A stretch of DNA of 64,000 bases from an uncultured Rhodobiaceae bacterium (GTDB lineage: Bacteria; Pseudomonadota; Alphaproteobacteria; RS24). Under the pieces are notes generated by a model. The model ran no database searches. It was not told the DNA's origin and saw only the letters and a list, made by a program, of their open reading frames with translations. Positions 1 to 64,000 of the stretch are shown here, piece by piece (within the stretch, counting starts at the first letter, position 1; every line of letters begins with the position of its first letter). The translations under genes and the position numbers were made by a program. The stretch lies in contig CALCUM010000002.1 in assembly GCA_937907245.1 (NCBI GenBank), positions 62,001 through 126,000 on the forward strand. The letters run 5' to 3'.

Positions 1-269
1 AGAACGAAGCTGCGGCGGAGGCAGCTAAAGAGGCAGCCACAGAGGCGACACCGCGCTCGCGCTCGGATGCCAAACGAGGGAAACTGCGCGATACCAGCGA
101 ACCTTTAAAAGTGCGCACTCCAAAAGGTAAAAGCGCATCTAAAAAACCTGGGCGCAACGAAAGCCAACAAGCCCCTAAAGGCAGAAACTTTAAAGCCTCG
201 GGCGCTAAGCCATCGGCGAAAGTGCCATCCTCTCGCAAAGGCTCTTCTGATGCGCGTGGTAGGCGGTAA
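1..269 (+). CDS. C-terminal tail of a probable 23S rRNA pseudouridine synthase (RluB-like), partial
   Basis: An open frame enters from the left edge (first full codon at base 3) and ends at TAA 267-269. The visible 88 residues are low-complexity, rich in Lys, Arg, Ser, Ala and Pro, with no catalytic domain in view. Alphaproteobacterial RluB-type pseudouridine synthases carry basic, disordered tails of this kind and are commonly encoded just upstream of rsmD, so the identity rests on context and composition. The tail overlaps the rsmD start by 20 bases in another frame, which suggests translational coupling. Another protein with a basic disordered tail cannot be excluded. Confidence 0.6.
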   Translation, partial: NEAAAEAAKEAATEATPRSRSDAKRGKLRDTSEPLKVRTPKGKSASKKPGRNESQQAPKGRNFKASGAKPSAKVPSSRKGSSDARGRR

Positions 270-798
270 TTGGCGCGGCAAACCTTTACGCGCGCCCAAG
301 GGAAACGAAACGCGCCCGACCACCGACCGCACGCGCGAAGCCTTGTTTTCCATGCTCAGCTCGCGGCTCGATTTTGATAATTTACGCGTGCTTGATTTAT
401 TCGCTGGCACTGGCGCTTTGGGGCTTGAAGCTTTATCGCGCGGCGCCAGTTTTTGTTTATTTGTAGAAACCCAAGCGCCTGCACGCGCCGCCATTCGAGA
501 TAATGTCGAGACCTGCCATGCGACAGGACACAGCAAAATTTTCCGCCGCGACGCCACCAAACTGGGTCCCTGCACAGGCGGGGGAGCCTATGACCTAGTG
601 TTCGCAGATCCCCCCTATCGTCAAGGGCTTGGAGACCAGGCGTTGGCGGCTTTGTTGCAGGGCGGCTGGTTGAGCGAGGCGGCACTGGTTATTGTTGAAG
701 AAGACAAACGAGCCAATTTTCGCGTTCCCCCAGGGTTTAACGAGTTGGAGCGACGCCTAAAAAGCGATACGGAATTAATCTTCTGCACGCCGAGTTAG
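250..798 (+). CDS. rsmD: 16S rRNA (guanine(966)-N2)-methyltransferase RsmD
   Basis: This 182-residue protein is a class I SAM-dependent methyltransferase that makes m2G966 in 16S rRNA during 30S assembly. The N-terminus has the family opening RVVGGNWRG and a TRPTTDRTREALF stretch (about 21-33). The SAM-binding motif LDLFAGTGALGLEA is at about 48-61, and the catalytic motif DPPY, typical of N-methylation of purine amino groups, is at 120-123. The length is normal for the family. The start lies inside the 3' end of the preceding pseudouridine synthase gene, so two rRNA-modification genes appear co-expressed. Confidence 0.95.
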   Translation: MRVVGGNWRGKPLRAPKGNETRPTTDRTREALFSMLSSRLDFDNLRVLDLFAGTGALGLEALSRGASFCLFVETQAPARAAIRDNVETCHATGHSKIFRRDATKLGPCTGGGAYDLVFADPPYRQGLGDQALAALLQGGWLSEAALVIVEEDKRANFRVPPGFNELERRLKSDTELIFCTPS

Positions 799-856
799 CT
801 AGGTAATTCCCCACAAATGTGCTAGCTGTTACGCAATAAAAATAAAAGCGGGACTT

Positions 857-1279
857 ATGGCATTCGATAGTCAAAACTTTATTTCAAAAATTTCCGACGC
901 TGGGATGCACCGCGAACAAGCGGTATTGCTCGCGCAAACATATGCTCACTTCATGTCGATGCAAACCCTTACGAGCGAGGAAATTACTCGCTTAGAAGAT
1001 CGGGTGCGTGCTGAGCGTGACTTATTGGAAGGCCGACTAATGGCCAACCATGCGGCTTTAGGGCTTTCTTTGCACAAAGAATTAGAGGCGCAAAGCATAA
1101 TCAACCGCACTCAAGTAGACGGTATTCAGACCCGTATGGGACAATTAGAAGCCCGCATTGAAGGTAGCTACAAAACTAATTTGGCGGCGATGAAAAGCAA
1201 CGCCAATAAGCATTCGGCTGCCAATATGATGCTGGTTCTAAGCGCCATGGCAGGGGTTTATTTTATTGGCGCCGCGTAA
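857..1279 (+). CDS. DUF1640/CCDC90-like coiled-coil protein with C-terminal membrane anchor
   Basis: This 140-residue protein begins with a short conserved-looking helix-turn segment (FISKISDAGMHREQAVLLAQ, about 8-27). A predicted coiled coil runs from about 38 to 115, and a single hydrophobic segment lies at about 122-140. This layout matches the DUF1640/CCDC90 family, whose eukaryotic members include MCUR1 of mitochondria. The bacterial function is not established. The long helix probably oligomerises on the cytoplasmic face of the membrane, but that is inference. It has its own intergenic region of 58 bases after rsmD and a weak Shine-Dalgarno (GGGAC). Confidence 0.65.
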   Translation: MAFDSQNFISKISDAGMHREQAVLLAQTYAHFMSMQTLTSEEITRLEDRVRAERDLLEGRLMANHAALGLSLHKELEAQSIINRTQVDGIQTRMGQLEARIEGSYKTNLAAMKSNANKHSAANMMLVLSAMAGVYFIGAA

Positions 1280-1287
1280 ACCGAGAG

Positions 1288-2364
1288 CTAAACAGCCCCC
1301 GCTTTTTGTGCGAATTCCCAACCCATATCCGACAGAGGTTTTACCCGGTCTGCCATAGCCGCAGCATGGGCGTTGGACGCTGTACCATCGCGCACACGCC
1401 CGACGATACCTTGCAAAATACCTGCCAAGCGGAACATATTATAGGCGATATAATAGTCCATATTCTCAATGCCATCGCGGCCCGTATGCTCGCAATAGGC
1501 GCGCGTATAGGCGTCTTTATCGGGAATATTCAGCGCGCTGAAATCGCAGCCCAAAAGCGTATTCGTGCTGCCCGCATCATTGGGCATATACCATTGCATG
1601 AGGTGATAGGTAAAATCGCCCAGTGGATGCCCCAGCGTCGATAGCTCCCAGTCGAGAACGGCCGAAACTTTTGGCTCGGTGGGGTGCAGCACCATATTGT
1701 CGAGGCGATAATCGCCATGCACAATCGATACTTCATCATCGCCCGGAATATTGCCAGGCAACCAATCGATGAGCTTGTTCATACTGTCAATCTGTTGCGT
1801 TTCGGAGAGCTGATATTGCTTCGTCCAACGCGAGATTTGGCGAGCGAAATAATCGCCTGGTTTGCCAAAGTCTTCCAAGCCGATGGCTTTGTAATCGGTG
1901 TTATGCAATTGCGCTAAAGTTTTAATTTTGGCATCGAAAATTGCATGGCGGCCTTCGCGCGGGATGTCTGGCAATTGCGGGTCCCACAAAATACGCCCCT
2001 CTACCATATCCATAATGTAAAAAATTGTGCCGGTTATGCTTTCGTCCTCGCACATGCAATAGGTGCGCGGTACGGGAAAGCCGGTGCTGCCCAGCGCCGT
2101 AATCACTTTATATTCGCGGTCGACGGCGTGCGCGGAAGGCAGCAATTTTCCGGGTGGCTTGCGACGCATGACGTATTTTTTATTTGGCGTAATCAGCTGA
2201 TAGGTCGGGTTCGATTGTCCGCCTTTGAACTGGCGCACTTCCAACGGCCCTTGAAAGCCCTCGACGTGCGCGAGCGCATATTCTTCTAGCTTGGCTTGGT
2301 CAAATTTATGCGTTTCCGCAATATCTTTCGTGCCGCCAAAGCGTTCGATGCCCTCATCTTTCAT
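1288..2364 (-). CDS. Phosphotransferase family protein (ACAD10/11 N-terminal kinase-like)
   Basis: This 358-residue protein has the aminoglycoside phosphotransferase/choline kinase-like fold. The catalytic loop HGDYRLDN is at 216-223, and the metal-binding DWE is at 238-240, followed by the LSTLGHPLGD segment. The N-lobe has FKGGQSNPTY (about 46-55) as a nucleotide-loop candidate and an invariant-like Lys near 63-69. The closest familiar group is the kinase-like domain of ACAD10/ACAD11, linked to phosphorylation of 4-hydroxy fatty acyl-CoA. The physiological substrate here is unknown. It follows purD on the same strand with a 23-base gap and may be cotranscribed. Confidence 0.8.
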   Translation of the reverse strand: MKDEGIERFGGTKDIAETHKFDQAKLEEYALAHVEGFQGPLEVRQFKGGQSNPTYQLITPNKKYVMRRKPPGKLLPSAHAVDREYKVITALGSTGFPVPRTYCMCEDESITGTIFYIMDMVEGRILWDPQLPDIPREGRHAIFDAKIKTLAQLHNTDYKAIGLEDFGKPGDYFARQISRWTKQYQLSETQQIDSMNKLIDWLPGNIPGDDEVSIVHGDYRLDNMVLHPTEPKVSAVLDWELSTLGHPLGDFTYHLMQWYMPNDAGSTNTLLGCDFSALNIPDKDAYTRAYCEHTGRDGIENMDYYIAYNMFRLAGILQGIVGRVRDGTASNAHAAAMADRVKPLSDMGWEFAQKAGAV

Positions 2365-2387
2365 CTGCTGATCTCCCTCGTCAGTTT

Positions 2388-3698
2388 TTAATCGGCTTCG
2401 CGCGCAATCTCTTTATGTCCGATATCGCGACGACAAAAACCTTCCGGCCATTCAATTGTATCGACGCCAGCATAAGCATTTGCCTGCGCTTGTGCCACTG
2501 TTTTGCCACGCGCGGTTACATTTAATACACGCCCGCCAATGGCGCGAACCGTGCCATCGGCATCGCGCGCCGTGCCGGCATGAAACACGGTGGCCGCGTC
2601 TACTTTATCAAGCCCGCCAATGGCGCTACCTTTCTCATAGGCGCCTGGATAGCCATTGGCCGCCATGACGACGCACATAGCCATATCTTGGTGCCACTCG
2701 AGCGTCAGACCTGCTAGCGACGTGCTACCGTCGAGGCTGGCACACGCTTCTAGAGCGGGCACAATATCGCTGGCCAAACGCATCATCAGCACTTGGCATT
2801 CAGGGTCGCCAAAGCGGGCGTTATATTCCACGAGTTTGGGCCCTTCAGGCGTCAGCATAAGGCCCGCGTATAAAACGCCCCGATAGGGGGTGCCGCGTTT
2901 GGCCATGGCTTGCAAAGTGGGGTGAATGACTTGGCGCATCGAAATATCAATGAGCTCTTGGGTCATAATCGAGGCCGGAGAATAAGCGCCCATGCCGCCC
3001 GTATTGGGGCCCGTGTCGCCATCGCCCACGCGCTTATGGTCTTGCGCGGTGGCCAAAGGCAAAGCGTTCTCACCATCACAAAGCACGAAGAAACTGGCTT
3101 CTTCGCCGGTCATAAATTCTTCGATGACCAATTCAGCCCCAGCTTCCCCAAAAGCGCCGTCGAAAATATCGGCCACGCCATCGCGCGCTTGTTGCATTGT
3201 CTCGGCGATAATCACCCCTTTGCCGGCGGCCAGCCCGTCGGCTTTCACCACGATGGGCGCGTTTTGCGTCTCCAGATAGGCCAAAGCGTCTTTTGCATTG
3301 GTAAAACGGCCATAGGCGGCGGTGGGAATATTGGCCTCGGCGCAAAGGTCTTTGGTGTAGCCTTTCGAGCCTTCCAATTGGGCGGCCTCAAAGCCGGGGC
3401 CGAAGGCGGGAATATTGGCTGCGGCCAAATCATCGGCAAGCCCTGCCACCAAGGGAGCTTCGGGGCCGATGACCACAAGGTGAATGTTTTTATCCTGGCA
3501 GAATTGAATGACGGCCGCGTGGTCTGCCATATCGAGGCTCACATTATGGGCGACACTCTCGGTGCCACCATTTCCAGGCGCACAATATAAAGCGTCGAGC
3601 AGCGGGCTTTGCGCAATTTTCCAGCACAGGGCGTGCTCACGTCCGCCGGAGCCTAAAACCAAAATATTGCGTTTCGGGGAGCTATTTATATCGGTCAT
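2388..3698 (-). CDS. purD: Phosphoribosylamine--glycine ligase PurD
   Basis: This 436-residue ATP-grasp enzyme catalyses the second step of de novo purine synthesis: phosphoribosylamine plus glycine plus ATP gives GAR. The N-terminal signature [14 protein letters not shown] is at about 14-27. The central ATP-grasp segment includes [13 protein letters not shown], and the [11 protein letters not shown] and [10 protein letters not shown] motifs follow. Length and motif order are as expected for a monofunctional PurD. It diverges from xseA across a 139-base intergenic region that must hold both promoters. I could not pick a convincing -35/-10 pair there. Confidence 0.96.
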
Positions 3699-3837
3699 CT
3701 TTGTCTCTTATCGCGAAGCATGTCATGCTTGGGTTTCAACGGCGGGGAATCGCCAAAAGTGATTTGTCTTATCATAAAGAGCCGATAAGTTAAAACGACA
3801 TGAGCCAGCCTTTCACTCGGCTCAACATAGGAAGAAG

Positions 3838-5271
3838 ATGAGCGCGTCAGGCGACAACCTTATAGAGCTAAGTGTCTCGGAACTTTCGGGGCAGATAAAG
3901 CGTCTGGTCGAAGATAGTTTCGGCCATGTGCGCGTGCGCGGCGAATTGGGCCGCGTGTCGCGCCCCGCCTCGGGCCATGTTTATTTTGATGTGAAAGACG
4001 AAAAGGCAGTTTTGGCTGGCGTTATGTGGAAGGGCACGGCGCAAAAGCTAACCCTGCAACCCGAGCAAGGGCTTGAGGTTATTATGACCGGCAAGCTAAC
4101 AACTTTTCCCGGGCAATCGCGCTACCAATTGGTTGTCGAGAGCATGGAGCCGGCTGGCGAGGGCGCGTTAATGGCGCTGCTGGAAGCGCGAAAAAAACAA
4201 TTGGCGGCCGAGGGGCTGTTTGACGAGGCACGCAAAAAACCGCTGCCCTTTTTGCCTGAAACCATTGGCGTGATTACCAGCCCTAGCGGCGCGGTCATCC
4301 GTGATATTTTGCATCGTTTGAGCGATCGGTTTCCGCGCCATGTTTTGGTCTGGCCGGTGCGCGTGCAAGGCGAGACTTGCGCCGAGGAAGTAGCCAAAGC
4401 CATTGCAGGCTTTAATGCTTTGCCCGCAGGCGGCGAGATTGCGCGCCCTGATGTGCTTATTGTGGCGCGCGGTGGCGGCAGTTTGGAAGACCTTTGGGGC
4501 TTCAATGAAGAAGTGGTTATTCGCGCAGCCGCTCAATCTGATATTCCGCTCATCTCGGCAGTGGGTCATGAGACCGATACGACGCTGCTCGATTATGCCG
4601 CCGACAGACGTGCCCCTACGCCAACCGCAGCGGCTGAAATGGCCGTGCCAGTGCGCGCGGATTTGAGCGTTCAAACGCAAGACTTGGGCCTGCGGTTACA
4701 ACGTGCGCAAGCCCGCGAGTTGGAACGCCAGAAGGCGCATCTTGTGGGTTTGGCGCGCGGGCTGCCCAAGCTCGAAGACATTCTGGCCTTGCCGGCCCAA
4801 CGCCTCGACACTCTGGCACAGCGCCTTGGCGGGGCTTTGCAAAGCAATATTAACGCTCATAACGCGCGGTTTAGCCAAAGCGCCGCCCGCCTAACCCCCA
4901 TGGCATTGCAAGTGCGTTTGCGCCATGTGGGCGAGCGTGTGGCGGGCTTGTTCCAACGCGCGCAAGTGCAAACGCGTGGCGCGCTGGAACGCCAAACCGC
5001 AAGGGTGCAATCGGCGGCGCGCCAATTGCGAGTGTTGAGCCATGAAAGTATTTTGGAGCGCGGCTTCGCCTTGGTGTTGAACGAACATGGCAAACCCGTA
5101 CGCCAAGCTAGCCAAGCCCCCGATGCCAGCCTGTTGGACATTCGGCTAGCGGGAGACCAAAGCCTGACTGCGCGGGTAGAGGGCGGCGCGCGCCCCGCCG
5201 CCAAACCAAGCCCGCGCAAAAAACCAGCTCCGAAAAAGCCTAGCGATGGAAGCCAAGGCCAATTAATATAA
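3838..5271 (+). CDS. xseA: Exodeoxyribonuclease VII large subunit
   Basis: This 477-residue catalytic subunit of exonuclease VII degrades single-stranded DNA from both ends together with the small subunit XseB, which is not in this window. An N-terminal OB-fold region (about 8-105) is followed by the catalytic core, which contains VIARGGGSLEDLWGFNEE and a GHETDTTLLDYAADRRAPTP region at about 244-263. A long helical region follows. The C-terminal 30 residues are Lys/Pro-rich. The start ATG follows a GGAAGAAG Shine-Dalgarno directly. The DUF2093 gene starts 16 bases after the stop, an arrangement common in this bacterial class. Confidence 0.95.
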   Translation: MSASGDNLIELSVSELSGQIKRLVEDSFGHVRVRGELGRVSRPASGHVYFDVKDEKAVLAGVMWKGTAQKLTLQPEQGLEVIMTGKLTTFPGQSRYQLVVESMEPAGEGALMALLEARKKQLAAEGLFDEARKKPLPFLPETIGVITSPSGAVIRDILHRLSDRFPRHVLVWPVRVQGETCAEEVAKAIAGFNALPAGGEIARPDVLIVARGGGSLEDLWGFNEEVVIRAAAQSDIPLISAVGHETDTTLLDYAADRRAPTPTAAAEMAVPVRADLSVQTQDLGLRLQRAQARELERQKAHLVGLARGLPKLEDILALPAQRLDTLAQRLGGALQSNINAHNARFSQSAARLTPMALQVRLRHVGERVAGLFQRAQVQTRGALERQTARVQSAARQLRVLSHESILERGFALVLNEHGKPVRQASQAPDASLLDIRLAGDQSLTARVEGGARPAAKPSPRKKPAPKKPSDGSQGQLI

Positions 5272-5287
5272 GGCAGAGGAAAATAAT

Positions 5288-5488
5288 ATGACCGGTGGAG
5301 AAGCCAAAATTAAATATCTCGATGGAGATTTCGACGTGCTGATGCCAGGCGCATTTGTTAGCTGCGCCGTGACTGGAAAAGCCATCGCGCTAGAAGATTT
5401 GCGCTATTGGAGCGTCGATCGGCAAGAGCCTTATTTCGATGCCGAAGTATCGATGCAAGCCGAGTTGGCGCAAAATCAAAATGCTTAA
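5288..5488 (+). CDS. DUF2093 domain protein
   Basis: This 66-residue small protein matches the DUF2093 family, which is confined to alphaproteobacteria as far as I know. The recognisable core is KIKYLDGDFDVLMPGAFVSC and then GKAIALEDLRYWSV, with aromatic and acidic residues near the C-terminus. The function is unknown. Its gene sits between xseA and an M23-type secreted protein, and its stop codon overlaps the next gene's ATG by 8 bases, so translation is likely coupled. A Shine-Dalgarno-like AGAGGA lies upstream. Confidence 0.85.
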   Translation: MTGGEAKIKYLDGDFDVLMPGAFVSCAVTGKAIALEDLRYWSVDRQEPYFDAEVSMQAELAQNQNA

Positions 5489-6347
5489 GGTGGTCTCTCT
5501 TGCCGCTTTCGGCATTGCGATGTTTTCTTACGCACAAGCGGCAGATATATCGTCTGACTTTGTTAAAAGCCAGAGCGGAAAATTCAGCCAAGGTGGCATG
5601 GTGGTGTTGCAACTCACCAAGGGAACAAAAGTAAGCCTCAATGGAGAAGCTTTGCCAGTGGTGGATAATTACACCGTCCTGGGCTTTGGCCGCGATGCAA
5701 AATTGGCCCAAAACATTCGTTTCACCCGCGGACAAAAATCGGCGCAAGTGCCGATCACATTAACCAAGCGCAGTTATAATATTCAGCGTATCGATGGCTT
5801 GCCGCCCACTATGGTAACGCCGCCCGAAGCGGCCTTGGCGCGCATCCTCGCGCAAGGCAAATTAAAACGCGCTGCCCGCGCCGGCCTGCGCCGCGAGGCA
5901 GATTTTTCGCACCCCTTTAGCTGGCCTGTGAAAGGGCGTATCAGCGGTGTTTATGGTAGCCAACGGTTTTACAATGGCGAGGCACGACGGCCGCATTTCG
6001 GCATTGATATCGCGGCGCCGCGCGGCACCAAAGTGGTGGCGCCTGCCCCTGGCCAAGTAACCTTGGCTGAGCCCGATATGTATTTTGAAGGCGGGTTGGT
6101 ATTTATCGACCATGGGCTCAAAGTGACCTCAGCCTTTATGCATTTGGATAGTTTAAACGTCGAGGTTGGCGATGTGGTGGCGGCTGGCGATGTCATTGCC
6201 ACCGTCGGCTCGACAGGACGCTCTACGGGCCCGCATTTGGATTGGCGTATGTTTTGGGGCGGTGCACGCCTAGACCCCGCTTTGGTGGCGGCTGGCTCGC
6301 CTAGCCCGCCTAGCCCGCCTAGCCCGCCAAACCCGCCAAGGCCCTAG
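5481..6347 (+). CDS. Secreted M23-type (LytM fold) protein with altered HxH motif
   Basis: The 288-residue product begins with a signal peptide (MLKVVSLAAFGIAMFSYAQA); an upstream ATG at 5439 would put charged residues in front of it, so 5481 is preferred. The C-terminal half carries the LytM fold: HFGIDIAAPRG contains the HxxxD metal motif. The later motif reads GPHLDW, where peptidases usually have GPHLHW, so one Zn ligand is Asp instead of His. This HLD form occurs in an alphaproteobacterial subgroup; activity is uncertain. A Ser-Pro-Pro repeat tail ends the protein. Its stop overlaps the opposed lpxK stop by 3-4 bases. Confidence 0.85.
   Translation: MLKVVSLAAFGIAMFSYAQAADISSDFVKSQSGKFSQGGMVVLQLTKGTKVSLNGEALPVVDNYTVLGFGRDAKLAQNIRFTRGQKSAQVPITLTKRSYNIQRIDGLPPTMVTPPEAALARILAQGKLKRAARAGLRREADFSHPFSWPVKGRISGVYGSQRFYNGEARRPHFGIDIAAPRGTKVVAPAPGQVTLAEPDMYFEGGLVFIDHGLKVTSAFMHLDSLNVEVGDVVAAGDVIATVGSTGRSTGPHLDWRMFWGGARLDPALVAAGSPSPPSPPSPPNPPRP
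6298..6340 (+). repeat. 9-bp tandem repeat encoding a Ser-Pro-Pro tail
   Basis: About four imperfect copies of a 9-bp unit (GCCTAGCCC register) lie at the very 3' end of the M23 gene and encode repeated SPP/NPP. Copy-number changes here would keep the reading frame, altering only tail length. Confidence 0.75.
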
Positions 6348-7375
6348 TAAGATTTATAAAGCTGGCTGGCTTGTTTTTGCTCAAGCGCCGTATCAATGGC
6401 TTCCCGCAAGGCTTCGCCCTCTGGAATATGCAGGGCGATAGGCAGGGAGCTGGCGGCTTTGGCCAAATGCGCGAGCGCCGTGCCTTTTGCACTACCTTGT
6501 AAGCGTGCCATGTCTTTTTGCGTGGTGATTAATTTTAAATCCGAAGCCAATAAGCGTTCGGCCTCCGCCTCGGTAAAGGCATGATGGTCGCCAAAGCTCG
6601 AGACTTGCGCCACGTCATAGCCATGTTCCCGCAGGCTGGCGATAAATTTTTCTGGCTTTGCGATACCGCAAAACGCGTGGACGCGGGCGTTAGATTTTTT
6701 GGGCTTGGCGCTCTGTGGTTTTATCTCGCCCCTAAATACCGGCTTGCCCATGGCCTTCACAGATTTCATCAAAGGCTCGAGACTGCTATGGCTGGGCTCA
6801 CCGATAACCAGCAGTGCATCCAGTTTTTTGAGCGCAATTGACAGCGGTTGGCGCAAAGGCCCTGCGGGAAGCAGGCGTCCGTTACCAATGCCTGTGGCGC
6901 CATCAATAACAATTAAATTGAAATGATGCGTCATCGACGGATTTTGAAATCCATCATCTTTCACCATAACGGTGTGGCCATCTTGCGCCGCTAATCTCAG
7001 GCTTTGGTGGCGGTCGGCACAAATATAGACGGCGCAAGTATCGGCCAACATCAGGGGCTCATCGCCCACTTGCGCGGCGCTATGTTGGGTTGGCTCGACG
7101 CGCAAGGGCCCTTTGAGGCTACCGCCAAAGCCGCGCGATAAAACGGCAGGGCGCCTATTCTCTTGCGTCAGCCACTTGGTTAACCACTGCACGGTTGGCG
7201 TTTTGCCAGCCCCGCCTGCGGTTAAATTACCAACGCAAATAACCGGTTTGCCTGGGTGTTGCGCATGAGTAAACCGGCGGTTGAGCGCCTCTAGGCCTGC
7301 GTATAAATAGCTTGCTGGCAAAATCGCCAGGGAGACCGGATGGGTCTTTGATTGCCAAAAGCGCGGCTCAGCCAT
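6344..7375 (-). CDS. lpxK: Tetraacyldisaccharide 4'-kinase LpxK
   Basis: This 343-residue kinase phosphorylates the 4' position of the lipid A disaccharide at the inner membrane's cytoplasmic face. The P-loop GGAGKTPT lies at about 54-61, preceded by the VGNLTAGG strand, and the family motif KDDGFQNPS follows near 140. The N-terminal hydrophobic segment (VSLAILPASYLYAGLEAL) fits membrane association. It is last in a three-gene minus-strand run, MsbA-like then waaA then lpxK. Its start overlaps the waaA stop by 8 bases, so the lipid A core genes are likely one operon. Confidence 0.95.
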   Translation of the reverse strand: MAEPRFWQSKTHPVSLAILPASYLYAGLEALNRRFTHAQHPGKPVICVGNLTAGGAGKTPTVQWLTKWLTQENRRPAVLSRGFGGSLKGPLRVEPTQHSAAQVGDEPLMLADTCAVYICADRHQSLRLAAQDGHTVMVKDDGFQNPSMTHHFNLIVIDGATGIGNGRLLPAGPLRQPLSIALKKLDALLVIGEPSHSSLEPLMKSVKAMGKPVFRGEIKPQSAKPKKSNARVHAFCGIAKPEKFIASLREHGYDVAQVSSFGDHHAFTEAEAERLLASDLKLITTQKDMARLQGSAKGTALAHLAKAASSLPIALHIPEGEALREAIDTALEQKQASQLYKSY

Positions 7376-8699
7376 CGTGTGCCTCTTGCATTATGGGGCT
7401 CGGCGGCGGGGTGTCAGCTGTCGTCAAATAAGGGGCCAGCAAGTTGATAACGCGGGCGCGCGTGCCGGTCATTTCGTGGGCGTAAGCCAGCGCGGCCTCG
7501 GACATTTGCTCCACCGTGGCGGGGTTTTGTAACAAGGCTTTAACTTGTGCTGCCAAGGTTGGTGTATCGGCAATCGAGGCGACGGCTTGGGCGGCCTCTA
7601 GGGCGTCGAACATTTCTTGGAAGTTTTCAATATGCGGTCCGTGCAAGATAGCGCACTTCAGGCGAGCCGCCTCAATGGGGTTCTGTCCGCCGTGCGGAAT
7701 AAGCGTACCGCCGATAAGAACGATATTGCTGAGCCGATAAAACAGACCCAATTCGCCCAAAGTATCGAGCAGATAAATATCTGTATCGGCATCGGGCGCC
7801 TCGTCTTGGCTGCGTTGCGCCACCTTATGGCCTGCAGCGCGCAATTGTTTGGCCAGCGCTTCGCCTCTGTCTGGGTGGCGCGGCGCAATGAGGGTTAGCA
7901 CATTCGGGAGGCTGGCTTTTATCATCCGATGCGCTTCCCCGAGGCTCCTTTCTTCGTTCGCATGGGTGCTGGCGCCAAACCAAATGGGGCGGTTCGCGAA
8001 TGTCGATTGCAGCGCGGATAGCTCGCCATCATCGGCGCCAAGGGCCGGGGCATCGAGTTTCAAATTACCAGGGTTCTTCACATGTTTGAGGCCAAGCCCC
8101 TGCAGCCGACTTGCGGTTGTGGCGTCTTGCGCCATCAGCAAAGAAAACGAGCCTAGCAAGCGCCGTGCCGTGCCGGATAGTTTTTTCCAGCGAGAAAAAC
8201 TGCGCGCCGATAAGCGCCCGTTTACCATAACCAGGGGAATGTCGCGTTTCGCGCAGGCCAAAACCAAGTTCGGCCATATTTCGCTTTCCACCCAAAGGGC
8301 TGCGTTTGGCTGCCAGTGATCTAGAAAGGACGAGACATAAGGCCCCCGGTCTAAAGGCGCGAATTGATGCTTCAGGCGCGGGCGCAAATCAGGGTGCGCG
8401 GTTTGAAATTTGGCCACCAATCGCGCCGAGGTGCGAGTGCCGGTGGTTAGCAAAATCGATTGCGCGGGGCGGCTGGCCAGAATGTCTTCCAACAGCGGCA
8501 AGACCGATAGGGTCTCGCCCACGCTGGCGGCATGAACCCATATCATATGCCCTTGCGGACGTTTTAAAGAGGCGCGGCCGAGGCGTTCGCGCAGCCGCGC
8601 TTTATCTTCGCGGCCCTTGGCCGCACGGCGCGCGAGACTGAGGCGCAAGAACGGCGCGCTTAAAAATACTATAAATTGATAAAGCCGCAGGGCGGCCAT
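7368..8699 (-). CDS. waaA: 3-deoxy-D-manno-octulosonic acid (Kdo) transferase
   Basis: This 443-residue GT-B glycosyltransferase adds Kdo to lipid IVA. Its N-terminus has a hydrophobic anchor (about 3-20). IWVHAASVGETLSVLPLL lies near 53-70 and TTGTRTSARL near 86-95. The C-terminal domain has the GGTLIPHGGQNPIEAA nucleotide-sugar-binding motif near 335-350. Length and order match WaaA/KdtA. It lies between the MsbA-like transporter gene (1-base overlap) and lpxK (8-base overlap). Whether it adds one or more Kdo units cannot be read from sequence. Confidence 0.94.
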   Translation of the reverse strand: MAALRLYQFIVFLSAPFLRLSLARRAAKGREDKARLRERLGRASLKRPQGHMIWVHAASVGETLSVLPLLEDILASRPAQSILLTTGTRTSARLVAKFQTAHPDLRPRLKHQFAPLDRGPYVSSFLDHWQPNAALWVESEIWPNLVLACAKRDIPLVMVNGRLSARSFSRWKKLSGTARRLLGSFSLLMAQDATTASRLQGLGLKHVKNPGNLKLDAPALGADDGELSALQSTFANRPIWFGASTHANEERSLGEAHRMIKASLPNVLTLIAPRHPDRGEALAKQLRAAGHKVAQRSQDEAPDADTDIYLLDTLGELGLFYRLSNIVLIGGTLIPHGGQNPIEAARLKCAILHGPHIENFQEMFDALEAAQAVASIADTPTLAAQVKALLQNPATVEQMSEAALAYAHEMTGTRARVINLLAPYLTTADTPPPSPIMQEAHDG

Positions 8700-10534
8700 T
8701 ACTCCGCCTCATTGGCGAATTGTCGGTCATAGAGGTCGGCATAAACGCTTTGCTTATCCAGCAATTGCGCATGCGTGCCGTGTTCGACCACTTGGCCGTT
8801 TTCCATCACAAAAATTTCATCCGCATGCATGATGGTTGATAATCTGTGAGCGATAACCAGCGAGGTGCGCCCTTTCATCAGCTCGGTCAGGGCGCTTTGA
8901 ACTTTTTGTTCGGATGCCGTGTCGAGCGCGGATGTGGCTTCATCGAGAAGCAAAATTGGTGCGTCTTTTAGCATGGCGCGAGCAATGGCAATGCGCTGTT
9001 TTTGTCCGCCCGAAAGGCGCAGGCCGCTCTCGCCCACGCGGGTTTGATAGCCGTCTGGCATATCAATAATGAAATCGTGAGCGGCCGCTTGTTTGGCCGC
9101 TTGCTCAATGTCGGCTTGGGAAAAGTCTTCTTTGCCGTAGGAAATATTATTGGCAATGGTATCGTCGAATAAAAATGGGTCTTGGGTCACCAAAGCGGTG
9201 GCGCGGCGTAAGCTGTTGAGGTCGACCGAGCGAATGTCTTGCCCGTCAATTTGAATGCTGCCTTGGCTCACATCAAAGAAACGCAAAACCAAATTCAGCA
9301 AAGTAGATTTGCCCGAACCCGATTGACCAACCAAGGCAATGGTCTTGCCCGCCGGCACCTGAATGGAGACATCTTGGAGGGCAGGAATATCGCGGCCATC
9401 ATATTGGAAGGTCACTTTCTCGAAATGGATGGCGCCTTTTTTTATGGTGAGTGTTTTGGCGTCTGTCGCATCTGTGACGGCGTCTGTTTGGTCGAGGATC
9501 GTAAAAACTCGGGTGCCTGCCGCGACGCCTTCTTGTAAAATAGTTTGAATATTCGCGACCGAGCGCAGCGGCTGATACACCGCGAGCAGGGCCGTGATAA
9601 AGCCCATAAATTCGCCGGCTGTCAGATTGCCTTGCATGGATTGATAGCCGCCAACATAAATAATGGCGCCAACGGCAAGGCCTGCGAGCCCTTCAATGGC
9701 GGGGCTGGCGGCGGCACGGGCTTTGAGGGCGCGCATCGTATAGTCGAGCACTCGGTCGATGGTTGCGCGGGCTCGGCTAATTTGCTGGTCTTCTTGTCCA
9801 TAGGCTTTGACGATGCGCAAACCGGACAGGCTCTCCATAATAAATGTCGATAGCTCGCTGGTTTCCTCAAGGCCTTGGCGCGAAGCCGAGCGCGTTACTT
9901 TGCCCAAGCGGCGCATCGAGACAATGCCCATGGGCACCACGATGACGGTGTAGATTAAAGCCAAATGCCAATTGATGGTGAACATGAAACCGATGAGCGC
10001 CACAATGGTCAGCAAATGCCGCGCCAGAGCGATAATGGTGCCAGACACGGTGTCGCGCAGACGCGTGGCGTCATTCATGAAAATGGAAATATACGCGCCG
10101 CTATGCTGCGTAGAAACATAAGCCAAGTCGCCCCGCATTAGGCGAGCAAATAAATCGCGTTGTAAATTTGCCGTCGAGCCTTGGCCGACAAAATTCATGA
10201 TCACATTTGAGCCATAGGTGGCTAGACTTTTGAGAATGGAAACGCTCACGACGGCGATGGGGATGATCAATAACATGGTTTCATTTTTGCCATTAAACAC
10301 TTCGTCGATGGCCATTTGAATAAACCAAGGCAGCGCGCCAGTGGTGGCCGCGACGATGATATTGGCGACAATCGAGAGCCCCAAAAGACCAAGATAGGGA
10401 CGCAAATAGCTCCGCAGCATGCGCTCAATAAGCGCCAGCGAACGGGACCGGCGTTTATGATACCGCTCTTGCACGTCGTGGCGCTGATTATGGGTGACCG
10501 TCAAACTGTCATCAATATCGAGGGATTTGCTCAC
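8699..10534 (-). CDS. MsbA-like ABC transporter (fused permease and ATPase)
   Basis: This 611-residue half-transporter has an ABC transmembrane domain at about 45-330 (six hydrophobic segments) and a C-terminal ATPase at about 365-605. Visible motifs are Walker A GQSGSGKST, Q-loop VTQDPFLF, signature LSGGQKQR, Walker B ILLLDEATSALD and the AHRLST switch. Its place before waaA and lpxK supports lipid A flipping, as for MsbA. The same family also exports peptides or drugs, so I leave the symbol open. It starts with GTG. It is the first gene of the three-gene run, with its promoter presumably in the 65-base gap before pmbA's stop. Confidence 0.88.
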   Translation of the reverse strand: MSKSLDIDDSLTVTHNQRHDVQERYHKRRSRSLALIERMLRSYLRPYLGLLGLSIVANIIVAATTGALPWFIQMAIDEVFNGKNETMLLIIPIAVVSVSILKSLATYGSNVIMNFVGQGSTANLQRDLFARLMRGDLAYVSTQHSGAYISIFMNDATRLRDTVSGTIIALARHLLTIVALIGFMFTINWHLALIYTVIVVPMGIVSMRRLGKVTRSASRQGLEETSELSTFIMESLSGLRIVKAYGQEDQQISRARATIDRVLDYTMRALKARAAASPAIEGLAGLAVGAIIYVGGYQSMQGNLTAGEFMGFITALLAVYQPLRSVANIQTILQEGVAAGTRVFTILDQTDAVTDATDAKTLTIKKGAIHFEKVTFQYDGRDIPALQDVSIQVPAGKTIALVGQSGSGKSTLLNLVLRFFDVSQGSIQIDGQDIRSVDLNSLRRATALVTQDPFLFDDTIANNISYGKEDFSQADIEQAAKQAAAHDFIIDMPDGYQTRVGESGLRLSGGQKQRIAIARAMLKDAPILLLDEATSALDTASEQKVQSALTELMKGRTSLVIAHRLSTIMHADEIFVMENGQVVEHGTHAQLLDKQSVYADLYDRQFANEAE

Positions 10535-10599
10535 GTCGGTCTCTCACTGTTTTTCATGTTGGATATATACCATATTGCGGCGGGTTTTTGCCGTCCTGA

Positions 10600-11937
10600 T
10601 TAAAGCCCAGCCAGCGACATGCCTTCCACCAGAATTGTTGGTGCGTTGACGCCGTTACGAAATTCTAAATCATCGGCAGGGGTCATATGTAGGAACATAT
10701 CTTTTAAATTTCCTGCAATGGTCATTTCGCTAACGGCATAGCTTATTTCGCCGTTCTCAATCCAAAAGCCAGAGGCGCCGCGACTATAATCGCCGGTCAC
10801 GCCATTGACGCCCATGCCGATAAGCTCGGTGACATAAAACCCAGTGCCAATATCTTTCAACAAGGCTTCGACGCTTTGGGTGCCAGCTTGCATATAAAGA
10901 TTGGTCGCCGAGGGGCTAGGTGGCCCGCCAATACCACGCCCGGCCCGACCATTGGTCTCCAGCCCGAGTTGGCGCGCCGAGGCGCTGTCCAAAAACCAGC
11001 TTTGCAAAACGCCATCAACAACGGGATTGAAACTTTGCGTTACCACGCCTTCGCCATCAAAGGCGGCGGAACGAAGGCCGCGCTGGCGCAAGGGGTCGTC
11101 GCAAATGGTGATGCTATCGGACATGATTTTCTGGCCCATTTCCTCGCGCAAAAACGAGGTGCCGCGAGCGATGGATGTGCCCGTAATGGCGCCAGCCAAA
11201 TGGCCCAGCAGCGATGAGGAAACGCGCGGATGATAAACTACATTGGTTTTGCAGCTTTTCATTTTGCGGGCATTCAAGCGCCCAATGGTGCGCTCTCCGG
11301 CGCGCGTGCCTATGTCGGCAGGCGCCTCTAAATCTTCTAGATGACGAGCGGTATGGCTTGCGTAATCGCGCTCCATGGTCTCGCCTTCGCCGCCGATAAC
11401 GGCGCAGCTTACTGAGAAACTAGTGCTGGTATAACTGCCCGCAAACCCGTCGCTGGTGGCTAGAGCGGTGGTTGAGCTGCCCCAACCGGCGCCTGCACCT
11501 TCTGAATTGGTGATGCCTGTAACGGCGCGCGCGCTGTCCTCGCAGGCCACAGCCATGGCTTGCAGCTCGTCCGCGCTCGGCTCATAAGTATCGCTGATAT
11601 CGAGGTCGGGAAAGCTGTCGGCAAGGCGGTCTTTGGGGGCAAAGCCGCAGTATCGATCTTCGGGGGTGGCGTTGGCCATGTCGACGGCGCGTTGGGCCAA
11701 TTGGGCAAGCGCGTTGTCATCGACGGCAGAGCCAGAGACGAAAGCCTGCTGTTGGCCAATCATGGCGCGCAAGCCAATGTCACGACTTTCAGCGCGTTCA
11801 CAGTCTTCCAGCTCCCCCATGCGGCACGAAAGGCTCAGCGAAGCGCTATCGCTAACCAGGGCATCGGCTTGGGTGGCGCCGAGCTTTAGGGTGAGGTCAA
11901 TAATTTTTTGGGCCAGGTCGAGATTGGCATCTGACAT
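10600..11937 (-). CDS. pmbA: PmbA/TldE, TldD-PmbA family peptidase subunit
   Basis: This 445-residue member of the TldD/PmbA family lacks the HExxxH motif, so it is the PmbA/TldE partner. The SEGAGAGWGSSTTALATSDGF segment and the C-terminal GNLKDMF region are typical. In E. coli the TldD-TldE heterodimer is a metalloprotease that processes microcin B17 and degrades unfolded peptides. A TldD gene with the zinc motif is present at 16.4-17.8 kb here. In this class, pmbA often sits near the MsbA-waaA-lpxK genes, as it does here. Confidence 0.92.
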   Translation of the reverse strand: MSDANLDLAQKIIDLTLKLGATQADALVSDSASLSLSCRMGELEDCERAESRDIGLRAMIGQQQAFVSGSAVDDNALAQLAQRAVDMANATPEDRYCGFAPKDRLADSFPDLDISDTYEPSADELQAMAVACEDSARAVTGITNSEGAGAGWGSSTTALATSDGFAGSYTSTSFSVSCAVIGGEGETMERDYASHTARHLEDLEAPADIGTRAGERTIGRLNARKMKSCKTNVVYHPRVSSSLLGHLAGAITGTSIARGTSFLREEMGQKIMSDSITICDDPLRQRGLRSAAFDGEGVVTQSFNPVVDGVLQSWFLDSASARQLGLETNGRAGRGIGGPPSPSATNLYMQAGTQSVEALLKDIGTGFYVTELIGMGVNGVTGDYSRGASGFWIENGEISYAVSEMTIAGNLKDMFLHMTPADDLEFRNGVNAPTILVEGMSLAGL

Positions 11938-11987
11938 TTAATAATCCGTTTCAAACAAAGAGAAAAGAAAGCCGATAAGACGACTTG

Positions 11988-13049
11988 TTACAAAGAAGGG
12001 GTTTGGGAAAACCCGTCGGAGAAATTACCTTTTAGTCGATTGCGCCCATCATGGACGATATCACCAGGCCCGTCCTCAGAGTCCGGGCGAGAGCTAGCGC
12101 GCTTTAAAACATTAAAATATCCAGGCTCGGTTTCGCGACGCTCCGCCAGCCCTGCCGCGGCTAACGTTTTTTCAAATAGCGGTAGGCGATAGCAAGGCAC
12201 ATGCATGATCAAATGATGCTCGACATGGTAATTAACCCAATAGGGCGCAATGAAAAGGCGCGCCAACCAATTGGCGCGGGTGGTGCGCGAGCTGCGGAAG
12301 GCATCATTATCGTCTGGCACAATGGCATGTTCGGCAATATTGCGCAGGCGCGTGATGGCCATGTGATAGGTCAAAAACGGCAATACCCAGAACATTAAGT
12401 AATAGCTCCAATGAAACGCCGCGCTGCAAATAGCGAGAATGACCAAATTGGCCAAAAGCGCGCCTCCCAGCTTGGTGTTAAAGTGTTGCAAACTGGCAAA
12501 AAAGCCGATGCCCTTGGGGCCAAAGGCGTTGATGATTTGCGCTTTTCTCTGCTGATATCCGGTCTGGCCCGTGAGGTCTCGAATGAGCTTTCGGCGCAGG
12601 CTTTTGCGGGTGATGGGAAACGGTTTGGACAAAATCAAATCAGGGTCATTGTCTTGCTGCGTGTTCCTATGATGCACCAAATGATAGCGCCGATAGGCAT
12701 CGGTGCGAGCCATCATCGGGTGCCCACATAGCGCGTCCGACAATCCATTGTTCCAGCTAAGGGTTCGAAACAGCGCATTATGGGCGGCGTCATGCATTAA
12801 AATAGCCAAGCCTAATTGGCGGGCGCCAATAATGGCGACGGCAAAGAGAAAGCTAATTGGGTTCGGAAACACATAAAAAAGAGCCATTGCGGCAAAAATC
12901 ATGCCCCAACTATGCCCCACTAAAGCCAGCCCAATTAGGTTGGAGCGGCGCTGCAATTTTTCTAGCACTTGCGGGTCAGCCACTAATTCGCGAGCGGAAT
13001 ACCGCAGCTTCGGCGCGGCTTCTAGGGACATGTTTTGCGTTGCATTCAT
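11988..13049 (-). CDS. Membrane fatty acid desaturase family protein
   Basis: With the ATG at 13049 the product is 353 residues. A longer reading from 13118 would run into ubiA and add an unlikely N-terminus. Three histidine-rich clusters mark the di-iron site of membrane desaturases and hydroxylases: HDAAH, HLVHHRNTQ and VEHHLIMHVP. Hydrophobic pairs lie around about 35-80 and 175-220. The likely role is desaturation of acyl chains in membrane lipids; a carotenoid or other lipid substrate is also possible. It follows ubiA on the same strand with a 37-base gap. Confidence 0.85.
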   Translation of the reverse strand: MNATQNMSLEAAPKLRYSARELVADPQVLEKLQRRSNLIGLALVGHSWGMIFAAMALFYVFPNPISFLFAVAIIGARQLGLAILMHDAAHNALFRTLSWNNGLSDALCGHPMMARTDAYRRYHLVHHRNTQQDNDPDLILSKPFPITRKSLRRKLIRDLTGQTGYQQRKAQIINAFGPKGIGFFASLQHFNTKLGGALLANLVILAICSAAFHWSYYLMFWVLPFLTYHMAITRLRNIAEHAIVPDDNDAFRSSRTTRANWLARLFIAPYWVNYHVEHHLIMHVPCYRLPLFEKTLAAAGLAERRETEPGYFNVLKRASSRPDSEDGPGDIVHDGRNRLKGNFSDGFSQTPSL

Positions 13050-13086
13050 GTCTCTATATATAGGGCATTGGCTCTCGGTTTTAAAT

Positions 13087-14043
13087 CTAAAAGACACCGA
13101 GCAAAATACTGGCGCCAATAATCAGCCCCGTGTCACGGTTTAGCCGAAACAATCGTAGGCAATTTTGGGGGTCGTCGATATTCAGCTGATAAATTTGCCA
13201 TGCCAAATGATAAGCTACGACGCCAAGGGCTGGCCAATAAAGAATAGTCATGCCGCCCAAAACGCCGGCCCCCGCAAGGCAGGCCAAAGTGGCGGCGTAA
13301 AACAGCAAGAGCGCGAGTTTGGTATGCTGGCCGAGTTTGAGTGCCGAGCTTTTAACGCCAATAAGGGCATCGTCTTCGCGGTCTTGATGGGCATATATCG
13401 TGTCATATCCCAAGGTCCAAAACACCCCGGCCGAATATAGCAACATGGCTGCATCGCTGATATATCCGTTAATGGCCGCATAGCCCATCAGGGCGCCCCA
13501 GTTAAACGTCAGGCCGAGAAAGAACTGCGGCCAATAGGTAAAGCGTTTCATGAAAGGATAGCTGGCAACCAAAACCAGAGAGGCGATACCCAGCCCGATG
13601 GTTAGCCAATTGAATTGGATTAAAATAACAAAGCCGACCAGAAGTTGCGCGATTAAAAACCACCCCGCCTGGCGCAAGCTAACTTGCCCCGAGGGGAGAG
13701 GCCGCGCTGCGGTGCGCGCGACTTGCGCATCTATATCGCGGTCTACAATATCGTTGAACGTGCAACCAGCGCCCCGCATCACCAAAGCGCCTATGCCGAA
13801 TAAAGCCAGCATCCGCAGGGGTGGATAGGAGTTTACTTCTGAGGCGGCTAAAGCCAGTCCCCAAAAGCACGGCCAGAACAAAAGCCACGTGCCAATAGGG
13901 CGGTCGAGACGGGCGAGTTTTGCATAAGGCGCGGCGGCGGCCGGCAAGGTGCGCATCCAAAGCGTCTCGCCTAAACTATCGGGGGGGCTATCTAGTGGCC
14001 GGTTTTCATCAGGTTGTGGCATTGAACTGTTCGGCCCTTTCAT
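13087..14043 (-). CDS. ubiA: 4-hydroxybenzoate polyprenyltransferase UbiA
   Basis: This 318-residue integral membrane prenyltransferase joins the polyprenyl tail to 4-hydroxybenzoate in ubiquinone synthesis. The first Asp-rich motif NDIVDRDID is near 118-126, followed by RTAARPLPSG. The second Asp-rich motif, YDTIYAHQDREDD, is near 212-224. Several hydrophobic helices surround these. An internal ATG (14022) is an alternative start. It diverges from rsmE over 51 bases. The prenyl donor could come from the polyprenyl synthase encoded at 54.7-55.7 kb. Confidence 0.95.
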   Translation of the reverse strand: MKGPNSSMPQPDENRPLDSPPDSLGETLWMRTLPAAAAPYAKLARLDRPIGTWLLFWPCFWGLALAASEVNSYPPLRMLALFGIGALVMRGAGCTFNDIVDRDIDAQVARTAARPLPSGQVSLRQAGWFLIAQLLVGFVILIQFNWLTIGLGIASLVLVASYPFMKRFTYWPQFFLGLTFNWGALMGYAAINGYISDAAMLLYSAGVFWTLGYDTIYAHQDREDDALIGVKSSALKLGQHTKLALLLFYAATLACLAGAGVLGGMTILYWPALGVVAYHLAWQIYQLNIDDPQNCLRLFRLNRDTGLIIGASILLGVF

Positions 14044-14094
14044 GGCACAAGCAAAGAAAGCGAAAGTTTTATTAGAAATTGAACAGGGCTAAAA

Positions 14095-14841
14095 ATGACA
14101 CGAGCGACCTCATCCGTCCAGCGCCTTCATGTGACGGCAGATTTACAGACGGACAGTTTCATCGAGATGGATACCAAACAGGCGCATTATTTGCGCAATG
14201 TGCTGCGCCTTGAGGCGGGGGCGGAGCTATTGCTTTTCAATGGTCGCGATGGAGAATGGCGGGCGGAGTTGGAAACCGTTTCGAAAAAATCGGTTGTCGC
14301 GCGGCCCCTCGTGCAAGTTCGCGGCCAAGATGCCCCAAGCGACATTTGGCTTTTGGTGGCACCCGTTAAAAAAGAGCGTCTCGATTATTTAGCGCAAAAA
14401 GCCACTGAAATGGGCGTCGGCAAATTGGTGCCAATTATTACCAAGCGCACACAAGGCAGTCGGGTAAACAAAGACAAGCTGATCGCCAATACAATTGAGG
14501 CGGCTGAGCAATGTAATATTATGAGCCTGCCAGAAGTCGCAGATCCGGTGCGTCTCGATATTTTGCTCAAAGATTGGTCAGGCGATAACACGCCAAGACA
14601 GATTGTGTTTTGCGATGAAGCAGCCGACAGCGGCACAGGGGCGGCCAAGTTAGACACTTTACAGGGCAAAAAACTGGCTTTGCTCATCGGCCCAGAAGGT
14701 GGCTTCGATGAGGCGGAGCGCGCGGAGCTTTTGGCCCGCGAAGACACAATGGCCCTCTCGTTAGGGCCGCGTATTTTGCGCACGGATACCGCCGTGGTGG
14801 CAGCGCTTGCGCTTTTGCAATCGCGGCTTGGAGACTGGTAA
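14095..14841 (+). CDS. rsmE: 16S rRNA (uracil(1498)-N3)-methyltransferase RsmE
   Basis: This 248-residue SPOUT-family methyltransferase makes m3U1498 in 16S rRNA. The N-terminal PUA-like domain includes QAHYLRNVLRLEAG (about 25-38). The C-terminal knot contains LIGPEGGFDEAE near 200-211 and LSLGPRILRTDTA near 222-234, the SAM-binding trefoil motifs. In alphaproteobacteria rsmE commonly lies between ubiA and gshA, as here. A small hairpin with a T-rich tail follows the stop. Confidence 0.95.
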   Translation: MTRATSSVQRLHVTADLQTDSFIEMDTKQAHYLRNVLRLEAGAELLLFNGRDGEWRAELETVSKKSVVARPLVQVRGQDAPSDIWLLVAPVKKERLDYLAQKATEMGVGKLVPIITKRTQGSRVNKDKLIANTIEAAEQCNIMSLPEVADPVRLDILLKDWSGDNTPRQIVFCDEAADSGTGAAKLDTLQGKKLALLIGPEGGFDEAERAELLAREDTMALSLGPRILRTDTAVVAALALLQSRLGDW

Positions 14842-14860
14842 GCGCGCAATAAAATTTAAA

Positions 14861-14894
14861 ATGACGCCTGCGTCATCTTGTTGTTTGTTGTAAA
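14861..14894 (+). terminator. Possible weak terminator after rsmE
   Basis: A perfect 6-bp stem, ATGACG (14861-14866) with CGTCAT (14871-14876), closes a 4-base loop and is followed by a T-rich but interrupted stretch. It may end rsmE transcription before gshA; the stem is short. Confidence 0.35.
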
Positions 14895-14947
14895 TGATAT
14901 TAGATTAGCGCCAGCCACGCTGCGTTTAGCGTGTGAGGAGAGTATTC

Positions 14948-16312
14948 ATGTCCGACACGCCCGCCATTATGCAAACGCCAAATGACTTAAAAGATTGGAT
15001 GGCCGCTGGGTGCAAGCCCCGCGACGCGTGGCGCATTGGCACAGAACACGAAAAATTTGGCTATCGGAAAACCGACCTATCGCCTTTGCCTTACGAGGGC
15101 CCCGATGGCATTCACGCCATGCTGACAGGCCTCATGCAATTTGGCTGGCAGGGTAAATTTGAAGGCGACACTTTGGTGGGGCTCGTGCGCTCGGATGAGG
15201 CGGGCGGTGGCTCGGTAACGCTGGAGCCTGCAGGACAATTGGAGCTATCTGGCGCGCCACTGGAGAATATTCACCAGACCTGCGCCGAGGTTTCGGGGCA
15301 TTTAAAGGAAGTCCAAGCCGTGGCCGAAAAACTGGGCCAGTCTTATATGGGCATTGGCTATTCGCCTTTGTGGGGGCTCGATGAAGCGCCGCAAATGCCC
15401 AAGGGTCGCTATCAATTGATGAACCAATATATGCCCAAGCAAGGCGGGCGCGGGCTAGAGATGATGTATCTCACGTCTACCGTGCAGGTGAATCTCGATT
15501 TTGGGTCCGAGGCCGATATGGTCGAAAAACTGCGCATTGCTCTGGCCTTGCAGCCTTTGGCGACGGCGCTATTTGCTAATTCCCCGTTTAAAGACGGCCA
15601 GCCTACAGGCCATGCTTCGGAGCGCTCGCTGATTTGGCTAGATACCGATGGCGCCCGCACAGGCATGCTGCCGCAAGCCTTTGAAGAGGGTTTTGGTTTT
15701 GAGCAATATGTCGATTATGCGCTGGATGTGCCGATGTATTTTGTTATGCGCGACGGAAAATTTGTCGATGCGCTGGGCATGAGCTTCCGTGATTTCATGG
15801 CAGGTAATTTACCCGCGCTGCCGGGCGAAAAACCCACAGCATCGGATTGGGAAGACCATCTCACGACGCTGTTTCCAGAGGCACGGGTCAAGCGTTTCAT
15901 CGAAATGCGCGGGGCCGACAGCGGCCCATGGTCGTCGCTTTGTGCGCTGCCGGCCTTGTGGGTTGGCTTATTGTATGATGGCGCGACCCAGGCCCAAGTG
16001 GCCGATTTGATTTCCGATTGGACACAGGCTGAGCGCGATGCCTTGCGGGTGCAAGCCCCTATCCTTGGCCTAAAAACGCCGTTCCGCTCTGGCACTTTGT
16101 TGGATGTGGCGCGCGAGGTTTTGCAATTGGCCGAGCAGGGGCTGAAAAACCGCGCCCGCTCGGATGGCGCCGGTGGAGATGAAACTCAGTTTCTCGCTTA
16201 CTTGCAAAAAGTCGTGGCAGATGGACAAAGCCCGTCAGAGGTTTTGGTGAAAAAATTCCACGAAGAATGGAATGGCGACGTGCGCGCCGCCTACAAAGAA
16301 CTAGCGTTTTAA
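14948..16312 (+). CDS. gshA: Glutamate--cysteine ligase, class 3 (plant/alphaproteobacterial type)
   Basis: The 454-residue enzyme makes gamma-glutamylcysteine, the first step of glutathione synthesis. The GCS2-type core is visible in WRIGTEHEKFGY (about 29-40), GGSVTLEPAGQLELSG and MMYLTSTVQVNLD. The start at 14948 is chosen because GAGGAG lies just upstream; a GTG at 14933 would place that Shine-Dalgarno inside the gene. Length fits the plant-type GshA of alphaproteobacteria. It converges with tldD across 51 bases. Confidence 0.93.
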   Translation: MSDTPAIMQTPNDLKDWMAAGCKPRDAWRIGTEHEKFGYRKTDLSPLPYEGPDGIHAMLTGLMQFGWQGKFEGDTLVGLVRSDEAGGGSVTLEPAGQLELSGAPLENIHQTCAEVSGHLKEVQAVAEKLGQSYMGIGYSPLWGLDEAPQMPKGRYQLMNQYMPKQGGRGLEMMYLTSTVQVNLDFGSEADMVEKLRIALALQPLATALFANSPFKDGQPTGHASERSLIWLDTDGARTGMLPQAFEEGFGFEQYVDYALDVPMYFVMRDGKFVDALGMSFRDFMAGNLPALPGEKPTASDWEDHLTTLFPEARVKRFIEMRGADSGPWSSLCALPALWVGLLYDGATQAQVADLISDWTQAERDALRVQAPILGLKTPFRSGTLLDVAREVLQLAEQGLKNRARSDGAGGDETQFLAYLQKVVADGQSPSEVLVKKFHEEWNGDVRAAYKELAF

Positions 16313-16363
16313 GAACGAGTTCGCAAATCTAGAAAACTAGAAAGCCAGAGAGCTGCAAAGTCC

Positions 16364-17809
16364 TTACGCTGTCCCTCCGACGGTCAGCCCATCTATGCGC
16401 AGGCTTGGTTGCCCAACGCCAACCGGAACGCCTTGGCCTGCTTTGCCGCATGTGCCAATGCCTTCATCCAATTGCATATCATTGCCAATCATCGAGATGC
16501 GTTGCATCGATTCGGGGCCCGTGCCGATGAGGGTTGCGCCTTTCAGGGGCGCTCCCAATTTGCCGTCCTTAATTTCAAAGGCCTCGGTGCAGGAAAACAC
16601 GAATTTACCACTGGTGATATCCACCTGCCCACCGCCAAACGACGTGGCGTAAATACCGTTTTTCACGCTCGCGAGAATTTCTTCTGGCTCATGCGTGCCG
16701 CCCAACATGTAAGTATTGGTCATCCGCGGCATCGGCTGGCAACTGAAGCTCTCGCGCCGACCATTGCCCGTCGGCTCCATGCCCATAAGACGCGCGTTGA
16801 GGCGGTCTTGCATGTAGCCTTTTAGAATTCCGTCTTCGATTAATACCGTCTCCGAGGTCGGCGTGCCCTCGTCATCCATGGTCAAGGAGCCGCGCCGATT
16901 TGCCAATGTGCCATCGTCGATAACCGTGACGCCGGGAGACGCCACACGCTCGCCAATACGATCCGAGAAAGCCGAGGTTTTTTTGCGGTTAAAATCACCC
17001 TCAAGCCCGTGTCCTACGGCCTCATGCAGCAAAATGCCTGGCCAGCCTGGGCCCAAAACCACATCCATTTCGCCAGCCGGAGCAGGAATCGAATCTAGGT
17101 TGGTGATCGCCTGCTTCAGGGCGTTTTGCACTTGGGCTTGCCAGTTTTCTGGCGCCAGCCATTGCGCGTAATTAGCCCGTCCACCGCGGCCCGAATGGCC
17201 CGTTTCCTGCCGGTCGCCTTCGCCGACAACCACCGAAACATCGAGGCGCACCAGAGGGCGCACATCATAAAGAGGCCCCGTGTCCGGGCGCACGATGCAT
17301 ACGGCTTGCCATTCGCCAGCCAAAGAGACGGAAACTTGGCGTACCCGATTATCTTTCGCGCGCGCATAGGCGTTAATTTCTTCCAGTAATTTCACTTTAT
17401 CGGTGAACTCGGCGCCATCGAGCGGATTATCCGCCATATAAAGCGGCGCGCCTTTGGCCAAAGGCGCACTGGCCCAACTATGAGAGGTGGTGCCTGAATG
17501 ACCCGATAAAACGGGGGATAGACTGCTCGAAGCGCGGGTTAGCGCTGGCATGGATAATTCAGTGGCATGGGCGAAGCCGACAGCTTCGCCTTTCACGGCG
17601 CGCAGGCCAAACCCGTGGCTAGTGTCAAAACTCGCCGCTTTCAGCCGATTGTCGTCGAAAGAAAAAGCCTCCGACAGGGTATATTCAAGAAATAACTCGC
17701 CATCATCGGCGCCACCGAAGGCTTGCTCGGTAAAGCGATGGGTTTGGTCGAGGTCCAATCCAGCTTGGTTGAAAAATAGCTGTTGCGGGGTTTGGCTCAT
17801 GTCGCTCAT
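16364..17809 (-). CDS. tldD: Metalloprotease TldD
   Basis: The catalytic partner of PmbA carries the HExxxH zinc motif in LLHEAVGHGLEGDF, a hallmark of TldD. Further family segments are FGGGQVDITSGKFVFSCTEA and GNGRRESFSCQPMPRMTNTY. Starting at 17809 gives 481 residues with AGGAG nine bases upstream; an upstream codon at 17869 would add 20 residues without support. The TldD-PmbA complex threads unstructured peptides to the zinc site. It diverges from the cytochrome oxidase genes, an order common in this bacterial class. Confidence 0.95.
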   Translation of the reverse strand: MSDMSQTPQQLFFNQAGLDLDQTHRFTEQAFGGADDGELFLEYTLSEAFSFDDNRLKAASFDTSHGFGLRAVKGEAVGFAHATELSMPALTRASSSLSPVLSGHSGTTSHSWASAPLAKGAPLYMADNPLDGAEFTDKVKLLEEINAYARAKDNRVRQVSVSLAGEWQAVCIVRPDTGPLYDVRPLVRLDVSVVVGEGDRQETGHSGRGGRANYAQWLAPENWQAQVQNALKQAITNLDSIPAPAGEMDVVLGPGWPGILLHEAVGHGLEGDFNRKKTSAFSDRIGERVASPGVTVIDDGTLANRRGSLTMDDEGTPTSETVLIEDGILKGYMQDRLNARLMGMEPTGNGRRESFSCQPMPRMTNTYMLGGTHEPEEILASVKNGIYATSFGGGQVDITSGKFVFSCTEAFEIKDGKLGAPLKGATLIGTGPESMQRISMIGNDMQLDEGIGTCGKAGQGVPVGVGQPSLRIDGLTVGGTA

Positions 17810-17951
17810 CAGAGAGGGCTCCTGTAAATCATCTGGATTTAATATGTGGCGTGTCTGCCCTAGAAGCAAGCGCTGTCATGCGCCCAAAGTTGAAATCGCG
17901 GCATTTCGGTCATAAAGTCGCATCATTGCTGCCAGCAGTGTTCTTCTGGTC

Positions 17952-17957
17952 TATAAT
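17952..17957 (+). promoter_or_regulatory. Candidate -10 box for the coxB operon
   Basis: A perfect TATAAT lies 63 bases before the coxB ATG in the tldD/coxB divergent region. No good -35 is seen at 16-18 bases; TTGCTG at 17926-17931 gives a 20-base spacer. Assignment is tentative. Confidence 0.35.
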
Positions 17958-18020
17958 TGGGTATACAAGCATCACGATAAAAAGGGGTTCGCCCTCACGC
18001 ATTTTTACTGGAGACAGATC

Positions 18021-18881
18021 ATGGGTCTTTTGAAATTTATGACACGGCGTTGCGCGTCCGTATTGGCCGCCTCGGCTGCCTTGCTAGGTGCCAGCACCAG
18101 CGCTGTTTTGGCCAATCAGCCAGAGCCATGGCAGCTCGGCTTCCAAGAGGCCGCCACGGAAAACATGGCAATGATTACAGATTTTAATAATTTTCTTCTG
18201 TATCTCATGACCGCCATCACTTTGTTGGTTTTGGGCCTGATGATTTATGTGATGGTGCGATTTAACGCCAAATCCAATCCAGAGCCAAGCAAGACCACGC
18301 ACAATACTTTTGTCGAAGTGGTATGGACGGTTCTACCGATTCTTATTTTGGTGGTTATCGCTGTCCCATCTTTCCGTCTGTTGTATTTCCAGCGTGAAAT
18401 TCCCCAAGCTGAAGTGACGGTCAAAGCCGTCGGCTATCAGTGGTATTGGGGTTATGAATATCCAGACCACGGTGACTTTGCCTTCGATAGCTTGATGTTG
18501 AACGACGAAGAGCGCGGCGACCAGCCACGCCTCTTGGCAACCGACACCGCCATGGTGGTGCCCGTAGACACAACCGTTCGCGTTATCGTGACGGCTGCGG
18601 ATGTGCTGCACGCTTTTGCGATGCCAGCCTTTGGGTTGAAAATGGATGCGGTGCCTGGTCGCTTGAACGAGACTTGGTTCAAGGCCGAGAAAACCGGAAC
18701 TTTTTACGGCCAATGCTCTGAGCTATGTGGCATCCGCCACGCTTTTATGCCCATTCGCATTGAGGTCGTTTCCAAAGAAGAATTCGCGGCTTGGGTAGAA
18801 GAAGCCAAAGCCGAATATGCAAATTTACAATCCAGCGAAGGCATGTATGCCAACGCTGCCATTACTGACGCAACGCGTTAA
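18021..18881 (+). CDS. ctaC: Cytochrome c oxidase subunit II (aa3 type)
   Basis: The 286-residue subunit accepts electrons from cytochrome c at its CuA centre. It has a signal peptide (about 1-32), two transmembrane helices at about 55-80 and 96-120, and a periplasmic cupredoxin domain. The aromatic electron-entry motif YQWYWGYEY is present. The CuA ligands lie in the HAFAMPAFG region and in CSELCGIRHAFM near the C-terminus. There is no fused cytochrome c domain. It leads the oxidase operon, with GGAG ten bases before the start. Confidence 0.97.
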   Translation: MGLLKFMTRRCASVLAASAALLGASTSAVLANQPEPWQLGFQEAATENMAMITDFNNFLLYLMTAITLLVLGLMIYVMVRFNAKSNPEPSKTTHNTFVEVVWTVLPILILVVIAVPSFRLLYFQREIPQAEVTVKAVGYQWYWGYEYPDHGDFAFDSLMLNDEERGDQPRLLATDTAMVVPVDTTVRVIVTAADVLHAFAMPAFGLKMDAVPGRLNETWFKAEKTGTFYGQCSELCGIRHAFMPIRIEVVSKEEFAAWVEEAKAEYANLQSSEGMYANAAITDATR

Positions 18882-20501
<1,620 letters not shown>

Positions 20502-20526
20502 GTAGACGGACTTATTAGGAGCCTTC

Positions 20527-21468
20527 ATGTCTCAAGAATATGAAGAGACATTAGCGAAAATGCAGGGGCCAGCGTCATTGGATGCTGGCTCCGCCGCTGA
20601 TTATATCGCTTTGATGAAACCACGGGTAATGTCCCTTGTGGTCTTCACCGCTTTGGTCGGTATGATTATGGCTCCCGGTGGTTTTGGCGAAAATGGGTTA
20701 CACCCCGTCTTGGCCATTGCGGCCTTGGCGCTCATTTCGGTCGGCGCGGGCGCGTCGGCGGCTTTGAATATGTGGTATGATGCAGATATTGACGCCATTA
20801 TGACCCGCACCCAAAACCGACCCATTCCAAGTGGTCGCGTTTCAAAGGAGTCGGCTCTGGTGTTCGGCCTTTGGGTCTCTGGCCTTGCGGTCATGGGCAT
20901 GGCGGTAATGATTAATTACCTGAGTGCGGCCTTATTGGCGTTTACGATTTTCTTCTACGCCGTAATTTACACAATGTTTTTAAAACGCGCGACGGCGCAA
21001 AATATTGTTATTGGCGGCGCGGCAGGGGCTTTGCCTCCGGTCATCGGATGGGCCGCTGCGGCCAATTCATTATCCGTCGAGCCATTGATTTATTTTGCCA
21101 TTATCTTCTTCTGGACGCCGCCGCATTTCTGGGCTTTGGCGCTGATTAAAAACGACGATTATAAAGCGGCAAACGTGCCTATGCTGCCGGTAACCAGCGG
21201 CGCGAAAGCCACATTGCGCCAAATCGTTGCCTATTCCATCGTGCTGCTTGGCGTCACTCTATTGCCTTACATAATGGGCTTTAGCGGGCTGTTTTACGCG
21301 GCAGGCGCCAGCATTTTGGGTCTTATTTTCGTCGGCATGTGCGTCTTATTGGCGTTTAGTGGTGACGAGCAACGCAACCGAATTGCGGGCATGACGTTCG
21401 TTTATTCGATTTTTTATCTCTTTCTTCTGTTCGTGCTTTTGCCGGCAGACAAATTGGTGGGCGCATGA
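20527..21468 (+). CDS. ctaB: Protoheme IX farnesyltransferase (heme O synthase)
   Basis: The 313-residue UbiA-superfamily enzyme farnesylates heme b to heme O, the precursor of heme A used by the adjacent oxidase. The first Asp motif NMWYDADIDAIMTRTQNRP is near 83-101, and the cofactor motif YKAANVPMLPV is near 215-225. About eight to nine hydrophobic helices are visible. A consensus AGGAG precedes the start, and its stop overlaps the start of the next small gene in an ATGA arrangement. Confidence 0.96.
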   Translation: MSQEYEETLAKMQGPASLDAGSAADYIALMKPRVMSLVVFTALVGMIMAPGGFGENGLHPVLAIAALALISVGAGASAALNMWYDADIDAIMTRTQNRPIPSGRVSKESALVFGLWVSGLAVMGMAVMINYLSAALLAFTIFFYAVIYTMFLKRATAQNIVIGGAAGALPPVIGWAAAANSLSVEPLIYFAIIFFWTPPHFWALALIKNDDYKAANVPMLPVTSGAKATLRQIVAYSIVLLGVTLLPYIMGFSGLFYAAGASILGLIFVGMCVLLAFSGDEQRNRIAGMTFVYSIFYLFLLFVLLPADKLVGA

Positions 21469-21641
21469 GCAAAGAACCAGAAAATACAGAAATTCAAACA
21501 CCTGTTTGGACGCCAGAATTATTGCAACAACGCCGCAAGCGCGCCGCCATTATGGCTGTCGCCCTTTTGGTGTTTGTGGGCTTGTTCTTTTGGGTCACAT
21601 TGGTGAAGCTCGGCGTTAACGTAACCAACCGTCCCCTATAG
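21465..21641 (+). CDS. Small single-span membrane protein of the cox operon (CoxF-like)
   Basis: A 58-residue ORF starts in an ATGA overlap with ctaB's stop and ends 7 bases before ctaG. It has a charged N-terminus with PELLQQRRKRAA, one hydrophobic helix at about 29-47 and a short periplasmic tail. Alphaproteobacterial cox operons carry a small single-TM protein (often called CoxF) exactly here, between ctaB and ctaG. It is probably an oxidase assembly or accessory protein; the function is unproven. Its size makes it easy to miss. Confidence 0.75.
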   Translation: MSKEPENTEIQTPVWTPELLQQRRKRAAIMAVALLVFVGLFFWVTLVKLGVNVTNRPL

Positions 21642-21648
21642 GAACCCC

Positions 21649-22260
21649 ATGACTGAAACCGCCACCAGCCAAGAACAAAAAGCACAGCGCGCCAATAAAA
21701 GCGTGGCTATGGGAGCCGCCATGATGGCCATTTCCATGGTTGGCGTGGCCTATGCCGCCGTGCCGCTTTATGACCTGTTCTGCCGTGTGACGGGCTTTGG
21801 CGGCACCACACAAGTGGCCGAAGCAGCGCCAGGTGCGGTGTCAGACCGTATCGTTACCATCCGCTTTGATGCGAGCCTAAACCGAAAAATGCCTTGGGGC
21901 TTTAAGCCACCCAAACAGTCGGTGGCTTTGCCTGTGGGCGAATCGGGACTGGCTTTTTATCATGCGACTAATCCAACGGACCGGCGAATTACGGGAACCG
22001 CGACCTATAATGTGTCGCCGCCAGAAGCCGGTGTTTATTTTTCTAAAATTGATTGTTTTTGTTTCACAGAGCAGGTTCTAGAGCCTGGGCAGTCGGTCGA
22101 TATGCCGGTGAGTTTTTTCATCGATCCAGAAATTTTAACAGATCCAGAAATGGATGATGTCAAAACGATTACTTTGTCTTATACATTTTTTGAAGCAACG
22201 CCTTCTGCTAGTCTAGAAGTGCCAATAGAGACGCAAGCCAAGCTTGCACCAAGGGGATAA
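21649..22260 (+). CDS. ctaG: Cytochrome c oxidase assembly protein CtaG (Cox11)
   Basis: This 203-residue copper chaperone delivers copper to CuB of subunit I. One N-terminal helix (about 22-42) anchors a periplasmic immunoglobulin-like domain. The copper site is the CFCF motif near 140-143, within [17 protein letters not shown] further Cys after the helix ([10 protein letters not shown]) fits the family. It lies between the CoxF-like gene and subunit III, which starts 4 bases after its stop. Confidence 0.96.
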
Positions 22261-22264
22261 GTTT

Positions 22265-23101
22265 ATGTCTGACAGCCACGCAAAAAATCACGATTATCAT
22301 CTGGTAGACCCAAGCCCATGGCCTATTGTGGCATCGATTAGCCTTCTCACGCTATGTTTTGGCGCCGTGCAGTATTTGCACGATGGCGCGCCTTGGGTTC
22401 TGGGGCTTGGCTTTTTGGGTGTGCTTTACACGATGTTGGGCTGGTGGCGCGATGTCGTTAAAGAAGCGGATAAGGGCGACCATACCCCCGTGGTTCAAAT
22501 GCACCACCGCTATGGCATGATTTTATTCATCGCCTCGGAGGTTATGTTCTTCGTGGCTTGGTTTTGGGCTTATTTCGATGCCAGCCTGTACCCCGGCGAA
22601 GCCATTCAGGCGTCGCGCACGGAGCTAACTGGCGGTCAATGGCCACCTGTAGGCATTGAGACTTTTGACCCATGGCATTTGCCGCTCATCAATACGCTAA
22701 TTTTGCTGACCTCTGGCACAACCGTTACTTGGGCCCACCATGCCTTGCAGCATGATGACCGCCAAGGTCTGAAATGGGGTCTCATTTTGACCGTGGCCCT
22801 GGGCGCTTTGTTCACGGTTTTCCAAGTCTATGAATATCAGCATGCCGCGTTTGGTTTTTCGGGTCATATTTATGGCGCGACTTTCTTTATGGCGACGGGC
22901 TTTCATGGCTTCCATGTCGTCGTCGGAACAATTTTCTTGGCGGTCTGCTTACTGCGCGCCATGAACGGTGCGTTCACCTCGAAACAGCATTTCGGCTTTG
23001 AAGCAGCGGCTTGGTATTGGCACTTTGTCGATGTCGTCTGGCTGTTCTTGTTTGTCGTCATCTACATCCTCGGTGCGGGCGCCGGAGCTGGCGCGCATTA
23101 G
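22265..23101 (+). CDS. ctaE: Cytochrome c oxidase subunit III
   Basis: The 278-residue subunit stabilises the oxidase core. Seven hydrophobic helices are visible. Conserved segments include PSPWPIVAS near the start, [20 protein letters not shown], and [11 protein letters not shown]. The C-terminal [14 protein letters not shown] is highly typical. The ATG at 22265 is preferred over 22244 because it has AGGGGA at a good distance and lies outside ctaG. Confidence 0.97.
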
Positions 23102-23140
23102 TTTGGTGCATGTATCTAAAATTCAACGCAAGGAAAGCTG

Positions 23141-23914
23141 ATGTTTTCCTTGCGTGTTTTTTTGCCTTCTGGCCTGACGCTCGTCATGCTCACGGTGCTG
23201 CTGATGCTCGGCAATTGGCAAGTCGAGCGATTATTTTGGAAGCAAGACCTCATTCAGCGCATTGAGCTTCGCACGCAAGACCGCGACGGCCCAGCCAAGC
23301 GGACGCTGACAAACGCGGGCGATATCGCCAAATTGGAAAAGCTCGAGGATGAATACCGCAAAGTGAACTTGCGTGGCCGCTTTGGGCCCGAAGTTGGCCT
23401 TTGGTTTACCCAAATCGAAAACAAGCCAGATGGATTATCGCGCCCCGATGCCGTGGGCTATCACGTCCTATCGCCGTTTTACCTGACCGATGGTAGCGCC
23501 ATTATGGTGGACCAAGGCTTTGTGCCTTTAACGCTTGTCGATGGGCTGAAAGCCAATAATGAAAAGCAGCAATCGCTCGAGGTGATTTTGCGTTGGCCAG
23601 ATAATCGCGGCCGTTTTGACAATGCCGACCGCCCGAAAGCCAATTTGTTTTATGTGCGCGATACCCAAGCTCTGGGGAAACATTGGGGCGTAGCTTTACC
23701 CGCGCCCATTGGCGAAGTGGCAGCCATTGGCCAAGGTTGGCCACGCGGGGGGCAAACCCGCGTGGTCATCAACAATAATCATTTGCAATATGCCGTGACA
23801 TGGTTTGGTCTGGCCTTAGTGCTTGTGATTATTTCGGGACTGTGGCACATCCGATTTTATAAATCGGGTGGAGGTTTTTGGCAGACCCGAGACGACGAGA
23901 ATAGGGACAGCTAG
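23141..23914 (+). CDS. SURF1 family cytochrome oxidase biogenesis protein
   Basis: This 257-residue protein has two membrane helices flanking a periplasmic domain: N-terminal at about 8-27 and C-terminal at about 215-237. Family marks are LGNWQVERLFWKQDLI, the LRGRFGPE strand and the C-terminal NNNHLQYAVTWFGLA. SURF1 assists insertion of heme a into subunit I. AAGGAAAG precedes the ATG. The stop directly abuts the GTG start of thrC with no gap. Confidence 0.9.
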   Translation: MFSLRVFLPSGLTLVMLTVLLMLGNWQVERLFWKQDLIQRIELRTQDRDGPAKRTLTNAGDIAKLEKLEDEYRKVNLRGRFGPEVGLWFTQIENKPDGLSRPDAVGYHVLSPFYLTDGSAIMVDQGFVPLTLVDGLKANNEKQQSLEVILRWPDNRGRFDNADRPKANLFYVRDTQALGKHWGVALPAPIGEVAAIGQGWPRGGQTRVVINNNHLQYAVTWFGLALVLVIISGLWHIRFYKSGGGFWQTRDDENRDS

Positions 23915-25312
23915 GTGAAATATATATCGACCCGTGGGCAGGCTCCAAAACTGAGCTTTGAAGAAGCCCTCTTGGCAGGACTGGCCAGCGATGGTGGTCT
24001 CTATGTGCCAGAAAGCTGGCCGCGCCTGTCTGACGCCATGATTAAAAGTTTTGTCGGCATGCCGTTTGAGCAAGTGGCCGTAGAAGTATTGCATCCGTTC
24101 ATGAGCGAAGATGTGCCGCGCGAGCGTTTGCAGGCCATGGTCGAAGAGGCTTATGCGACTTTCACGGAAGAGGAAATAGCCCCGCTTACCGATATGGGCG
24201 ACGGGCATTATTTGCTAGAATTATATCACGGGCCCACTTTGGCGTTTAAAGATGTGGCGATGCAATTATTGGCCCGCCTTATGGATGATGCGCTGATCCG
24301 CCGAGGCTCGCGCGCAACCATTGTGGGGGCTACTTCTGGCGACACGGGCGGGGCGGCCATTGAAGCGTTTCGCGGTCGTGAAGCCGCCGATGTGTTTATT
24401 TTGTTTCCCCAAGGCCGCGTCTCGGATGTGCAGCGCAAGCAAATGACCACGCCCAATGACCCCAATGTTCATACGCTTGCCGTTGAGGGCACTTTTGACG
24501 ATTGCCAAGCTTTGGTAAAAGAAATGTTTACCGATGCGCCGTTTCGCCAAGACATGTCTTTGGCGGGGGTAAATTCCATCAATTGGGCGCGGGTGATGGC
24601 GCAGATTACTTACTACTTTACGGCGGCTGCCAAATTAGGCGCACCCGAAACGCCCGTCGCATTTTCTGTGCCAACAGGAAATTTTGGCGATATTTTTGCT
24701 GGTTATGTGGCCGCGCAAATGGGCTTGCCCGTGGCACAATTGATGATTGCGACCAATGTGAATGATATTCTGGCCCGCACGCTGGAGAGCGGCGCCTATG
24801 AAACCGGCGAGGTGGTGGCCACCTCTAGCCCCAGTATGGACATTCAAGTGTCGAGTAATTTTGAGCGCCTGTTGTTTGAGCTTTCAGGTCGCGATGCCGA
24901 CCGGGTTCGCGCGCTCATGGGTTCGTTAAAACAAAGCGGGCGTTTTGAGCTGAGTGAAAGCGAGCTGCATTTGATGCGTGCGCTATTTGCCGCCAAACGT
25001 GTGGATGCAGAGGAAACCCTAACCACCATGCGCGATGTCTTGGCGCATAACGGGTTTCAAATCGACCCGCATAGCGCCATTGGCGTGGCGGCGGCTCATT
25101 CTGCCGTATTGGCCGAAGATGTGCCCATCGTCACTTTGGCCACGGCGCATCCAGCGAAATTCCCCAAAGCCGTGCAAGAGGCCTATAACGCCGAGCCCGA
25201 CACACCGCAGCGGGTTACCGATATGCTCGATTTGCCCGAACAATTCACCCCCGTGGCCAATGATCTTGGTGCTGTGCAAGCGTTGATCCGAGAAAAAGCT
25301 AGGGCTGGCTGA
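23915..25312 (+). CDS. thrC: Threonine synthase
   Basis: The 465-residue PLP enzyme converts O-phosphohomoserine to threonine. The N-terminus KYISTRGQAPKLSFEEALL and DGGLYVPESWP are family marks. The PLP lysine is in GPTLAFKDVAMQL (about 108-120), and the phosphate-binding loop is VGATSGDTGGAA. It starts with GTG immediately after the SURF1 stop, a junction common in this class. Its substrate is supplied by the homoserine kinase encoded at 28.8-29.8 kb. Confidence 0.96.
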   Translation: MKYISTRGQAPKLSFEEALLAGLASDGGLYVPESWPRLSDAMIKSFVGMPFEQVAVEVLHPFMSEDVPRERLQAMVEEAYATFTEEEIAPLTDMGDGHYLLELYHGPTLAFKDVAMQLLARLMDDALIRRGSRATIVGATSGDTGGAAIEAFRGREAADVFILFPQGRVSDVQRKQMTTPNDPNVHTLAVEGTFDDCQALVKEMFTDAPFRQDMSLAGVNSINWARVMAQITYYFTAAAKLGAPETPVAFSVPTGNFGDIFAGYVAAQMGLPVAQLMIATNVNDILARTLESGAYETGEVVATSSPSMDIQVSSNFERLLFELSGRDADRVRALMGSLKQSGRFELSESELHLMRALFAAKRVDAEETLTTMRDVLAHNGFQIDPHSAIGVAAAHSAVLAEDVPIVTLATAHPAKFPKAVQEAYNAEPDTPQRVTDMLDLPEQFTPVANDLGAVQALIREKARAG

Positions 25313-25315
25313 TTT

Positions 25316-26248
25316 ATGTCGGCGCGGTGGCATGGCCTTTGGGTCTCGTTTTTTTGGCTCGCTGTTTTGGTTCTGCCGACCGAGGCGACCGCCCGCGCCG
25401 CCGATGCTCTGCGCTTGGCGGAGACTTTTCGCGTCCTGAATTTAACCCCTCATTTAATGCCCCTCGAACAAGGGGGGCAAGCGTTTGCTATTCAAAACTC
25501 CAGCTCCAAACCCCTTACTTTGGTGTTGAAGCGAGCGGAGCTTAACGACCTGGGCGTGGCACTTGGGTTGCAGCAAGGCAGCCGCCCACCGTTGCGACTT
25601 TTCAGCTCCGATGACCGCGAGTTTTCGGTTCCCGCCGGCCCGCCCAACGGGCTTGTGTTCACTTTGCCAGGCGGCGTTGTGCAAAGTTTTAGCCTGCCAA
25701 ACATAGAGACGGGCGAAACGCTTTACTTGTGGTCTCCGGCAAGTTTGGCGGCCTACCAAAACAATCGCCAAACCTTCCATGCGAGCGTTTTATTTTTATT
25801 GGCAATTTTACTGGGGCTTTCGATTTTCGCCGCCATTTTTCGCCGCTCTCGCCGCGCCGCTTATGGCATTACCATGGGCGGGGGGCTGCTGGTCTTATTG
25901 GCCAGCCTGTGGATGCGGGATGTGTTTCCCGATACCGAGCAATTTTTCTCGCTGTCCACCTATCGCCTAGACGCCATTCGCTTTGCCTTTGGTCTGGGAC
26001 TGCTGATGAGTATCTTGGGTCATCTTAATTTGATTATCCGTCTGGCTATTAATCGTAATTATTGGACCAGGGTTATCATCCTCGCAGATATTGGTCTGGT
26101 CGCGATGGGGGTGTTTTGGACGCTGCAGATTGTGCAAGCTGACTTCGCGGGTCTTATTTCTTCAGAATTGGGCGATATCGCCTTGGCGCTAACTTGCGGC
26201 ACGGTTCTGCTTGGCGCGTTTTTTGTGCCCGACCGCCGCAATCGCTAA
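25316..26248 (+). CDS. Orphan membrane protein resembling a 7TMR-DISM-type sensor without output domain
   Basis: This 310-residue protein is not clearly recognised. It has a signal peptide-like start (to about residue 28), a periplasmic beta-rich region (about 30-145) and then five hydrophobic helices between about 148 and 303, ending in a short charged tail PDRRNR. The order (periplasmic jelly-roll-like domain, then a helix bundle) resembles 7TMR-DISM sensor modules, which are normally fused to a kinase or GGDEF/EAL domain. None is present here, and the next gene is on the opposite strand. It starts 3 bases after thrC. The resemblance is by eye only. Confidence 0.45.
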   Translation: MSARWHGLWVSFFWLAVLVLPTEATARAADALRLAETFRVLNLTPHLMPLEQGGQAFAIQNSSSKPLTLVLKRAELNDLGVALGLQQGSRPPLRLFSSDDREFSVPAGPPNGLVFTLPGGVVQSFSLPNIETGETLYLWSPASLAAYQNNRQTFHASVLFLLAILLGLSIFAAIFRRSRRAAYGITMGGGLLVLLASLWMRDVFPDTEQFFSLSTYRLDAIRFAFGLGLLMSILGHLNLIIRLAINRNYWTRVIILADIGLVAMGVFWTLQIVQADFAGLISSELGDIALALTCGTVLLGAFFVPDRRNR

Positions 26249-26252
26249 CCCT

Positions 26253-26819
26253 TTAGGCTTCGCCGCCTTCGTGGCTTAAAAGAGCCAAGTCGATTCCCAG
26301 CCGTTGAATGCAAGCTTCGTACAGCGTGTGGGGCTGTGGCGTAAAAATATCTTCCAAAGTAGCAGGGCAGGTAAGCCAAGCATTCTCTTGTATTTCGCCC
26401 TCTAACTGCCCGGGCCCCCAGCCCGTATAGCCCAGTAAAAGTCGCATATGTTGTGGGCCTCGGCTTTGCGCTGCATCGATTAAAATCTCCAAAGATTGGG
26501 TTACCCCGACCAGCGTCTCTTCCTGCACGATAGGATTTTGTGGCGGATAATCCGCGGAATGCAAAATAAACCCATGCTCGCCCTCCACCGGCCCACCGAC
26601 GAAAACGGGGATATTCTTCAATCCGGTTTGGCCAACAGAGGCCGGCAAATCCATACCGATATCGCCAAGCGTTATGCCTTGTGTGGGCTGATTAACGATA
26701 AACCCCATGGCGCCTTCTTCCTCATGAGCCATCATATAAATAACGCTACGCTCAAAGCGCTCGTCTCCCATACTGGGCATAGCGAGTAAAAAATGGCCTT
26801 TTAGGGTCGTCTGTTTCAT
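26253..26819 (-). CDS. YqgE/AlgH family protein
   Basis: This 188-residue protein has the YqgE family opening, GHFLLAMPSMGDERFERSVIYM (about 9-30), then GAMGFIVNQPT, PVFVGGPVEGEHGFILH, and GYTGWGPGQLEGEIQENAW near the C-terminal third. It is cytosolic with no motif for catalysis. AlgH was first described as an alginate regulator in Pseudomonas, but the molecular function of the family is unknown. It converges with the orphan membrane protein over 4 bases and diverges from the DsbD-alpha-like gene. Confidence 0.93.
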   Translation of the reverse strand: MKQTTLKGHFLLAMPSMGDERFERSVIYMMAHEEEGAMGFIVNQPTQGITLGDIGMDLPASVGQTGLKNIPVFVGGPVEGEHGFILHSADYPPQNPIVQEETLVGVTQSLEILIDAAQSRGPQHMRLLLGYTGWGPGQLEGEIQENAWLTCPATLEDIFTPQPHTLYEACIQRLGIDLALLSHEGGEA

Positions 26820-26898
26820 GGCTTAGTTTACGCTCGGGCAGGCCTCGCGAGCAAGCAGATGTGTCGAACAGCCTCTCGTCTTGTGTTCACGAACGCGC

Positions 26899-26904
26899 TA
26901 TAAG
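26899..26904 (+). promoter_or_regulatory. -10-like box placed for a leaderless transcript
   Basis: TATAAG ends five bases before the ATG of the following gene, which would set transcription start at or next to that ATG. No Shine-Dalgarno is present. The -35 region is weak. Confidence 0.35.
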
Positions 26905-26909
26905 ACACT

Positions 26910-27749
26910 ATGTTGAAACGCTTGTGTGTTGTTGCGGCCCTTTTCGGCCTTGGTTTTTCGTCTGCTTTGGCGCTGTCGTCTACCCCTTGGGTGGATAAAA
27001 AACCAGTGCGCTATCGCATGGTGACAGCGGAAATTGAGGGGCAGGCCTATGCCGCCTTGCAGATGCAGCTGAAACCCGGATGGCACACCTATTGGCGATA
27101 TCCGGGTGCCAGTGGCATTGCCCCCGAATTTACTTTCACCGATAGCCGCGGTGTCCGCGTTGGTGATGCGGTGTATCCTGCGCCGTATTTTTTCGAAGAT
27201 GGTGTTGGGGGGGTTTATGGCTATGAAGGCGAAACAGGGTTTGTTTTTCCAATCCATAGGCAGGGGGCGGCGAGCTTAACCCTCAAAGCGTTTTTAGGGG
27301 TCTGCCGCGAGGTTTGTATTCCGCTAGAGATTAACCAAGAAATGGCTTTAGTGTCGCCCTCAGCCATAGGGCAGCAAAGCCAGCCTAAAAACAACGGCGT
27401 GATTTCTCGCCTGCTGGCCGCACAGGCCAAGGCGCCAAGCGCGGCGTTGAAAGTAGAAAGCGCCAGCTTTGATGGCGTATCGCTGCAACTCGTGGTGACG
27501 GGGCAAGATTTGCAAAACCCCGTGGTGATGAGTGTGCCGGGCCCACAGGATATTTTGGGGCCGCCACGCATTACGGCGCGCCACCCCGTCGCCCATTTGA
27601 TTGAGATACCGGCATGGTCTAAGCTCGACCATCCGCTCATTGGGCGCAAGCTAACCTTCGTCGTACGCGACGGCGCCAAAGCCATTGAACAAGAAGTTGA
27701 AATAACCGATCACCGTTTGCTGCCCCGCGCACAACCCCATACTGATTAA
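26910..27749 (+). CDS. Periplasmic DsbD-alpha-domain-like protein
   Basis: This 279-residue secreted protein has a signal peptide (MLKRLCVVAALFGLGFSSALA) and resembles the N-terminal periplasmic domain of thiol-disulfide reductase DsbD. Visible features are LKPGWHTYWRYPGASG near 53-68 and CREVCIPLEI near 132-141, where the two cysteines form the CxxxC pair. The membrane domain and the C-terminal thioredoxin domain of full DsbD are absent. It probably exchanges disulfides with a periplasmic partner encoded elsewhere. Such stand-alone proteins are common in alphaproteobacteria. Confidence 0.8.
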   Translation: MLKRLCVVAALFGLGFSSALALSSTPWVDKKPVRYRMVTAEIEGQAYAALQMQLKPGWHTYWRYPGASGIAPEFTFTDSRGVRVGDAVYPAPYFFEDGVGGVYGYEGETGFVFPIHRQGAASLTLKAFLGVCREVCIPLEINQEMALVSPSAIGQQSQPKNNGVISRLLAAQAKAPSAALKVESASFDGVSLQLVVTGQDLQNPVVMSVPGPQDILGPPRITARHPVAHLIEIPAWSKLDHPLIGRKLTFVVRDGAKAIEQEVEITDHRLLPRAQPHTD

Positions 27750-27768
27750 TCTTATTTAGGAGAGAAAC

Positions 27769-28257
27769 ATGACTGTAAAAGCTGGCGATAAAATGCCTGA
27801 AGCCCAATTGATGCACATGAGTGATGCCGGCCCCGCGCCGATTACCACGGCAGAATTATTCGACGGAAAAACGGTCGCTTTGTTTGCTTTGCCAGGTGCG
27901 TTTACCCCCACTTGCTCGAACCAGCATCTGCCGGGCTTTATCGAAAAATCCGAAGAGCTTCGCGCCGCTGGCGTCGATACGATTGTCTGCCTGTCGGTCA
28001 ATGACGCCTTTGTTATGGGCGCCTGGGGCCAACAACAAGGCGCGACGGGAAAAGTAATGATGGTCGGCGATGGCAATGCAGATTTGACCGAAGCCCTTGG
28101 CCTGACCATGGATGGGTCTGGCTTTGGCATGGGCAAACGTTCCTTGCGCTACTCGATGATTGTGCGCGATGGCGTTATTGAAAGCTTAAATGTTGAGGGC
28201 AACCCGGGCCAAGCGGTCGATAGCGGTGCCGAAAACCTGCTGTCTCAACTGGGCTAA
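27769..28257 (+). CDS. Peroxiredoxin, Prx5 type
   Basis: The 162-residue thiol peroxidase reduces H2O2 and organic hydroperoxides. The catalytic site is PGAFTPTCSNQHLPGF (about 43-58), with the peroxidatic Cys in PTC. Downstream VNDAFVMGAWG and the RYSMIVRDGVI strand match the Prx5 group. A consensus AGGAG lies upstream of the ATG. It follows the DsbD-like gene by 19 bases, which suggests shared transcription, and ends at a strong terminator. Confidence 0.93.
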   Translation: MTVKAGDKMPEAQLMHMSDAGPAPITTAELFDGKTVALFALPGAFTPTCSNQHLPGFIEKSEELRAAGVDTIVCLSVNDAFVMGAWGQQQGATGKVMMVGDGNADLTEALGLTMDGSGFGMGKRSLRYSMIVRDGVIESLNVEGNPGQAVDSGAENLLSQLG

Positions 28258-28280
28258 GTTTAGCTAAAATCTATCTAAGA

Positions 28281-28314
28281 ACCATGGCTGCCACATCGGC
28301 GGCCATGGTTTTTT
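28281..28314 (+). terminator. Rho-independent terminator after peroxiredoxin
   Basis: A perfect 8-bp stem, ACCATGGC (28281-28288) with GCCATGGT (28302-28309), is followed by a run of six T. It is a strong terminator for the plus-strand genes; the minus-strand side lacks a good T run. Confidence 0.85.
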
Positions 28315-28317
28315 GTG

Positions 28318-28383
28318 GTTTTTATTGGCAGGGCGCCATGCCCCTATTGATAGGGCAACATGCCTTTATTGGTAGGGCGCCAT
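28318..28383 (-). repeat. Three tandem 22-bp units repeating the end of rnhA
   Basis: Read on the minus strand, the last codons of rnhA (Met-Ala-Pro-Tyr-Gln-stop plus four bases) are repeated two more times with a few substitutions. The units start with ATG at 28383, 28361 and 28339. The first unit is the real gene end; the others lie in the 3' untranslated region. Confidence 0.85.
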
Positions 28384-28794
28384 ACCCTTATTGGCCAGCT
28401 CATCCGCGCGTTCATTACCCGGGTGTCCCGCATGGCCCTTGACCCATTGCCAGTTGACCTGATGGCGCGCGCATTGCGCCTCTAGGGCTTGCCAAAGGTC
28501 GACGTTTTTAACGGGCTTCTTGGCGGCTGTTTTCCAGCCTCGTTTTTTCCAATTGATAATCCATTTGGTGATGCCGTCTTTGACATAAACACTATCGGTA
28601 GTCAGCGTCACGGCGCTGCCGTCTGGCAGGCTTTTGAGCGCTTCGATGGCCGCCGATAATTCCATACGATTATTCGTCGTATCGGCCTCGCCCTCGAATA
28701 ATTCGGTTACGCCCTCAGGCCCTTCAATGCGGGCGCCCCAGCCGCCTGGGCCGGGGTTGCCGGAACACGCGCCATCGGTAAAAATTACAAACAT
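28366..28794 (-). CDS. rnhA: Ribonuclease HI
   Basis: The 142-residue RNase HI cuts RNA in RNA-DNA hybrids. The acidic catalytic set is visible: [17 protein letters not shown] at about 5-21 (first Asp), [13 protein letters not shown] (Glu), [12 protein letters not shown] (Asp), and the C-terminal [17 protein letters not shown] with the last Asp and the supporting His. It lacks the N-terminal hybrid-binding domain. It is the last gene of ispH-thrB-rnhA, with 2-base gaps. An RNase HII gene is also in this window (36.2 kb). Confidence 0.96.
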
Positions 28795-28796
28795 GC

Positions 28797-29771
28797 TTAT
28801 CCCTCCAGGCCATAATCTGCCGCGCTAGTCACATGGCGGTGAAAGCGCAGACGACGCAAATACTCAACCGGATTTTTGGGCACCAAAAGAGCGTCCTCTG
28901 GCTGGTTAAGCCAATCATAAAGTCGGCTCATCAAAAACCGCATCGATGCGCCTGCCGCCAAAATGGGCAAAGCGTTTATCTCGTCACCAGACATCGGGCG
29001 CACCGACTGATAGCCCGCCAAAAGAGCGCGCGCTTTGGTAATGTTAAAATTTACATCCGCTTCAAAGCACCAAGCGTTCAGCATAATCGCCAAGTCATAG
29101 GCTAGGCTGTCATTGCAGGCGAAATAAAAATCGATGAGACCGCTGACCTCGCCCTTTTCAAAAAACACATTATCGGGAAATAAATCGGCATGAATAATCC
29201 CATGTGGCAAATCATCGGGCCAATGCGCTTCGAGGCGCGCAAGCTCTCCATCAATCAGGCTCGCGAGACCGGGGGTGACTTCATCCGCGCGGGTTTGGCA
29301 AGCCTCAAACAATTGTCGCCAATTGCTCAAGCCTTGGGTGTTCTCGCGCTGCATCGAAAAATCAGCGCCAGCCAAATGCATTCGCGCCAATGCCGCGCCA
29401 GCATTGCGGCAATGCAAAGGCTTAGGCGTCACGGTTCCCCGTCCGTTTAAAAAACTTACCAGAGCCGCAGGGCGTCCAGCCAATTGGCCCAGAAGCGACC
29501 CGCTGGTTTGCTGTATCGGGCTTGGGCAGGCCAAGCCTTGGCCGCTCAAATGCTCTAAAAGACCCAGAAAAAACGGCAAATCCTTAGGGTCGACGCCGGT
29601 TTGTGTATCTTCATACAGGGTGAGGATATATTTCATATCGCGGGTGCTGACCAAATAATTGGTGTTCTGCACACCCGCTTGAATACCCTTTAAGTCGGTC
29701 ACGTCATCGAGTGAATATTGTGCCCAAAAGCTCGCGAGGGTTTCTAGGTCGACGTGGGTAAAAACAGCCAT
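28797..29771 (-). CDS. thrB: Homoserine kinase (APH-like type)
   Basis: The 324-residue protein phosphorylates homoserine for threonine synthesis. It belongs to the aminoglycoside phosphotransferase-like ThrB group of alphaproteobacteria and some gammaproteobacteria, not the GHMP group. The N-terminus [19 protein letters not shown] and [13 protein letters not shown] are typical. The catalytic loop [11 protein letters not shown] is near 193-203, and [11 protein letters not shown] holds the metal Asp. It lies 2 bases from both neighbours in an ispH-thrB-rnhA run typical of this class. Confidence 0.95.
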
Positions 29772-29773
29772 GA

Positions 29774-30733
29774 CTAGGCGTCCGCCGATGAGCTGCGCAA
29801 AGCGCGCGGCAGTTTGAAATGAACATTTTCTTCGATGCCGTCCATTTCAACGACGTCAATCTCGAAGCGTGCGTCAAAAGCCTGGATCACTTCGAGGGTT
29901 AATTCTTCAGGTGCTGAAGCGCCAGCGGTGACCCCAATTTTAGCCACACCGTTTAAGCTATCCCAATCAATATCTTCCGCGCCACCGATGAGCGTGGCAT
30001 GAGGACAGCCGGCTTGCCGCGCCACTTCGACCAAACGTTGCGAGTTGGACGAATTGGGCGCGCCGATAACCAGTACATGCTCCACTTGCGCTGCCAATTG
30101 TTGCACCGCGGTTTGGCGATTGGTGGTGGCATAGCAAATGTCGTCTTTGTGGGGCGTATGAATGTCTGGAAATCTTTGTTTTAAGCTAGCCACAATATCG
30201 GCCGTATCGGCCACCGACAGGGTGGTTTGGGTGGCATAGGCCAGCTCGCCTGCGGGCGGGCTTACGCTCAACGCATCGGCTTGGGTTTCGACTAAAGTGA
30301 TGGCGCCTTCGGGCACTTGCCCCATGGTGCCGATAACTTCTGGGTGGCCGGTATGGCCGATCAGCAAGACGTGACGTCCGGCGGCATAATGGCGCTCGGT
30401 TTCGATATGCACTTTGCTAACCAGAGGGCAGGTGGCATCGAGCCAATTTAAATCTCGGGTCTGCGCCGCGGCAGGCACAGATTTTGGCACCCCATGCGCC
30501 GAGAAAACAACGGGGCGATCGTCTGACACGAGATCTAATTCATCGACAAAAATAGCGCCCATATCACGCAAGCGATCGACGACACGCTTATTGTGGACAA
30601 TTTCATGGCGCACATAAACCGGCGCGCCATACAGCTCCAGCGCGCGTTCGACAATCAATACCGCTCTATCCACGCCCGCGCAAAACCCGCGCGGCTTGGC
30701 TAATTGTATGCGGAGGGGCGGTTTTGCGGTCAT
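29774..30733 (-). CDS. ispH: 4-hydroxy-3-methylbut-2-enyl diphosphate reductase IspH
   Basis: The 319-residue 4Fe-4S enzyme makes IPP and DMAPP in the last step of the MEP pathway. The three cluster cysteines are in [11 protein letters not shown] (about 15-25), [11 protein letters not shown] (about 98-108) and ICYATTNRQ (about 199-207). Substrate-binding motifs VFSAHGVP and [11 protein letters not shown] are present. It is first in ispH-thrB-rnhA. IspE of the same pathway is at 53.8 kb. Confidence 0.96.
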
Positions 30734-30935
30734 AAGAGAGTTAAGTCTTTCTCGGCTCGTCTTTCGGGGCGCGTGCAGTTTTGTCTATCGGGCGGCAAAT
30801 GCATGCTTACCCCTTGTTCTGGGGCATGGGTTTAGGTAGTGTCGCACGCATTGGCGTATGCGAAAACCCTTATCGAAATGCGGGGGGCACCGTCAAGACA
30901 TTTGAGGCAAGCTAATTAATATTGAAGGAAGCTCT

Positions 30936-31430
30936 ATGCGCGGCAAAAACAAAATTACGTTCTTCGCTCTCAGCGTCTCCCTTATGGCCCCATTGATGGG
31001 CTGTGGCGCCAGCTTAGATAAAGTGGTTGAGGACCAATGCCCGCGGGTCGACGTTCTGGTAACGGCAGATAGCTGGCAGCAGGGTGGTGTCACCGCACAA
31101 TTACAACTTGCGCAACTGACATGTTTTATCGATTCGAAAACCGATGATTTGCTGGCCGAGGTCAAGGTGCGCGGAAGCGTCAGCCAAAACGGCGTTTCAT
31201 TGCCGTTATTTGCCGCCGCGTTAAACACGAAAGACGAGATTGTGGCGCGCACGCAAGTTGAAATAAGCCCGTCGGAAACGGACTATAGTCTGAGCCTCCC
31301 AAAATTTGTTTACGGTCAAAAAGCAGCTGAAACTGCGAAGGCGCGCGTCGTCGTCGGCTTTGTTTTAACCCCGGAGCAACTAGAGGCTAACCGACGCCGT
31401 TTCGCGAAACAATTGGGGTTGCGCGATTAG
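30936..31430 (+). CDS. Putative lipoprotein of unknown function
   Basis: This 164-residue protein has a basic N-terminus, a hydrophobic core and a lipobox-like LMGC with Cys at 23, so it is probably lipid-anchored. The mature part reads as beta-rich with KVVEDQCPRVDVLVTADSW and LTCFIDSKTDDLLAEVKV, and the C-terminus is basic (NRRRFAKQLGLRD). I do not recognise the family with certainty. It has AAGGAAG upstream and a 202-base divergent intergenic region shared with ispH. Its stop precedes the gcv promoter region. Confidence 0.6.
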   Translation: MRGKNKITFFALSVSLMAPLMGCGASLDKVVEDQCPRVDVLVTADSWQQGGVTAQLQLAQLTCFIDSKTDDLLAEVKVRGSVSQNGVSLPLFAAALNTKDEIVARTQVEISPSETDYSLSLPKFVYGQKAAETAKARVVVGFVLTPEQLEANRRRFAKQLGLRD

Positions 31431-31462
31431 GTGATTTTTGGGGGTAAACCGTTTTCGTTGGT

Positions 31463-31490
31463 TTGACTCTTTGCGACTCTGGGTTAAATA
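31463..31490 (+). promoter_or_regulatory. Candidate gcv promoter containing two GANTC sites
   Basis: TTGACT (31463-31468) as -35 and TAAATA (31485-31490) as -10 are separated by 16 bases, shortly before the riboswitch. The first GACTC (31465-31469) overlaps the -35, and a second (31475-31479) sits in the spacer, in a GACTC-N5-GACTC pattern. The -10 match is moderate. Confidence 0.5.
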
Positions 31491-31505
31491 AATACTTACA
31501 AGTGA

Positions 31506-31702
31506 CCCTCACGGGAGACGTTGATTTAGCCCTCGGGTTAAATCAAGGCCGAAGGAGCAACCGCCCTCGGAAACTCTCAGGCAACAGGACCGTGGGGCGA
31601 TGAAACTCTGGAAAGCAGGCTGCTGTGTGCGGCCTCACCGACGGGGTAAAGGCGCTTTTTTAAAGGGCCTCAAATCTCTCAGGTTCAAGCGACAGAGGAG
31701 GG
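31506..31702 (+). promoter_or_regulatory. Tandem glycine riboswitch
   Basis: Two consecutive glycine aptamers are visible before gcvT. The first has GGGAGA (31513-31518), GCCGAAGGAGCAA (31548-31560), CTCTCAGGCAACAGGACCG (31574-31592) and ends near CTCTGG (31607-31612). The second has the CACCGACGGGGTAAAGGCGC block (31636-31655), CTCTCAGG (31676-31683) and closes near ACAGAGGAGGG. CCTC (31633-31636) can pair with GAGG near 31695-31701, closing the second aptamer over a purine-rich ribosome-binding-like stretch. Glycine riboswitches usually switch on glycine cleavage genes at high glycine. Together with the promoter, this fills the only stretch of more than 300 bases without an annotated protein gene (31431-31748). 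Confidence 0.9.
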
Positions 31703-31713
31703 CGAGCTTCGAA

Positions 31714-31770
31714 ATGAATCGAGGCGCGCAACTTGGAGTCGCAAGAGTTTGGAACCGCAAAACCCGATAA
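31714..31770 (+). CDS. Possible 18-codon leader ORF overlapping gcvT start
   Basis: An ATG at 31714, twelve bases after AGGAGG (31696-31701) of the riboswitch's closing stem, opens an 18-residue frame that ends at TAA 31768-31770, 22 bases inside gcvT in another frame. It could be a coupling ORF that brings ribosomes to the gcvT TTG start, or chance. No family is recognisable. Confidence 0.3.
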   Translation: MNRGAQLGVARVWNRKTR

Positions 31771-32885
31771 AGCGAACCCCGCTGTATGATTTGCACCTCG
31801 AATTGGGGGGCAAAATCGTGCCTTTCGCGGGCTATGAGATGCCCGTGCAATACCCACTGGGCGTCATGGGCGAGCATTTGCACACCCGTGCCAAGGCCGG
31901 ACTGTTCGATGTATCGCATATGGGACAAGCCAAATTAGTCGCAAATAAAGCGGGCGAAGACGCCGCCGCTTTATTCGAGGCCCTTGTGCCGGGCGGCATT
32001 CAAACGCTGCAAGAAGGCCGCATGCGCTATACCCAATTGACCCATGAGACGGGCGGCATTCGCGATGATTTAATGGCGACAAGGTTTGGCGATACGCTTT
32101 GGCTGGTGGTCAATGCGGCGTGTAAAGACGACGATTTTATGCATATTTCCAGCGCCCTGAAAGAGGATGCGACCTTAGAGATTGCCGACCGCGCTCTGTT
32201 GGCTTTGCAAGGCCCTGCGGCGGGCGATGTCTTGGCGGAGCTGATGCCTGCCTCGACTGATTTGATTTTCATGCAAGCCGTTTGGACTAGCTGGTCCTTG
32301 CCAGACGGGGGCGAGAGCGTCGATGTTTTAGTGTCGCGTTGCGGCTATACGGGCGAGGACGGTTTTGAGCTTTCCATTGCCCCCGAACATGCAGAGATAT
32401 TGGCGCGCACGCTATTGGCGCACGCCGATGTGGAGCCTATTGGGTTGGGCGCGCGCGACAGTCTGCGCCTTGAGGCGGGCTTATGTCTCTATGGCCACGA
32501 TATTGATTTGACGACCAGTCCGGCGGAAGCCGATCTTTTGTGGTCCGTGCCAAAGCGGCGCCGCGCGGAAGCCAATTTCCCGGGGGCGGAAACCCTCAAC
32601 CAACATATTGAGGCGGGTGTCGCTAAAAAGCGCGTCGGTATTTTGCCAGAAGGCCGTGCGCCCGCGCGCGAAGGCACCGCTATCGAAAGCCTAGATGGCG
32701 AGCCTTTGGGCCAGATTACGAGTGGCGGTTTCGGCCCCACTTTAGGCGGCCCGCTAGCGATGGGCTACGTGCCTGCCGCCTTCAGCCAGCCAGATACACA
32801 AGTGCAACTTATTGTCCGCGGCAAGGCATTGCCGGCGCGTGTCGTCGCCATGCCATTTGTGCCGCAAAATTATCGAAAAGGGTAA
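31749..32885 (+). CDS. gcvT: Aminomethyltransferase (glycine cleavage T protein)
   Basis: The 378-residue T protein transfers the methylene group from the H-protein arm to tetrahydrofolate and releases ammonia. The N-terminal RTPLYDLHLELGGKIVPFAG is typical, followed by YEMPVQYPLGVMGEHLHTR, then GYTGEDGFELS near the folate site and LGARDSLRLEAGLCLYG. No ATG or GTG exists in frame between the riboswitch and the conserved start, so TTG at 31749 (GGAG ten bases upstream) is chosen. It opens gcvT-gcvH-gcvPA-gcvPB-rnhB. Confidence 0.92.
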   Translation: MEPQNPIKRTPLYDLHLELGGKIVPFAGYEMPVQYPLGVMGEHLHTRAKAGLFDVSHMGQAKLVANKAGEDAAALFEALVPGGIQTLQEGRMRYTQLTHETGGIRDDLMATRFGDTLWLVVNAACKDDDFMHISSALKEDATLEIADRALLALQGPAAGDVLAELMPASTDLIFMQAVWTSWSLPDGGESVDVLVSRCGYTGEDGFELSIAPEHAEILARTLLAHADVEPIGLGARDSLRLEAGLCLYGHDIDLTTSPAEADLLWSVPKRRRAEANFPGAETLNQHIEAGVAKKRVGILPEGRAPAREGTAIESLDGEPLGQITSGGFGPTLGGPLAMGYVPAAFSQPDTQVQLIVRGKALPARVVAMPFVPQNYRKG

Positions 32886-32888
32886 ATC

Positions 32889-33263
32889 ATGAGCAAAAAA
32901 TACACCAAAGATCACGAATGGGTGCAACTCGACGGCGATGTCGCCACCGTTGGTATTACCGATTACGCGCAAAGCCAATTGGGGGATGTTGTTTTCGTTG
33001 AAGTGCCAGAAGCTGGACGCCAAGTCGGCCAAGGCGATGATGCCGCCGTGGTGGAAAGTGTGAAAGCCGCCTCGGAAGTTTACGCACCGCTGTCTGGCGA
33101 AATTGTCGAAGGCAATGGCGCCCTAGAAGACAACCCTGCCATGGTCAATGAAGATGCCGACAACCAAGGTTGGTTCTTCAAGTTGAAATTGGCCGACGCC
33201 AGCGAACTAGATGGGCTGATGGATGAAGCCGCTTATGCAGACTTTTTGAAGGAACTCGACTGA
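32889..33263 (+). CDS. gcvH: Glycine cleavage system H protein
   Basis: The 124-residue lipoyl carrier shuttles the aminomethyl group between P and T proteins. [14 protein letters not shown] opens the protein. The lipoyl lysine is K59 in [19 protein letters not shown], and the typical C-terminal [10 protein letters not shown] follows. It starts 3 bases after gcvT, and its last base is the first base of the gcvPA ATG. Confidence 0.97.
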
Positions 33264-34618
33264 TGCGTTATTTACCCCTTACCGATACGGACCGCCAAAC
33301 CATGCTGGGCCAAATTGGCGTCGGCTCGGTGGATGATTTATTTGTAGATGTGCCCGCTTCGGCGCAGCGCGAGGGCACGGTAGATTTGCCGCGTCACCTC
33401 GGTGAGATGCAAGTTGAACGACAGCTCTCGGCCATGGCCGCCAAAAACATGACGGCCAGCTCAGTGCCGTTTTTTTGCGGGGCTGGCGCCTATAAGCACC
33501 ATGTGCCAGCCACGGTTGATCACATCATTCAGCGCTCGGAGTTTCTAACCAGCTATACGCCATATCAGCCTGAAATTACCCAAGGCACGCTGCAATATTT
33601 GTTTGAGTTTCAAACCCAAGTCAGCGAATTAACTGGCATGCCCGTGGCGAACGCCAGCATGTATGACGGCTCTACGGCAACCGCTGAAGCGGTGTTGATG
33701 GCGCATCGGGTGACGCGCAAAAGCCGCGCTGTTTTATCGGCGCGCTTGCATCCGCATTACACGGCGGTGGTTGAAAACCTCTCCGAAATGGGCGGTTTCG
33801 CCGTAGCGCAAAACCGCGTTGGCGATGCCAGCAAAGTCAGCGAAGCAGAAGATTTATTGGCGCTCATCGATGACGACACGAGCTGTGTGGTTATTCAAAA
33901 TCCAGATTTCTTCGGCAATGTGTCCGATTTTTCTGCGCTGGCAGCTGCCGTACAAGAAAGAGGCTGCTTGCTCATCGCCGTCGTGCCAGAGATTGTCTCG
34001 CTTGGGCTTTTAAAGCGCCCGGGCGATATGGGGGCCGATATTGTAACGGGCGAAGGCCAGTCTATCGGGAATGGACTTAATTTTGGCGGGCCTTATGTCG
34101 GTCTGTTTGCGGCCAAGCAAAAGCATATTCGCCAAATGCCCGGACGTTTGTGTGGCGAGACTGTAGATGCCGATGGCCAGCGCGGTTTTGTGCTGACGCT
34201 CTCGACCCGCGAGCAACATATCCGCCGCGATAAAGCGACGTCGAATATTTGCACCAATTCAGGTCTTTGTTCGTTGGCTTTCACCGCGCATATGACCCTG
34301 CTGGGCGGCAAAGGCTTGCGCCATTTGGCACAGCTCAACCATGCCCATGCGGTGCAATTATCGCAAAAACTGAGCGCCATTGAGGGTGTGGAATTATTAA
34401 CGCCTGCGTTCTTCAACGAGTTCTCTTTACGGCTTCCCACATCGGCAGCCGGCGTGGTGGAGGCTTTGGCTGAAAAAGGCGTCTTGGGCGGTGTGCCCGT
34501 GTCGCGTTTGTCGCCGGATGCGGGGCTAAATGATGTTTTGGTGGTGGCAGCCACCGAAGCCAATACACAAGAAGATATTGCCGCCTATGCAGCGGCCCTG
34601 AAAGAGGTGCTGGCATGA
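33263..34618 (+). CDS. gcvPA: Glycine dehydrogenase (decarboxylating) subunit 1
   Basis: The 451-residue N-terminal half of the split P protein pairs with GcvPB to decarboxylate glycine. Segments include [34 protein letters not shown] and [15 protein letters not shown], all typical of the alpha subunit. It shares the fold but lacks the PLP lysine, which is in GcvPB. It overlaps gcvH by one base and gcvPB by four (ATGA), consistent with equal production of the two halves. Confidence 0.96.
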
Positions 34619-36159
34619 GCGAGAAACAAACCTTTAGTGGCAATCGCGGTTTGCAATTAGAAGAGCCGTTGATTTTTGAAATTGGCTCGTACCAAAATTG
34701 CGGCGTCGACCTCGACGATGTGCCAGACGTGGCCTCTTGTCTGGGCGATTGTGCGGCCCCTGGTAACGCAGATCTGCCGGGTCTGTCGGAGCCAGAAGCG
34801 ATGCGCCATTTCGTGCGCCTTAGCCAGAAAAATCATGCGATTGATGCCGGCCTTTATCCGCTTGGCTCTTGCACCATGAAGCATAATCCACGGCTCAACG
34901 AGAAAATGGCGCGCCTGCCAGGCTTTAGCGATATTCATCCGCTGCAACCCCAAGCCACCGTGCAAGGGGCTCTAGAATTGATGGATGATTTGGCGCATTG
35001 GCTGAAAACCCTTACGGGTCTGCCGGCTGTAGCTTTGTCGCCTAAAGCGGGCGCGCATGGCGAGCTATGCGGCATGATGGCCATTCGCGCAGCAATTGAA
35101 GCCAAGGGCGAATTGGCGACGCGTAACCGTGTGCTGGTTCCTGAATCGGCCCATGGCACAAACCCTGCCACGGCCGCGCTTTTGGGCTTTAAAGTCGATG
35201 GCATTCCCGCCAACGCTGAAGGTCGTGTGGACTTGGCTGCCTTTAAAGAAAAGCTGGGCGACGATGTGGCCGCGATTATGCTGACCAACCCAAACACCTG
35301 CGGCTTGTTCGAGCGCGATATCATCGAGATTGCCGATGCGTTGCATGCCGTGGGCGGTTATTTCTATTGTGATGGCGCTAATTTTAACGCCATCGTTGGG
35401 CGTGTGCGCCCGGGCGATTTGGGCGTCGATGCGATGCATATCAACTTGCATAAAACCTTCTCGACCCCGCATGGCGGCGGGGGCCCGGGGTCTGGCCCCA
35501 CCGTTTTATCCGATCGTTTGGCGCCTTTCGCGCCGCTACCTTTTGTGGTGTCGGGCGAGGATGGCTTTTCTTTGGTGGAGACGATGGGGGATGCCCGATT
35601 GGGCGCGGATGAAAATCCGTTCGGCCGCATGGTCGCTTTCCATGGGCAAATGGGCATGTATGTGCGCGCCCTGTCTTACATGATGAGCCATGGCGCCGAT
35701 GGCCTGCGCCAAGTGGCCGAAGACGCTGTGCTAAATGCCAATTATATTTTGGCCAGCCTGCGCGACGTGATGACCGCCCCCTTTGATAATGGCCCTAAGG
35801 CACCGTGTATGCATGAGGCTTTATTCGACGATAGCTTCTTGAAAGACACCGGCCTCGACACATTGGATTTTGCCAAAGCGATGATCGACGAGGGCTATCA
35901 TCCGATGACCATGTATTTCCCGTTGGTGGTGCATGGCGCGATGCTGATTGAGCCGACCGAGACCGAGAGCAAAGCCTCCTTGGATTTGTTTATCGCGACG
36001 ATGCGCGATTTGGTCAAAGGCGCGAAAGAGGGCGATATGGCGCGCTTTAAAAACGCACCTGAGTTGGCGCCACGGCGTCGGCTAGACGAGACGCAAGCGG
36101 CGCGCAATCCGATATTGCGCTGGCACGAGCCGACCGCCAAGGCACAAGCGGCCGAGTAA
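34615..36159 (+). CDS. gcvPB: Glycine dehydrogenase (decarboxylating) subunit 2
   Basis: The 514-residue C-terminal half of the P protein carries PLP. The PLP lysine is K280 in [20 protein letters not shown]. Other marks are [17 protein letters not shown] (about 82-98) and [13 protein letters not shown]. Length and order match split-type GcvPB. The stop TAA shares a base with the rnhB ATG, so the downstream RNase gene is directly coupled to this operon. Confidence 0.97.
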
Positions 36160-36797
36160 TGGCACAAATCGAAGATTGGCAGCTAGAGCGCGAAAGCGGC
36201 TGGCCTGCCCGTCTTGTTTTTGGCGTCGATGAAGCCGGACGAGGCCCATGGGCGGGGCCCGTCACGGCGGCTGCGATTTGCTTGCCAGAAGACTTTGACT
36301 TGCCTGTCGATGACAGCAAAAAACTAACCGCGAAAAAGCGCGATGCGCTTTTTGAGCAACTCATCCCCTTGCCGCACGGCATTGGCGAGGCCAGTGTCGC
36401 CGAAATCGACGAGATTAACATTTTGCAAGCCACTTATTTGGCCATGGCGCGCGCGGTGGATGCTTTGGCGGCACAAATCGGCGCGCCGCATCATGTATTG
36501 GTAGATGGTAATCGGCTTGGCAAATGGCCGTTTTCGGCCAGTGCGATTGTGGGTGGCGATGGCCGCTCGCGCTCGATTGCGGCGGCCTCTGTTTTGGCCA
36601 AAGTCACCCGAGATAGGCAAATGCAAGCGTTGGATGCGGCGTTTCCGGGCTATGGCTGGGCTTCCAATAAGGGATATGGCGCCAAAGCCCATAAAGAAGG
36701 GTTGGAAAAGCTGGGTGTCACCCCCCATCATCGACGTTCTTATGCCCCCATTACCAAGATATTGGCGGCACAAACCCCGAACGAATACCATATGTAG
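36159..36797 (+). CDS. rnhB: Ribonuclease HII
   Basis: The 212-residue enzyme removes ribonucleotides and RNA-DNA hybrids. The catalytic DE motif is FGVDEAGRGPWAGPV (about 22-36), and KVTRDRQMQALDAAFPGYGWASNKGYG carries later conserved residues. It starts with a TAATG overlap with the gcvPB stop and has no promoter of its own visible, so it is probably expressed from the gcv promoter or from within gcvPB. This join of glycine catabolism and genome maintenance looks incidental but may put rnhB under riboswitch control. Confidence 0.95.
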   Translation: MAQIEDWQLERESGWPARLVFGVDEAGRGPWAGPVTAAAICLPEDFDLPVDDSKKLTAKKRDALFEQLIPLPHGIGEASVAEIDEINILQATYLAMARAVDALAAQIGAPHHVLVDGNRLGKWPFSASAIVGGDGRSRSIAAASVLAKVTRDRQMQALDAAFPGYGWASNKGYGAKAHKEGLEKLGVTPHHRRSYAPITKILAAQTPNEYHM

Positions 36798-36813
36798 CGT
36801 GTGTGGGTAGCTC

Positions 36814-36822
36814 TGTGGATAA
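36814..36822 (-). promoter_or_regulatory. Consensus DnaA box upstream of ccrM
   Basis: TGTGGATAA is an exact reverse complement of the consensus DnaA 9-mer TTATCCACA. It lies between rnhB and ccrM. A single box could serve transcription control by DnaA; chance occurrence is possible. Confidence 0.5.
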
Positions 36823-36834
36823 AATGAAATTTAA

Positions 36835-38013
<1,179 letters not shown>

Positions 38014-38039
38014 GTCTCTAAACCTAAAAAGACATAAAA

Positions 38040-38084
38040 ATGCCGGCCCCTTCCCACAAAAGAGAAGAGCCGGCATAATTTTGC
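38040..38084. terminator. Bidirectional terminator between ccrM and the Met/Asp-rich gene
   Basis: A perfect 8-bp stem, ATGCCGGC (38040-38047) with GCCGGCAT (38069-38076), can extend inward. It is followed by AATTTT on the plus strand, and on the minus strand by a run of five T, so it can serve both converging genes. Confidence 0.85.
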
Positions 38085-38097
38085 GACAGTTGAGGCT

Positions 38098-38496
38098 CTA
38101 GTAACCAGCTTGCTGGTCGGCTAGTTTTTCCGAATAGAAATCAACTTTGCGCGTGAACATATCATTGCCTGGGTGCATTTCCAGCAGGCGCTCATATTTC
38201 ATTTTATTGGCGGCGAACTCGCTTACGGGGATGGTTTTTAATTCCGCCAGTAGCTTGCGAGTTTCTTGTTCTTTGCTCATTTGAACATCGGCCATGTCGT
38301 CCATCATGTTGTCAGACATATCGTTGGACATGTTGTCTTTCATGCCATCGTTCATGTCGTTCATCATGTCATCCGTGCTCATGGATGAGTTCATTGTGTC
38401 GGAGCCAGAGGTGGTTTCATCATCGCTTTGAAAGAAATTTATGAGTGCATAAATGCCCAACAGAACAACGATGATAATAGCGAAACGTTTAGTCAT
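38098..38496 (-). CDS. Membrane-anchored protein with periodic Met/Asp repeat
   Basis: This 132-residue protein has an N-terminal helix (about 4-22), then an Asp/Asn/Met/Ser-rich stretch (about 25-75) in which seven methionines recur every fourth residue. The C-terminal part, with LKTIPVSEFAANKMKYERLLEMHPGN and then KVDFYSEKL, resembles a short motif found at the ends of various uncharacterised bacterial proteins. The repeat would face the periplasm if the helix is an uncleaved anchor. Metal binding by Met and Asp is possible but unproven. It follows mutY on the same strand by 72 bases. Confidence 0.6.
   Translation of the reverse strand: MTKRFAIIIVVLLGIYALINFFQSDDETTSGSDTMNSSMSTDDMMNDMNDGMKDNMSNDMSDNMMDDMADVQMSKEQETRKLLAELKTIPVSEFAANKMKYERLLEMHPGNDMFTRKVDFYSEKLADQQAGY
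38320..38400 (-). repeat. Degenerate 12-bp tandem repeat (Met-x-x-Asp/Asn coding)
   Basis: ATG codons recur every 12 bases on the minus strand through this part of the gene, with GAC, GAT and AAC codons between, giving a four-residue Met/Asp/Asn periodicity. Boundaries are approximate. Confidence 0.6.
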
Positions 38497-38568
38497 AGTT
38501 TTATACCTTTTTTTTTATTTTTATTGAGTACGAATTTCAAGCTACTTGCCTGCTTCCCTGCGGTCAAC

Positions 38569-39666
38569 TCATTTTAATAAAACCGTTTTCCATATTTTCG
38601 TCATAACGCTGGGCAGGGCTTCCTCGGCGAAGTCTTGGGGTGCCACCCATTGAAAGCCCTTGGGCGCCCGAAACCCTTTGGGGGCTGTTTGCGCCTGAAT
38701 AGAGAGGGTTAATTTAAAATGGGTAAACACATGCACCACCTCGCCTTTTAGCGGGGTCCACTGATTTTGCATGGCGCCGGGTAATCGCTCTGGCAATTGG
38801 CTTTCATTGGGGGCATCCCAGCCCTTGGAAGGAAAAACCAACATGCCGCCCAAAAGCCCTTTATCGGGGCGCCGCGCCATGAGCACATGACCCTTGGCGT
38901 TCTCAAGCCAAAAGACAGTCCCTTGGCGCTCGGGTTTGGGTTTCTTGGGCGCGCGAATGGGCAGCGTTTCTTCGATGCCGGCCTGGCGCGCCAAACAGGG
39001 CTCGCGCCATGGACAGATGAGGCAATTGGGCCGTTTGGGGGTGCATAAAGTGGCGCCTAAATCCATCATGGCTTGGGCGAAATCGCCGGGTCTGTCTTTT
39101 GGCACTAATTTGGCATTGGCTTGTTTTACTTCTGCTTTCAAAGCCGGCATGGGGGTTTGCAATTTATACAAGCGCGAGAGAACCCGCTCGATATTTCCAT
39201 CGACGGGGGCGGCGGGCTGATTAAAGGCAATCGCGGCAATGGCTGCCGCCGTATAGGGGCCAATGCCGGGTAAGCTTAGCAAGGCGGCTTCGGTGTTTGG
39301 AAACTCGCCATGATAGTCGGCCACCAGAGTGCGCGCGCATTTCACTAAATTGCGGGCGCGACTGTAATAGCCCAGTCCTGCCCAAGCGGCCATCACTTGC
39401 GCGTCTGGCGCCGCCGCCAGAGCCTGCACATTTGGAAACAGAGTTAAAAATTTTTCATAATAAGGACGCACGGTCGTTACGTTGGTTTGCTGCAACATAA
39501 TCTCAGACAACCAAATGCGGTAAGGGTCGGGCTTTGTGCCAGCTTTTGCAGCGGCTGGCAAAATACGCCACGGCAAGTCGCGGGCATGGGCGTCATACCA
39601 CGCCAGCAAAGCCGTGGCTGGCCATTTCAGTAAAGCAGAGGTTGGATGGTTCGCGGGCTCAGGCAT
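38569..39666 (-). CDS. mutY: A/G-specific adenine glycosylase MutY
   Basis: The 365-residue enzyme removes adenine opposite 8-oxoguanine. The N-terminal domain has WLSEIMLQQTNVTTVRPYY with the catalytic Glu and the helix-hairpin-helix LPGIGPYTAAAIAAIAF, then the catalytic Asp in PVDGNIERVLSR. The 4Fe-4S loop has C-x6-C-x2-C-x5-C spacing (CTPKRPNCLICPWREPC). A Nudix-like C-terminal domain reads 8-oxoG. ATG at 39666 is preferred over 39756, which would cross the dciA start region. Confidence 0.95.
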   Translation of the reverse strand: MPEPANHPTSALLKWPATALLAWYDAHARDLPWRILPAAAKAGTKPDPYRIWLSEIMLQQTNVTTVRPYYEKFLTLFPNVQALAAAPDAQVMAAWAGLGYYSRARNLVKCARTLVADYHGEFPNTEAALLSLPGIGPYTAAAIAAIAFNQPAAPVDGNIERVLSRLYKLQTPMPALKAEVKQANAKLVPKDRPGDFAQAMMDLGATLCTPKRPNCLICPWREPCLARQAGIEETLPIRAPKKPKPERQGTVFWLENAKGHVLMARRPDKGLLGGMLVFPSKGWDAPNESQLPERLPGAMQNQWTPLKGEVVHVFTHFKLTLSIQAQTAPKGFRAPKGFQWVAPQDFAEEALPSVMTKIWKTVLLK

Positions 39667-39704
39667 ATGTGCTATGCTAAAGCAATTGAGACGAGGAGCA
39701 AGCC

Positions 39705-40253
39705 ATCCCCAAGCCATTATCATTTTTGCGCGACATACCGCAGACCAAACCTGCAAGGGGCTATCAAGGCCGTGCGGTTGGTTCGGTATTGGGTCGTATT
39801 GTGGCCCCGACGCTCAAGCGGCGCGGGTTCCGCGAAATTGATATTCTGGCGCATTGGCCAATGATTGTTGGCCCGCAATTGGCCGCGCTTTCCTGCCCAG
39901 AACGGATTTCGCGCAATGGCAGAGATACCGAGCATGGCGCCTTGCTGACGGTGAAAGTTGAGGGAGCTATGGCGTTAGAAGTGCAGCATATGTCGCCGCT
40001 TATTCTAGAGCGGATCAACCAGCATTATGGCGCGGGCTCGATTGCGCGATTGAATATTGTGCAGGGGCCTTTGCCGTTAGATTATTTAAAAGCCCAAGCC
40101 GCGCGCGAGACGCCTTTGGCAGAAACCGAAATTGAAGCCGCAGAAGCTACATTGGGCGAGTTTCACAATCATCGTCTAAAGTCGGCCCTGGCGCGCCTTG
40201 GCGCCCGCGTGGCACGGCGCAAGTCGAAAGATAAAAACGAAGAAGGTCGCTAA
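39705..40253 (+). CDS. dciA: DciA (DUF721) family replicative helicase loader, possible ATC start
   Basis: The DUF721/DciA domain is seen in VGSVLGRIVAPTLKRRGF, HWPMIVGPQLAALSCPERI and GALLTVKVEGAMALEVQHMSPLILERIN. DciA proteins load the DnaB helicase in bacteria lacking DnaC/DnaI. The frame has no ATG or GTG before the conserved region. TTG at 39726 lies 27 bases after the only Shine-Dalgarno, GAGGAG (39693-39698), whereas an in-frame ATC at 39705 lies exactly six bases after it. I therefore place the start at 39705 (182 residues, start PKPLSFLRDIP), with TTG 39726 as the alternative. Confidence 0.8.
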   Translation: MPKPLSFLRDIPQTKPARGYQGRAVGSVLGRIVAPTLKRRGFREIDILAHWPMIVGPQLAALSCPERISRNGRDTEHGALLTVKVEGAMALEVQHMSPLILERINQHYGAGSIARLNIVQGPLPLDYLKAQAARETPLAETEIEAAEATLGEFHNHRLKSALARLGARVARRKSKDKNEEGR

Positions 40254-40359
40254 AGCCCCAAATAGTTTTCCACAGGGCACTTGCCCTTGGGCTAAATGAA
40301 AGCGCAAAGATGGCGTGGCTGGAATATAATCAAAGCAACTAATCGATTCGGGGGTTTTC

Positions 40360-41073
40360 GTGTCTCAAAACAATAAAATTATTATCGCCATTGCCGCATT
40401 CGCCATTCTTGTCGGAGCAGGGGTCTTTTTTACGCGGGCCGATAGAAATATGGCCCCGGCCACCGGTCTTGCGGAAGATGGGGTAGAGCTCAGCGCAACG
40501 GCGCAAGCTGTTGCCAACGCCGCCAATAGCCGCGAAGGGGCGCTGGACACCCCAAACCCATTGGGTGAGATTGTTCTTGGCAATGCCGATGCACCGGTGA
40601 CGATTGTCGAGTATGCGTCGCTTACGTGTTCGCATTGCGGTCAATTTCACCGCGAAACTCTGCCGAAGATAAAAGCCGATTACATTGATAAAGGACTGGT
40701 GAAAATTCACTTCCGTCCTTTTCCATTCGACCCCTATGCCACCGCCGGCGCCATGTTGGCCCAATGTGTAGCGCCAAAAGCGCGGGTTAATTTCTTAGAT
40801 ATTTTGTTCAAGCGCCAAAACGCATGGCTGCAAAGCGAGAACGCGATGGAAGAGTTGCAAAAACTGGCTCTGCAAGCTGGCCTGTCGGAGGCCGATTTCG
40901 TGGTCTGTCTCAAAGACGCCGATAAATTGGAAGGCATTCGCGTAATGCAATCCGCAGCGGCGGAAGAGCTGGGCGTGCGCTCAACCCCGACTTTCTTCAT
41001 CAATGGAATTAAAGTGGAAGGTAATCAGCCGTATAAAGAGATAGAGAAAACCATCAAACGAGCCCTCCCATAG
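40360..41073 (+). CDS. DsbA-family thioredoxin-fold oxidoreductase
   Basis: This 237-residue exported protein has an N-terminal membrane anchor or signal (about 5-25), a linker and a DsbA-like thioredoxin fold with an inserted helical domain. The active site is SLTCSHCGQFHRETLP, a CSHC CxxC motif near residue 88, and the cis-Pro is in VRSTPTFFINGI. It likely oxidises or isomerises periplasmic thiols. GTG is the start, with GGGGG upstream. A perfect TATAAT (40325-40330) lies 30 bases upstream without a clear -35. The dciA-dsbA-smc order is common in this class. Confidence 0.88.
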   Translation: MSQNNKIIIAIAAFAILVGAGVFFTRADRNMAPATGLAEDGVELSATAQAVANAANSREGALDTPNPLGEIVLGNADAPVTIVEYASLTCSHCGQFHRETLPKIKADYIDKGLVKIHFRPFPFDPYATAGAMLAQCVAPKARVNFLDILFKRQNAWLQSENAMEELQKLALQAGLSEADFVVCLKDADKLEGIRVMQSAAAEELGVRSTPTFFINGIKVEGNQPYKEIEKTIKRALP

Positions 41074-41119
41074 TCTGGTCTCTAACTTGAACGCACGCGG
41101 CTAAAGGAATCATAAGCCA

Positions 41120-44100
41120 ATGAAATTTGATCGCATTCGCCTTTCTGGATTTAAGTCTTTCGTAGACCCAGTCGAGCTCGACATTTTGCCGGGCATGACA
41201 GGTATCGTAGGGCCCAATGGGTGTGGCAAATCTAATTTATTGGAAGCCCTTCGTTGGGTAATGGGCGAGACCTCCTATAAATCGATGCGCGGCTCGGGCA
41301 TGGAGGATGTGATTTTTTCGGGTACTAATTCACGACCTTCGCGCAACCATGCGGAAGTTTTGCTGATGCTGGATAATTCTGCGCGCCAAGCGACACCTGA
41401 ATTTAACGATGCCGATGCGCTAGAAGTGGCGCGCCGCATTGAGCGTGATGCAGGCTCGGCCTATCGCATCAATGGGCGCGATGTGCGCGCGCGCGATGTG
41501 CAGCTTATGTTTGCCGATGCCTCGACAGGCTCGCGCTCCAACTCTTTGGTAAAACAGGGCCAAATTGGCGAGATTATTAATTCCAAGCCAGAAGCGCGTC
41601 GTCGTATTTTGGAAGAAGCTGCGGGCATTTCAGGCCTACATTCACGCCGCCATGAAGCCGAATTGCGCTTGCGCGGGGCGGAGAGCAATCTCGAGAAATT
41701 AGAAGAAACCATTACCAATTTAGAAACTCAATTGCGCCAGCTCAAACGCCAAGCGCGCCAAGCCAGTCGCTATAAAAATATTTCCGGGCAAATTCGTGAA
41801 GTGGAAGCCTTGGCTTTGCATTTGCGTTGGCGCCAAGCCCTCGACATGGTCGAGGAAAGTGAAAGCCTATTGTTGGATGCGCGCAAGGCGGTTTCCGAAT
41901 CGGGCTCAGCTTCGGCCTCTGCCACGACAACCCAAATTAACGCACAAGCCGCACTGCCAGATTTGCGCGAAGGCGAAGCCAGTGCCGCTGCGGGCTTGCG
42001 TCGTTTGACGCTTGAGCAAGAAAGCCTGGATGCAGAAGCTCAGCGCGCCAATGAAATGGTCGCGCGGTTGCAAGGCCAAATCGCGACGATTGCGCAAGAT
42101 GCAACGCGCGAGCGCCAAGTTTTGCAAGATGCCGAACAGCAAATTCAACGTCTCAGCGAAGAAGAAGCAGAAATGCGCGCCTCTATTTCCGATGACGAAT
42201 CGGAAGCGGAAATGCAAAGCGCTACCCGCCTTGAAGAAGCTACGGCGCATTTGGCGCAATGTGAAAAAGCCTATGATGAGGCTGGCCAGGCTTCGGCCGA
42301 GTTCCGTGCCCGCAAGCAAGCCATTGAGCAGGCCGTGCGGAACAATCAAAACCGTCGCGAAAAACTGGAAGCCGAACGCCAGCAAGCCGAAAATACGCGC
42401 GCCGATATTCAAGATGCCATCTCATCTGATTTTGATGTTGCCGCAAGGCGCAGCGAAAGCGAAGATTTGCAGGCCAAAGAAGAAGCCGCCCAATTGGCGT
42501 TGACCCAAGCCGAGGCCGCTTATCGCGCCGCCCGCGAAGCGCAGTCGAGTGCGGGCGACCCAGCCCGCGAAGCGCGCGGTGCCTTGGAACGTTTGGTGGG
42601 CGAGCGCGATGCGTTGGCGCGCCTTTTTGCCAAAGCCGATGAGGCTGCTTATCCAGCCTTGGTAGATGATGTAACGGTGACGCCAACTTATGAAACCGCT
42701 TTGGGGGCCGCGCTCGGTGATGAGCTGGATGCCTCGCCAGATGTGGCCGCACCGGCTTTTTGGAATCCTTTGGGCGCGCAAGATTTGGGGCAAAAACTAC
42801 CCAATGGCGTTGAGCCTTTGTCGGCCTATGTGGCGGGTTCCACGCTTTTGACGCGCGCTCTATCGCAAGTTGGGCTGGTTACAAAAGCCCAAGGGGATGC
42901 GCTGCAAGAAGCTTTACTGCCGGGGCAAAAACTAGTGTCGAAAGATGGCGATGTTTGGCGTTGGGATGGTTATTGTGCGGCCGGCGATGCCCCAACCGCT
43001 GCGGCCACGCGTCTGGCGCAGAAAAACCGTTTGGATGAATTATCTGGCGAGATTGAAAAAGCCGAGAACAAAGCCGATGCGGCCAAATTGACGCTAGAAA
43101 CCGCGCGTCTCGCAGCCGAACAAGCCAGTGCGGCCCAAGATGAAGCGCGCCAAGCGGCCAAAGACAGCCAGAGTGAAAATGCCCAATCGCAGCGCTATTT
43201 GACCGAAGCCGAAGCGGGCGTGGCAACACAAAATGCTAAAGTGACGGCTTTGGAAGCTAGCCTAAAACGCATTGTCGAAGATTTAGCCGAGATTGAAAAA
43301 GCGGAAACAGCCTCCACCCAAGACTTGCAAGGCTTGGGCGGCGAAGCTGACTTGCTGGCCGCGGTAGAAACCACACGCGCGGGCATGGATGAAGCGCGCG
43401 GTGCCCATGCACAAGCGCGGGCTGAACTAGATGGCCTTAAAAGCCGGCGCGCGGCGCGCGATTCGCGGCTATTACGCATCGGCGAAGACATGGTGCAATG
43501 GAAACAACGCCAAGCGACGGCCGGAACTCAAGTGGAAGCTTTGGCGACACGCGAAACCGCCGTCACCCAAGAAATGACCACCTATAAAGACGTGCCCGCC
43601 GCTTTGGCTGAGAAGCGTGGCAAATTGGCCGACTTAATCGTCGAAGCCGAAGCCAAACGCCAAGCCGCCGCCGATGCTTTGGCGCAGGCAGAGACACAAG
43701 TATCAGAAGCGGACGCTAAACTGCGCGACGTTCAAGCCTTGGTTGGCGCCGCGCGCGAAACGCAAGCACGCCTCGAGGCTACAGTGGAAGCTAATAAATT
43801 GCGCCTCGACGAAGCGGCTCAGCGGATACGCGAAGCCTTGCGTATTGAACCAGAGAAAGCTTTGGCGGTTTCCGGCCATGATGTCGAAAAACCGTTCCCA
43901 GATGTCGAATCGATGGAAAATAAACTCGAGAAATTGCGCCGCGAGCGCGAAAACCTCGGTGGCGTGAATTTGCGCGCCGAAGAGGAAGCCGAAGAAATTG
44001 AAACGCAAATCAGCACCATGACGGCTGAACATGAGGAACTGACATCGGCGATCAATAAATTACGCCACGGCATAGGCCAGTTAAACCGCGAAGGGCGCCA

Positions 44101-44629
44101 GCGTTTGCTGGCCGCTTTTGATACGGTGAACGGCCATTTTCAGCGCTTATTCACGCAGCTCTTTGGCGGCGGCACGGCTAATTTAACCCTCACCGAAAGC
44201 GATGATCCGCTTGAGGCTGGGCTAGAAATTATTGCTCATCCGCCCGGCAAAAAGCCACAAGTCATGTCGTTGCTTTCGGGTGGCGAGCAGGCTTTGACCG
44301 CGATGGCGCTTATTTTTGCGGTCTTCCTAACCAATCCATCCCCGATTTGCGTGTTGGATGAGGTGGATGCGCCTCTCGATGATGCCAATGTGGAGCGTTT
44401 CTGCAATTTGGTGAAAGAAATTTCGGAAGAAACCGAGACCCGCTTTTTGCTAATTACCCACCACGCGTTGACCATGGCACGGATGGACCGATTGTTCGGC
44501 GTGACCATGCAGGAACGTGGCGTGAGCCAGCTTTTATCGGTCGATTTGTCGACGGCCGAGCAATTTGCTGAATCTGGCGGTGAAAAAATCACAGATGAAG
44601 AAAAAGAAGAAACAAATTCAGTGGCTTAA
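41120..44629 (+). CDS. smc: Chromosome segregation protein SMC
   Basis: The 1169-residue condensin ATPase has Walker A GPNGCGKSN at about 33-41, long coiled coils (about 170-500 and 660-1000) around a central hinge region (about 505-640), and a C-terminal head with signature LLSGGEQALTAMAL and Walker B VLDEVDAPLDD. Together with ScpA and ScpB (not here) it compacts and segregates chromosomes. AAAGGA precedes the ATG. Coiled-coil codons are rich in Ala, Glu and Gln, so opposite-strand open frames here are shadows. Confidence 0.97.
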   Translation: MKFDRIRLSGFKSFVDPVELDILPGMTGIVGPNGCGKSNLLEALRWVMGETSYKSMRGSGMEDVIFSGTNSRPSRNHAEVLLMLDNSARQATPEFNDADALEVARRIERDAGSAYRINGRDVRARDVQLMFADASTGSRSNSLVKQGQIGEIINSKPEARRRILEEAAGISGLHSRRHEAELRLRGAESNLEKLEETITNLETQLRQLKRQARQASRYKNISGQIREVEALALHLRWRQALDMVEESESLLLDARKAVSESGSASASATTTQINAQAALPDLREGEASAAAGLRRLTLEQESLDAEAQRANEMVARLQGQIATIAQDATRERQVLQDAEQQIQRLSEEEAEMRASISDDESEAEMQSATRLEEATAHLAQCEKAYDEAGQASAEFRARKQAIEQAVRNNQNRREKLEAERQQAENTRADIQDAISSDFDVAARRSESEDLQAKEEAAQLALTQAEAAYRAAREAQSSAGDPAREARGALERLVGERDALARLFAKADEAAYPALVDDVTVTPTYETALGAALGDELDASPDVAAPAFWNPLGAQDLGQKLPNGVEPLSAYVAGSTLLTRALSQVGLVTKAQGDALQEALLPGQKLVSKDGDVWRWDGYCAAGDAPTAAATRLAQKNRLDELSGEIEKAENKADAAKLTLETARLAAEQASAAQDEARQAAKDSQSENAQSQRYLTEAEAGVATQNAKVTALEASLKRIVEDLAEIEKAETASTQDLQGLGGEADLLAAVETTRAGMDEARGAHAQARAELDGLKSRRAARDSRLLRIGEDMVQWKQRQATAGTQVEALATRETAVTQEMTTYKDVPAALAEKRGKLADLIVEAEAKRQAAADALAQAETQVSEADAKLRDVQALVGAARETQARLEATVEANKLRLDEAAQRIREALRIEPEKALAVSGHDVEKPFPDVESMENKLEKLRRERENLGGVNLRAEEEAEEIETQISTMTAEHEELTSAINKLRHGIGQLNREGRQRLLAAFDTVNGHFQRLFTQLFGGGTANLTLTESDDPLEAGLEIIAHPPGKKPQVMSLLSGGEQALTAMALIFAVFLTNPSPICVLDEVDAPLDDANVERFCNLVKEISEETETRFLLITHHALTMARMDRLFGVTMQERGVSQLLSVDLSTAEQFAESGGEKITDEEKEETNSVA

Positions 44630-44644
44630 GCAAGTGTCGCTAGC

Positions 44645-44673
44645 TTGACATTCCCCGCGTTTAAAACTATGTT
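44645..44673 (+). promoter_or_regulatory. Sigma-70-type promoter of the atp F0 operon
   Basis: A perfect -35 TTGACA (44645-44650), a 17-base spacer and TATGTT (44668-44673) as -10 lie 93 bases before atpI. This is the best promoter match in the window. Confidence 0.75.
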
Positions 44674-44690
44674 CGCCTCAACTGGATGGC

Positions 44691-44748
44691 GGAAACCCTT
44701 GTTTTTTGGGTGTTTTCATGGGGTCCACGCCGAGAGGCCAGAAACCCC
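44691..44748 (+). other. Structured atp leader with GNRA-type hairpin
   Basis: The transcript between promoter and atpI can fold into two hairpins. The first is GGAAACCC with GGGTGTTTTC (44691-44717) around a T-rich loop. The second is GGGGT (44720-44724) with ACCCC (44744-44748), enclosing GCC-GAGA-GGC (44729-44738), a GNRA tetraloop hairpin. AAGGA of atpI follows immediately, so folding could affect initiation. No known RNA family is recognised. Confidence 0.4.
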
Positions 44749-44765
44749 GCTAAAGGATACATACG

Positions 44766-45095
44766 ATGCCAAAACGTGAACGGCTCGATGCTTTAGAAGA
44801 AAAGATTTCCGCTAGCCGGCAAGGGCAAGTGCCGCCAGAGAAACAGGCGCGGGTCAATGCCAATATGTTGGGCTTAGCCTATCGGCTTATGGTCGAAATA
44901 TTGGTAGGCATTGGGGTCGGCGGTTTTGTCGGCTGGTGGATGGACAAAGTGTTAGACACGAAGCCCATCTTCATGCTGGTTTTTTTAGTGCTTGGTATGG
45001 GCGCTGGTTTGATGAATTCGGTTCGTACGGTGAATGAAATGCGCCGTAAACAGGACCAAGCAGAAGCGGCGAAGCGCCGCGAGAACGAGGAGTAA
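44766..45095 (+). CDS. atpI: F0F1 ATP synthase assembly protein AtpI
   Basis: The 109-residue membrane protein assists c-ring assembly and possibly Mg2+ uptake. It has a charged N-terminus, two hydrophobic helices (about 41-60 and 68-87) with YRLMVEILVGIGVGGFVGWWMD between positions 39 and 60, and a charged C-terminus. It opens the F0 operon with AAGGA upstream, and atpB begins 3 bases after its stop. Confidence 0.9.
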   Translation: MPKRERLDALEEKISASRQGQVPPEKQARVNANMLGLAYRLMVEILVGIGVGGFVGWWMDKVLDTKPIFMLVFLVLGMGAGLMNSVRTVNEMRRKQDQAEAAKRRENEE

Positions 45096-45098
45096 AGC

Positions 45099-45875
45099 GT
45101 GGCTGGTAAAAGTAACGCAGAAGGTGGCGCTGGCATCGATCCGATGCACCAGTTTGAAGTGCACCCCATTATTGAGCTTCCGACCATTGCCGGTGTTGAT
45201 ACCTCGTTTACCAATGCCTCCCTTTGGATGGTCTTGGCAATTGGTCTTTCAAGTTTATTTTTAATCGCTGCTTCGCGCCGCACGTCCATCGTGCCCGGCC
45301 GCCTGCAGCTGATGGGCGAGATGGCTTACAGCTTCGTCGCCAATATGGTGAAAGAAAATGTCGGCACGGAAGGTATGAAATACTTCCCGTTCATCTTCTC
45401 TCTCTTTGTGTTCATTTTATTTTGCAACATGCTCGGCATGCTGCCCTACAGCTTTACCGTGACCAGTCACCTGATTGTGACTTTCGCGCTAGCAGCAACC
45501 GTGTTCCTTTTGGTGACTTTGGTTGGCTTTGCGCGCCACGGCGTTAGCTTTTTGAAACTGTTTGTGCCGTCGGGCATTCCAGTTGTCTTGCTGCCGCTTT
45601 TGGTAGTGATTGAAGTTATTTCTTATCTGACACGCCCTGTTAGCCTGTCGGTTCGTTTGTTCGGCAATATGATGGCTGGCCATACGATGCTTAAAATCTT
45701 TGGTGGCTTTGTGGTTGGCTTGAGTTCAGCTGGCCTCATTCCGTTGGCGATTGCGCCGTTTGCCTTAATGGTGGCGTTTACGGGTTTGGAATTATTGATC
45801 GCGGGGCTTCAAGCCTATGTGTTCACCATTCTGACTTGTATCTATCTCAACGAAGCCATTCATATGGATCACTAA
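45099..45875 (+). CDS. atpB: ATP synthase F0 subunit a
   Basis: The 258-residue proton channel subunit has about five to six helices. The essential Arg is in TRPVSLSVRLFGNMMAGHTMLK (about 186-207), and GLELLIAGLQAYVFTILTCIY closes the protein. The N-terminal HPIIELP is typical. It starts with GTG after a strong GAGGAG. Confidence 0.97.
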   Translation: MAGKSNAEGGAGIDPMHQFEVHPIIELPTIAGVDTSFTNASLWMVLAIGLSSLFLIAASRRTSIVPGRLQLMGEMAYSFVANMVKENVGTEGMKYFPFIFSLFVFILFCNMLGMLPYSFTVTSHLIVTFALAATVFLLVTLVGFARHGVSFLKLFVPSGIPVVLLPLLVVIEVISYLTRPVSLSVRLFGNMMAGHTMLKIFGGFVVGLSSAGLIPLAIAPFALMVAFTGLELLIAGLQAYVFTILTCIYLNEAIHMDH

Positions 45876-45940
45876 CTTTGAAACTTTACGACTAAATTAA
45901 CCACTTAACTACGCCTACGGGCAAAATGGAGACTAAGATC

Positions 45941-46168
45941 ATGGAAGCAGAAGCAGCAAAATATATTGGCGCAGGTATCGCATGTATCGCTCTAGCCGGA
46001 GCGGGTATCTCAATCGGTACGATTTTTGGTAATTATTTGGCAGGCGCCTTGCGCAACCCAAGTGCAGCCCAAGGTCAGTTCCCGAACCTCCTGCTCGGCT
46101 TTGCTCTTGCAGAAGCCACAGGCCTATTTGGTCTGATTATCGCTCTTATCTTGCTGTTTGTTGTCTAA
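45941..46168 (+). CDS. atpE: ATP synthase F0 subunit c
   Basis: The 75-residue hairpin forms the rotating ring. Two helices flank the polar loop [11 protein letters not shown]. The proton-binding Glu is in [14 protein letters not shown] of the second helix. ATG at 45941 with GGAG eight bases upstream is preferred over 45926, which has no good Shine-Dalgarno. The loop and helix pattern [16 protein letters not shown] is typical of H+-type c subunits. Confidence 0.97.
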
Positions 46169-46222
46169 TCAACAAACCTCAAGTTTGAACGTTAACTTAA
46201 CTTAAAGCCCAGGAGGCCGCCA

Positions 46223-46732
46223 ATGCCACAGCTTGATCCAAGCAGTTTTGGCTCCCAGCTATTTTGGCTGGCGATTTGTTTTGTCACTCTTTATCTGGTG
46301 ATGGCAGTTGTTGTGCTGCCGCGCATCACCGGAACTTTGGCGGCGCGAGCCGAACAAATGGAAGGTGATCTGGCGAAAGCGGAAGCCTTGCGTGATAAAG
46401 CAGAAACGGCTCTTGCGGCTTATGAAGAAGCTCTAGCCCAAGCGCGCACTCGTGCGCTGGGGCTGGCGCAAGACATGCGGGCTGAGGTGCAAGCCGAAAC
46501 CGAGCGTCAAAAAGGCGAGCTGGATGCCAGCTTAGCAAAATCTGCGAAAGCGGCGGATGCGCGCCTCGAAAAAGCTCGCACCAAGGCTATGGAAGGGCTG
46601 CAAAGCGCGGCTCAAGATATCGTGGCAGACGTAATGTCGGCTGTGGGCGTCGAAAAAGCCGATGAGAAAGCGGTTGCCAAAGCGGTAACGCAAGCCTTTT
46701 CCTCCCCATCTGATACCGTTAAAGCAGGATAA
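46223..46732 (+). CDS. atpG: ATP synthase F0 subunit b'
   Basis: The 169-residue b' subunit is the first of two tandem b-type stalk proteins, an arrangement typical of photosynthetic bacteria and alphaproteobacteria. One N-terminal helix (FWLAICFVTLYLVMAVVVLP, about 14-33) leads to a long coiled coil rich in Ala, Glu and Lys. AGGAGG precedes the ATG. It is followed by subunit b after 5 bases, and the two form the peripheral stalk heterodimer. Confidence 0.92.
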   Translation: MPQLDPSSFGSQLFWLAICFVTLYLVMAVVVLPRITGTLAARAEQMEGDLAKAEALRDKAETALAAYEEALAQARTRALGLAQDMRAEVQAETERQKGELDASLAKSAKAADARLEKARTKAMEGLQSAAQDIVADVMSAVGVEKADEKAVAKAVTQAFSSPSDTVKAG

Positions 46733-46737
46733 GTCTT

Positions 46738-47220
46738 ATGTTTGATGAAAGCTTCTTTGTTGCCCTCGCGTTTTTTACCGTCATCGGCGCGTTTGTTTAT
46801 TTCGGCCTGCCGAAAAAACTAATGCAATCTTTGGACGAAAAATCGTCTGAAATTGCCGATGAATTAGAGCAGGCTCGCACATTGCGCAAGGAAGCTGAAA
46901 AAGTTTTGGCTGACTATGAAGCCCAGCGTAAGCAGGCTGAAAAGCAAGCAGAAGAAATTGTCGCGCAAGCCAAACAATCGGCAGAACGCACAGCAAGCGA
47001 GGCCCGCGAAGCTATGCAAAGCGCGATGGAGCGCCGCACAGCGCAAGCCGAAAGCAAAATTAAGCGGGCGGAAGAGCTGTTGCAAAAAGAAGTGCGCACG
47101 GCGATTGCCAGTTTGGCTGTCGACGCCGCTGCCAATTTGGTAGCTTCGGGCCTGAGTGCTGCGGCGGCGAAAAAGCTGGTAGATGAAAACATCTCCGAGC
47201 TTGGCTCTCGCCTCAACTAA
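46738..47220 (+). CDS. atpF: ATP synthase F0 subunit b
   Basis: The 160-residue subunit has an N-terminal helix (about 5-24, VALAFFTVIGAFVYFGLPKK) and a long amphipathic coiled coil, ending with SAAAAKKLVDENISELGSRLN. It pairs with the b' subunit. It is the last gene of the F0 operon; the F1 genes are not in the window. It converges with the transglycosylase gene over 9 bases with no terminator visible. Confidence 0.94.
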   Translation: MFDESFFVALAFFTVIGAFVYFGLPKKLMQSLDEKSSEIADELEQARTLRKEAEKVLADYEAQRKQAEKQAEEIVAQAKQSAERTASEAREAMQSAMERRTAQAESKIKRAEELLQKEVRTAIASLAVDAAANLVASGLSAAAAKKLVDENISELGSRLN

Positions 47221-47229
47221 ATCAAAATA

Positions 47230-49020
47230 TTATTGTAAGCCTGCTGGCGCCGACGTGTGCAGCTTGTCTTGCGCGTGATAGCGCGGCCAGCTTTCGGCTG
47301 CCAATATGCGTTGGCTTATCGGCTCTTGGCGCAAGCGATCGCGATATATCCATAGGTTGCTCATAACCTTTTGAACATAGTCCCGCGTTTCTGGGGCGGG
47401 CAAGCTTTCGATGAACAACAGTGGATCCGTAACGCCTTTGAGCTCGCGGCGCCACCGCCGAACATTGCCTGGCCCCCCATTATAGGCAGCCAGCGCCAAG
47501 ATAAGACTTTTATCAAAATATCGCTCGCCTAGCAGCATGCTTAAATAACGATTGCCAATCTCTAGGTTCAGGTCGGCATCCAGCAATTGATCGCGACCGG
47601 AGCGTCGAAACAGGCTGCGATCTCCGGTCACGAAAGCCGCCGTGCTAGGCATGATTTGCATTAACCCGCGCGCCCCTGCGTGAGATTTCGCCCGTGCCTT
47701 AAAACGACTTTCTTGGCGCACCAAAGCATGCACGAGGGCTGCATCCACTGTCTTTAGTTTTTGTTTATCGCTGGGTTTAGAGCTGGGCACGATATCCACA
47801 ACCGGATAGCTGCTTTCATATAAGGGAAGCGGCAGGCCATTGGAGATGCGCCCACCGAGGCGAGACGCCAGCGCTAATTGCACAGCCGGATATTTATTGT
47901 CGCGCGCATAGGACAGTAGGGCTCGCGCATCTATCTCGCTGACTCTTTCTTGCAGGTATAATAATTCTAATTCGGCCAATTCTTCCTGGTCAGCCTCGCG
48001 CAAGGCCTGGGCGCGCCGCAATGCCGGATGCGACGCAAATAGGTTTCCGGTGTTTTCATCGGCGCGCCGCCAATCGATAATCAAGCCATTGCGCATATGT
48101 TGCATGGCCAGAAGCGCATAGAAATTAGGCCCACTTTGGGCCGCCGAACGCAAATGCAATTCCGCTTCTCGTATGTTGCCTTTATCTCGCAATCCCCGCG
48201 CCGTCCAATAAGACGCTTTTGCCCGTAGCTTGGGGCTGGCGGTTCGGTTGAGCGCCAGTTTTTCAAAATGGTAAATCGCCTGATCCAGTTTTCCCAATCG
48301 ATAGGCCGCCAAGCCAACATGCCAGTCTGCCATTTGCACATATTGGCGTGACCGCGTGGCCTCCAGCGCCAGCTCTAAAGCTTGTGGCACTTTTCCTTCG
48401 ATGTAATAGGAGCGCGCGATGAGTGATTTCAAAAAATCGGTCTCGGCGGCGTTTAGTCGAACGTCTTGCGCCGTTTGTTTTATATATTTCAGCGCTTGGG
48501 TTGGGCGCTCACGACGCACCATAGAGCTGACTTCTTTTTTAATCCGCCGCGCGGTATGGGTGCGAAACAGGCTTTGGCCACGGCTCAGTTTCTCGTTGAA
48601 ATAAACCCGAGATGGCGGTCGCTTGGGCATAGAAACACCGCGTGGTTTTCGCTTTTGCGCCAATTTATAAACCTGCCAAGCACCGGGCTGATCGGCGTAA
48701 TTTTTAAGCCAATCCCGCAACTCCGTCCAGCGCGCACGATAGGCGGTTGGGTGCATATAGCGTTGGAACAAGACATGCCCCATAAGGGTTGGTTTTTCTA
48801 ACTGATTGATCAGGCGGTCGGCACGTCGCCAGCTACCGGTTTTTTGCAGCTCGAAAATATTTTGATATAAAACGCTATCTGGAAGTTTCGCCGCCGTTTC
48901 AAAAGCTGGCCGCGGCGGGGGCGAAGGTTTGGCCAGCGCAGACGAGCCGACGCCCAATAGAACCAGCGCGCACAGCATTCCGAGGGACGCCTTGGGCCAA
49001 ATCTTGCCTAGCGGTTTCAA
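47230..49020 (-). CDS. Soluble lytic murein transglycosylase (SLT family)
   Basis: The 596-residue periplasmic enzyme has an N-terminal hydrophobic export signal (about 8-30), a long alpha-helical superhelix (about 45-430) and a C-terminal SLT domain. The catalytic Glu is in VRQESRFKARAKSHAGARGLMQIMP (first 20: VRQESRFKARAKSHAGARGL), followed by LALAAYNGGPGNVRRW. It cleaves peptidoglycan to 1,6-anhydro products. The start is TTG, sharing a TTGA overlap with the stop of the upstream glycosylase gene, so it is translationally coupled. Confidence 0.93.
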   Translation of the reverse strand: MKPLGKIWPKASLGMLCALVLLGVGSSALAKPSPPPRPAFETAAKLPDSVLYQNIFELQKTGSWRRADRLINQLEKPTLMGHVLFQRYMHPTAYRARWTELRDWLKNYADQPGAWQVYKLAQKRKPRGVSMPKRPPSRVYFNEKLSRGQSLFRTHTARRIKKEVSSMVRRERPTQALKYIKQTAQDVRLNAAETDFLKSLIARSYYIEGKVPQALELALEATRSRQYVQMADWHVGLAAYRLGKLDQAIYHFEKLALNRTASPKLRAKASYWTARGLRDKGNIREAELHLRSAAQSGPNFYALLAMQHMRNGLIIDWRRADENTGNLFASHPALRRAQALREADQEELAELELLYLQERVSEIDARALLSYARDNKYPAVQLALASRLGGRISNGLPLPLYESSYPVVDIVPSSKPSDKQKLKTVDAALVHALVRQESRFKARAKSHAGARGLMQIMPSTAAFVTGDRSLFRRSGRDQLLDADLNLEIGNRYLSMLLGERYFDKSLILALAAYNGGPGNVRRWRRELKGVTDPLLFIESLPAPETRDYVQKVMSNLWIYRDRLRQEPISQRILAAESWPRYHAQDKLHTSAPAGLQ

Positions 49021-49949
49021 GCGTTCACCAATTTAGATTTTAATTCGCATAAATCAGACCAAACATCCGCTTTGGTTTCTGGCCGACGCACCACATAGGC
49101 AGGGTGCAGCATCGGCAAAGCTTTCAGCTTCAAGGTCTCAGGCTGATAGGTCTGCCATTGGCCCCGGAGTTTGGTAATGCCAACTTGCGTTCCTAGCAGC
49201 GTCTTGCTGGATATATTGCCAGCAAGCCATAAAATTTCAGGTTGAGCCAATTCGATGTGGCGCTCCACAAAAGGTTGGCAAATGGCAATTTCATCGGCCG
49301 ATGGAGAGCGGTTTCCAGGTGGCCGCCACGGCACGATATTGGTCATATAAATGTTCTCGTCGCGGCTGAGGCCAATAGAGGCCAGCATTTTGTCAAGCAT
49401 TTGCCCGGCAGGGCCCACAAAGGGTCTGCCCTCTAGGTCTTCTTCTTTGCCCGGAGCTTCGCCGATGAGCATGACTTTGGCGCCGAGCGTGCCATCTTGG
49501 AAGACACAGTTTTTTGCGGTGGATTTTAGCCCGCAAAGTTCGAAACTTTCTATCGCTTGGCTTAACTGTTCGAGCGTATCGGCTGCCGCTGCCACTTTTT
49601 TTGCCATGGCGATGGCGTGTTTTATTTCATTGCCGCCGACGCTCGGGTTTGTGGGCTTGGCAATTGGCATCGCCGGCTTAACAATAGAGGTTGGGGCTAA
49701 AGAGGCTTGCGGCGCTTCGTGCAGCGCTGGCGGCATTTGCGATAGAGGCGTCTCTTCGTTGTGTCCTAGTTCTGGGCTTTGCCCTAGTTCTGGGCTTTGC
49801 CTTAATTCTGGGCTTTGCCCTAGTTCTGGCGCAGTTACCGTGCCTTGCTGGTAATAATGCACCGGCGATTCGGCCAGCACATCGGTGCAGCCCGCCTCTA
49901 GGTGCTGGCGCAGCAAGTCGATTATTTGATGTTGGGTCAAACCGGTCAT
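49017..49949 (-). CDS. Family-4-like uracil-DNA glycosylase with repeat linker
   Basis: The 310-residue protein has an N-terminal extension (about 1-115) with a SPELGQ repeat linker and a family-4-type UDG domain. Catalytic segments are GEAPGKEEDLEGRPFVGPAG and the TNIVPWRPPGNRSP motif. Standard family 4 enzymes hold a 4Fe-4S cluster, with a Cys in a VKCRPP motif at this place; here it is Trp (PWRPP), and the first Cys pair is CGLKSTAKNC. The cluster is therefore probably lost or changed, a variant seen in alphaproteobacteria. ATG 49970 is an alternative start without a Shine-Dalgarno. Confidence 0.88.
   Translation of the reverse strand: MTGLTQHQIIDLLRQHLEAGCTDVLAESPVHYYQQGTVTAPELGQSPELRQSPELGQSPELGHNEETPLSQMPPALHEAPQASLAPTSIVKPAMPIAKPTNPSVGGNEIKHAIAMAKKVAAAADTLEQLSQAIESFELCGLKSTAKNCVFQDGTLGAKVMLIGEAPGKEEDLEGRPFVGPAGQMLDKMLASIGLSRDENIYMTNIVPWRPPGNRSPSADEIAICQPFVERHIELAQPEILWLAGNISSKTLLGTQVGITKLRGQWQTYQPETLKLKALPMLHPAYVVRRPETKADVWSDLCELKSKLVNA
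49765..49830 (-). repeat. 18-bp tandem repeat in the glycosylase linker
   Basis: About 3.7 copies of an 18-bp unit (CCTAGTTCTGGGCTTTGC on the plus strand) encode repeated SPELGQ/SPELRQ. Copies 1 and 2 are identical; copy 3 has two changes. Confidence 0.9.
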
Positions 49950-50157
49950 TGGCTGGCCGCAGCTCCTCATAATTTAGGTGTCTGTAAGATAAGCTGCTTC
50001 GTTCGCTTTGGCTCAGATAAATGTCGTTTTATCACCAAATAGAAGCCGAGCCGCATACTATAATGACAAAGGGTCGCATGGGCGTTGCGTGGCTTGGTAG
50101 AGCGGCGGCAAAAACCTATATCTATCAGAACTAGCGGCAATAAATTTTGTCATAACG

Positions 50158-50186
50158 GTGACGCAAGGCGGTTTTTCTGCTATAGA
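50158..50186 (+). promoter_or_regulatory. Candidate promoter for ETF-QO
   Basis: GTGACG (50158-50163) and TATAGA (50181-50186) are separated by 17 bases, about 40 bases before the start codon. The match to consensus is moderate. A TATAAT at 50059-50064 in the same divergent region has no -35 partner. Confidence 0.4.
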
Positions 50187-50225
50187 AAACGCCAAATTAG
50201 CGACAGTTTTTAAACGGAGCATAAA

Positions 50226-51938
50226 ATGAGTGAATTGCCAGTAAATCAGGTCAACACGCGCCAAGGCTGGGCTTTGGCCCCCGAAGAACGCGAAGGCATG
50301 GAATATGATGTGGTGATTGTTGGTGGCGGCCCTGCGGGTCTGTCGGCGGCGATTCGTTTGAAACAAATGGCGGCCGAAAAAGGCGAAGAGGTCTCGGTTT
50401 GTGTTCTGGAGAAGGGCTCTGAAATTGGCGCTCATATTCTTTCTGGCGCGGTTATTGATCCGGTCGGCATCGAGCGTTTGTTCCCCGATTGGAAAGCCAT
50501 GGGGGCTCCATTGGAAACAGAAGTAACGAGTGACCGTTTCTTGGTTCTGGGCCCTGCGGGTTCTTTCCCGCTGCCAAACTTCATGTTGCCACCTTTGATG
50601 AAAAACCATGGCAATTATATTGCCAGCCTCGGCAATGTCGCGCGCTGGTTGGCCGAACAAGCGGAAGGCATGGGCGTAGAAATTTACCCAGGCTTTGCGG
50701 CGGCTGAATTGCTGTTGGACGAAAATGGCGCCGTTCGAGGTGTGGCCACGGGCGACATGGGCGTGTCTAAAGAAGGCACTAAAAAAGACGGTTGGATGCC
50801 TGGCATGGAATTGCTGGCAAAATATACATTGCTCGGCGAAGGCGTGCGAGGCTCGCTTTCCAAAGCTGCCATCGCGCAATATGAGCTGGATAAAGATAGC
50901 GATTATCAAAAATTTGGTCTGGGCATTAAAGAGCTATGGCAAATCGACCCTGCGCAGCACAAGCCGGGCTATGTGCAGCACACATTCGGCTGGCCGCTAG
51001 ATAATAAAACTGGCGGTGGCTCCTGGATGTATCACTTTGGCGAGGGCCTTGTGTCGATCGGTTTTGTGACCCATTTGAATTATCAAAATCCGCATCTCTC
51101 GCCCTATGACGAGTTTCAGCGCTTCAAAATGCACCCTGCCATCAAACCTGTTTTGCAAGGCGGCAAGCGCATTTCATATGGCGCCCGCGCGATTACCGAA
51201 GGCGGCTATCAGTCGGTGCCAAAACTGGCATTCCCCGGTGGCGCGCTGATTGGTTGCTCGGCTGGTTTTGTTAATCTGCCGCGTATTAAAGGCAGCCATA
51301 ACGCTATGGAAACTGGAATTATGGCGGCTGAAGCGGCTTTTGATGCGGTCACCTCGGGTCGCTCGCATGATGAGTTGGAAGCCTATCAAACCGCTTATGA
51401 CGGCTCGCGCGTTGCCAAAGAATTGTCGATGGTGCGTAATGTGAAGCCGCTGCTGACTAAATTCGGCACTATTTTGGGTACAATTTTGGGCGGCGTAGAA
51501 ATGTGGATGCGGACTTTGCGCATCGGCTTGCCGTTCACGATGCACCACACGAAATCGGATCATGCGAGCTTGAAAAAAGCCTCTGAGTGCAAGCCCATTG
51601 ATTATCCAAAATATGACAATGAAGTGGCTTTCGACAAATTGTCGTCCGTGTTTTTATCTGCCACCAACCACGAAGAAGACCAGCCCGCACATTTGACCCT
51701 GAAAGATGCGTCGGTGCCGATTGAGGTAAACTTGCGCGACTACGACGAGCCAGCGCAACGCTATTGCCCGGCGGGTGTTTATGAAATTGTGGCGGAAGAA
51801 AATGGCGACAATCCGCGTTTGCAAATCAATGCGCAAAACTGCGTGCATTGCAAGACCTGCGATATTAAGTGCCCAAGTCAGAATATTAATTGGGTGGTGC
51901 CAGAGGGCGCAGGCGGGCCAAATTACCCGAATATGTAA
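50226..51938 (+). CDS. Electron transfer flavoprotein-ubiquinone oxidoreductase
   Basis: The 570-residue membrane-associated flavoprotein passes electrons from reduced ETF to ubiquinone, linking fatty acid and amino acid oxidation to the respiratory chain. The FAD-binding GGGPAGLSAAIRLKQM is at about 33-48. The C-terminal 4Fe-4S ligands are in CVHCKTCDIKCPSQNINW (about 539-556). The overall layout matches ETF-QO of mitochondria and alphaproteobacteria. CGGAG precedes the ATG. The ETF genes themselves are not in this window. Confidence 0.96.
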   Translation: MSELPVNQVNTRQGWALAPEEREGMEYDVVIVGGGPAGLSAAIRLKQMAAEKGEEVSVCVLEKGSEIGAHILSGAVIDPVGIERLFPDWKAMGAPLETEVTSDRFLVLGPAGSFPLPNFMLPPLMKNHGNYIASLGNVARWLAEQAEGMGVEIYPGFAAAELLLDENGAVRGVATGDMGVSKEGTKKDGWMPGMELLAKYTLLGEGVRGSLSKAAIAQYELDKDSDYQKFGLGIKELWQIDPAQHKPGYVQHTFGWPLDNKTGGGSWMYHFGEGLVSIGFVTHLNYQNPHLSPYDEFQRFKMHPAIKPVLQGGKRISYGARAITEGGYQSVPKLAFPGGALIGCSAGFVNLPRIKGSHNAMETGIMAAEAAFDAVTSGRSHDELEAYQTAYDGSRVAKELSMVRNVKPLLTKFGTILGTILGGVEMWMRTLRIGLPFTMHHTKSDHASLKKASECKPIDYPKYDNEVAFDKLSSVFLSATNHEEDQPAHLTLKDASVPIEVNLRDYDEPAQRYCPAGVYEIVAEENGDNPRLQINAQNCVHCKTCDIKCPSQNINWVVPEGAGGPNYPNM

Positions 51939-52025
51939 CTCTGTTTCGCTTTTATAGCGCCTTGAGTTGCGCGCACGAGTGGTTACACTAATAGGCAATC
52001 CAACACGCAGGAAGGTGGGATTTCT

Positions 52026-53774
52026 ATGAATTGGCGGAACGGCATTTTGATGGGTTTAGCTGGCGTCAGTGCGCTAGTGGCGTCGGGCGTTGTTTATATA
52101 TCGCAACGCGTTGACGCTTATATCATCGAGCAAGGCGCCTCTGGGGCTTATCTTGCCGCCCGCCAAGCCACGCTTTCCAAAGATTCTGAAGCCGCGGGAG
52201 ACTATTGGTCGATGGCGCTTCTGGCGCGCCCAAAGGACGAACGTTTGTTGCGCGAGGCGCTGCAGGCACAAATTTTGGCAGGCCAAATAGACGCGAGTGT
52301 TGTTACGGCGGAGCGCATTGTCGCCGGCAAACAAGAAAACCGGCAAGCCCGTCTTTTGTTGGCTATCGATGCGTTTAAACATAAAGATTATAAACAAGCC
52401 CTCACCCATCTAGATGCGATGGAAAAGGGGCCTTTTGCAGAAATGCTGAACCCAAATATTCGGTTGTGGATTAGCGTAGCGCAAGGCGATGAAGCCGCCC
52501 GAGACCGAGCCATTGAAAAACTAGGGCGCGGCAGTGTGTTTGCAGCGGTGCCTTTATCGCAATCGGCGGGTGTGTTGGAGCTGAACGCAGAGCCGCAAAA
52601 AGCCCAACGATATTACCAAGATGCGGTACGGGCGGGCGGCGCGCGCTATTTATTTTTCACGCTATCCTATGGCGCGTTTTTGCATCGCCAAGGCGAGATC
52701 GAACGGGCCCGCAAATTATATGCGTTTTTCGCGTCGCAAAACCTAGACAATGCCTATATCAAAGCGGCGCAAACGCGCCTCGAATTCAATACGCCTCAGC
52801 CGCTCAGCACCAACCCACAAACCGGTCTTGCCAGCGCCTTTAGCGCCATTGCCGAGGCCATGGCCAATGAGCAACGGATGGAATTAGCCCTTGGTTTTTA
52901 TCGTATGGCGCAACATTTAGACCCTGAAAATGATCGTGTTTCTTTTGCGGTGGCCAGCTTGCTGGGGCAGCGAGAGCGCTTTGTGCGCGCGGCCGAAGAG
53001 TTTGGCGCCATCTCAAGCGATGCGGTATCTTATGCCGATGCCCAAATTCAGCGGGCGCAAATGTTGTTTCAAGCCGGTGCCAGCGAGGCGGCGATTGCGG
53101 TCTTGTCGGCTCAATCAAGGGCGATGCCGGATAATCGCGACATCTTTATTTCTCTGGGCGATTTATATCGCTCCGAACATCGTTTTGCGGAAGCCGAGAC
53201 AGCCTATGACAAAGCGATTGAAATGGGCACAGGCGCGTCGCAAGACCCCAATCCACGAGATTGGTTTTTATATTTCGCGCGCGGTATGATGCGCGAACGT
53301 TTGGGCACATGGGATATGGCCGAACTAGATTTGCAGATCGCGCGCAAGCTCTCGGGCGATGAGCCCAATGTATTGAATTATCTGGGATATAGTTGGATCA
53401 ACCAAGGTATTTACTTGGATGAGGGACTGAAAATTATCCGCGAAGCGGTGACAAAAGAACCAAAGAACGGTGCTTTCGTGGATAGTTTGGGCTGGGCCCA
53501 TTATCGCTTGGGAAATTACAAACAAGCCCTGATTTTGCTGGAACGGGCGTCGAAAATCGAAAGTGCAGACCCCGTTGTAACCGATCATTTGGGCGATGCC
53601 CTATGGCGGGTGGGCCGCAAAGTGGAGGCGCGCTACCAGTGGCGCAAGGCCTTGGCCTTTGAGCCGAGCTCGGAAGACCGCGCCAAAATTGAAGCCAAAT
53701 TGCTGAAGGGTCTTGGCCCGCCGGAGAAGAAAAAACCCAAAGCGCACATGCCGCGCGGCGGCACGGCCATTTAA
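52026..53774 (+). CDS. Tetratricopeptide repeat protein
   Basis: The 582-residue protein has an N-terminal hydrophobic segment (about 8-26), likely an anchor or signal, followed by many helical repeats. The clearest TPR units are near the C-terminus: ISLGDLYRSEHRFAEAETAYDKA, LNYLGYSWINQG and VDSLGWAHYRLGNYKQALILLERA. It probably acts as a scaffold in the periplasm or at the membrane. The C-terminus is Lys/Pro-rich. It lies 12 bases before ispE and may be cotranscribed, a neighbourhood common in alphaproteobacteria. The partner is unknown. Confidence 0.85.
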   Translation: MNWRNGILMGLAGVSALVASGVVYISQRVDAYIIEQGASGAYLAARQATLSKDSEAAGDYWSMALLARPKDERLLREALQAQILAGQIDASVVTAERIVAGKQENRQARLLLAIDAFKHKDYKQALTHLDAMEKGPFAEMLNPNIRLWISVAQGDEAARDRAIEKLGRGSVFAAVPLSQSAGVLELNAEPQKAQRYYQDAVRAGGARYLFFTLSYGAFLHRQGEIERARKLYAFFASQNLDNAYIKAAQTRLEFNTPQPLSTNPQTGLASAFSAIAEAMANEQRMELALGFYRMAQHLDPENDRVSFAVASLLGQRERFVRAAEEFGAISSDAVSYADAQIQRAQMLFQAGASEAAIAVLSAQSRAMPDNRDIFISLGDLYRSEHRFAEAETAYDKAIEMGTGASQDPNPRDWFLYFARGMMRERLGTWDMAELDLQIARKLSGDEPNVLNYLGYSWINQGIYLDEGLKIIREAVTKEPKNGAFVDSLGWAHYRLGNYKQALILLERASKIESADPVVTDHLGDALWRVGRKVEARYQWRKALAFEPSSEDRAKIEAKLLKGLGPPEKKKPKAHMPRGGTAI

Positions 53775-53786
53775 GGCGCTGCCCTT

Positions 53787-54689
53787 ATGCCCCCCTCAAC
53801 TTTAAGCCTCCTCGCGCCTGCGAAAGTAAATTTAAGCCTGCGGGTGCGCGGCAAGACGGCCGATGGCTACCATGCGCTTGAGAGCCTTGTCGGGTTTTGT
53901 GACATTGGCGATCATTTGCATATGGAAAGCTGTGGGGGCCCGTCTAGCTTAGAAATCAAGGGCGCTTTTTCACACGCCTTAGAGGCGGCACCTAGCGAAG
54001 ATAATTTAATCTGGCGAGCCTTAACCGAGCTTGAACAAGCTTGTGGACGCGCGTTGCCCACTCGTTTGGTGTTGGAAAAAAACTTGCCGGTTGCGGCAGG
54101 CCTGGGCGGTGGCTCAGCCGATGCGGCGGCGGCTTTACGCGGACTGATGCAATTATATGGGCTTGATTTAAACCCAGTCGATTTGGCGGAACTTGCGCTC
54201 CGCCTCGGTGCCGATGTTCCTGTCTGTCTGGCAAAAGAGCCCGCCTGGATGACAGGTATTGGCGAGGTTTTGACGCCTCTTTCCGATTTGCCAGCCGCTG
54301 ATATCGTTTTGGTGAACCCGCGTGTGGCTCTATCCACAGCGTCTGTATTTGCCAATTTATCTCCCGTTGCCAAAAAGCTACCGCCACAAGAAATACCAAG
54401 CGGATGGCAGGGGCTCGATGATTTATGTGCGTTTCTTGGGGGGCAAGGGAATGATTTACAAGCGTCGGCAATATCGTTGGTGCCGGCGATTGAGTTTTGC
54501 CTATCGACGCTGCGCTCCAGTGGCGCGAGATATGTCGCCATGAGCGGCTCTGGCGCCAGCTGTTTTGCTTTGTGTGAGGCGGGGCAGGGCGCAGAGGTTG
54601 CGTCGGCCTATGGCGCGCGGCGGCGCCAAGATTGGGTTCAGGCGGGGCGGTTAATAGGCCCGAGCGATACAAAAGTCGACGAGGCGTAG
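53787..54689 (+). CDS. ispE: 4-diphosphocytidyl-2-C-methyl-D-erythritol kinase IspE
   Basis: The 300-residue GHMP kinase phosphorylates CDP-ME in the MEP isoprenoid pathway. It opens with LLAPAKVNLSLRVRGKTADGYH. The ATP-binding loop is PVAAGLGGGSADAAAALRGL (about 96-115), and the C-terminal GHMP motif is MSGSGASCFAL. Its last 39 bases overlap the opposed polyprenyl synthase gene. Gene order TPR-ispE-polyprenyl synthase links precursor and chain-elongation genes. Confidence 0.95.
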   Translation: MPPSTLSLLAPAKVNLSLRVRGKTADGYHALESLVGFCDIGDHLHMESCGGPSSLEIKGAFSHALEAAPSEDNLIWRALTELEQACGRALPTRLVLEKNLPVAAGLGGGSADAAAALRGLMQLYGLDLNPVDLAELALRLGADVPVCLAKEPAWMTGIGEVLTPLSDLPAADIVLVNPRVALSTASVFANLSPVAKKLPPQEIPSGWQGLDDLCAFLGGQGNDLQASAISLVPAIEFCLSTLRSSGARYVAMSGSGASCFALCEAGQGAEVASAYGARRRQDWVQAGRLIGPSDTKVDEA

Positions 54690-55676
54690 CAAGACCGCGC
54701 GGGTTTCGCTGTCTGGGAATAGGCTCAAGGCATCCTTGGCTTTCTCGCCGTAATGCGTGGCGCGCGCTACCGTGTCGGCCAAGGCTTGCGTATCGGACAT
54801 ATGTTTTGTGGCTTGGGCAAAGCGGGTCTCATGGTCGGCCTCAGACGGCTCGGCCATAACGCTTTCCCAAAATGAGCGGGCCGCTTCATCGCCGCGATGA
54901 TAGGCCAGAATTACCGGCAAGGTCATTTTACCTTCGCGAAAATCTTCACCAATATTCTTACCCAAAACCCGGCCTATGCTGCCATAGTCGAGGGCATCAT
55001 CGATAAGCTGAAAGGCAATGCCGAGGTTTCGGCCATAGGAGGTGAGCGCTTGCATTTGCGCCGATGAGGCGTCGGATATTTCGCCGCCCACTTCGGCCGC
55101 GGCTGAAAATAAAGCGGCGGTTTTCGCATCGATGATTTGCAGATATTTATCTTCGCTAATCTGGGCGTTGTTCATGGCGGCAAGCTGCATGACCTCGCCC
55201 TCAGCGATGACGGCTGCCGCATTCGACAAGATGTCGAGGGCAGGCAGGCTTTCGGCCGCCACCATCATTCGAAACGCTTGGCCCAGCAGAAAATCGCCAA
55301 CCAGCACGCTGGCTGAATTTCCCCATAGCTTGCGCGCAGTTGGTTTGCCACGCCGCATATCGCTATCATCAACCACATCATCATGCAGCAAAGTGGCCGT
55401 GTGCATATATTCGACAGCCGCCGCCATGGTGATGTGATGGTGGCCTTGATAGCCAGATAATCGCGCCGCCGAGAGCGTTAAAAGTGGGCGCAGACGTTTG
55501 CCGCCCGCGCCGATTAAATGTTCAGAAATGGCAGGTATCAGGGCCGCAGCCGACTGCATATGTTTGGCAATCTCGCGCTCCACGCCCACCAGCTCATCCG
55601 CAAACAGGGTTTGAAGTTCCATCAACGCATTGTCGGTTGAGCGCGCGGTCTCGCTAAAATTTATAATTTCTGCCAT
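54651..55676 (-). CDS. Long-chain polyprenyl diphosphate synthase
   Basis: The 341-residue trans-prenyltransferase elongates allylic diphosphates, most likely to the ubiquinone side chain. The first Asp-rich motif is LLHDDVVDDSDMRRGKPTA, and the second is FQLIDDALDYGS. GGKRLRPLLTLSAARLSG is the IPP-binding region. The start at 55676 has AGGAG six bases upstream; an upstream ATG at 55706 lacks one. Chain length cannot be given. It overlaps the end of ispE by 39 bases tail to tail. Confidence 0.93.
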   Translation of the reverse strand: MAEIINFSETARSTDNALMELQTLFADELVGVEREIAKHMQSAAALIPAISEHLIGAGGKRLRPLLTLSAARLSGYQGHHHITMAAAVEYMHTATLLHDDVVDDSDMRRGKPTARKLWGNSASVLVGDFLLGQAFRMMVAAESLPALDILSNAAAVIAEGEVMQLAAMNNAQISEDKYLQIIDAKTAALFSAAAEVGGEISDASSAQMQALTSYGRNLGIAFQLIDDALDYGSIGRVLGKNIGEDFREGKMTLPVILAYHRGDEAARSFWESVMAEPSEADHETRFAQATKHMSDTQALADTVARATHYGEKAKDALSLFPDSETRAVLLRLVDFCIARAY

Positions 55677-55756
55677 AATTTGCTCCTGCGCCCGATTATC
55701 CGCCAATTGGTCATGAGGTCAAGAAAAACGGGGCAAAACGTAACTGAGGCATAGCG

Positions 55757-56536
55757 ATGCACCCACCAGAGGACAGCCAGACGACCTACAGCCTAGATGG
55801 ATTTCTGGGCGAAAAATTGCGTGTGCGTCAGCCCCTCGATGGGTTTCGTTCGGGCCATGATGCGGTTCTTTTAGCTGCCGCCAGCGAGCCCCCCGAAGGC
55901 GGGCATATTATCGAACTCGGCAGTGGCTCGGGGGTTGCCTCTTTATGTTTCGCGGCGCGGCGCACCGATGCGCAAGTCACTGGCCTAGAAATTGACCCGA
56001 AAATGCTGGCACTGGCGCAAAATAACGCCGAAGCCAATAATTTGGGCGAGCGGGTGCATTTTAAGCCCGCCGACATTCATGGCCCCTTCAAGGATATGCA
56101 TTTGGTAGCCAATAGTTATGACGAGGTCATTGCCAATCCGCCGTTTTATAAATTGGGCCATGTGCCAGAGCTGGAAAACGATAGGAAAGCGCGGGCGCTC
56201 ATCGGCACTGAGGGCACATTGGACACATGGGTAAAATGCGCCGCCGCTTTGGCTAAAGCGCGGGGTCATGTGACTTTTATTCACCGCGCCGATGCTTTGG
56301 CGCAGCTTCTCACGGTGATGCAAAAGCGGCTTGGGGATTTGCATGTGCTGCCCGTTTTACCCAAACCCAATAAAGCCGCTACGCGAGTATTGATACGAGG
56401 ACGACGCGACGCGCGTGCGCCCGTAACCCTTTTGCCGCCTTTGGTATTGCAAAACCTAGATGGCAAACCCAGCTCAGCCGCAGAAAGCGTCTTGCGACAT
56501 GGCGCAGCCCTTGCTTTTGCCGAGGCTGGCGGGTAA
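55757..56536 (+). CDS. TrmN6-like tRNA1(Val) (adenine37-N6)-methyltransferase
   Basis: The 259-residue protein has the class I methyltransferase fold. RVRQPLDGFRSGHDAVLLAAA (about 22-42) opens the domain. The SAM motif ELGSGSGVASLCFAAR is near 54-69, and NPPFYK near 131-136 is the N6-adenine type catalytic motif. This resembles E. coli YfiC/TrmN6, which modifies A37 of tRNA-Val. It diverges from the polyprenyl synthase gene and precedes glyQ by 42 bases. Confidence 0.85.
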   Translation: MHPPEDSQTTYSLDGFLGEKLRVRQPLDGFRSGHDAVLLAAASEPPEGGHIIELGSGSGVASLCFAARRTDAQVTGLEIDPKMLALAQNNAEANNLGERVHFKPADIHGPFKDMHLVANSYDEVIANPPFYKLGHVPELENDRKARALIGTEGTLDTWVKCAAALAKARGHVTFIHRADALAQLLTVMQKRLGDLHVLPVLPKPNKAATRVLIRGRRDARAPVTLLPPLVLQNLDGKPSSAAESVLRHGAALAFAEAGG

Positions 56537-56578
56537 TTATCCTCCCATGCATTTGTTTCGCGAAACGGAAAAAACCAC

Positions 56579-57478
56579 ATGAGTGTCCCCAGCCAAGGTA
56601 AAGCGCATAGCTTTCAAGATCTCATCTTAAACCTACAACGCTATTGGGCCGACCAAGGCTGTGTGGTGTTGCAGCCCTATGATATGGAAATGGGCGCGGG
56701 TACGTTTCACCCCGCCACGGTTTTGCGCGCCCTTGGCCCCGAGCCTTGGAAGGCCGCTTATGTGCAGCCCTCGCGCCGCCCTACCGATGGTCGCTATGGC
56801 GAGAACCCCAATCGGTTTCAGCATTATTATCAGTTTCAAGTGGTGCTCAAGCCTTCGCCAGATAATATCCAAGAGCTATATTTAGAAAGCCTGAAAGTCT
56901 TGGGTATCGACCCGATGCAACATGACATTCGCTTTGTCGAAGATGACTGGGAAAGTCCAACGCTGGGCGCTTGGGGACTGGGCTGGGAGGTTTGGTGCGA
57001 TGGCATGGAAATCTCGCAATTCACTTATTTTCAACAAGTCGGCGGCATTGATTGCGAGCTGGTGACGGGCGAGCTGACCTATGGTTTGGAGCGTTTGGCG
57101 ACCTATGTGCAGGGCATCGATAATGGCTTTGACCTAGATTTTAACGGCAATGGGGTGAGCTATGGCGATGTTTTCCACCGCTCCGAAGTCGAGTTCTCCC
57201 ATTATAATTTCGAGGCCGCCAATACCGATGTTTTACTGCGCCATTTTGAAGACGCGGAAGCCGAATGTTTGCAATTGGTAGAAAAGGGCCTCTCGTTGCC
57301 CGCCTATGATCAGTGCATGAAGGCGAGCCATAATTTCAATTTGCTAGATGCGCGCGGCGTCATTTCCGTTACCGAACGCCAAGCCTATATCGGGCGCGTG
57401 CGGGCGTTGGCCAAAGCATGTGCCGAGGGCTATTTGGAAAATAAATTACAAGCCAATACAGGAGCCAGCCATGACTGA
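56579..57478 (+). CDS. glyQ: Glycyl-tRNA synthetase alpha subunit
   Basis: The 299-residue catalytic subunit of the bacterial alpha2beta2 GlyRS activates glycine. Conserved segments are [38 protein letters not shown] and [18 protein letters not shown]. The C-terminus overlaps the glyS start by 8 bases, coupling the two subunits. It shares its amino acid with the glycine cleavage operon in this window, but no T-box or riboswitch is seen here. Confidence 0.97.
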
Positions 57479-59504
57479 TTTTCTGTTAGAGCTTTACTCT
57501 GAAGAAATTCCCGCTGGCCTACAAGCCAGTGCAGCGGCGCAATTAGAGCGTCATGTTTTGGGCTTTTTGAAAAGTTTCGACGTGGTGCCAAGCCAGGTGA
57601 ACGCCTATGCGGCGCCGCAACGTTTGGCGCTTTGTATCGACGGCCTGCCGCTCAATTTGCCCGACCGCAAAGAAGAGAAAAAAGGCCCGCGAGTCGATGC
57701 GCCCGAAAAAGCCATCGAAGGTTTTTTGCGTGCCAATCAGCTCGACAGCGTGGAGGCTTTGAAAATACGCGACGATAAAAAAGGCGCCTTCTACATACTA
57801 GAGATCGACGAGCCAGGCCGCCCATTGGCTGAGGCCTTGGCTGGGTTTTTGCCGGATATGATACGCGGATTTCAATGGCCAAAATCCATGCGTTGGGGCG
57901 ATGGTAGCCTACGCTGGGTGCGCCCTTTGCGCGGTATTTTATGTGTTTTAGATGGCGCCATTGTGCCGTTTGACGTGGAGGGTCTGACCAGCGGTAATAC
58001 CACATTTGGCCACCGTTTTATGGCACCTGAGGCGATGCAGATATCGCATGCGAAAGATTATTTGGGCAGCTTAGAAAAAGCATTTGTGCTAGCCGATGCG
58101 CCGGTGCGCGAAGCGATGGTTATGGAAGGCGCGAGCGCGCTGGCCACATCCGTTGGCTGCGATTTGGTGGAAGATTTAGGCCTGATGCGCGAAACGGCAG
58201 GGCTGGTCGAATGGCCGGTGCCGCTTCTAGGCAGCATGGATGCTGAGTTCATGGATGTGCCAGAAGAAGTGCTGGTTTCGGTGATGCGCACGCACCAAAA
58301 ATATTTCGCGCTTCGCACGGCGGACGGAAAACTTGCGCCTTATTTTATCACCATCTCCAACATAGAGACGCCCGACAAAGGCGCCGCGATTGTGAACGGC
58401 AACCAACGTGTGTTGCGCGCGCGCCTTTCGGATGGACGGTTTTTCTGGGATCAAGACCGCAAAGAAACTTTGACCAGCCGCCTGCCGGCTTTGGAGAAAG
58501 TCACCTTCCAAGCCAAACTTGGTACGGTGGCGCAAAAAGCCGAGCGGATTGAAAAACTAGCGAAATCATTGGCGCCTGGTCTACAGGCAGACGCTGAATT
58601 ATCGGCGCAAGCGGGGCTGCTGGCGAAAGCCGATTTGACCTCTGGCATGGTTTACGAATTCCCCGAACTGCAAGGCATTATGGGCGGCTATTACGCGGCG
58701 CATGATGGCCTAGGGGACACCGTGGCGACAGCCATTCGCAGCCATTATTCACCGCAAGGGCCAGACGACGCCATTCCGCAAACCCCTGAAGGGCGCGCTG
58801 TGGCGCTAGCCGATAAATTGGATACTTTGGCGGGCTTCTGGTCGATTGATGAAAAGCCAACAGGCTCAAAAGACCCTTTTGCTTTGCGCCGTGCGGCTTT
58901 GGGCATTATCCGCATTTTGCTAGAAACCGAAACGCAGCTCTCTTTGCGGCCTGTTTTTGAGACGGCCTTTTCGCTCTATGAGGTCAAGGCGCCAGAGACT
59001 TATGTTGACGATTTGCTGAGCTTTATCGCCGACCGATTGAAAGCGCATTTGCGCGATCAAGGGGTGCGCCATGATGTGGTCAGCGCCATTTTTGCGCTGG
59101 GTAGTGACGATGTTTTGGAAATCGTACAACGCGCGCAAAGCTTACAAAGCTTTTTGGCACAAGAAGATGGCGCCAATTTGCAGGCCGCCTTTAACCGCGC
59201 CAATGGCATTTGCCAGAAGGCCAGCCACACACAAACCCAAGTGGATGAGGCCTTATTGGTGGAGCCAGCCGAGCGCGCGCTTTTCGCGGCGATGGCCAGC
59301 TTGAACGATATCGATATTGGCGAGCTGGCTGGCTATGATGCCTATCTGGATGGATTGGCTACTTTGCGGGCTCCCGTAGATGCATTTTTTGAGGCTGTGA
59401 TGGTCAATGACGAAGATGAAAAAATCAGGCATAATCGGTTATCCTTGCTGCAAGCCTTGGCGCATGGCATGCGTCGGGCGGCAGCGTTTGACGAAATTGA
59501 ATAG
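57471..59504 (+). CDS. glyS: Glycyl-tRNA synthetase beta subunit
   Basis: The 677-residue beta subunit is needed for tRNA recognition. The typical start is [39 protein letters not shown] and [19 protein letters not shown] are family segments, and [15 protein letters not shown] lies near the C-terminal third. GGAG nine bases before 57471 supports this start over 57348, which would lie deep in glyQ. ppdK begins just after the stop. Confidence 0.96.
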
Positions 59505-59513
59505 GTGAGCCAT

Positions 59514-62183
59514 ATGACCCCTCGCAAACTTGTATATGCATTTGCTGACGGGTTTGCCGATGGCCGCGCCGATATGAGCGCACAGCTTGGCGGCAAAGGG
59601 GCAAATTTGGCGGAAATGTGCCTAATGGGCCTGCCAGTGCCCCCCGGTTTCACGCTGACCACAGATGTTTGCACGCATTTTAACGCTCATGATCGGGCTT
59701 TCCCCGAAGGCTTGAAAACCCAAGTCGAAGCCGCGCTGGAGCGTTTGAGCGAGGATATCGGCATGGTTTTTGGCGATATAAAAAACCCGCTTTTGGTCTC
59801 TGTGCGTTCGGGCAGTCGCGCCTCTATGCCGGGCATGATGGATACGGTTTTAAACCTCGGCCTCAACGATGAGACGGTCGAGAGCATGGCCGCCAAAACT
59901 GGAGACGCGCGTTTTGCTTGGGATAGCTACCGCCGTTTCCAACAAATGTATGGCGACGTTGTCATGGGCATCGACCATGATTATTTTGAAGACATTATTG
60001 ACGATTATAAGTTCGAGAACTCGCTCTCGCTGGATGCTGATTTGGCGGCCGACGACTGGCGCTATATTTGCACTCGCTTTGGCGACATGATGGAGCAAGA
60101 AGCGGGACATCCGTTTCCCCAAGATGTACATGCCCAACTATGGGGCGCCATTGGCGCGGTGTTCGATAGTTGGAACAATCGTCGCGCGCAGACCTACCGA
60201 AAGCTGCACGATATTCCCGATGATTGGGGCACCGCGGTAAATGTTCAATCCATGGTGTTTGGCAATCTGGGCCAAACCAGCGCGACCGGCGTTGCGTTTA
60301 CGCGCAATCCGTCGACTGGCGCGAAAGAGATTTACGGCGAATATCTAATCAACGCGCAAGGCGAAGATGTGGTGTCCGGCATTCATACGCCGCTCTATCT
60401 CACCAAGACGGCGCGCGAAGAAGCGGGTACACCTGATTTATCGTTAGAAGAATCCATGCCCGATGCCTATAGCGATTTGGTGCAAGTCTTCGCCCAACTG
60501 GAAAGCCATTTTTGCGATATGCAAGATGTCGAGTTCACCATTCAAAACGGACGCTTGTTCATTTTGCAAACGCGCAACGGCAAGCGCACGGTTATGGCAG
60601 GGTTAAAAATCGCCGTCGATATGGTGGCCGAGGGCGTTATCGATCAAGAAGCGGCGGTGCTGCGGGTGGAACCTGAGGCCTTGGAGCAATTATTGCACCC
60701 GACGTTAGACCCAAGAGCCAAAGTGACCGTGTTGACCAAAGGTCTGCCCGCCTCACCCGGAGCCGCTAGCGGTAAAATTATTTTCTCTGCCGATCATGCC
60801 GAAGAGATGGCCGCACAAGGCGAGAAGTTAGTTTTGGTGCGGATGGAAACTAGCCCCGAAGACATTCATGGCATGTATGCGGCGCAAGCAGTTTTGACCT
60901 CGCGGGGCGGCATGACGAGCCACGCCGCCGTTGTCGCGCGGGGGCTGGGCCGTCCGTGTGTTTCGGGCGCGGGTCAATTAATTATCGATTATGACACGAA
61001 AACCGCGCGCATCGGCCAAGGCGAAAGCGCCATTGAGCTGGCCGAGGGCGATGTGATTACCGTCGACGGCACTTCTGGGCGCGTGATGGCCGGCGAAGTT
61101 GCCACTTTGGAGCCAGAGTTAAGCGGCGATTTTGGTACATTGATGGGCTGGGCCGATGCGGCCTCGCGAATGAAAGTGCGAACCAATGCCGAGACGGCAG
61201 CGGAAGCCAAGCGGGCGCGTAAGTTTGGCGCGCAAGGCATCGGCCTATGCCGCACCGAACATATGTTCTTTGACGCGCAACGAATTTTCCAAGTCCGACA
61301 GATGATTTTGGCGCAAGATGAAGCGCACCGCCAAACGGCTTTAGAGGCGCTAGAGCCCGAACAACGGTCTGACTTCGTTGAGTTGTTTAAGATTATGGAC
61401 GGCCTGCCGGTCACCATTCGATTGCTCGACCCGCCGTTACATGAGTTTTTACCGACACCTGACGATAACGTGGAAGCTTTGGCCGAAGCGCTGGGGCAAA
61501 GCCCTAAGGCGTTGCGCGCAACCATCACGGCGATGGCCGAGAGCAATCCAATGTTAGGCCATCGCGGTAGCCGTTTGGCTATCACCTCGCCAGATATTTA
61601 TGCCATGCAATTACGGGCTATTTTCGGCGCCATGAAAGACGCTGGCGCAAATCCACAAGTGGAGATTATGTTCCCGCTCATCAGTGAGCCACGCGAGCTG
61701 GCGATGCTGTTAGACATGGTGCCTGACATAGCCAAACCTTTTGGTATTGCCGAGACGGCGTATCAGTTAGGTACGATGATTGAAGTGCCACGTGCGGCTT
61801 TATTGGCCGATGAGTTGGCCGCGCAAGTAGGATTCTTTTCGTTTGGAACCAATGACTTAACGCAGACCACCTTTGGGCTATCGCGCGATGATGCAGGTGG
61901 GTTTTTGCCGCATTATGTGGCCAAGGGCTTGTTGGACCGCGACCCGTTTTCGCAGTTAGATGAACGCGGTGTCGGTGGATTGATGGCCATGGCTGTCGAA
62001 AAAGCGCGCGCCACACGAGCCGATATCAAGCTGGGCATTTGCGGCGAGCATGGCGGCGATCCGAGCAGCATTGGATTTTGTGAAAGCCTTGGACTGGATT
62101 ACGTATCTTGTTCCGCTTTCCGCGTGCCCATCGCGCGGTTGGCGGCAGCGCAAAGTGCTATTCGGGCGCGCACTAAATCCTAA
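59514..62183 (+). CDS. ppdK: Pyruvate, phosphate dikinase
   Basis: The 889-residue enzyme interconverts pyruvate + ATP + Pi and PEP + AMP + PPi. The N-terminal ATP-grasp region has LGGKGANLAEMCLMGLPVPPGF (first 20: LGGKGANLAEMCLMGLPVPP). The phosphohistidine domain has GGMTSHAAVVARGLGRPCVSG at about 465-485 with the catalytic His. The C-terminal PEP-binding barrel has GLCRTEHMFF, FGTNDLTQTTFGLSRDD and GICGEHGGDP. GGTGAG precedes ATG 59514; GTG 59505 is the alternative. The glyQ-glyS-ppdK order is common in alphaproteobacteria. Confidence 0.96.
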   Translation: MTPRKLVYAFADGFADGRADMSAQLGGKGANLAEMCLMGLPVPPGFTLTTDVCTHFNAHDRAFPEGLKTQVEAALERLSEDIGMVFGDIKNPLLVSVRSGSRASMPGMMDTVLNLGLNDETVESMAAKTGDARFAWDSYRRFQQMYGDVVMGIDHDYFEDIIDDYKFENSLSLDADLAADDWRYICTRFGDMMEQEAGHPFPQDVHAQLWGAIGAVFDSWNNRRAQTYRKLHDIPDDWGTAVNVQSMVFGNLGQTSATGVAFTRNPSTGAKEIYGEYLINAQGEDVVSGIHTPLYLTKTAREEAGTPDLSLEESMPDAYSDLVQVFAQLESHFCDMQDVEFTIQNGRLFILQTRNGKRTVMAGLKIAVDMVAEGVIDQEAAVLRVEPEALEQLLHPTLDPRAKVTVLTKGLPASPGAASGKIIFSADHAEEMAAQGEKLVLVRMETSPEDIHGMYAAQAVLTSRGGMTSHAAVVARGLGRPCVSGAGQLIIDYDTKTARIGQGESAIELAEGDVITVDGTSGRVMAGEVATLEPELSGDFGTLMGWADAASRMKVRTNAETAAEAKRARKFGAQGIGLCRTEHMFFDAQRIFQVRQMILAQDEAHRQTALEALEPEQRSDFVELFKIMDGLPVTIRLLDPPLHEFLPTPDDNVEALAEALGQSPKALRATITAMAESNPMLGHRGSRLAITSPDIYAMQLRAIFGAMKDAGANPQVEIMFPLISEPRELAMLLDMVPDIAKPFGIAETAYQLGTMIEVPRAALLADELAAQVGFFSFGTNDLTQTTFGLSRDDAGGFLPHYVAKGLLDRDPFSQLDERGVGGLMAMAVEKARATRADIKLGICGEHGGDPSSIGFCESLGLDYVSCSAFRVPIARLAAAQSAIRARTKS

Positions 62184-62193
62184 ACTTGTCGCC

Positions 62194-63075
62194 TTAAGAA
62201 ATATCGATATCGAGCCCAAGGTCTAGCGTCTGTGGGGAATGGGTAATGGCGCCGACCGAAATATAGTCCACGCCACTTTCGGCAATAGCCACCACTGTGG
62301 CTTCCGATACCCGTCCAGAGGCTTCCAAAACCGCTCGCCCTTGTGTGCGCTCGACCGCCTTGGCCAGTTGCTCTGGGCTCATATTGTCGAGCAAGATTAT
62401 GCGAGCCTTGGCCGCCAGCGCTTCGTCTAATTGCTCTAATGTATCGACTTCAATCTCGATGGCCACCATGTGGCCCGCCCCGTTTTGGGCGGCTGTAAGG
62501 GCCGGCGTTATGCCGCCCGCCACGGCAATATGATTATCCTTAATCATAATCGCATCATCCAGCCCAAAGCGATGGTTGGCTCCGCCACCAGCCCGCACAG
62601 CGTATTTTTCAACCGCGCGCAAACCTGGTGTGGTTTTTCGCGTGTCGCAAATTTGCGCTTTTGTGTGCGCCACGAGAGCGACCAGATGGGCGGTCTTGCT
62701 GGCAATGCCAGACATATGGCCAAGGTAATTAAGGGCCACGCGTTCGGCGGCCAATAAAGCGCGAGCCGAACCTTCTATGGTGGCTACCTCATCGCCAGGC
62801 TTTAGGGTCTCGCCGTCTTGTTTGTGGCGCGTGACCTGAAGCCCACTTCGATTGGCGCAAAATGCGGCCTCTGCTAAATCCATACCGGCCAAAGTGCCCG
62901 CCTCACGCGCGCGAATGACGCCATGGGCTCTGGCTTGGGTAGGTATCACATTTTGCGATGTGATATCTCCCGTGCGCCCCCAGTCTTCCGATAGGGCAAT
63001 CTCGACCAGTCGCTCGACGGTTAGGGATGGCAGGGGTGGCAGATCGTCGGTGCTGGGCTGATGAAGTTTTGGCAC
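62194..63075 (-). CDS. nadC: Nicotinate-nucleotide pyrophosphorylase (carboxylating) NadC
   Basis: The 293-residue quinolinate phosphoribosyltransferase makes nicotinate mononucleotide in de novo NAD synthesis. EDWGRTGDITSQNVIP is near the start, TRKTTPGLRAVEKYAVRAGG and HRFGLDDAIMIKDNHI are the substrate-binding segments, and LLDNMSPEQLA and ASGRVSEATVVAIAESGVDY follow. The GTG at 63075 with AAGGA seven bases upstream is preferred to ATG 63132, which would overlap nadB. It lies 10 bases after nadB. Confidence 0.95.
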   Translation of the reverse strand: MPKLHQPSTDDLPPLPSLTVERLVEIALSEDWGRTGDITSQNVIPTQARAHGVIRAREAGTLAGMDLAEAAFCANRSGLQVTRHKQDGETLKPGDEVATIEGSARALLAAERVALNYLGHMSGIASKTAHLVALVAHTKAQICDTRKTTPGLRAVEKYAVRAGGGANHRFGLDDAIMIKDNHIAVAGGITPALTAAQNGAGHMVAIEIEVDTLEQLDEALAAKARIILLDNMSPEQLAKAVERTQGRAVLEASGRVSEATVVAIAESGVDYISVGAITHSPQTLDLGLDIDIS

Positions 63076-63085
63076 GGCGGTTTCC

Positions 63086-64000
63086 TTAAATGACTTGGGC
63101 CAAAGCAGGGTTTGCTTCGGGTAAATCGGCATAGGCGGCGTCTAGTTCGGCCATGGTTAATTGGCTATGTTCGGCAACGGCCTGCGAGGTTGGGAAGTCG
63201 GTTCTAAAGTGGCCACCGCGGCTTTCTTCGCGGCGCAAAGCGGCCATGGTAATAAATTGCGCGGCCAATACCATATTGGCAAATGGCGCCATGCCACCGG
63301 CCGCTTGTTGCAGGCGTTTAAGCTCGTGCAAGGTATGGATAAGCCCTTCGGCGTTGCGCAACACACCCACGTGGCGGCTCATCAGAGCGCGCAATTTATC
63401 GGTGGCAGGCGCCAGTTCTACCGCGCTGGCATCGATGCGGGTCTCGGGCGGTGCCGGACGCGCACGACTGGATGTGGGCACAAGATTGTTAATGTCTTGC
63501 GCGATGCGGGCGCCAAAGACAATCGCCTCGAGCAAAGAATTACTGGCCAAACGATTGGCGCCATGCAGCCCCGTGGCCGCTACTTCGCCGCAAGCCCAAA
63601 GACCTGGCAGACTAGATCGCCCATGGATGTCAGTACGAATGCCCCCCATGTGAAAATGCGTGGCGGGCGCGACGGGCAATAGGCTTTGGGTCGGGTCGAT
63701 GCCAAATTTTTTGCAATTTTCGGCCACAGTAGGAAAGCGCGCGTCGAGGTTTGCAGCCAAACCATTGGGCCGCAAATCAAGGCCCACGGATCCGGTTTTT
63801 ACAATCTGGTCGAACACGGCACGAGCCACGATATCGCGCGGCGCCAATTCGGCGTTTTCATGCACTTGCATCATGAAGCGCTCGCCTTTGGCATTGATGA
63901 GCTGGGCGCCTTCGCCGCGCAAAGCTTCGGTGGCCAAGGGAGCAGGGTCGCCCATGCCGGTAAGGGCCGTGGGATGGAATTGCACAAATTCGCTATCGCC
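63086..64000 (-). CDS. nadB: L-aspartate oxidase NadB, C-terminal part
   Basis: The gene runs off the right edge, so only the last 304 or so residues are visible. FAD-enzyme segments are EFVQFHPTALTG, HFHMGGIRTDIHGRSSLPGL, and ACGEVAATGLHGANRLASNSLLEAIVFG (first 20: ACGEVAATGLHGANRLASNS). The C-terminal helical domain includes HVGVLRNAEGL and ESRGGHFRTDFP. It oxidises aspartate to iminoaspartate for quinolinate synthesis with NadA (outside the window) and precedes nadC in an apparent operon. Confidence 0.94.
   Translation of the reverse strand, partial: GDSEFVQFHPTALTGMGDPAPLATEALRGEGAQLINAKGERFMMQVHENAELAPRDIVARAVFDQIVKTGSVGLDLRPNGLAANLDARFPTVAENCKKFGIDPTQSLLPVAPATHFHMGGIRTDIHGRSSLPGLWACGEVAATGLHGANRLASNSLLEAIVFGARIAQDINNLVPTSSRARPAPPETRIDASAVELAPATDKLRALMSRHVGVLRNAEGLIHTLHELKRLQQAAGGMAPFANMVLAAQFITMAALRREESRGGHFRTDFPTSQAVAEHSQLTMAELDAAYADLPEANPALAQVI

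Follow-up and report, generated by a model that had tools for sequence, protein, structure and literature searches.

The promoter of the glycine cleavage (gcv) operon in the window, i.e., the entire 64,000-nucleotide stretch of DNA analysed here, is most plausibly (at a rough probability of 0.55, as judged from the sequence and its relatives) a GcrA/CcrM-type methylation-responsive sigma70 promoter that precedes a tandem glycine riboswitch. The operon probably represents an additional target of an already known regulatory system; the openly available main texts of the literature (PMC11711589 among them) yielded no description of CcrM sites within a gcv promoter.

The sequence of positions 31462-31490, TTTGACTCTTTGCGACTCTGGGTTAAATA, agrees with the initial annotation in placing GACTC at 31465 and again at 31475, with the first copy overlapping the hexamer TTGACT (Table 1). 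This -35 hexamer is good and the proposed -10 is weak, and a sigma70 scan of the region did not return the promoter; the relatives carry stronger -10 elements, such as TATTTT and TACATA, at the equivalent place, and the placing is further supported by the predicted transcription start, which would fall a few bases past 31490 and just 5' of the riboswitch. Both aptamers of the latter score above the curated RF00504 value and lie directly upstream of gcvT. Eighteen of 25 family loci also have a GANTC 95 to 330 bases past the start of the riboswitch; in the present genome, the leader copy at 31736 (GAGTC), shortly 5' of gcvT, overlaps a possible ribosome-binding GGAG. A TTAA-N7-CTTA sequence at 31484-31498, two bases off the full CtrA site TTAA-N7-TTAA, overlaps the gcv -10.

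Table 1. Features of the gcv-rnhB-ccrM region, with positions in the window.
Feature	Positions	Strand	Basis
-35 hexamer TTGACT of the gcv promoter	31463-31468	+	Sequence; TTGAC in 24/24 readable family promoters
GANTC site 1 (GACTC), overlapping the -35	31465-31469	+	-35-overlapping GANTC in 20/24 readable family promoters
GANTC site 2 (GACTC), in the -35/-10 spacer	31475-31479	+	Spacer GANTC in 23/24 readable family promoters
Probable -10 TAAATA, weak, 16-base spacer	31485-31490	+	Inferred from spacing and the relatives' stronger -10s
Tandem glycine riboswitch (aptamers 31502-31602 and 31606-31697)	31502-31697	+	Rfam RF00504, 61.6 + 36.9 bits, cut-off 32
Two more GANTC in the leader 5' of gcvT (GAATC 31716, GAGTC 31736)	31716-31740	+	
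gcvT, start codon TTG as called	31749-32885	+	Pfam GCV_T 3.6e-74, GCV_T_C 4.5e-21
gcvH	32889-33263	+	NCBIfam NF002270, TIGR00527
gcvPA	33263-34618	+	NCBIfam NF001696
gcvPB	34615-36159	+	NCBIfam NF003346
rnhB, ribonuclease HII	36159-36797	+	NCBIfam NF000595, 225 bits vs cut-off 167
ccrM promoter: TTGACG 36860-36865, 17-base spacer, GACTC 36869 and 36879, probable -10 CATGGT 36883-36888	36860-36888	+	Layout kept in relatives
ccrM, likely start ATG 36895	36895-38013	+	PDB 6pbd E 1.4e-153; PF01555, PF18755; start inferred

The genome encodes both the putative writer and the putative reader of such sites. The ccrM product matches the CcrM structure cited in Table 1, and possesses a methylase domain (PF01555, 4.1e-66) followed by a C-terminal RAMA domain (PF18755, 6e-18); the NCBIfam CcrM equivalog is its best family, but at a score of 612 against a cut-off of 830. 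GcrA (2.9e-52) aligns across its DNA-binding and sigma-binding parts to PDB entries 7ye1, 5yiu and 5yix, and is encoded in 23 of the 28 family genomes, while ccrM was found in 25. The region upstream of gcrA (L247, G000 C3) holds four GANTC in two close pairs, which recall the six described at gcrA of A. tumefaciens in the text of PMC11514494.

According to the published text, sigma70 polymerase is bound by GcrA, which brings it to promoters carrying m6A (PMC7403470). For C. crescentus, GANTC is described within 50 bases of 96 cell-cycle transcription start sites, and those with GANTC between -10 and -35 as switching on at 40-60 min (PMC4287350). An extended motif, YGAKTCK, was proposed for activation in C. 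crescentus and was not found by the same authors in B. subvibrioides (PMC7987155); it stands as a proposed one-species rule rather than an agreed defining feature. When judged by eye against the rule as worded there, neither gcv site of the present genome conforms to it on either strand, while the gcv spacer site of genus g3 does (CGAGTCG, lower strand). This mismatch with the C. crescentus motif, together with the modest signal outside the family (see below), counts against GcrA. One family genome (G018) encodes both CcrM and GcrA and has a gcv promoter without GANTC.

The glycine riboswitch was found in 42 of 61 genomes, and in 26 of the 28 genomes of the family. Twenty-four family gcv promoters were readable, the remaining four being left out because the upstream sequence reads N (G019), because the contig ends there (G026) or because no riboswitch was matched (G006 and G012). 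GACTC-N5-GACTC is present at gcv in all eleven genomes of genus g1 and in both of g6; the six genomes of g3 all carry an N6 pair, and the single g5 genome combines TTGACTC with a GAATC at N9. The -35 of g4 has turned into TTGACA, yet a single spacer GACTC is kept in three of its four genomes, which speaks for the GcrA/CcrM reading; the fourth has no GANTC. Overall, the spacing is N5 in 13 of the 24 promoters, and an N5 or N6 pair persists in 19 while adjacent bases changed. As both target sites are retained in relatives while the flanking DNA changed, the gcv promoter is probably tuned by CcrM. Selection on the sites is best supported by an ungapped alignment of the eleven g1 congeners on the -35, in which TTTGACTC, CGACTC and one single column are invariant and all else varies, the -10 included; three rows of this alignment have one or two extra bases, and the columns past the -10 are out of register.

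Methylation could also affect RNA polymerase itself: without any part for GcrA, m6A in the -35 and spacer would weaken the promoter, and hemimethylation on passage of the fork would briefly raise it. This explanation is possible, if somewhat unlikely. Site 1 places the methylated base within the -35 TTGACT, and TTGACTC is the form that is commoner outside the family (16 of 69 gcv loci). Furthermore, the A. tumefaciens gcrA promoter is described as repressed by CcrM, likewise in engineered E. coli (PMC11514494), and ctrA P1 of C. crescentus, with a GANTC near -29, as activated when hemimethylated (PMC4287350). Against direct action, it is the spacer site, kept across five genera, that outlasts the -35 site within the family (23 versus 20 of 24).

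The conserved sequence is also more specific than GANTC. In 22 of 23 family gcv promoters the spacer site has C as its N, indicating that something beyond plain GANTC is conserved, and a C precedes the site in 20 of 23; a slight preference for C before GANTC is described among B. subvibrioides GcrA targets in the text of PMC7987155. Both features are more than the plain GANTC rule needs and would suit a conventional transcription factor recognizing GACTC half-sites, to which methylation would be irrelevant; so would the 10-11 base repeat of approximately one helical turn. Such a factor is nonetheless improbable, since spacings of N5, N6 and N9 and the single site of g4 would be badly tolerated by a dimer, since Sphingomonadales ccrM promoters hold GAGTC, GAATC and GATTC besides GACTC, which is the degeneracy of CcrM, and since GANTC is otherwise rare in the window.

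This rarity is pronounced. The window holds 34 GANTC against 174 expected from shuffles, and just two copies of GACTC-N5-GACTC (31465-31479 and 36869-36883), of which shuffled windows hold a mean of 0.02, with none of 100 shuffles reaching two. In the whole genome (three contigs, 1,804,735 bases) the pattern occurs only at these two places, and three times if the middle base is left free (GANTC-N5-GANTC). The broader GACTC-N0..20-GANTC gave 10 matches on both strands against 69 for the reversed pattern, a comparison in which the reversed pattern contains CTNAG, itself described as depleted in Alphaproteobacteria (PMC3973325). When the 34 GANTC of the window were dealt randomly, at least two pairs 10 bases apart arose in approximately 0.0001 of trials; dealing the 10 intergenic GANTC within intergenic space gave 0.00025. 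These 10 of 34 lie in the 4,749 intergenic bases of the ORF map (p 0.00013); the text of PMC3973325 describes GANTC as depleted in genomes and over-represented between genes. Seven of the 10 belong to the gcv and ccrM regions, and with these regions removed 3 of the remaining 27 GANTC in the window are intergenic, without marked excess.

Within g1, 21 of 24 GACTC-N4..7-GACTC pairs lie at gcv or ccrM, the other three all being in one genome (G005). That the motif marks one-carbon or cell-cycle promoters in general, for which a search for enrichment had been suggested in the initial annotation, is rejected on these grounds, as the close pairs of g1, outside G005, are confined to gcv and ccrM. 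The same annotation saw its proposal at risk from a background frequency genome-wide or from absence of the motif upstream of gcvT in relatives; the motif is instead far above background, and is kept. Mere chance, i.e., a -35 reading TTGACTC by coincidence and an unrelated GACTC nearby, is cheap for the -35 match alone, TTGACTC being found at 10 of 137 intergenic TTGAC outside the family. It has very little probability in view of the N5/N6 pair kept in 19 of 24 promoters despite neighbouring changes, the rarity in the genome, the confinement of pairs to gcv and ccrM in g1 and the invariant blocks of that genus.

Two side observations concern related patterns elsewhere. A further pair in genus g3 (G023 C44, L248) lies in what appears, by eye, to be coding sequence. 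The looser TTGAC-N1..14-GANTC has 22 matches in the genome (loci L227, L230, L231, L232 and L235 among those inspected), and stands 5' of genes for a CtrA-like regulator, lon, an HU-like protein, lexA and rpsL; the CtrA-like regulator scores below its equivalog cut-off, and the CtrA-like and lexA matches also overlap other ORFs.

The second pair in the window belongs to ccrM, whose start region was read in 24 family genomes. The ORF call begins ccrM at ATG 36877, inside the promoter spacer. ATG 36895 lies six bases past the -10 in g1, g3 and g6; in g4 it lies seven bases past, and the upstream ATG there is out of frame with ccrM. This nearly constant distance and the frame mismatch argue for a start at 36895 and for the pair being promoter rather than coding sequence. 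Most likely, ccrM begins there on a nearly leaderless message. Of the 24 genomes, 22 retain both ccrM GANTC sites (G007 reads N in the first, and G017 has GACAC at the second), and the spacing is N5 in 17 of the 24 and N6 in seven; across the family the TTGACG-CATGGT distance is constant at 17, while the first GACTC shifts by one base. Sphingomonadales ccrM loci share this layout, these places often being occupied by GAGTC, GAATC or GATTC.

Other conserved sequences surround this promoter. A third GANTC (GAATC, in CATTGGAATC) at 36846-36850 starts 14 bases 5' of the ccrM -35, and is kept in g1, g3 and g6 and absent in g4. In 23 of 24 family promoters, a sequence that we take to be DnaA-box-like (TGTGGATAA, at 36814-36822 in the window) precedes the ccrM -35 by 32-58 bases. 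Many Sphingomonadales ccrM loci have TGTGGATAACT past the promoter.

The initial annotation took the gcv pair to be identical to one at the ccrM start, and proposed a methylation-sensitive element shared by both genes. Identity holds for this genome, where GACTC-N5-GACTC occurs at both, with the correction that the ccrM pair lies in the promoter and not at the start. Methylation sensitivity fits sites that fall in the -35 and spacer and the presence of CcrM and GcrA; one shared element does not fit, as spacing and placement differ between the genes. From the first T of the -35, the gcv sites lie at +2 and +12, one overlapping the -35 and the other in the spacer, and the ccrM sites at +9 and +19, both between -35 and -10. 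Genus g3 has N6 at both genes, and g6 has N5 at gcv and N6 at ccrM. Since spacings change independently in g6 and placement differs, the two pairs are not strictly one element, and an exact N5 as the shared element is ruled out by the differences between genera. The gcv and ccrM promoters have a type of signal in common, namely GANTC within the sigma70 footprint. The further idea that one-carbon or SAM supply is thereby tied to DNA methylation is speculation that found no support, the position of gcv, rnhB and ccrM in one direction offering a simpler link.

Gene order bears on what the sites may be selected for. All genes of gcvT-H-PA-PB-rnhB-ccrM lie on the + strand, with ccrM approximately 5 kb downstream of the gcv promoter; the rnhB start overlaps the gcvPB end by a single base, and between the rnhB stop and the likely ccrM start lie 97 bases, in which a terminator scan returned no + strand terminator-like site. 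With rnhB and ccrM lying downstream in the same orientation, the gcv promoter may supply part of the ccrM message. Furthermore, 19 family genomes have gcv and ccrM co-directionally on one contig, at a distance of about 5.3-6.4 kb (tables read by eye). The gcv promoter might accordingly serve as a distal ccrM promoter, GANTC at both ccrM-feeding promoters letting CcrM control its own level and glycine being incidental. This alternative is compatible with the GcrA/CcrM reading in mechanism, differs from it in what is selected, and is unlikely: ccrM has its own conserved promoter, g4 retains the cluster yet lost one or both gcv sites, and outside the family, where some genomes still have TTGACTC at gcv, the two genes are usually convergent.

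The latter statement derives from a count that allowed one gcv place per genome and left out G190, G287, G063, G363 and G171 as unsure. Outside the family, both genes were placed in 60 genomes; gcv and ccrM share a contig in 28 of them, and in 19 of these 28, from 13 families, they lie within 60 kb. In all 19, ccrM is downstream of gcv, convergent in 18, and the distance is 13-19 kb in 15. Thus, gcv and ccrM often lie near each other in the class, and are co-directional in this family.

To place the gcv sites in the wider class, a riboswitch-anchored pattern was applied to 385 genomes, of which 78 matched; 71 rows were kept as gcv riboswitches by eye, a subjective step, the others being dropped, and the 69 rows outside the family were counted. 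Rows from a first class-wide pattern, which was too unspecific, were not counted, and a promoter-like control that gave only 10 sites was dropped. Outside the family, TTGACTC occurs at 16 of 69 gcv loci and a spacer GANTC at three of 69. The former is a large excess over TTGAC anywhere in 1.4 Mb of loci (38/1853), and a moderate one over intergenic TTGAC (10/137, p 0.0017); given T at position 6, TTGACTC at 16 of 27 gcv against 10 of 25 intergenic sites is no secure excess (p 0.13). No association with the presence of CcrM was shown (15/58 versus 1/8, p 0.67), a comparison with few CcrM-less genomes. As proof of methylation control, class-wide TTGACTC at gcv is therefore rejected, given the p of 0.13, the mutual relatedness of the rows and the shortage of CcrM-less genomes. 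The paired arrangement is thus a property of this family, and a tendency towards TTGACTC across the class is suggestive at most.

If the gcv promoter is indeed of the GcrA/CcrM type, we infer that CcrM methylates both of its GANTC sites, and that passage of the replication fork would leave it hemimethylated until CcrM acts again. The methylated spacer site would most likely let GcrA, bound to sigma70 polymerase, open the promoter, and the site overlapping the -35 may have a direct effect on polymerase binding. The tandem riboswitch would then gate the transcript. Since the riboswitch gates after initiation, gcv would answer to the replication or methylation state first and to glycine afterwards, and a housekeeping one-carbon operon would, if this is true, be tied to replication state. 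It may even be envisaged that gcv-rnhB-ccrM is a feedback unit, in which CcrM, via methylation of the gcv promoter, sets its own dose and the one-carbon supply for its methyl donor, with glycine sensed by the riboswitch in the same leader. This notion, which arises because paired GANTC, nearly absent from the rest of the genome, occur in both promoters that would transcribe ccrM, is very doubtful. The GcrA/CcrM regulon is described as rewiring quickly between close relatives (PMC7987155, main text), and paired sites kept across genera of a small-genome family offer a testable counter-case; with two sites, one or none, the family also provides a natural series for the role of each GANTC position.

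The gcv promoter may be compared with four known arrangements. As in the GcrA/CcrM-dependent sigma70 promoters described for Caulobacter, there is a GANTC in the spacer with a C before it, and CcrM and GcrA are both encoded; the gcv promoter differs in having two sites, one of them overlapping the -35, in driving a riboswitch-controlled metabolic operon, in departing from YGAKTCK and in being known here from its sequence. With the published ctrA P1 of C. crescentus it shares a GANTC close to the -35, and differs in its second site within the spacer and in that a repressor site for CtrA, as at ctrA P1, is not established at gcv. The ccrM promoters of the family and of Sphingomonadales (TTGACG-N2..3-GANTC-N5/6-GACTC) similarly carry two GANTC approximately one helical turn apart, but have both between -35 and -10, the second beside the -10, and no riboswitch. 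Finally, the leader agrees with other RF00504 systems in having both aptamers of a tandem glycine riboswitch directly upstream of gcvT, and is set apart from them by GANTC sites that lie in the promoter, outside the RNA.
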